Positions 1 through 22,151 of a stretch of DNA of 22,151 nucleotides are shown here, in pieces (position 1 is the stretch's first letter; every line of letters starts with the position of its first letter). A program made the translations under genes and the position numbers. Below the pieces are notes generated by a model. The model was not told the DNA's origin. It searched no databases and saw nothing but the letters and a program-made list of their open reading frames with translations. The stretch comes from a virus: positions 1-22,151 of the IMG/VR virus record IMGVR_UViG_3300027770_000275, one strand, 5' to 3'.

Positions 1-1
1 T

Positions 2-202
2 GTCCCTCGTTACCTTAAACGATTCACCGTCCCGCAAAGATTGAGCCTAGTGGGGGTTGGCGAACCCCTCGACAACCCGCTGGGAGTCAATCAAACAAAC
101 TTAATGAAGGGGTACTACCGCCAAGAACAAAAGCTTGGCAGTAGATTCAAAAGTAACTTCACGCCAGATAGCATCAAACGTGCGGCTATAAGGAGAAAAT
201 AA
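2..202 (+). CDS. C-terminal fragment of an unidentified phage protein
   Basis: An open frame enters from the left edge and stops at TAA 200-202, leaving 66 residues. The fragment is rich in Arg, Lys, Gln and Asn and ends in a strongly basic tail (KRAAIRRK). No domain can be recognised. The next gene starts one base after its stop, so the two are probably cotranscribed. Its place just before small structure-like genes would fit a packaging or head gene, but that is only context. The start and most of the protein lie outside the window. Confidence 0.75.
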   Translation, partial: VPRYLKRFTVPQRLSLVGVGEPLDNPLGVNQTNLMKGYYRQEQKLGSRFKSNFTPDSIKRAAIRRK

Positions 203-203
203 T

Positions 204-398
204 ATGGCAAATGAATTTGTACGAAGCCAACGCAAGGCCAAGGGAAAAGCTATTCGCTTTGATACCCAAGGTCAGACAAACGTAATTGAGTTTACGGCAA
301 GCTCCAGTGGTGGCACGGTTAATACTGTTGCAACATCCCCTGCGTCATTGAACGTGACTCTTAACGGCACGAGCTATCGCATCGCGCTACACAGCTAA
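204..398 (+). CDS. small phage protein, unknown (64 aa)
   Basis: A 64-residue frame with a strong ribosome binding site (AAGGAG about nine bases before the ATG). The N-terminus is basic (SQRKAKGK). The rest is Thr/Ser/Val/Asn-rich and looks like beta strands, ending in a segment close to LNVTLNGTSYRIAL. There is no signal peptide or membrane segment. The stop overlaps the next start as TAATG, so translation is probably coupled. Composition and place suggest a small virion component such as a decoration or head-fibre protein; this is inference and no family is recognised. Confidence 0.75.
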   Translation: MANEFVRSQRKAKGKAIRFDTQGQTNVIEFTASSSGGTVNTVATSPASLNVTLNGTSYRIALHS

Positions 399-637
399 TG
401 TCACGCGCACTAGATAAATTCCAAGGTCAATACGGATTTTCCGTAGGGACACAAGGAACAGCTCCTGCTGGCTACTGGGCGATCCAGATGCTTGCAGATA
501 CCACGTTTAGCGCAATTAGCGGTAAATATGATGGTACTCTGACAGGCGTTACGATTGGCTCTGGCAACATCATCTATGGCGAGTTCGACAGCTACACGGC
601 TGGAACTGGCAAGGTGATCGGCTACATAGCTGGTTAA
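398..637 (+). CDS. small Gly/Thr-rich structural-type protein (79 aa)
   Basis: This 79-residue protein starts on the A shared with the previous stop (TAATG, 396-400), so it is probably made by coupled re-initiation. It is glycine-, threonine- and tyrosine-rich, with alternating beta-type segments and a C-terminal stretch GTGKVIGYIAG. Small proteins of this style, with an I-x-x-L-x-D-T-x-F segment followed by a G-K-V-I-x-Y end, are common beside phage head and fibre genes. A virion accessory role is therefore inferred. There is no membrane segment or catalytic motif. Confidence 0.75.
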   Translation: MSRALDKFQGQYGFSVGTQGTAPAGYWAIQMLADTTFSAISGKYDGTLTGVTIGSGNIIYGEFDSYTAGTGKVIGYIAG

Positions 638-653
638 TGATTCAAGTAATCAC

Positions 654-681
654 ATCGCCAAAGGTTCTATCCCTTGGCGAT
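654..681 (+). other. intergenic hairpin, possible attenuator or weak terminator
   Basis: Arms 654-661 (ATCGCCAA) and 674-681 (TTGGCGAT) are perfect complements. After one A/C mismatch, GG 663-664 pairs with CC 671-672 around a six-base loop TTCTAT. A T-rich stretch follows only after about ten bases (690-698), so it is not a canonical intrinsic terminator. It lies in the 62-base gap between two structural genes and could modulate read-through or protect an mRNA end. Confidence 0.45.
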
Positions 682-699
682 TGATTGCATTTTAATTAT

Positions 700-1080
700 A
701 TGCCAAGACTATCTTTAGGATTGGGCGTGCAATCCGTTCGTAAGGTTAAGAGTGGAGGAGGAACACCTTCATTTGGCCTGCCAGCACAAATTATAGTTTC
801 TGGGGCTGGGATTGCGAATGGAACATACACAAAAACAAGTTCTGCTGGAGTTAATACGGATACCCCAATACCTGGAACATTTAACTATTTATTGGCAGCT
901 GGAATTTTTTATATTACCTCACCTGGAAACACAAACTTTAATGGCGACTATCTTGGCAATGATTGGGTTTTAGCTTCGGGAAATGATCCAGCCACAATTT
1001 TTTCCGAAAATGCAAGCACAGACGCAAACAATGTTCCCACAACTGGATGGTCTCCATCCATCACCATCACCGCCGCTTGA
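700..1080 (+). CDS. putative phage structural protein (126 aa)
   Basis: I chose the ATG at 700, which opens with MPRLSLGLGVQSVRKVKSGGG-like residues. The in-frame TTG at 685 lies against the upstream hairpin and has no ribosome binding site. The protein has a basic N-terminal segment, a Gly-rich linker, then a beta-rich Thr/Asn/Gly body ending WSPSITITAA. There are no catalytic motifs or membrane segments. The opening resembles short virion-surface proteins annotated in environmental phages, from memory. Its stop overlaps the next start (TGATG 1078-1082), coupling it to the lipoprotein gene. Confidence 0.7.
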   Translation: MPRLSLGLGVQSVRKVKSGGGTPSFGLPAQIIVSGAGIANGTYTKTSSAGVNTDTPIPGTFNYLLAAGIFYITSPGNTNFNGDYLGNDWVLASGNDPATIFSENASTDANNVPTTGWSPSITITAA

Positions 1081-1208
1081 TGAACATTCCGCTAGTCATC
1101 CTCTGCCTCGCCCTTGCCTCCTGTTCGCCAAAGCAAGAAGACAACAACGCGCTTCCACGCTACAGCGACATGGGCGCAGCATCTGACCTTGGGGCAACTA
1201 AGCCATGA
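1080..1208 (+). CDS. small lipoprotein, outer-membrane spanin (Rz1-like) candidate
   Basis: A 42-residue protein overlaps its neighbours at both ends: TGATG at 1078-1082 and ATGA at 1205-1208. It starts with a short hydrophobic leader and a classical lipobox L12-A13-S14-C15, so signal peptidase II cleavage and lipidation at Cys15 are expected. Ser at +2 does not signal inner-membrane retention, which suggests the outer membrane. The mature part is 28 residues, polar, with three prolines. Size and lipobox fit Rz1-type outer-membrane spanins that act in the last step of Gram-negative lysis. Its neighbour is holin-like, which supports a lysis role. Oddly, the leader has no Lys or Arg, and no obvious inner-membrane spanin overlaps it. 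Confidence 0.7.
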   Translation: MNIPLVILCLALASCSPKQEDNNALPRYSDMGAASDLGATKP

Positions 1209-1432
1209 GCGAAGAGCAAGTCTGGGGCATGGAAATCCGCCTGGCTAGGATGGAAGAGCGTCAGCTTCAGCTTTACGCTATGGTTGAAAGGTCACTTGCT
1301 TTCCACGGGGATGTTGCTAATAGGTTAGGTGCGCTGGAAACCTTAAAGACGAAGGTTCTGGCTGTAGCTGGAGTCGTTGGGCTGGCCTGCTCAATGGCTT
1401 GGGATGTCCTCAAAAACCGCTTTAACGGCTAG
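1205..1432 (+). CDS. coiled-coil plus single-TM protein, XhlA-like holin candidate
   Basis: A 75-residue protein whose ATG overlaps the lipoprotein stop (ATGA). Residues 9-48 form an amphipathic, coiled-coil-like helix rich in Glu, Arg, Met and Leu (MEIRLARMEERQLQL). Residues 51-66 form one hydrophobic segment (VLAVAGVVGLACSMAW) followed by a short basic end (KNRF). N-terminal amphipathic helix plus one C-terminal membrane segment is the layout of XhlA/haemolysin-type holin accessories. Together with the adjacent lipoprotein it forms a probable lysis cassette. It is not a typical inner-membrane spanin, which would have its membrane segment at the N-terminus. Function is inferred from topology and context. 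Confidence 0.65.
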   Translation: MSEEQVWGMEIRLARMEERQLQLYAMVERSLAFHGDVANRLGALETLKTKVLAVAGVVGLACSMAWDVLKNRFNG

Positions 1433-1441
1433 GGAGATAAA

Positions 1442-2086
1442 ATGGCAACATTAGGAACGCAGAACATTTCGACTAGTTACGTCCAGCTAATTAAGACTAG
1501 CGGCACTACTGGCATTGACGGCACGATCCAGACCATCACCGATGGAAATAATGTATCCTCCGCGCTTCAGCTATCCACAGGAGGCGTGAGCAGCACAGGC
1601 TCTCTTTCGGTTACTGGCGCAGCCACCTTTAGCTCCAGCATTTCTGCTACTACTGGCACGGCTACGATTGGCACTGAATCCGTCAACACCTCCACGATTG
1701 GCACGCTTGCAGTAACGAACACAGCAACAGTTGGCACGCTGAAGGTTGGCGCATCTGGTCCAAGACTTACTGCTGTTAGCTACGGAACCGCAGCGTTTAC
1801 TGGCTCTACATTCCAAGACCTAGATTCGGCCACAGCGGGATCAAATGTTACAACAGGAACATTTACAGTAACAGGCGCAGCCTTGGGAGACATTGTCTTT
1901 GGTGGGCTTACATCAATTGGTTCAAGCACAGGCACAAACGCCACCTTAGCTCAAAGACTAATTCCTTCGTTTAGGGTTGAATCGGCAGATACGATTCGAT
2001 ATGTAATACTTAATACAGATATAGTTTCCCACGGCACAACTCCAGCAGGCACTCTATACGCAACCGCAATGAGGTTTGTAACTTAA
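1442..2086 (+). CDS. repeat-rich tail fibre-type protein (214 aa)
   Basis: A 214-residue protein with a binding site GGGAG ahead of ATG 1442. The N-terminal 45 residues are non-repetitive and may be an attachment domain. Residues 45-110 are a Thr/Gly/Ser/Ala array with a recurring T-[AI]-T-[IV]-G-T step (GTATIGTESV, TIGTLAV, ATVGTLKV), as in beta-helical or triple-stranded fibre shafts. The C-terminal 100 residues resemble a compact beta domain. It lies one base before a second, larger fibre gene with a similar repeat style, so the two may form one fibre assembly. There are no enzymatic motifs. Confidence 0.7.
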   Translation: MATLGTQNISTSYVQLIKTSGTTGIDGTIQTITDGNNVSSALQLSTGGVSSTGSLSVTGAATFSSSISATTGTATIGTESVNTSTIGTLAVTNTATVGTLKVGASGPRLTAVSYGTAAFTGSTFQDLDSATAGSNVTTGTFTVTGAALGDIVFGGLTSIGSSTGTNATLAQRLIPSFRVESADTIRYVILNTDIVSHGTTPAGTLYATAMRFVT

Positions 2087-2087
2087 T

Positions 2088-3176
2088 ATGTCTAAATTTA
2101 ATACAGGACAATCTTTTGCTGATGGCGATACAGTAACAGGAGCCAAGCTCAATAACATCACCAGCCAGTTAAATATTTATACAGGTGTTATCTCCGAGCA
2201 AACAGCAATGTCTGCAACGGTTAGCACGTTAGACCAGCTTCTTATTGCAGATACCGATAACGGAGATAGCGGTGCGGCCAATCGGATAACAGTGCAGAAA
2301 TTGTTTGATGACTCGCTGACTAACGGAACTTACACTACCGCCAATCTTTCTGGCACAATTACCTCTAATCGCACTGTTGCCACTAGCGCAACGATTACTA
2401 CTGGAACAATTCCAACACTGGTATCCAACAATGCTACGATTGGCACTACTACTGGAACGGCAGGCGTGTTCACATCTGGCACAATTACTACTGGTCTTAT
2501 CCCAACCCTTACCGCTGGAACTACAACTGGCACAGCGGGGATCTTTACGTCTGGAACAGTTGCTACGCTTAACAGCACTACTGGAACAATTGCTACGCTT
2601 AACAGCACTACTGGAACGATTGCTACACTCAACAGCACTACTGGAACTATTACCAATCTGTCCACTACTCTTGCTGGTGATTTCACAATCAGCAACGGAA
2701 CTGGAACACTTGGAACAAGCGGAGCAACGGCTGGAACCTATGGAAGCGTTTCTGCAATCCCATTCATAACTGTTGACGCAAAAGGAAGAATTACATCGGC
2801 TACAACTGGAACTTTTTCGTCAACTCCTGCGGATGGATCGATCACACTTGCAAAGCTATCGACAAGCTCAACAGAAGCTGATAATGTTAAAAAACGAACA
2901 GCTATCGCATTTGCTGTTGCACAAAACGGTGGAACTCTACAGTCTGGTGGATTTGGATTTTCATCTGTTACGGATGGTGGGAGTGGGATATTGCAGCTAA
3001 ACTTTAATTTTACCGCATCGACTAATGCAGTCGCCGTTGCCACAAATCACGCTGCTGGCGCAATGGGTGGTATTGAAAGAACTGGATTAACAACTAGCGC
3101 AGTTACATATCAAAGCAGAAACTCTGGTGGCTCTCCACAGGACTGCGACATAAGTTGCATTGTATTTTCGGAGTAA
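2088..3176 (+). CDS. tail fibre / receptor-binding-type protein (362 aa)
   Basis: A 362-residue protein. Residues 1-75 include motifs common at fibre N-termini (GQSFADGDTVTGAKLNNI and ANRITVQKL). Residues 80-205 are a shaft of Thr/Gly/Ser repeats, including three 10-residue units of the type ATLNSTTGTI and two copies of TTTGTAG[VI]FTSGT[IV]. Next comes AIPFITVDAKGRITSATTG, a signature often seen near the end of phage fibre shafts. The C-terminal 110 residues are non-repetitive and contain two Cys close together (QDCDISC); this is the likely receptor-contacting or trimerising tip. The following chaperone-like gene fits fibre assembly. Receptor specificity cannot be read. Confidence 0.8.
   Translation: MSKFNTGQSFADGDTVTGAKLNNITSQLNIYTGVISEQTAMSATVSTLDQLLIADTDNGDSGAANRITVQKLFDDSLTNGTYTTANLSGTITSNRTVATSATITTGTIPTLVSNNATIGTTTGTAGVFTSGTITTGLIPTLTAGTTTGTAGIFTSGTVATLNSTTGTIATLNSTTGTIATLNSTTGTITNLSTTLAGDFTISNGTGTLGTSGATAGTYGSVSAIPFITVDAKGRITSATTGTFSSTPADGSITLAKLSTSSTEADNVKKRTAIAFAVAQNGGTLQSGGFGFSSVTDGGSGILQLNFNFTASTNAVAVATNHAAGAMGGIERTGLTTSAVTYQSRNSGGSPQDCDISCIVFSE
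2445..2561 (+). repeat. two 42-nt imperfect direct repeats in the fibre gene
   Basis: The 42-base units at 2445-2486 and 2520-2561 encode TTTGTAGVFTSGTI and TTTGTAGIFTSGTV. They differ at eleven bases, eight of them synonymous and three giving V/I swaps. The units are spaced 75 bases apart and are part of the fibre shaft. Confidence 0.8.
2561..2650 (+). repeat. three tandem 30-nt repeats in the fibre gene
   Basis: Three contiguous 30-base units (2561-2590, 2591-2620, 2621-2650) are nearly identical, with a core close to TGCTACGCTTAACAGCACTA. Each encodes ten residues (ATLNSTTGTI-type), so gain or loss of a unit keeps the frame and changes shaft length. The third unit has the most substitutions. 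Confidence 0.9.
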
Positions 3177-3183
3177 GAGAAAA

Positions 3184-3609
3184 ATGAAAAAGATTATATA
3201 TAAACAAAATGGTTTTGTATTTGTTGTTTCCAAAGCACCATGGAACACAGACAGTATTGAGGGGGTCGCAAAAAAAGATGTTCCGAGTGATGTAGAATAT
3301 AGCATAATTGATGAATCTCTAGTTCCAAATGATAGGACATTTCGGGATGCTTGGGAATATTCTAAGGATAGAATCACAATTAATTCCGACAAGGCCAAGG
3401 CCATATGGAAAGACAAGTGGCGTGAAGCTCGTAAGCCCTTGCTTGCTTCGCTCGACATCGAATTTATGAAGGCCGTTGAGTCGGCTGACACCGAGAAGCA
3501 GGCTGAAATTGCATCAAAGAAACAAGCCTTGCGTGATGTAACCCAGACTGAGATTGTTGGCAACACGCCTGAAGAGATTAAGGCAGTTTGGCCGAGCGTG
3601 TTGAATTAA
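3184..3609 (+). CDS. putative tail fibre assembly/chaperone-like protein (141 aa)
   Basis: I chose ATG 3184, just after the fibre stop with a purine-rich AAGAGA upstream. An in-frame start further upstream would overlap the fibre gene and adds nothing recognisable. The N-terminal half (MKKIIYKQNGFVFVV, then PSDVEYSIIDESLVPNDRTFRDAWEY) precedes a helical half with ARKPLLASLDIEFMKAVE. That order resembles short phage proteins annotated as tail assembly chaperones; I rely on memory for this. Base composition changes inside the gene, with an AT-rich 5' half and a balanced 3' half, suggesting a mosaic junction. Position directly behind the fibre supports the role. Confidence 0.6.
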   Translation: MKKIIYKQNGFVFVVSKAPWNTDSIEGVAKKDVPSDVEYSIIDESLVPNDRTFRDAWEYSKDRITINSDKAKAIWKDKWREARKPLLASLDIEFMKAVESADTEKQAEIASKKQALRDVTQTEIVGNTPEEIKAVWPSVLN

Positions 3610-3620
3610 GAAGGGCATAA

Positions 3621-4319
3621 ATGACCCTAACTGAAATCGCTCAATATGCAGGCGAGAAGGTTGGCAAGACCGACTCGGATACGCTTACCTTCTTGCAGAA
3701 GGCCGCAAGCTTGGCTTACCGCCGAGTATGGGACTTTGCCCCTTGGCGTGAGACTGTCACCAACTCGACCTATTCAGTTGGAACAAACAGGCAGATCACG
3801 CTAGGAACTAATGTCGAGACACCTCTTTCGGTTGCTTATAACGATGCAGAGGTTGACCCGATTGACTTGGCTACGATTGTAAGCCAAGACCCAGGCCTGC
3901 TTGACGATGCGCGTACTGGCGATCCAGATACATACCATTTTACGGGCAGGAATAGCAGTGGCATTGCACAGTTAAATCTCTACCCAAGGCTTAAAACATC
4001 TGGTACAATACCATTGCGTGTTGTGGAAAAGCTAAAGTGTCTTACTAGGACAAATTACATCGTTGACTTTCCTCCGTCTGATTCGGCTCTGAATGATGAA
4101 CTTCGCTTGCCCCACGTTCATCATCTTGTTCTGGCCTTAACCCATTCTGATGCCCTAGAGCGTGAACGGCAATATGCCAAGGCACAAGCCATTACGCAGA
4201 CCGCCAATTCTGACCTTGCAGCTATGGCTAACTACGAGTTGAGCCAGGTTGGCGGTATCAAACAGATCACTCCGCAAAGTTTAGGCGAGCTAACCATAGA
4301 AGAAATGTTCTCGGCTTAA
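3621..4319 (+). CDS. putative head-tail adaptor / tail tubular protein A-like (232 aa)
   Basis: A 232-residue soluble protein with a Shine-Dalgarno AAGGGC before the ATG. The N-terminal 45 residues are helical (LQKAASLAYRRVWDFAPW). A beta-rich centre contains an NLYPRL segment, and a long helical C-terminal part (HVHHLVLALTHSDALERERQYAKAQAI) ends in IEEMFSA. A helical start with an R-x-W-D-x-x-x-W segment, a beta core and a C-terminal helix pair fits podovirus adaptor (T7 gp11-like) proteins. The next gene resembles a tail nozzle protein, the normal partner downstream. No exact family is claimed. Confidence 0.55.
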   Translation: MTLTEIAQYAGEKVGKTDSDTLTFLQKAASLAYRRVWDFAPWRETVTNSTYSVGTNRQITLGTNVETPLSVAYNDAEVDPIDLATIVSQDPGLLDDARTGDPDTYHFTGRNSSGIAQLNLYPRLKTSGTIPLRVVEKLKCLTRTNYIVDFPPSDSALNDELRLPHVHHLVLALTHSDALERERQYAKAQAITQTANSDLAAMANYELSQVGGIKQITPQSLGELTIEEMFSA

Positions 4320-4331
4320 AGGGAGGCAGTC

Positions 4332-6200
4332 ATGCCTTACTACGACAATAACCTAGACGATCTCTTGGCGTTTGACGGAATCCGTCAATTTAGCGGAGGT
4401 CAAGCCAGCGGAATCCAGTCAGATAACTTGGCCGAGAACCAAGTACAAGAGTTAAAGAACATGACTCTATCCCCACAAGGTAGAGTTGAAACTAGGTACG
4501 GATTTGCGAATTTCTCCACAGGAGCAACCACAACTGGAACAACATCAGTTGGCGGGCTTGGCTATTACGATACTGCAACCTACGAGCAATTACTTACGGT
4601 TTCCAGCGGAAGATTGTTTGCCATAGATAACAGCGGAACCGTTGTACCATCGGGATCTGCCCAACCAGCCCTTGCAACTTGGTCAGCTACCACATCAACT
4701 TGGGGTACAACATCGCAAGTATGGGAGAACGGATATTTGGTTTCAGCCACAAACAAAGTCAATATGATTCAATTCAATGACCTTGAATACTTGGTTGATG
4801 GCACTGGAGCCTTGATGGTTTGGAACGGAACAAGTGTAAAGCAGCAAGGTGGGAAGGTTAGGGAAGTTACGGTAACTACGGCTGGCACTGGTTACACATC
4901 GGCAACGGCGGTTATTACTGGCCCAAATTTGGGCGGTGATCCAACAACCTTGCTTGCAGCTACCGCTGGCGGTGCTGTGACGGCTGTTACTGTATCGACT
5001 AATTCTGGTGGTGGATACTCAAGCACGCCTACCGTGACAATTATAGGAAACGGATCTGGTGCTACGGCAAAGGCTGTTATGGGTATACCTCCAGTTGGTT
5101 TGCGTATCTTAGTTACAAGTGGCAACAGGCTATTTGGCGTGGGTAGCGGAGCCGAGCGCAATACCTTGTACGCAAGTGATATTCTGGACGCTGGATTGTG
5201 GGCATCAGAGAACAGCATCGTTGTTGGTGGTGCTGACGGAGAAGAGATAACCGCAGTTGTTCCTTACTACGCCAATAGACTAATTGTATTTAAGCCATCT
5301 AAGATTTATCAAGTATCTATCCCAACCGATATGACCTCTGCCGCCGATTGGGTGGTTGAACAGGTTAGCTCAACAACTGGGTGCGTTGCCGAGAAGACTG
5401 CGATACAGGTCAATTCGGACGTATTCTTCTTAGCTACAGACGGCATTCGTTCATTAAGCCGATCTGTGGCAGACGATTTTACATCAGTTGGGTTGCCACT
5501 AAGCGAGATTATTAAAGACGTTATCCTTACCATCAATCCAATTAACATTGGCAAGTCATACGCAATCTTTAATGACAATCGGTATATACTTTCTGTGCCT
5601 ATAGGTTCGAGCGAGATATGCAATTCAATGATAGTTTACAACACAATTTTACAATGTTTTGAGGGAGTATGGAGCTTTGGAGCCATACAGCTTGCGCAAA
5701 CTAATTTTGGTGCGTTGGGTCGCAGACTTGCGGCCAAGTCATCCAATGGTTTAATCACAAACTATAATGGCTATAAAACGCTAAATTCAACTGTAGCCAA
5801 TGACTACAAGGATTCTGGATCTTATTATGAGTCCTACGTTTCGACTAGAGCGTTTATATTTGGCGATCCATTTGCTAGTAAATATGGCAGCCATTTTGAG
5901 GTAAGCTTTGATAAGACATTTAGTGAAGACGTGGATATATATATCCAGCGCGATACGGACTCATCGTTTGTATCTGTGCTTGCCAACCTAGACCCGTCTA
6001 CCGATGAGCTTCTTCTCCCATTTGTCTTGCCAGCCGTTCTTACTGCCTCGGCAAAGAACAGGGTTGCCAATGATCTGCGTGGCTACGAAAAATGGCGCAA
6101 TATAGCAATCAAAGTTGCAAGTTCAACAGGGCAGTTTGCATTGCGTCAAATCATTGCAGCAGCCAATCCAGACACTATTGAAGTGCAGAAGTCAATATGA
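4332..6200 (+). CDS. putative tail nozzle/stabilisation protein (tail tubular protein B-like)
   Basis: A 622-residue protein with a strong ribosome binding site (GGGAGG). The N-terminus carries a typical segment, FSGGQASGIQSDNLAENQV followed by L-K-N-M, then R-Y-G-F. This matches podovirus nozzle/stabilisation proteins, which start with G-G-x-N/Q and L-x-N motifs and then form a beta-propeller-like body. Residues 177-249 look like an inserted module of G-x-G-Y-x-S...P-T-V-T-I type repeats. The rest alternates beta strands with loops (for example VFFLATDGIRSLS). The stop overlaps the next start (ATGA at 6197). Length is close to that of related tail tubes (about 600-800 residues). Confidence 0.65.
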   Translation: MPYYDNNLDDLLAFDGIRQFSGGQASGIQSDNLAENQVQELKNMTLSPQGRVETRYGFANFSTGATTTGTTSVGGLGYYDTATYEQLLTVSSGRLFAIDNSGTVVPSGSAQPALATWSATTSTWGTTSQVWENGYLVSATNKVNMIQFNDLEYLVDGTGALMVWNGTSVKQQGGKVREVTVTTAGTGYTSATAVITGPNLGGDPTTLLAATAGGAVTAVTVSTNSGGGYSSTPTVTIIGNGSGATAKAVMGIPPVGLRILVTSGNRLFGVGSGAERNTLYASDILDAGLWASENSIVVGGADGEEITAVVPYYANRLIVFKPSKIYQVSIPTDMTSAADWVVEQVSSTTGCVAEKTAIQVNSDVFFLATDGIRSLSRSVADDFTSVGLPLSEIIKDVILTINPINIGKSYAIFNDNRYILSVPIGSSEICNSMIVYNTILQCFEGVWSFGAIQLAQTNFGALGRRLAAKSSNGLITNYNGYKTLNSTVANDYKDSGSYYESYVSTRAFIFGDPFASKYGSHFEVSFDKTFSEDVDIYIQRDTDSSFVSVLANLDPSTDELLLPFVLPAVLTASAKNRVANDLRGYEKWRNIAIKVASSTGQFALRQIIAAANPDTIEVQKSI

Positions 6201-6565
6201 CCGCGCTGGAGTATATAGAGGAAAGTGGCGTGCCAGAGGCTATGTGGCCTAACCTAGAGGCTTGGTTTGGCTGGTTTGAGAAGCAGGGCATGGTTGGGGT
6301 GGTTAAGGATGGGGAGGAGATAGCAGGCGTGGCTCTGGCTAGGTGCATCAAGGACGGCCAAAAGGCTGACCATTATGTGCATAGCGAAGATGGGGAGAAT
6401 GTCTTTGTCGACTTGACGATCTCCTCAAAGGGTGGTAAATCTCTACGTTGCTTGCTGTTGCTCCTTTGGGAGCGTTTCGGTCCTCGCAAGCGGATCACCT
6501 TTAATCGTTCTGGCAAACCAAGGAGTTACGACTATATGACATTTATGCGAAAGGCTAGGGTTTAA
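6197..6565 (+). CDS. GNAT-like T7 gp13-type (DUF2833-like) morphogenesis protein
   Basis: A 122-residue protein starting inside the previous stop codon (ATGA). A short helical start is followed by a beta hairpin with GVVKDGEEIAGVALAR, then an N-V-F-V-D-L strand with ISSKGGKSLRCLLLLL, and finally an ITFNRSGKPRSYDYMTFMRK end. The pattern of two strands, a central strand and helix, and a final F-x-R-x-G-K strand is what I associate with the GNAT-fold family that includes T7 gp13. That protein is needed for assembly of the internal core rather than for acetylation. Its place immediately before probable internal virion genes supports this. No acetyl-CoA-binding R/Q-x-x-G-x-G/A signature is evident, so enzymatic activity is doubtful. 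Confidence 0.5.
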   Translation: MTALEYIEESGVPEAMWPNLEAWFGWFEKQGMVGVVKDGEEIAGVALARCIKDGQKADHYVHSEDGENVFVDLTISSKGGKSLRCLLLLLWERFGPRKRITFNRSGKPRSYDYMTFMRKARV

Positions 6566-6569
6566 CACC

Positions 6570-7046
6570 ATGGGTGGATCACCTTCTATTCCCGCCCCGC
6601 CCCCTCCGCCCGATCCAGCAGCGGTCGCACAGGCCAATGCTGAGGCATACAAGAAGAATATTGAGACTTATATTGAAAAAGCACCAGAGATGGCACAGCT
6701 TGAGAATAAGCTTCGCATCCAATATCTACCTCAACAGCGTGGCCTAGAACGTCAGCTATCAGCCCTAGACCAGCAATCAGGTGTGCAGGCTGGGATGCAG
6801 TTAGAACGGCAGTACGGGCCGCAACGCACCCTAGAATCACTCCGCAGGCAGTACGAGACTAGCCCGCAAGCGTATGCCTTGAATCGCGGATTAGGCGATC
6901 AGATGACCCGCCAGTTCGAGCGTCTTTACGGGGCATCTCCGTATAGCTCAGTTGAGCAGAATGTGGCGTTCAACCGCCAGCCAGGACCAGTTGATTTTTA
7001 CGGCACAATTGGCACGAACATTGGTAGTCCAGAGTTAAAGGCGTAA
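6570..7046 (+). CDS. Pro-rich-start virion interior protein (158 aa), gp14-like position
   Basis: A 158-residue protein opening MGGSPSIPAPPPPPDPAAVAQ. The proline run is typical of the first small internal/ejection protein in many podoviruses. The rest is largely helical, rich in Gln, Arg, Leu and Tyr (RQLSALDQQSG, ERQYGPQRTLESLRRQYE), so it may form coiled coils. It lies in the position of T7 gene 14, upstream of two larger helical proteins and a very large one. No membrane segment is visible. Role in the ejectosome is inferred from gene order and composition only. Confidence 0.55.
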   Translation: MGGSPSIPAPPPPPDPAAVAQANAEAYKKNIETYIEKAPEMAQLENKLRIQYLPQQRGLERQLSALDQQSGVQAGMQLERQYGPQRTLESLRRQYETSPQAYALNRGLGDQMTRQFERLYGASPYSSVEQNVAFNRQPGPVDFYGTIGTNIGSPELKA

Positions 7047-7047
7047 T

Positions 7048-8607
7048 ATGGCAGTTCTATCAAAACAAGAATTTTATAACAAAATTTGGCAACCTAATAG
7101 AAGTTTTGTTGAGTACGCACCAAATTGGACGAATCGTAACCCTGTAATTGCCCCATCTTACGATCAATTTGAAAACGATCAAGTCCAAGTAAGCAACAAT
7201 GGAATTCGGATCACGGGAACAATTACTCCATCTAGGGCTGGAGCAATGAAGCGCGATTTTGATAACGCCTATCAAGACTACAAGGATGCAGCGCGAGACG
7301 AAGAACAGAAACAAAGCTTGGCGCAAATTCAAAGCCAAGAGAATACCCGTAACTCTCTTGCATCCCAAATCCAAGCATTGACTGCTGGAGGGATGGGAAT
7401 GCAAAACCCTAATGCTGGTCCAGAGTTTAACCAAGCCTTAACTCAGCTTTCCGCTGGCCGTAACTACGGATCGTCCGACCTTGGCGCGATGTTAAACTTC
7501 CAGGTGTCCGACAAGAACATCATTGATGATTACAACAACTCAAAGCTATCCCGCCTCAACAGCGTAATCGAGCGCGGCAACACTCAGATTGCTGGGATTA
7601 CCGAAAGGCTCAACACGGCCAACAAGCTTCTTGCCGATCTTCCCGCTGGCGACGCTAGGCGTACTTCTTCAGAAGTGTTTATCAAGCAACTCAACGATGA
7701 CTTGAAAAGCGTGACCAGCGCAGTTACTGGCGCGCAGGATATGCAAAAGAATTTCACGCCTATCACGATGGATAGCCCAGAGGCGTTGAAGGAGATCACA
7801 TCCTTCCGCACCTTTGCACAGCTACCCGAAGAGCGTGCCTCCCAACAGCTTTTCCAGATTGATCCAGATTCCTACCGCACTGCGGTTGGCTTGGGCCAGC
7901 AGTATCGCCAGATGGCAACTGAGCCAATTGGTGCAACGACCACGCCAGAGACTGAGCAAATCCGCAAGACCATCGAGGACGAGGCTCTCAATCAGCTTCG
8001 CCTTGGTTCGACCATTGGCGCGGAAGAACGGCGTGGATACGAGCAATCTATCCGAGCCGCACAGACTGCCCGTGGCAACGTCTTTGGCCTTGGACCAGCA
8101 GTACAAGAAGCCTCACAGATCGGTGCGGCTGGCGAGCAACGCAAGCTGGCACGCTACGGAGCAGCGCAAAACTTCCTTGGATCTGGCTTGTCGAGTGGTG
8201 ATGCGCTCAAAGCTGATATAGCGTTCCGTGACGCATTGCGTCAAAACAGGCTGGGTGCAGCCGCTAACTTCATTGGTGGCGGACCTTCCATCTACAATCT
8301 CGCAGGCGCACGCACGGGGCAACAGCAGAGCGCGATGCAGCAGTATATCCAAGCCAATCAAGCCTTGCCTGGTGGGTTTAATCAGCAAGCTTCTACCGCT
8401 GCCCCATTCTATCAAGCGGTTGACCAGCAGATTCCTGTCCAGCTTACCAATGCGTTTAATCAGCTTTATCGATCGCAGGCTGATTACGGAGCTAGCACCT
8501 ACGGTGCGCAGATTGGTGCGATTTCTAGGCAGGAAACTGGATCGCAAGCATTTGGAAATGTTGCTTCTGGTCTTGGGAATTTATTTAGCTTTAGCAAATC
8601 GTTTTAA
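7048..8607 (+). CDS. putative internal virion/ejection protein (519 aa)
   Basis: A 519-residue Gln/Ala/Gly-rich protein one base after the previous stop (TAATATGG). Residues 75-130 and 160-230 are long polar helices. The C-terminal third contains NVFGLGPAVQEASQIGAAGEQ and ARYGAAQNFLGSG, then a Gln/Tyr/Ala-rich tail ending in FSKSF. These helix-and-glycine patterns are common in proteins that line the podovirus core and are ejected with the DNA. There is no signal peptide and no catalytic motif. It sits between the proline-rich protein and the giant protein, as expected for T7 gp15-type order, but sequence identity to T7 is not implied. Confidence 0.6.
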   Translation: MAVLSKQEFYNKIWQPNRSFVEYAPNWTNRNPVIAPSYDQFENDQVQVSNNGIRITGTITPSRAGAMKRDFDNAYQDYKDAARDEEQKQSLAQIQSQENTRNSLASQIQALTAGGMGMQNPNAGPEFNQALTQLSAGRNYGSSDLGAMLNFQVSDKNIIDDYNNSKLSRLNSVIERGNTQIAGITERLNTANKLLADLPAGDARRTSSEVFIKQLNDDLKSVTSAVTGAQDMQKNFTPITMDSPEALKEITSFRTFAQLPEERASQQLFQIDPDSYRTAVGLGQQYRQMATEPIGATTTPETEQIRKTIEDEALNQLRLGSTIGAEERRGYEQSIRAAQTARGNVFGLGPAVQEASQIGAAGEQRKLARYGAAQNFLGSGLSSGDALKADIAFRDALRQNRLGAAANFIGGGPSIYNLAGARTGQQQSAMQQYIQANQALPGGFNQQASTAAPFYQAVDQQIPVQLTNAFNQLYRSQADYGASTYGAQIGAISRQETGSQAFGNVASGLGNLFSFSKSF

Positions 8608-8630
8608 CAAACTATAATTGGAGCAATAAT

Positions 8631-9263
8631 ATGGCAATGTTTAATCTAAATCTTGATGGGCAAAAAGAAGTCGTAAAGCCAATGCGATCTTATGTTGATA
8701 TTGACGAAAACGGAAGACCAAAGGCGCGCATTTATGCCGATGAATATGACTCTGTAAAATCAAACCCAGACTTTCAACCATATCTTACTGGTGCTGGAAG
8801 AAACATGGAAACAGCGCAAAGTGCTTTTGCTGACGAGATGAACGAAGCAAGAATCGAAGCTGTTGAGAAAAGAATTAAGGCAAAAAGGCAGGAAACAATT
8901 AAGGCCGAAACAGAAGCAAGAGAGGCTGCTGGGACTACGAACGAATACCCAGGACTAGATATTTACGGAAGACTGACAGGCGGTGAAACATTTGGTCAGA
9001 GGGCAACATCTCGCCAAGAACAGTTAAAAAAACTTCTTGAGGAGCGCGCTGGTTATATGGGTACTCCAGAAATTTCTGCTCCTATGGATGTTGTGGGATC
9101 TGCACCGATGCAAGAGCAGGCTCCCGCACTAGAACGACCAGCAGCAAAAAAAGCGGGAGTTAAAATACGCAATCCAGACGGAAAGACCGCAACAGTACCA
9201 GCCGAAGTTTGGAACAGGGAATCAAAGAAATATATTGAAATGGGCTATCAAGTAGTGCCATAA
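8631..9263 (+). CDS. unknown virion-associated candidate (210 aa)
   Basis: A 210-residue protein with GGAG about nine bases before ATG 8631. Residues 65-100 are a highly charged helix (EARIEAVEKRIKAKRQETI). The C-terminus has a Pro/Ala linker, then VKIRNPDGKTATVPAEVW and an ending K-Y-I-E-M-G-Y-Q-V-V-P. That final module, with NPDGK followed by a short helix and a G-Y/F-x-V end, recurs at the ends of phage internal proteins, from memory. It lies between two ejection-type genes and is likely part of the same complex. No enzymatic motif was seen. Confidence 0.6.
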   Translation: MAMFNLNLDGQKEVVKPMRSYVDIDENGRPKARIYADEYDSVKSNPDFQPYLTGAGRNMETAQSAFADEMNEARIEAVEKRIKAKRQETIKAETEAREAAGTTNEYPGLDIYGRLTGGETFGQRATSRQEQLKKLLEERAGYMGTPEISAPMDVVGSAPMQEQAPALERPAAKKAGVKIRNPDGKTATVPAEVWNRESKKYIEMGYQVVP

Positions 9264-9268
9264 ATTAT

Positions 9269-12200
9269 ATGGCAGTTGCGAACGAGTTGGACAAGTATTT
9301 CGCCCAAGAAGATAGTGGCGAGCAAGCGCAACAAGCACAGCAGCAGCCAGACGAGCTTGCGACTTACTTCAAGGATCAGCAGGAAGAACAGCAAGAGCCA
9401 ACCAAAAATCTTGGGATAGAGGATTACTTTACAGAGCAGGCGGTTGATCGCCCATCACGCGCTGGTGCTGTTGGCAGAGCAGTTGCTGAAGAGTTTTTAC
9501 CAGCTACTGCTGCTGGTCTTGCAGTCAAGGGAATAAGCGCATTACCGATACCAACAGTTCCAAAGTTTCTGCTTGGAGCAACTGGTGCAATTCTATCGGC
9601 TGGCGCGGCTGGCAGACTTCAAGAAGAAGCGGCAAGGAAGATTGCTGGAGATAAGGCAGTAGAAGAGTTTAAGGCACAAAGACAGCGTGATATAGCTGAA
9701 TATCCAGTATCTACTTTTGCTGCATCAGCCTTAACGCCAACTGCTGGTGCAATTATTGGCGTGGGTAGAAAAGGATTGACGGCAGCAGGGCAAGCTGTTC
9801 GTGGGGCTTTTACAAAGGCCGAGGCCGTTGCGCCGAGGGTTGAGCAGGCAGTGCCAAGGGTTGAGGCAGTCGCAGAAGGAGCAATTAGTTCAGCAGAAGA
9901 AGTGCCAGTAAAAACATTTTATCATGGCTCGCCATCATCACAAATCGAGGAATTAAAACCAGACACAAGGGGTCTTGTGTTTATGTCCGAATCAAAAGAC
10001 GTGGCATCATCATACAAAGCATCAAGAACAAAGAATGTTGATTTGTCAAAAGCTGGATTGACTGATGATGAAATAAAATCATATAGGACATATAAAAACG
10101 CAATTGCGGGGCAACCAGAAATTGATCCGCAGGGCCTATTGAGTGGGAAGCAATTTGATGAGGCAAATTCAGCACTTGAAAAGCTTGACCAATATGAGCG
10201 CGTTCTTGCCTCGCAGGGGAAAGTATATGAGATAAGCATACCAACAAGCAAGCTTATTGATTACCGAGAAGGAGATATGTTTTATGAAACACTCAAAAAA
10301 GTAAGAGATGATTTATACGCAAAAGACGAAAAAAGGCTTGGCAACATTGTTCAGAATGCAATTTTTAATAAAATACCACCGCAATCAAGATTCCTAGACA
10401 AGCCATTTTTTGATTCCCTAAAAAAACAAGGGATAGAGGGCATTACTCTTCCTCACAGCAGGGAAGGCACAGAAACAATGGTTGTGCAGGGAGTAATAAG
10501 AAAGCCAGTTGGTGCTGGCTTAAAAGCCCCATCCACAGATAGGGAGAAGTTGATTCAAGAACTAAAACAAAGAGCAAGTCCAGAACAAAAAGTGCGAGCA
10601 ACGGCAGAACGAATGATAGCAGATCCAAGAACGTCAGACGAATTGGCCGCTAAATTTGCCGACAAAAGAAATAGAGCTTTATATAATACATTTTCTCCAA
10701 AATCTACCGCCAAGGAGCTTAGAAAATTAACTCCAGAGGCAAGGGCAGCAATTGCTGCAAGCGATGACTTGACTGGCGACACCGCAAAATTTGTGTCTAT
10801 GGAAGACGCAAGACTGGCTGGCGATGTTCAAGCGGCTGATTCTTTATTTGACACTATCTATGGCAAGCTAACGAATGCAGCCCAAATGATGAATTTAGGA
10901 AAGCTTATTAACACATCTCCTGAGGGTTACGCATACATATTAAATAAAACCCTGATAAAGGCTACAAGAAAATTTGCTACGCAAAAAGAGAAGGATCTTA
11001 TTGAGAGCGGAGCAAAAATAACCCCAGCATTAAGACAGCAGGCAATAGAATTATTCACAAAAAAACAAGCCACAGAAACGGCAATGCGCGAAGCCTATGA
11101 TAAGGCAAGAACTGATTTCTCCAAGAAAGCAGACCAACTGGCCGAGCAACGCCAATCCGAGGCATTGTTGGCAAGCGGTAAGCTGGCTGAATTTGAATCG
11201 GGATTGTTGGCAAAACAATTGGGGATGCAAATACCAGATTATATCAGAGGCAATCTTTTAACTACCTTATCCCAGGGCGCGAACATATTGGGGAATACGG
11301 TCAACATGCCGACACGCGCTGCGACTAGGCAGGTAGCATCACTGTTGGACCAAATTGAAAGAAATATAATAAGACCAGTTGCCACAAGAATACCTGGGAT
11401 AAAAGGAGTTGCCGAAAAGTATCTGGCAAAAGAGAGGCAGTTTGTGTCTCCATTAGGGCGTGGGTCACTGGAAAGATTTATTGAAGTTGGCAAGGGTGGA
11501 GTTAGGGGGTTAAAGGAAGGAGTGGCTGGGCTTAAAACAGGCATATCTCCAGAGGGTCTTTTGGCTGGCGAGAACATACGAGGATTTAGGCCACTAAACG
11601 CTTGGAAACAATTGTTTACTGGAAAGGGATTAGCCCAGCCAATTGCAGAGGGCATGGAAGGAACTGCGGCAAAGGCGATGGATCGGGTAAGGCTTCTTGC
11701 GGAAGGTACGCTTGGAATCCCTCCAGAAATTATGTTTAGACTTTTGCAACTTGGAGATGCCCCAGCAAGAAGAATGGCTCAGGCAAGGCTTCTTACGGAA
11801 GCGAGGCAATTAGAGGGACTAAGGGGCGAGGCACTTAGGCGTGCGGTAAAATACCCAACACAAGTAGAGGCAGATAAGGTTGCTTCTGAGGTTGCGGAGG
11901 CCGTTTACCAGCAGGACACAAAACTTTCTAGGGGCATACAATACTTGGCAGAGCTTGCCCCAAAATACTTGGAGAAAATACCAGGAATAGGGCGGCCATT
12001 GGCTGGCATAGCAAGAACTGCAACAACGGCAGTTCTTCCCTACCAAAAAACGCCGACTAATGTGATAGATGAAATTCTCCAGTATTCAATTCCAGAATAC
12101 TCTTTTATTCGCGGGCTTGCCGAACAAGGGCAGGGAAACTTTAGGCAGGCAAAACTACAATTCGCAAAATCCATCGTTGGATACGCAATTGGAAATGTTG

Positions 12201-13228
12201 CCGACATCTTGTCTAAAGCTGGAGTTATAACAGACGAAATGCCAAAATCAGATAAGGCGAGGGACATCCAATTCCAAGCCGCTCCATCTAAAATGATAAA
12301 CATTGATGGCATAAAAAGGTTTCTGCAAACGGGATCTAGGCAAGAGATGGAGTCTGGGGATTCGTTGAGGTCGCTTGAAAGACTGGGAGTTGTCGGCGCA
12401 ATTATGTCAACTCGCAACGCAGCTAATCAGGCGGCTGAGAGCGGGACTGGATCAGTAGGCGAGGCATGGGGCGCAACACTCCCAGAAACTCTTAAATTTG
12501 GATTTAATCAAAGCTTCCTAAGAAACATGAATAGTTTGCTTGGCACAATTTCTAGGGGCGAATCAAAAGACATGGACGCTTGGCTTGCGAATTACTACGG
12601 GGCATTGTCAGCGGCAGTATTGCCAAATCAGTTAACATCAGTTTCTAGGTATATGAGCGAAAATATGCCAGACAAGATTCAAGTTAAGGACATAGAAGGT
12701 GGCGATTTCGGAACAAAGTCTTACAACATATTCAAGGAGGTGGTCAAGAGAAAGCTGCCTGGAGGTGCTGAAGGTTTGCCATCAAGAATAAACGTATGGG
12801 GTCAGACAATACCTCAAACACCAGAAGGCGTTGACCCATTTATCTATAATTTCATAGATCCAACAAGGCCAAGACAAGTCACTTACGATGATGTAACTCT
12901 CGCTGCTTATGATTTGTATAAGAAGACTGGGAAAACTGAGGGCATCCCGCAAGTTCCAGACCGAGATTTACAAGTCCTGAAAAGAAGGACTGGTCAGAAA
13001 GCAAGATTTAGGCTTGATCCAACACTTTATGAGGAATATGCAAGCTCGGTTGGCAAGGCAAACAGGCAAGTTGCCGAACAACTTTTAGGTGATAAAATGT
13101 TTAGAAGGCTTGATCCAGAGGAACAAGTCAAAACGCTGTCTAATGCTTACAACAAAGCAAGTAAGACCGCCAGAGAGAGCTTCATTAGAAAGAACCAAAG
13201 AAGTATAGAGTTTGGACAGGAGTTATAA
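9269..13228 (+). CDS. giant ejection/polyvalent-type virion protein with ART-like domain (1319 aa)
   Basis: A 1319-residue protein. Residues 1-57 are acidic and Gln-rich with three [LI]-x-x-Y-F motifs (7-11, 30-34, 50-54). Residues about 72-180 are Ala/Gly-rich and hydrophobic, possibly membrane-interacting. Residues about 214-412 resemble an ADP-ribosyltransferase fold: FYHGS with His219, SSY with Tyr249, and ETMVVQ with Glu402. This is compatible with an H-Y-E triad, in an AT-rich stretch. The rest is mostly helical and includes LPYQKTPTNVIDEIL near residue 925, a pattern I associate with large polyvalent phage proteins. Gene order fits the T7 gp16 position, so it is probably packaged and ejected. 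Without structure prediction the ART call stays tentative. Confidence 0.65.
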   Translation: MAVANELDKYFAQEDSGEQAQQAQQQPDELATYFKDQQEEQQEPTKNLGIEDYFTEQAVDRPSRAGAVGRAVAEEFLPATAAGLAVKGISALPIPTVPKFLLGATGAILSAGAAGRLQEEAARKIAGDKAVEEFKAQRQRDIAEYPVSTFAASALTPTAGAIIGVGRKGLTAAGQAVRGAFTKAEAVAPRVEQAVPRVEAVAEGAISSAEEVPVKTFYHGSPSSQIEELKPDTRGLVFMSESKDVASSYKASRTKNVDLSKAGLTDDEIKSYRTYKNAIAGQPEIDPQGLLSGKQFDEANSALEKLDQYERVLASQGKVYEISIPTSKLIDYREGDMFYETLKKVRDDLYAKDEKRLGNIVQNAIFNKIPPQSRFLDKPFFDSLKKQGIEGITLPHSREGTETMVVQGVIRKPVGAGLKAPSTDREKLIQELKQRASPEQKVRATAERMIADPRTSDELAAKFADKRNRALYNTFSPKSTAKELRKLTPEARAAIAASDDLTGDTAKFVSMEDARLAGDVQAADSLFDTIYGKLTNAAQMMNLGKLINTSPEGYAYILNKTLIKATRKFATQKEKDLIESGAKITPALRQQAIELFTKKQATETAMREAYDKARTDFSKKADQLAEQRQSEALLASGKLAEFESGLLAKQLGMQIPDYIRGNLLTTLSQGANILGNTVNMPTRAATRQVASLLDQIERNIIRPVATRIPGIKGVAEKYLAKERQFVSPLGRGSLERFIEVGKGGVRGLKEGVAGLKTGISPEGLLAGENIRGFRPLNAWKQLFTGKGLAQPIAEGMEGTAAKAMDRVRLLAEGTLGIPPEIMFRLLQLGDAPARRMAQARLLTEARQLEGLRGEALRRAVKYPTQVEADKVASEVAEAVYQQDTKLSRGIQYLAELAPKYLEKIPGIGRPLAGIARTATTAVLPYQKTPTNVIDEILQYSIPEYSFIRGLAEQGQGNFRQAKLQFAKSIVGYAIGNVADILSKAGVITDEMPKSDKARDIQFQAAPSKMINIDGIKRFLQTGSRQEMESGDSLRSLERLGVVGAIMSTRNAANQAAESGTGSVGEAWGATLPETLKFGFNQSFLRNMNSLLGTISRGESKDMDAWLANYYGALSAAVLPNQLTSVSRYMSENMPDKIQVKDIEGGDFGTKSYNIFKEVVKRKLPGGAEGLPSRINVWGQTIPQTPEGVDPFIYNFIDPTRPRQVTYDDVTLAAYDLYKKTGKTEGIPQVPDRDLQVLKRRTGQKARFRLDPTLYEEYASSVGKANRQVAEQLLGDKMFRRLDPEEQVKTLSNAYNKASKTARESFIRKNQRSIEFGQEL

Positions 13229-13229
13229 T

Positions 13230-14246
13230 ATGGCAAAATTCAACGTAAACCCAAGCAGAGATGTTCTCACGCCACAAATGCGAGAATCAATGAATAGGAT
13301 TTTAGAAGGAAGAAATATGGAGAAAGATATGACCAATCGTTCTATTGCGGAGGATATGACCAACAAACCATACGTCCCAGTTCCAGAGGATATTCGCGGA
13401 GAGTCTTCTCGCCTATTGCTTGAGCCTGCTGGTGCTGGCGAAGTCGGCACTACGGTAGGTGGCGCGCCAAATACAAGGGCAATGATGGATGCGGATTTGC
13501 GACAACAAATAGAGGGCAAGTTTAATGAGGGTGCTGGCAGTGTGCCAGCCAGCGCAATGCCGTATCAAGGTCCAGCCACACCAAGACCAGTGCAACCTCG
13601 TGGGACTAGGGCAGCGACTGGGAATGCGCTCAATGATTGGGTTGCCAATAATACCATTAACTGGGAGGCAAGAAGGGATAAGCAAGGCAATCTAGCCGTA
13701 TACGATATTCCATCTGGAGACTACGGCGGCACGAGAGAAGTGGCTGGAATTACGGATAAATACCATCCAGAGGCGTTTAAGCGTATATCTGCATTACCTC
13801 CAGCACAAAGAGAGAAGGCGAGCGCAGAATATGTGCTTGAATACACTGCTCCAATTGCAAATCTTGTACCAGAACCATTGAAGGCTCAAGCCGTTGACTT
13901 GGGTTTTAATCGTGGTCCTAGCGGTTACACGACTTTAGTGCAGCAAGGATTAAATGCGCTAGGAGTTCCAGTAAAAGTTGACGGGGCGTTTGGCAAAAAA
14001 ACATTGGAAGCAATGAGCCAAGTAAATCCAGAGCAATTGATTAACGCTACTGAGGATGCCTACCTACGGAAAGAGCGCACAATGGCAGAGGCTGATCCGA
14101 ATAGGGCGAAGCTATATCAAGGGATAGTAAATCGCTCCAACAAGAGGAGGCAATCAGCAACAATATATGCCAAAGGTGTAAATCCCCAAGCCGCAGAGCC
14201 AGTAGAGAATTACTCGCCAGCACCATTGGGGCTTGGACTTGGCTAG
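13230..14246 (+). CDS. GH108-type muramidase with PG-binding C-terminal region (338 aa)
   Basis: ATG 13230 has an ideal AGGAG seven bases upstream; an in-frame start at 13212 would overlap the previous gene. Residues 1-130 are a polar linker ending in PYQGPATPRPVQPRG, possibly a virion-docking segment. Then NWEARRD (Glu146, candidate catalytic acid), a GDYGGTREVAGITDKYHPEAF segment, and the PG_binding_3-type part DLGFNRG (Asp223), VDGAFGKKTLEAM (Asp251). Order matches GH108 lysozymes, which cleave the peptidoglycan glycan backbone. Typical GH108 enzymes are about 170-200 residues, so this has an N-terminal extension. There is no signal peptide. Placement after the ejection genes suggests a virion-associated hydrolase, though an endolysin role is possible. 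Confidence 0.75.
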   Translation: MAKFNVNPSRDVLTPQMRESMNRILEGRNMEKDMTNRSIAEDMTNKPYVPVPEDIRGESSRLLLEPAGAGEVGTTVGGAPNTRAMMDADLRQQIEGKFNEGAGSVPASAMPYQGPATPRPVQPRGTRAATGNALNDWVANNTINWEARRDKQGNLAVYDIPSGDYGGTREVAGITDKYHPEAFKRISALPPAQREKASAEYVLEYTAPIANLVPEPLKAQAVDLGFNRGPSGYTTLVQQGLNALGVPVKVDGAFGKKTLEAMSQVNPEQLINATEDAYLRKERTMAEADPNRAKLYQGIVNRSNKRRQSATIYAKGVNPQAAEPVENYSPAPLGLGLG

Positions 14247-14605
14247 TCGGATATTCTTTGCCTTCCAGTAATCCAAGAACTTTTTGTTCCATCAAAATAA
14301 GAATTGCCATTCTTCCAAGAGGAGGAGCCTCCATAAAAAAAACTACCAGATTTAACTACTAGCTTGCCATTCCCAAATACTTGTTGCCCATTCGCACCAT
14401 AATAACCACCAGATGTCGCAAACCCTCTGCCATTAGAGCAAATGAATTTACCATCTGATGTTACTGCGGTGTTTCTACCCGTAATGATTGCTGACTTGCC
14501 TAATACGCCTCCAGCAAAATCACCAATACTTACTTCATCATCATCTTCCGCCATCACCGATGCCATCAGCATCGCCGTCAGTGTCATAGTTATTATTGCT
14601 TTCAT
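14243..14605 (-). CDS. secreted small Gly/Ser/Tyr-rich protein on the minus strand (120 aa)
   Basis: This is the only convincing minus-strand gene. It encodes 120 residues beginning with a signal peptide: Lys2, a hydrophobic core to Val17 and a likely cleavage after Ala19 (SVMA before EDDD). The mature part is about 101 residues and holds aromatic-glycine repeats (GGYYG, GSFFYGG, GNSYFDG) separated by short polar strands, suggesting a beta-repeat fold. The stop overlaps the convergent muramidase stop through CTAG 14243-14246. No clear Shine-Dalgarno precedes ATG 14603-14605. No family is recognised. Orientation, a signal peptide and a position between modules are typical of a moron-type accessory gene that changes the host surface or periplasm; this is inference. 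Confidence 0.65.
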   Translation of the reverse strand: MKAIITMTLTAMLMASVMAEDDDEVSIGDFAGGVLGKSAIITGRNTAVTSDGKFICSNGRGFATSGGYYGANGQQVFGNGKLVVKSGSFFYGGSSSWKNGNSYFDGTKSSWITGRQRISD

Positions 14606-14643
14606 TGGGAAAAGTCTCTAGCACAAACCGAAGTCCGTCAAGC

Positions 14644-15027
14644 ATGAAATTATCATCACGCCAAATTGGTGCAGTTGGGGTGGCTCGCGTTACTGGCGCG
14701 CTGCTGCGGTGCGGGTATTCGGTGCTGTTACCTTACGAGGATTTTTCTGGCTATGATGTAGTGGCTGAGAAGAATAATAAGTTCTTCCGCATCCAAGTTA
14801 AGACCGCGCAAACTGTAGAGGCAGGACGCACCAAGTATCGCTTCAGCACTAGCAGCGGGAATGGATTTAATATCCCCAAGCGCGCTATCAGTGGCGTGGA
14901 TTACGTTGCCTGCTGGGGCATGAACGATGACCTATTCTGGCTGTTGCCAATCTCTAAGTGCAAAAGCATAACAACTAAGCTTTGCCCATCGACAGGGCAG
15001 AGTTGGCGGGTATTCCAGAACCTATGA
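14644..15027 (+). CDS. PD-(D/E)XK nuclease, resolvase-like (127 aa)
   Basis: I chose ATG 14644; the in-frame TTG at 14596 overlaps the minus-strand gene start and lacks a binding site. The N-terminal helix SSRQIGAVGVARVTGALL is followed by GYSVLLPYED, then YDVVAE (Asp38) and FRIQVKTAQ (Gln51-x-Lys53). The D...QxK arrangement with a YD-x-x and IQVKTA signature matches the PDDEXK_5 / intron-type endonuclease and resolvase families. Metal-dependent DNA cleavage is expected. Length fits these 120-150-residue single-domain enzymes. The stop overlaps the next start (ATGA). It opens the recombination block, but its substrate cannot be told. Confidence 0.7.
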   Translation: MKLSSRQIGAVGVARVTGALLRCGYSVLLPYEDFSGYDVVAEKNNKFFRIQVKTAQTVEAGRTKYRFSTSSGNGFNIPKRAISGVDYVACWGMNDDLFWLLPISKCKSITTKLCPSTGQSWRVFQNL

Positions 15028-15203
15028 ACGACAAAGAGGCGTGGGATCAGTTTGAGGATGGATTGCAGGATGCAAAGTCCTACGATGAGGCTGTGGCGTG
15101 GATTAAGGCAAACCAAGAGATTGTTGAGAAGCTGACCATAAGGGCAATGATTAACAAATTTAATAGGGATATTAGCCACGCTAATAAGACTTGGCGTAAT
15201 TAA
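15024..15203 (+). CDS. small helical protein, unknown (59 aa)
   Basis: A 59-residue protein that starts within the previous stop codon (ATGA 15024-15027), which decides the start. It is charged and predicted helical throughout (NDKEAWDQFEDGLQDAK; EIVEKLTIRAMINKFNRDI), with no membrane segment or metal motif. The overlap implies coupled expression with the nuclease, of which it may be a partner. No family is recognised. Confidence 0.65.
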   Translation: MNDKEAWDQFEDGLQDAKSYDEAVAWIKANQEIVEKLTIRAMINKFNRDISHANKTWRN

Positions 15204-15247
15204 ATATACGCTCGACCTTGCGGTGGGTGGTTGGCTAGACACAACCC

Positions 15248-15694
15248 ATGGGCAAGATCAACAGCAGGGCTAAGGGCGCAGCAGGCGAGAGAGAGTTAGC
15301 CAATTATCTGCGCGAACAGGGCTGGCAGAAGGCAAGACGCACCCAGCAGTACGCGGGCAATCCAGAGGGTGGTAGCGGGGATGTAGTCTGCGAGAATTTT
15401 CCATTTCACATCGAAGGCAAGCGTTGCCAAGCCCTCAAACCCGAAGAGTGGATGGAGCAATCCAAGCGGGATTGTCCAGCGGGCAAGATTCCAGCAGTAT
15501 TCTTCCGCCGTAACGGACGCAAGGAATGGCTGGTCATACTGACCGCCGACAGCGTGTGTGATTTAGCTCGACAGATCGCGCCAGCCAATGTGACTATTGA
15601 GTATGCAAAGACCGCAACCATCGCGCAGGGCTTCTACGTTAAGTCACCAGCTTTTGACGAACTTACCCCAACAACAACAAACCCAAATAAATAA
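15248..15694 (+). CDS. Holliday junction resolvase-like PD-(D/E)XK nuclease (148 aa)
   Basis: A 148-residue protein starting MGKINSRAKGAAGERELANYL, the classic helix with a Glu that opens Hjc-type and phage resolvases. ARRTQQYAG follows, then GSGDVV (Asp45) and FHIEGKR (Glu56-x-Lys58). The E...D...ExK arrangement is complete, so it is probably an active Mg-dependent nuclease that cuts branched DNA. The C-terminal part (residues 95-148) is less conserved and ends in a Thr/Pro/Asn tail. The 44-base gap upstream is the second-largest in the window. An SSB gene follows, which supports a recombination role. Confidence 0.8.
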   Translation: MGKINSRAKGAAGERELANYLREQGWQKARRTQQYAGNPEGGSGDVVCENFPFHIEGKRCQALKPEEWMEQSKRDCPAGKIPAVFFRRNGRKEWLVILTADSVCDLARQIAPANVTIEYAKTATIAQGFYVKSPAFDELTPTTTNPNK

Positions 15695-15710
15695 ATAAAG
15701 GAGAAATAAC

Positions 15711-16352
15711 ATGGCACTAACAATAAGCGAGTCAGCAAAACAAGAGCGCAAACTACCAGAAGCGGGAGCTACTGTGGGCGTTCTCTACAGCCTAGTCGAT
15801 CTAGGCCACCAGAAAACCAATTGGGACAACCAAGAGAAGTGGTCACCTAAAGTCCGCTTGACCTTTGAGTTGCCAGATCAGTTGGACGAGTTCGAGGTAG
15901 AAGAGAAGGGCAAAGTAACCAAGGTCAGCAAGCCTATGGTGGTATCCATTGAGCAGACCCGTAGCCTTGGAGAGAAAGCAAGCCTTCGCAAGCTTCTCGA
16001 ACAATGGCGCGGCCAGACCTTTACCTCCAAGGAACTACAAGCGTTCAGCTTGAAGAACCTCCTTGGCAAGCCAGCTATGCTGACGCTGATCCACAAGACC
16101 AGCCAGCAGGGCAGGCAGTATTGCGCCATTGCGGGTGCATCCAAGCTACCCAAGGGCATGAAAGCACCAGCTACCACCACCAACGATCAGTTGTACTACG
16201 AGATCGAGCAGGGTGAGGCTGGGCAGTTCAACGATATGCCAGATTGGTTGCAGGAGAAGATCCGCGCTTCCAAAGAGTTTGCGACCGCTGCGGGCAAGTC
16301 TACGGCTATTAAGGCCGAGGTTGACGCAGACGGCAACGCAATGCCGTTCTAA
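15711..16352 (+). CDS. phage single-stranded DNA-binding protein (SSB-like, 213 aa)
   Basis: A 213-residue protein with an excellent AAGGAG before the ATG. Residues 20-130 are beta-rich with GVLYSLVDLGHQ, then KVRLTFELP and KPAMLTLIHK, as in phage OB-fold SSB proteins. The C-terminus is acidic and ends EVDADGNAMPF, matching the acidic tail with a final Pro-Phe that SSB proteins use to recruit replication and repair partners. Five bases separate it from a RecB-like exonuclease gene, and a resolvase gene precedes it, so it likely protects ssDNA during replication and recombination. A Gly/Ala-poor core distinguishes it from bacterial SSB; the phage type is inferred. Confidence 0.75.
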   Translation: MALTISESAKQERKLPEAGATVGVLYSLVDLGHQKTNWDNQEKWSPKVRLTFELPDQLDEFEVEEKGKVTKVSKPMVVSIEQTRSLGEKASLRKLLEQWRGQTFTSKELQAFSLKNLLGKPAMLTLIHKTSQQGRQYCAIAGASKLPKGMKAPATTTNDQLYYEIEQGEAGQFNDMPDWLQEKIRASKEFATAAGKSTAIKAEVDADGNAMPF

Positions 16353-16357
16353 TTGTA

Positions 16358-17176
16358 ATGGCTCTTACAATCACAGCGAAAGAGCCTACCAATTCCCGTC
16401 TGGTCGCTACTGACCAGGCGGGACATTGGTACACAGCCGAGGGTGAATCTGCCCACGTTGTGATTGGCAAGAACGGAAAAGAAAGAAACACAACCGTAGC
16501 CGATGCGCGCCAGATGGGATTGTACCCATCCGTAACCAGCGTGCTTGGCATTATGGATAAGCCGCAATTGACGGCATGGAAGATTGAGCAGGCTATTATG
16601 TCCTCGCTAACGCTTCCGAAGGAGGCAGATGAAACGCTCGAAACCTACGCACGCAGAGTCGTTAAGGACAGCAAAGAGTCTACAACCAAAGCAGCGGAGC
16701 ATGGCACGAGAATGCACGAATGTATGGAGAACATCCTCTTGGGAAGAGCCGTATCCACAGATGAAACACTTGCTCCGTATATCGAAACCTTTAAGAAGTG
16801 GGCCGATGCAAATGTCGAGAAAACCTACTGGTGTGAAAAAGGTTTGGTCGGTGCTGGTTATGCTGGAAGATCCGATGCCTATGTAAGAATGAAGGGTGTT
16901 GGTGATGCAATGATCGACCTGAAGAACCGCAAGGTAAACCCTAAGTACGATCCATTCTACGATACAGATTGCGCCCAGCTTTGGGCATACCGAGCCGCAA
17001 GCGAGAATCCTCAGTGCGCCTGCGTGTCGGTGGTCCTAGCATCAAACGATGCTACCAAGCTGACAACGAAGGTGTGGGACGAAGACGAACTCTACCAAGC
17101 TGGCATTGCTTTCTGCGCTATGCAGAAAGTATGGGCTTGGGTTAAGGGCTACACACCTCCTGGGATGAAGCTATGA
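16358..17176 (+). CDS. RecB/Cas4-type PD-(D/E)XK exonuclease (272 aa)
   Basis: A 272-residue protein. YPSVTSVLGIMDKPQLTAWK is the typical helix pair at the start of this nuclease fold; HGTRMHECME (His120) follows. GYAGRSDAYV has Asp173, and AMIDLKNRK has Asp187-x-Lys189; CAQLWAYR supplies the C-terminal Gln and Tyr. The H...D...D-x-K...QxxxY set is that of RecB-family (PDDEXK_1/Cas4-like) nucleases, probably a phage exonuclease for end processing. The stop overlaps a tiny downstream frame (ATGA). With SSB it forms a probable recombination pair, although no annealase gene is seen in the window. The active set looks intact. Confidence 0.8.
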   Translation: MALTITAKEPTNSRLVATDQAGHWYTAEGESAHVVIGKNGKERNTTVADARQMGLYPSVTSVLGIMDKPQLTAWKIEQAIMSSLTLPKEADETLETYARRVVKDSKESTTKAAEHGTRMHECMENILLGRAVSTDETLAPYIETFKKWADANVEKTYWCEKGLVGAGYAGRSDAYVRMKGVGDAMIDLKNRKVNPKYDPFYDTDCAQLWAYRAASENPQCACVSVVLASNDATKLTTKVWDEDELYQAGIAFCAMQKVWAWVKGYTPPGMKL

Positions 17177-17244
17177 TCGACCCACAAGACGTACTGTGGC
17201 TAGAGGAATTGCTGGACCAAGTTTATCGGAGTCTTGCCAAATGA
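17173..17244 (+). CDS. tiny coupled frame (23 aa), possible leader or small protein
   Basis: A 23-residue frame overlaps the exonuclease stop (ATGA at 17173) and the next start (ATGA at 17241). It encodes an acidic amphipathic helix (MIDPQDVLWLEELLDQVYRS). Without it, the 65 bases between the two neighbours would be the only real gap in this train, which favours translation through it. No family is recognised, and its role may be just translational coupling. Confidence 0.5.
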   Translation: MIDPQDVLWLEELLDQVYRSLAK

Positions 17245-17537
17245 CTGCGCCTAGCATAGCCGAGATGGGGGATGCTGCTGGCGAGATAATCTGGCGGGTG
17301 ATGGGCAAGGGATCGGATAAGTCTGCTTACGGGGATTGGCTGGAGAAGGATAGGCCTACTCACGATTATCATATCGCCAGAGCCGTGCGTCACTTGGCCA
17401 CAGCGCAGATGCAATTACATAAATCCACGCCCTGTCCTGATAATAACGGCGAGACAAGTGTTGACCACTTGGAGCGTGCGCTGGTAAGAACATTATTCGT
17501 GTTAGCACAAATCAAAAAGGAAGTACCAAGATTATGA
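17241..17537 (+). CDS. unknown protein with DUF5664-like pattern (98 aa)
   Basis: Start ATG 17241 overlaps the stop of the 23-codon frame. The 98-residue product has a helical pattern with DYHIARAVRHLATAQMQL and a later DHLERALVRTLFVLAQI. H-x-x-R-A...H-L followed by D-H-L-x-x-A-x-x-R resembles small phage proteins of the DUF5664 kind, which are grouped by analogy with MazG/pyrophosphohydrolase-like folds; I recall this only loosely. The catalytic EExxE of MazG is not visible. The stop overlaps the next start (ATGATG at 17534). Confidence 0.6.
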   Translation: MTAPSIAEMGDAAGEIIWRVMGKGSDKSAYGDWLEKDRPTHDYHIARAVRHLATAQMQLHKSTPCPDNNGETSVDHLERALVRTLFVLAQIKKEVPRL

Positions 17538-17716
17538 TGTGGATTAAAAAAGAGTTTGATGATGACGGCAAGCCAGAGTGGGCGGTCTACATTGACGAGT
17601 CTGGCGAAGGCAGAGAAGAGGATTGGTCGCACTATGATACCTTTGATTCTAGGGACGAGGCGATCAAGGGTTGCAGGAGTGTCACCTGGGAAGACTACGA
17701 TTGTAGCGACAAATGA
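17534..17716 (+). CDS. small acidic protein, unknown (60 aa)
   Basis: A 60-residue protein starting in the previous stop codon (ATGATG at 17534-17539) and ending in an ATGA overlap with the next gene. It is very acidic, with many Asp and Glu residues, and starts IKKEFDDDGKPEWAVYIDES; three Trp residues lie within the rest of the short sequence. Such small acidic proteins can mimic DNA or bind basic partners, but nothing identifies a target. No membrane segment is seen. Confidence 0.65.
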   Translation: MMWIKKEFDDDGKPEWAVYIDESGEGREEDWSHYDTFDSRDEAIKGCRSVTWEDYDCSDK

Positions 17717-17889
17717 AGCTGGCGTTGTCATGGCTGCTCTACTTTTTGGGTGACATAATAAGTCGTACGCTTTTGCGTACGGGTCTTGGATACGGACTAT
17801 ACAAGACGCTGATGCTTTGGTCGGTAGAACTGGATGACAAGTTTAATGTATGGAAAGAAGTTAAACCTAGCGGAAGGGGCAAAAAATGA
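17713..17889 (+). CDS. small membrane protein (58 aa)
   Basis: A 58-residue frame fills the region between the acidic protein and the glycosyltransferase, with ATGA overlaps at 17713-17716 and 17886-17889. Residues 2-16 are hydrophobic (KLALSWLLYFLGDII), and a second hydrophobic stretch runs about 24-38 (TGLGYGLYKTLMLWSV), so two short membrane passes are plausible. The tail is basic (KPSGRGKK). A perfect CGTACGC hairpin lies inside the gene. Direct coupling to a glycosyltransferase suggests membrane placement of that pathway, but this is speculation. Confidence 0.65.
   Translation: MKLALSWLLYFLGDIISRTLLRTGLGYGLYKTLMLWSVELDDKFNVWKEVKPSGRGKK
17764..17781 (+). other. perfect 7-bp hairpin inside the small membrane protein gene
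   Basis: CGTACGC (17764-17770) and GCGTACG (17775-17781) pair perfectly around a TTTT loop. The arms encode RT-L and L-RT in the protein. There is no T-run downstream, so it is not a standard terminator. It could affect translation or be a protein-binding palindrome. Confidence 0.6.
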
Positions 17890-18551
17890 AACAAGCAATG
17901 GTAACGCAATCGTTTGGTGAGGAATGGCAAAAGATTCTGGATCTGACTAGGCCACGCATGGAGGCGTACTGCAAGCGTCACAACTGCGACTTCATTCTAA
18001 TCGACAAACCCCTAACCCATCCGATGCAGTATTCTAAATCTGCCATTGGAAACATCATGGCCACTAAGGGCTATGACCAAGTGACATTCGTTGACGCTGA
18101 TGTTTTGATTACAGCCGATTGCCCCAAGCTTTCCGATGACGCTGGGGTGTTCTGCGCCTTTGACGAAGGAGCTTATCTGGATCGCAAGCCAGAGATGGTT
18201 AAGCTGGCTGGGGCTTTCGGCGGGATGATCGAGCCTAAGTTCTATGTCAACACTGGCGTGTTCGTAGTTCATACCAAGGCCGTTGGTATCTTGTCGATGC
18301 CCCCAATCGGCCTGCACCCTAATCACTTTGCCGAGCAGACCTGGCTCAATGTCATGGCGCACCTATGGAACATCCCGCTGACTGAGCTTGACCCGTCCTT
18401 TAATTGCATGACGAGTGTGGAGTCGCACTTTGGTTTAGACCGCTACAAGGACGCAATGATTATTCATTACGCAGGGCAATCAAACGATCTGGTTAAGTTA
18501 GCTAACCAGATTAAAGAAGACGAAGCGAAGCTGGTGGGGTTGGGTAGGTGA
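17886..18551 (+). CDS. GT-A-fold glycosyltransferase, GT8-like (221 aa)
   Basis: A 221-residue protein. The start overlaps the previous stop (ATGA). It opens with KQAMVTQSFGEEWQKILDL, then VTFVDADVLI with a metal-binding D70-A-D72, FYVNTGVFVV at 119-128, and IIHYAGQ with His194 near the end. The order F/V-D-A-D, F-N/V-N-T-G-V and I-H-Y-x-G is that of GT8-like retaining transferases, which use UDP sugars with Mn. It lacks the long C-terminal part of many cellular enzymes. The donor and acceptor cannot be told. In phages such enzymes modify DNA, host surface glycans or virion proteins. It lies upstream of an oxygenase and a GT9-like gene. Confidence 0.75.
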   Translation: MKQAMVTQSFGEEWQKILDLTRPRMEAYCKRHNCDFILIDKPLTHPMQYSKSAIGNIMATKGYDQVTFVDADVLITADCPKLSDDAGVFCAFDEGAYLDRKPEMVKLAGAFGGMIEPKFYVNTGVFVVHTKAVGILSMPPIGLHPNHFAEQTWLNVMAHLWNIPLTELDPSFNCMTSVESHFGLDRYKDAMIIHYAGQSNDLVKLANQIKEDEAKLVGLGR

Positions 18552-18874
18552 GGTCAACGCACCTTTGTCGTGGTGATTATGACGAGAGGTTGCAACAGTT
18601 GGCTGGAGAGGTTGCGCTGCAAGCCATCCGTGATCTGCGGATGCTACGCAAGCGAGGGATGGTTAAGGGCATGAAGATCATTAAGGATCATCAAGGCGTG
18701 CCACTCAACGATGCGCTGGAGTACAAGAACTCCCATGAGGTGCAGAAGCTACTGCGAGATTTTAAGAATGGGACGGTTGGCTGGTGGTGCAGAGCCAGCG
18801 GAGTAAAGATCGACAATCGGACGTTACTGCGCAAACTACAGGAGAATGACTATGCTTTGCCTACTGGAGCTTAA
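18548..18874 (+). CDS. unknown basic protein, GTG start (108 aa)
   Basis: The start is GTG 18548, overlapping the previous stop (GTGA). It is the only upstream start in frame; the next Met is about 30 residues later. The 108 residues are basic and helical, with a stretch LQAIRDLRMLRKRGMVKG, then NDALEYKNSHEVQKLLRD and a W-W-C segment (TVGWWCRAS). An N-terminal C-R-G-D-Y-D-E-R might be an anchoring turn. The composition would suit nucleic-acid binding. No family is recognised. Confidence 0.65.
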   Translation: MRSTHLCRGDYDERLQQLAGEVALQAIRDLRMLRKRGMVKGMKIIKDHQGVPLNDALEYKNSHEVQKLLRDFKNGTVGWWCRASGVKIDNRTLLRKLQENDYALPTGA

Positions 18875-18998
18875 AGACATCGTTTGGGTGGTTAGTTGGT
18901 TTATTCTTTACAGTTGGCTGATTCTTTCGATAATCTACTGCGCTGGCTTTATCATCTTAAAGCTGATTGATTACATAAGAAAGGAACTGGATCTATGA
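18852..18998 (+). CDS. small single-pass membrane protein (48 aa)
   Basis: A 48-residue frame overlaps the end of the previous gene by 23 bases and the next start by ATGA. AGGAG at 18840-18844 lies seven bases before ATG 18852. The in-frame ATG at 18846 would be only one base away, so 18852 is chosen. Residues 10-37 are strongly hydrophobic and rich in Trp and Ile (VWVVSWFILYSWLILSIIY), followed by a charged end (YIRKELDL). One membrane pass with the C-terminus inside is likely. Function unknown. Confidence 0.6.
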   Translation: MLCLLELKDIVWVVSWFILYSWLILSIIYCAGFIILKLIDYIRKELDL

Positions 18999-19195
18999 GG
19001 AAAAGAAAAGGCAAGAGTATTAAGCTGGTTAAGACCGAGGAGTACAAGGCAGTAAAAATCTTTGTCGATGTGGACGATGATCTTTACGAGGCTCTAGCCG
19101 AAGCTGGCAAGCAACACATTCTCAAAGACAAGACGGCTTGCTTTGAGTACGCATTAAACAAAGCATTGCTGGAACTTTGCGAGGAAGTAAAATGA
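18995..19195 (+). CDS. small unknown protein, possible ribbon-helix-helix (66 aa)
   Basis: Start ATG 18995 overlaps the membrane protein stop. The 66 residues begin very basic (RKRKGKSIKLVKTEEY), continue with a short strand KIFVDVDDDLYEAL and end with two helices (KTACFEYALNKALLELC). Strand-helix-helix with a basic head resembles the ribbon-helix-helix DNA-binding fold, which is only suggestive. GAGGAAG near its end acts as the binding site for the oxygenase gene. Confidence 0.6.
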   Translation: MRKRKGKSIKLVKTEEYKAVKIFVDVDDDLYEALAEAGKQHILKDKTACFEYALNKALLELCEEVK

Positions 19196-19761
19196 GCGAG
19201 TTTAAGCAGAAGGTTTTAACGGCTGCCGTAGACCGCTATGTGTTGACACCAACTCAGTGCATGATGCTACGCCAAGACGCAGAGGTAATTGGGATGAAGC
19301 GTGCGACTGTAATGAAGAAGGATGGCACGACTAGGAGGTCGTTTGCCAGAAGCTGCTCGTCTTGCTGGGTTCCGATGGCTCCGCACTACAAGTGGCTTTA
19401 CTCAATCGTAAACGAATTGACTATGGCCGTAAACGCCGAGCATTACCGCTTTGACATTACAGGGGTGCAGCAGTTGCAGATTCTAAAGTACAATCCACTC
19501 CAGCAGTTTTGGTGGCACTACGATACCTACACATCGGAAGCACCAGTTCGCAAGATGACTATGGTGGTTAATCTGTCTGACCCAAGTGAGTACCTAGGCG
19601 GTGGCTTGCAAGTTAAGGCCGACCTAGAGAACGCTAGGTTTATTCGCGATCAAGGCGCGGGCTGCTGGTTCCCGTCCTACATCGAGCATCGTGCGCGTGC
19701 GCCTATCTGGGGTACACGCTGGGTGTTGGTGGCTTGGTTAACAGGACCTAGCTGGAAATGA
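19192..19761 (+). CDS. 2-oxoglutarate/Fe(II) dioxygenase, prolyl 4-hydroxylase-like (189 aa)
   Basis: I chose ATG 19192 because GAGGAAG lies five bases upstream and the ATG overlaps the previous stop. Residues 1-75 are helical with paired Cys (SCSSCW). The double-stranded beta-helix core has FWWHYDTYT (His109-x-Asp111), the distal His166 in YIEHRA, and Arg176 ten residues later for 2-oxoglutarate. The facial triad and co-substrate Arg are therefore intact. The product belongs to the prolyl 4-hydroxylase/PKHD-like group; the ending WLTGPSW also fits. The substrate, protein or nucleic acid, is unknown. It lies between two glycosyltransferase genes, with ATGA coupling to the next gene. Confidence 0.8.
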   Translation: MSEFKQKVLTAAVDRYVLTPTQCMMLRQDAEVIGMKRATVMKKDGTTRRSFARSCSSCWVPMAPHYKWLYSIVNELTMAVNAEHYRFDITGVQQLQILKYNPLQQFWWHYDTYTSEAPVRKMTMVVNLSDPSEYLGGGLQVKADLENARFIRDQGAGCWFPSYIEHRARAPIWGTRWVLVAWLTGPSWK

Positions 19762-20348
19762 CCCACGCTGCCAATCTGCCTCGCCATTTGTACGTCAAGT
19801 GCGATATGGAGTTTGTGTCTGATGGCGAGAAGCAAGGCATAGGGGACGCTGTGTGGTTTGGCCTAACAGCAATTCCTGGACGAGCTTGGGGTTGTACTGT
19901 TATGCTCAAGTGCGGTGCGCTGTACCGAGGCTTGCCACTACACGCTCTGGCTCATGGAGAGATTGCAATTATGGATTGGGATATTAACGATGCCCAACGC
20001 TGGGATTGTTTTGGTTGGAACTTTACTACAATTGAGTACGACTATCTGATGGGTTTATCTTGCAAGGTTTGGATTGCCAACAGAAAGACTTGGGAGGTTG
20101 GTCGCTACCTATTCACAGCCGAGCCTTACGGAGATGGGTTCTCTATGTCTCCAAGCCAAACCAAGTCACACCATTTTATTGCACTTAACAATGGACGGAT
20201 CACGGCTGTTCCAGGTAACAATGTCCTTTGGCGCGAATCAAGCTTCACAACTCAATCCGAAAAGCCTAAATGGTTGCGGACGCAATCGCAGGTTTGGAAT
20301 GGAGAAGAGGCCACATGGGATGATGTGGTTGGTGAGGAGACAGCGTGA
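19758..20348 (+). CDS. unknown phage protein, Trp-rich (196 aa)
   Basis: A 196-residue protein whose ATG overlaps the oxygenase stop. It is rich in Trp, Gly and His with beta-type segments such as KCDMEFVSDGEKQGIGDAVWFG and GEIAIMDWDIND, then FTAEPYGDGFSMSPSQTKSHH. No signal peptide, membrane segment or known motif is visible. Single-copy placement next to the oxygenase, and coupling to it, suggest a shared pathway. The gene ends by overlapping the GTG start of the next one (GTGA). Confidence 0.65.
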   Translation: MTHAANLPRHLYVKCDMEFVSDGEKQGIGDAVWFGLTAIPGRAWGCTVMLKCGALYRGLPLHALAHGEIAIMDWDINDAQRWDCFGWNFTTIEYDYLMGLSCKVWIANRKTWEVGRYLFTAEPYGDGFSMSPSQTKSHHFIALNNGRITAVPGNNVLWRESSFTTQSEKPKWLRTQSQVWNGEEATWDDVVGEETA

Positions 20349-20563
20349 TCCAACTCAATCCCGAACTATGGATGATGACACCCAAGGGTGAGGGGCTGGC
20401 ATTTATCGTTACTGATTACGGGATGGATCATAACAAGATATTCACAGTTATGCTTAACACTGGCGAGATACTTGACTTTGACCTGCGCGATTGTCGCAGA
20501 TGTGAGAACCCAAGCTTCGGGGTACAAGCACCATCAGTGCCTAATCCCTATTACAACATATAA
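20345..20563 (+). CDS. small SH3-like phage protein, GTG start (72 aa)
   Basis: The start is GTG 20345, overlapping the previous stop. The 72-residue beta-rich product runs ELWMMTPKGEGLAFIVTDYG, then FTVMLNTGEILDFDLRDCRRC, and ends in a Pro/Tyr-rich tail. Short proteins that begin with a P-K-G-x-x-x-A/I segment followed by a T-G-E-I strand are frequent in phage accessory regions and resemble SH3-like barrels. Function unknown. A strong AAGGAG follows its stop and serves the next gene. Confidence 0.6.
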   Translation: MIQLNPELWMMTPKGEGLAFIVTDYGMDHNKIFTVMLNTGEILDFDLRDCRRCENPSFGVQAPSVPNPYYNI

Positions 20564-20575
20564 GGAGAATAGAAT

Positions 20576-20758
20576 ATGCTAGGTAAAGACGTATCAAAGA
20601 ATATGCGCGAGTTGGCGATGGACAACAAGAAGAAGGGCAAGGAGCGCGGAGCAGGAGGCAAGCCTCGCTCACGTCAGCAGATGATTGCGATAGCACTGTC
20701 AGCAGCAGGCAAGAGCAACAAATCGCCACGCAAGTTTCGGATGCGGTCAGGCTCGTAA
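20576..20758 (+). CDS. small basic protein, DUF6496-like (60 aa)
   Basis: A strong binding site AAGGAG precedes ATG 20576. The 60-residue product is highly basic: NKKKGKERGAGGKPRSRQQM, then IAIALSAAGKSNKSPRKF. The KPRSRQQ-x-IAIALS-x-A-G-K segment resembles the DUF6496 family of small phage and bacterial proteins. Lys/Arg richness suits nucleic-acid binding. The stop overlaps the next start (TAATG 20756-20760). Confidence 0.65.
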   Translation: MLGKDVSKNMRELAMDNKKKGKERGAGGKPRSRQQMIAIALSAAGKSNKSPRKFRMRSGS

Positions 20759-20952
20759 TGCTGGTCGAGTCTAAGGCTAGGCTCAAGTGGGGGCGCGACA
20801 TCCTTCTCACGGCACGCGACAAGCTTGCAGTAGAGAGGGATCGCGCTTCTCACGGTCACGCAATAGATATTATTAGGATCATTGCGATGGTCGATGCGGT
20901 GGTTTTGATAGCGAAGGAGATATTGGAGGAAGAAAAAGGATTGACGCAGTAA
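20758..20952 (+). CDS. small helical protein, unknown (64 aa)
   Basis: Starts on the shared A of TAATG. The 64-residue protein is a pair of amphipathic helices (KARLKWGRDILLTARDKLAV; then IDIIRIIAMVDAVVLIAKEI) with a charged end. The second helix is fairly hydrophobic and may touch a membrane. No motif is known. The next small membrane protein follows after 25 bases with its own AAAGGA site. Confidence 0.6.
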   Translation: MLVESKARLKWGRDILLTARDKLAVERDRASHGHAIDIIRIIAMVDAVVLIAKEILEEEKGLTQ

Positions 20953-20977
20953 AGCGGAACAATAGAAAGGAACACTA

Positions 20978-21112
20978 ATGAACGTAATTAAGGAATGGAT
21001 TCTTGTAGGAGCAGGGCTGGCGATAGGAAAGCTTCTTGTTGCCATTGCGGTCATCACAGTAGTCACAGCTATCCTTGCTGTGTTCTTTATTATAGAGGAG
21101 AAAACCAAATGA
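20978..21112 (+). CDS. small single-pass membrane protein (44 aa)
   Basis: A 44-residue frame with AAAGGA about eight bases before the ATG and an ATGA overlap with the next gene (21109-21112). After NVIKEW, residues 8-39 are almost wholly hydrophobic (ILVGAGLAIGKLLVAIAVIT continuing to FFII), then EEKTK. It is a single long membrane helix or a hairpin. Because it is coupled to a GT9-like gene it might anchor or assist glycan synthesis, but this is speculative. Confidence 0.65.
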   Translation: MNVIKEWILVGAGLAIGKLLVAIAVITVVTAILAVFFIIEEKTK

Positions 21113-22151
21113 AACTCTGGACAAATAACTCAAACTCAATTCACAAAGTCGATGACAATATGCTCTACCCGCGCACCACCTATATGTTGCCTGATGAGTT
21201 GACTGGACCAACTTGGGAGGATTCAATCCCTTGCCCGCACGAGATCAAGCCGTACTACAAAGGCCGTGCTGCTGGTGGTGCAACAGCCGTCTACCGCGCT
21301 GGTGCAATTGGTGATGCAATCATCGCTACTGCGTTTGTCAACTACTTGGTGCAAGAGTCAGGTGGGGTTGTGGAGGTTTACGCTCCTGCTCGCAACCTGC
21401 CTCTCTACGCTGGGCTGGGTGCAAAGCTGTGGCCGTTGCCTGCATCGCTGGAGGCATGGAGGTCATTTGATGCTCACTTGCCAACGGATGATTTGTTCAG
21501 CGGTCAGGTTGGCAACACCAAGCTAGGCACTGGCGGTGGCAACTGCTACCAGAGGATCTACGAGTGGATGGGGGTTTGGGATGAGAAGAAGATGGCGAAG
21601 TATTGTAAGCCAGTTCTGCATCTCATCGAGCCAGACCATGAAGAGCTAAAGGCGATGGGCAAGTGGCCGTTGCCTAGTCCGTTCTTTGCTTACCACGTTT
21701 CGTCTAGCGGTCCTACCCGCACCTACCCGCCAACGATGGGGCAGGAGGCGGTGCTGGCGTTGCTGGAAGCTTATCCCAAACATCACGCTGTTATTATTGG
21801 CCTAGATAACTCAAACAACTTTAAGGTGGATCATCCGCGAGTGATTGACTTATTTAACTGCACCAAGACTGTGCGCTCGCTGTTCCCGATTATCAGCGGG
21901 GCTGACTTTGTTGTCGCTCCAGATAGTAGTGTCAACCACATGGCTGCTGGGTTGGATACGCCGTGTGTGTCGTTGTGGGGCTCGTATTCCCCAGAAGACA
22001 GAATGACGTATTATAGTAAGAACGTATCGGTGTTCAAGCCTGATACTTGCCCGCACGCACCTTGCCGTCCGCACGCTGGGTTGCCACAGGCGAAGTGTAA
22101 GGATGCGAGTAACCGCACACCTAAGACGCAGTATTGGTGTAATGCGTTACG
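21109..22151 (+). CDS. GT-B glycosyltransferase, GT9/heptosyltransferase-like (partial, at least 347 aa)
   Basis: The frame starts at ATG 21109 inside the previous stop and stays open to the window end, giving 347 codons. AIGDAI at 66-71 lies near the start of the fold, as in GT9 enzymes. The C-terminal domain has VVAPDSSVNHMAAGLDTPCV (Asp272, His277), then SLWGSYSPED, matching the D-S/T-x-x-x-H-x-A-A-A...P-x-x-x-L-x-G-x-x nucleotide-sugar site of ADP-heptose:LPS heptosyltransferases and relatives. Four Cys and two His lie in the last 35 residues (C314, H316, C319, H322, C330, C344), an unusual extension. The enzyme would transfer a sugar to an unknown acceptor; a host LPS, virion or DNA acceptor is possible. 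Its end lies outside. Confidence 0.75.
   Translation, partial: MKLWTNNSNSIHKVDDNMLYPRTTYMLPDELTGPTWEDSIPCPHEIKPYYKGRAAGGATAVYRAGAIGDAIIATAFVNYLVQESGGVVEVYAPARNLPLYAGLGAKLWPLPASLEAWRSFDAHLPTDDLFSGQVGNTKLGTGGGNCYQRIYEWMGVWDEKKMAKYCKPVLHLIEPDHEELKAMGKWPLPSPFFAYHVSSSGPTRTYPPTMGQEAVLALLEAYPKHHAVIIGLDNSNNFKVDHPRVIDLFNCTKTVRSLFPIISGADFVVAPDSSVNHMAAGLDTPCVSLWGSYSPEDRMTYYSKNVSVFKPDTCPHAPCRPHAGLPQAKCKDASNRTPKTQYWCNAL

Follow-up and report, generated by a model that had tools for sequence, protein, structure and literature searches.

Does a large, putatively ejected virion protein of a short-tailed phage carry an ADP-ribosyltransferase (ART), and is such a domain a fixed part of the protein or a payload that closely related phages gain and lose? 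The question arises from an IMG/VR virus record of 22,151 bases, referred to here as the window. A sequence-only reading had pointed to FYHGS (His219), SSY (Tyr249) and ETMVVQ (Glu402) in a 1319-residue protein and had likened them to the H-Y-E triad of ARTs. The protein is encoded by an intact ORF (Table 1), and all three motifs are present at the positions noted.

The 1319-aa ORF lies downstream of capsid and tail genes and upstream of a peptidoglycan-binding lysis gene. Its position and size suggest that the product is packaged in the head and ejected, and gene order and size thereby support the earlier placement of the putative ART in a large protein at the position of podovirus ejection proteins. 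The protein as a whole has no assignment in Pfam, PHROGs or PDB sequences, its remaining part has no match among known ejection proteins, and the fast divergence of ejection-type proteins limits library searches with it. The 622-aa protein encoded upstream also matches PHROG 3287, a virion structural protein (1.9e-6), and the 519-aa protein of the same gene block has no profile assignment in Pfam or PHROG. A related contig with the domain (L005/G002, 37.8 kb) contains, in this order, terminase-sized, portal-like, scaffold-like, capsid and tail-type genes, the large protein and an endolysin-like gene, several of these names being our own reading. The capsid protein encoded by L005 is related to the N4-gp56-type capsid found in podoviruses, with 26% identity (E 1e-11) to that of Pseudoalteromonas phage Y3, for example. 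The phage is therefore best read as short-tailed, with a capsid protein of the N4-gp56 type.

Table 1 Features of the window discussed in the text, with the basis of each assignment
Feature	Position	Strand	Basis
622-aa virion protein, upstream	4332..6200	+	PHROG 511 internal virion protein, partial, E 1.1e-8
519-aa protein, ejection-protein gene block	7048..8607	+	Function suggested by position only
1319-aa protein, putative large ejection (internal virion) protein	9269..13228	+	Intact ORF, ATG start
N-terminal moderately hydrophobic segments, residues ~60-175, ahead of the ART domain	9446..9793	+	Kyte-Doolittle
Exchanged allelic block, residues ~206-620 (ART cassette and divergent helical segment)	9884..11128	+	Identity drop
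ART-like domain, residues 214-413	9908..10507	+	In-frame; PF18760, phage family profile, model
His219, motif 1 (YHG)	9923..9925	+	Aligns with family His
Tyr249, motif 2 (F-x-S-x5-A-x2-Y)	10013..10015	+	Aligns with family Tyr
Glu390 (GIEGI), preferred candidate third active-site residue	10436..10438	+	Aligns with family Asp
Glu402 (ETMVVQ), third residue of the sequence-only reading	10472..10474	+	Column variable
Endolysin-like protein, peptidoglycan-binding domain	13212..14246	+	PF09374 5.4e-7; PHROG 315 endolysin 7e-11

The window carries several further genes beyond the endolysin-like gene. A 120-aa ORF with a signal-peptide-like start (14243-14605, minus strand) is conserved in the L005 phage (121 aa). 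Two adjoining PD-(D/E)XK endonuclease-like genes (14596-15027 and 15248-15694) belong to different families (PF11645 and PF24608). A glycosyltransferase-8-like gene, below cut-off (17886-18551), a 2OG-Fe(II) oxygenase gene (19177-19761) and a glycosyltransferase-9 gene (20995-22149) possibly serve DNA or cell-surface modification.

Residues about 214-413 are very probably an ART-like domain of the phage polyvalent-protein type (ART-PolyVal, Tox-ART-HYD2 clade). The Pfam profile of this family, PF18760, matches the excised domain with E=0.022 and 16 bits, about half of the curated cut-off of 31.2 bits. Run against complete records, it has a single match in each of three records with the domain (ART+; E 1.8e-4 to 5.3e-4, 15.2-15.6 bits, below the Pfam cut-off) and has no match in three records without it (ART-). 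The ART-like domain is the sole domain returned by a Pfam search of the 1319-aa protein, and only once excised; no other polyvalent domain was found by this search, which divergent domains could escape. A DNA pattern for motifs 1 and 2 yielded a phage protein (L020) with PF18760 at 82.8 bits, and a second pattern yielded 75 further ART-like loci. A family profile was built from 48 ART-PolyVal-like phage domains, namely those of 45 of the 75 loci, the L020 domain (L028) and the domains of phages JSF7 and Jess A, with the window excluded. This profile scores the excised domain at 25.4 bits and the whole protein at 19.1 bits (aligned over 215-405, with the order of the domain kept), scores limited by the fact that most profile members were picked by N-terminal motifs common to the window. 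The best of 5,000 shuffled domains reaches 10.8 bits, the best of 1,000 shuffled whole proteins 5.7 bits and the best of 1,158 unrelated ORFs 7.2 bits. The C-terminal half of the domain alone scores 5.4 bits, which 43 of 5,000 shuffles equal. The family profile also resembles, though below threshold, diphtheria-type exotoxins in the part with the H-Y motif (E 0.18-0.96); it supersedes an earlier profile-profile comparison based on seven family members, which gave a probability of 25% over the N-terminal part only. A tblastn search of phage and plasmid records with the whole protein or the domain found no relative, nor did a search of the genome collection, in which the sole motif-pattern match, a Desulfobulbaceae MAG, was rejected as chance. 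These comparisons are best explained if the domain is a distant relative of the ART-PolyVal (Tox-ART-HYD2) family, so divergent that curated profiles miss it. The proposal of an H-Y-acid ART of the polyvalent-protein kind is thus supported by the family profile and by the occurrence of PF18760 in ART+ records; the profile check against ART families that had been suggested shows the similarity, but not at the level of the curated Pfam cut-off.

The sequence-only reading missed that the domain is present in some alleles of the protein and absent from others. Homologues of the 1319-aa protein occur in 12 IMG/VR contigs. Two of them (L004 and L005) carry the ART domain, 95-97% identical over its length; nine (L006 and L008-L015) do without it and have PVQQELPLGG and a short linker there; and in the remaining one (L007) the cassette site lies outside the coverage. 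Over the last 700 residues, the identity of ART- relatives reaches ~97%; it is 38-62% over residues 424-620 versus 67-97% over 621-1319. L006 is 94% identical to the window over 61-130 and 86% over 131-205, falls to 40-62% over 424-620 and returns to 94-97% in all that follows from 621, so some 400 residues have been swapped as a block. The first 60 residues of L005 resemble those of L006 and are of another type than the window's (24% identity), so the cassette is found with two kinds of N-terminus. When the window is compared with the L005 contig, the domain has a synonymous divergence of 0.25 and the gene tail one of 0.78, and this contrast again points to recombination. The GC content is 38.8% over residues 214-413 versus 47.9% in the window. 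An assembly chimera is ruled out because three contigs from different metagenomes have the same junctions. The domain is a discrete exchangeable cassette, and dN/dS values of 0.014-0.075 over three intact ART+ contigs show that it is under strong purifying selection where it is present. Since most relatives do without it, it is not essential. The last scan for other payloads at the cassette site gave known contigs only.

The decapeptide PVQQELPLGG is present at the cassette site of all nine ART- alleles (residue ~209 in L006), even at 57% overall identity, and is reminiscent of a short linear motif, such as a sliding-clamp hexapeptide.

It is a tentative, almost evenly balanced suggestion that the ejection proteins in this group of phages include a site for a payload, where near-identical phages gain, lose and exchange an enzyme that modifies the host early. 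If so, phages whose ejection proteins are otherwise similar differ by one injected enzyme. The presence/absence polymorphism is the new part, a limited search of the literature having found no description of it; ART domains at such a position are already known or visible.

Which residues would form the active site? His219 falls at the strand 1 position (strand 3-7 in the model described below). In most family rows, His and Tyr were set in advance by the pattern used to select them. The column of Glu390 is absent from that pattern and holds Asp in 39 of 40 family rows; Glu390 aligns with the family Asp of G[YFH]D in four alignment modes, and an Asp-to-Glu change is conservative. At Glu402, family members have T, G, K, N, R, V, D or E. 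These residue assignments make no use of small mixed alignments, in which the C-terminus was misplaced. Polyvalent ARTs have a His-Tyr-Asp triad (PMC5512222), and from its conservation we read the family Asp as the Asp of this triad. Because of the triad, the nearly invariant Asp column and the variable Glu402 column, Glu390 is more likely than Glu402 to be the third active-site residue, and the earlier choice of Glu402 was dropped.

The Glu at this third position raises the question of whether the fold is degenerate, transferring no ADP-ribose and instead having a structural or binding role in the ejection complex. The domain of a cyanophage A4 ejection protein keeps YHGT and GVD with Asn in place of Tyr, and ejection proteins can therefore keep ART folds without the full motif. 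However, the window domain keeps both His and Tyr, its third position is still acidic, its low dN/dS argues against decay, and the nine relatives without it indicate that it is not needed for assembly. We consider a degenerate fold unlikely.

Structure prediction and fold search, as suggested earlier, gave a divided answer. A model built on 43 sequences has a pLDDT of 53 and a pTM of 0.45, with better values for the 40 residues at either end, and Foldseek matches of this model to the PDB are not significant. A structural aligner run on Foldseek's candidates gave ParT (Z 8.9), VPA0770 (8.8), RES (8.2), MbcT (7.6), the cyanophage A4 pre-ejectosome (7.0), KptA/Tpt1 (up to 6.8), NatT (6.4), CRM197 (5.7) and Arr-2 (5.2), with the anti-CRISPR protein 6kyf (6.6) also listed, so that the solved structures aligning most closely with the model are nearly all ART-fold proteins (Z 8.9-5). 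In a viral-structure library, several ART-PolyVal-annotated proteins are among the best matches (E about 1e-3 to 1e-2). Because the alignment behind the model is composed of ART-PolyVal sequences, the fold is partly assumed, and these matches are a sign of consistency rather than independent proof. A first model from a thin alignment (pLDDT 55.6) had no ART matches and was discarded. The low-confidence model resembles solved ART-fold proteins; the Foldseek search and the thin-alignment model do not bear this out.

The same alignments bear on the chemistry. Besides ParT, the top matches include the NAD+-degrading toxins RES and MbcT as well as KptA/Tpt1, as would fit an ART-fold enzyme that hydrolyzes or phosphorolyzes NAD+ in the manner of RES and MbcT or modifies a nucleic acid or an NAD-derived signal. 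However, the motifs are of the ART-PolyVal H-Y-acid type rather than the RES type, and the model is too poor for telling substrates apart; such other chemistry seems improbable. That the domain is no ART at all, its H-Y-E order having arisen by chance in a helical segment of an ejection protein, would fit the Pfam score below cut-off, the low model confidence and the weak C-terminal half, but is very improbable given a family score of 25.4 bits, where no shuffle out of 5,000 exceeds 10.8, a Pfam match limited to ART+ records and a cassette that is discrete, mobile and selected.

We favor, with fair confidence, the reading that the ART-like domain is an exchangeable cassette in a large ejection protein of a short-tailed phage, is injected and ADP-ribosylates a host macromolecule early in infection. 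The 1319-aa protein would be packed in the head and would leave with the first DNA. T7 gp16 ends up divided between the periplasm and the cytoplasm. Because NAD+ is cytoplasmic, an active ART must get to the cytoplasmic side of the membrane, and the hydrophobic stretches at residues 60-175 before the domain, with Kyte-Doolittle peaks of 1.26-1.42 at 76-109 and 147-165 (hydropathy only), would allow either topology. T4 Alt ADP-ribosylates RNA polymerase and is a model for early ADP-ribosylation here. Having reached the NAD+ of the host cytoplasm, the domain would move ADP-ribose to a host macromolecule ahead of phage gene expression, presumably using His219, Tyr249 and an acidic residue, preferably Glu390. 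Ejection proteins in general exit the head ahead of the DNA or together with it and build a channel through the envelope (PMC8954989). The cassette probably helps only under some conditions, which may be set by the host or a defence system, since most relatives do without it.

ARTs that enter with phage DNA have usually been studied in contractile-tailed phages. The present case adds a divergent ART member that curated profiles miss, and a natural comparison is offered by phages that have the enzyme and phages that lack it, their ejection protein being about 95% alike in its C-terminal part. Such an ART+/ART- pair would let the role of an injected ART in early infection, and the hosts or defences concerned, be tested directly.

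How does the window domain compare with known systems? It shares with ART-PolyVal (PF18760) the YHG His, the F-x-S/T-x5-A-x2-Y Tyr and an acidic residue that follows a helix and lies in G-x-[DE], and with the ART-PolyVal domains of PMC5512222 the placement in a large phage protein at the ejected-protein position. In contrast, it has Glu for the Asp of 39 of 40 members, scores below the Pfam cut-off and carries a long helical insertion that separates the Tyr helix from the strand after it. Polyvalent proteins combine several dissimilar effector domains in one chain; in the window protein, Pfam finds no second polyvalent domain. Stand-alone ART-PolyVal-like proteins of ~190 aa (L045, L048, L057, L086 and L090) have a C-terminal motif (KPFIDELKARGFDSIYIDN) nearer to that of the window than most family members'.

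An ART on an ejection protein had been regarded as a different way of delivery; it is not new, having been proposed in 2017 for injected polyvalent proteins, with the vRNAP of a Roseovarius podovirus as prototype (PMC5512222), and seen in cyanophage A4. By that description, the vRNAP of Roseovarius Plymouth podovirus 1 is likewise a giant podovirus protein, expected to be ejected, with an ART domain. However, its ART is fused to an N4-like RNA polymerase module, and none was found in the window protein. An ART is annotated in Pseudoalteromonas phage vB_PunP_Y3 (PMC11654794), in which PF18760 matches two adjacent large proteins (1027 aa and 3421 aa), one at 28.9 bits and thus below the cut-off; as in the window group, the capsid protein is of the N4-gp56 type and the ART proteins follow the tail genes. 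Likewise, Vibrio phage JSF7 (1683-aa protein, L022 8021-13072; PF18760 28.5 bits, also below the cut-off) and Caulobacter phage Jess A (2039-aa protein, L021 6213-12332; 79.3 bits) have the ART domain in a large protein after the tail genes, and JSF7 has a long insertion similar to that of the window. The JSF7 and Jess A proteins are annotated merely as hypothetical protein or lysis protein. The rest of the window protein has no homology found to the proteins of Y3, JSF7, Jess A and StenR_269.

The pre-ejectosome protein of cyanophage A4 (PDB 9k3a chain B; A4L_27) has an ART-like domain at residues 1424-1596 of 1717, and its motif residues given above come from the printed sequence. The protein is encoded in Anabaena phage A-4L (cyanophage A4) at L111 20116-25269 (minus strand), and its ART-like domain is undetected by Pfam. 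Cyanophage A4 thus has an ART-fold domain in a solved pre-ejection complex, near the C-terminus of the protein, whereas that of the window lies at 214-413. In a 2022 survey, packaged ARTs occur mostly in myoviruses, and ~3% of podoviruses carry any ART (PMC9503650). T4 Alt is such a head-packaged and injected ART (PMC9503650), but it belongs to the R-S-E clade and is a separate protein of a contractile-tailed phage, whereas the window domain is of the H-Y-acid type and is built into a putative ejection protein of what is best explained as a short-tailed phage.
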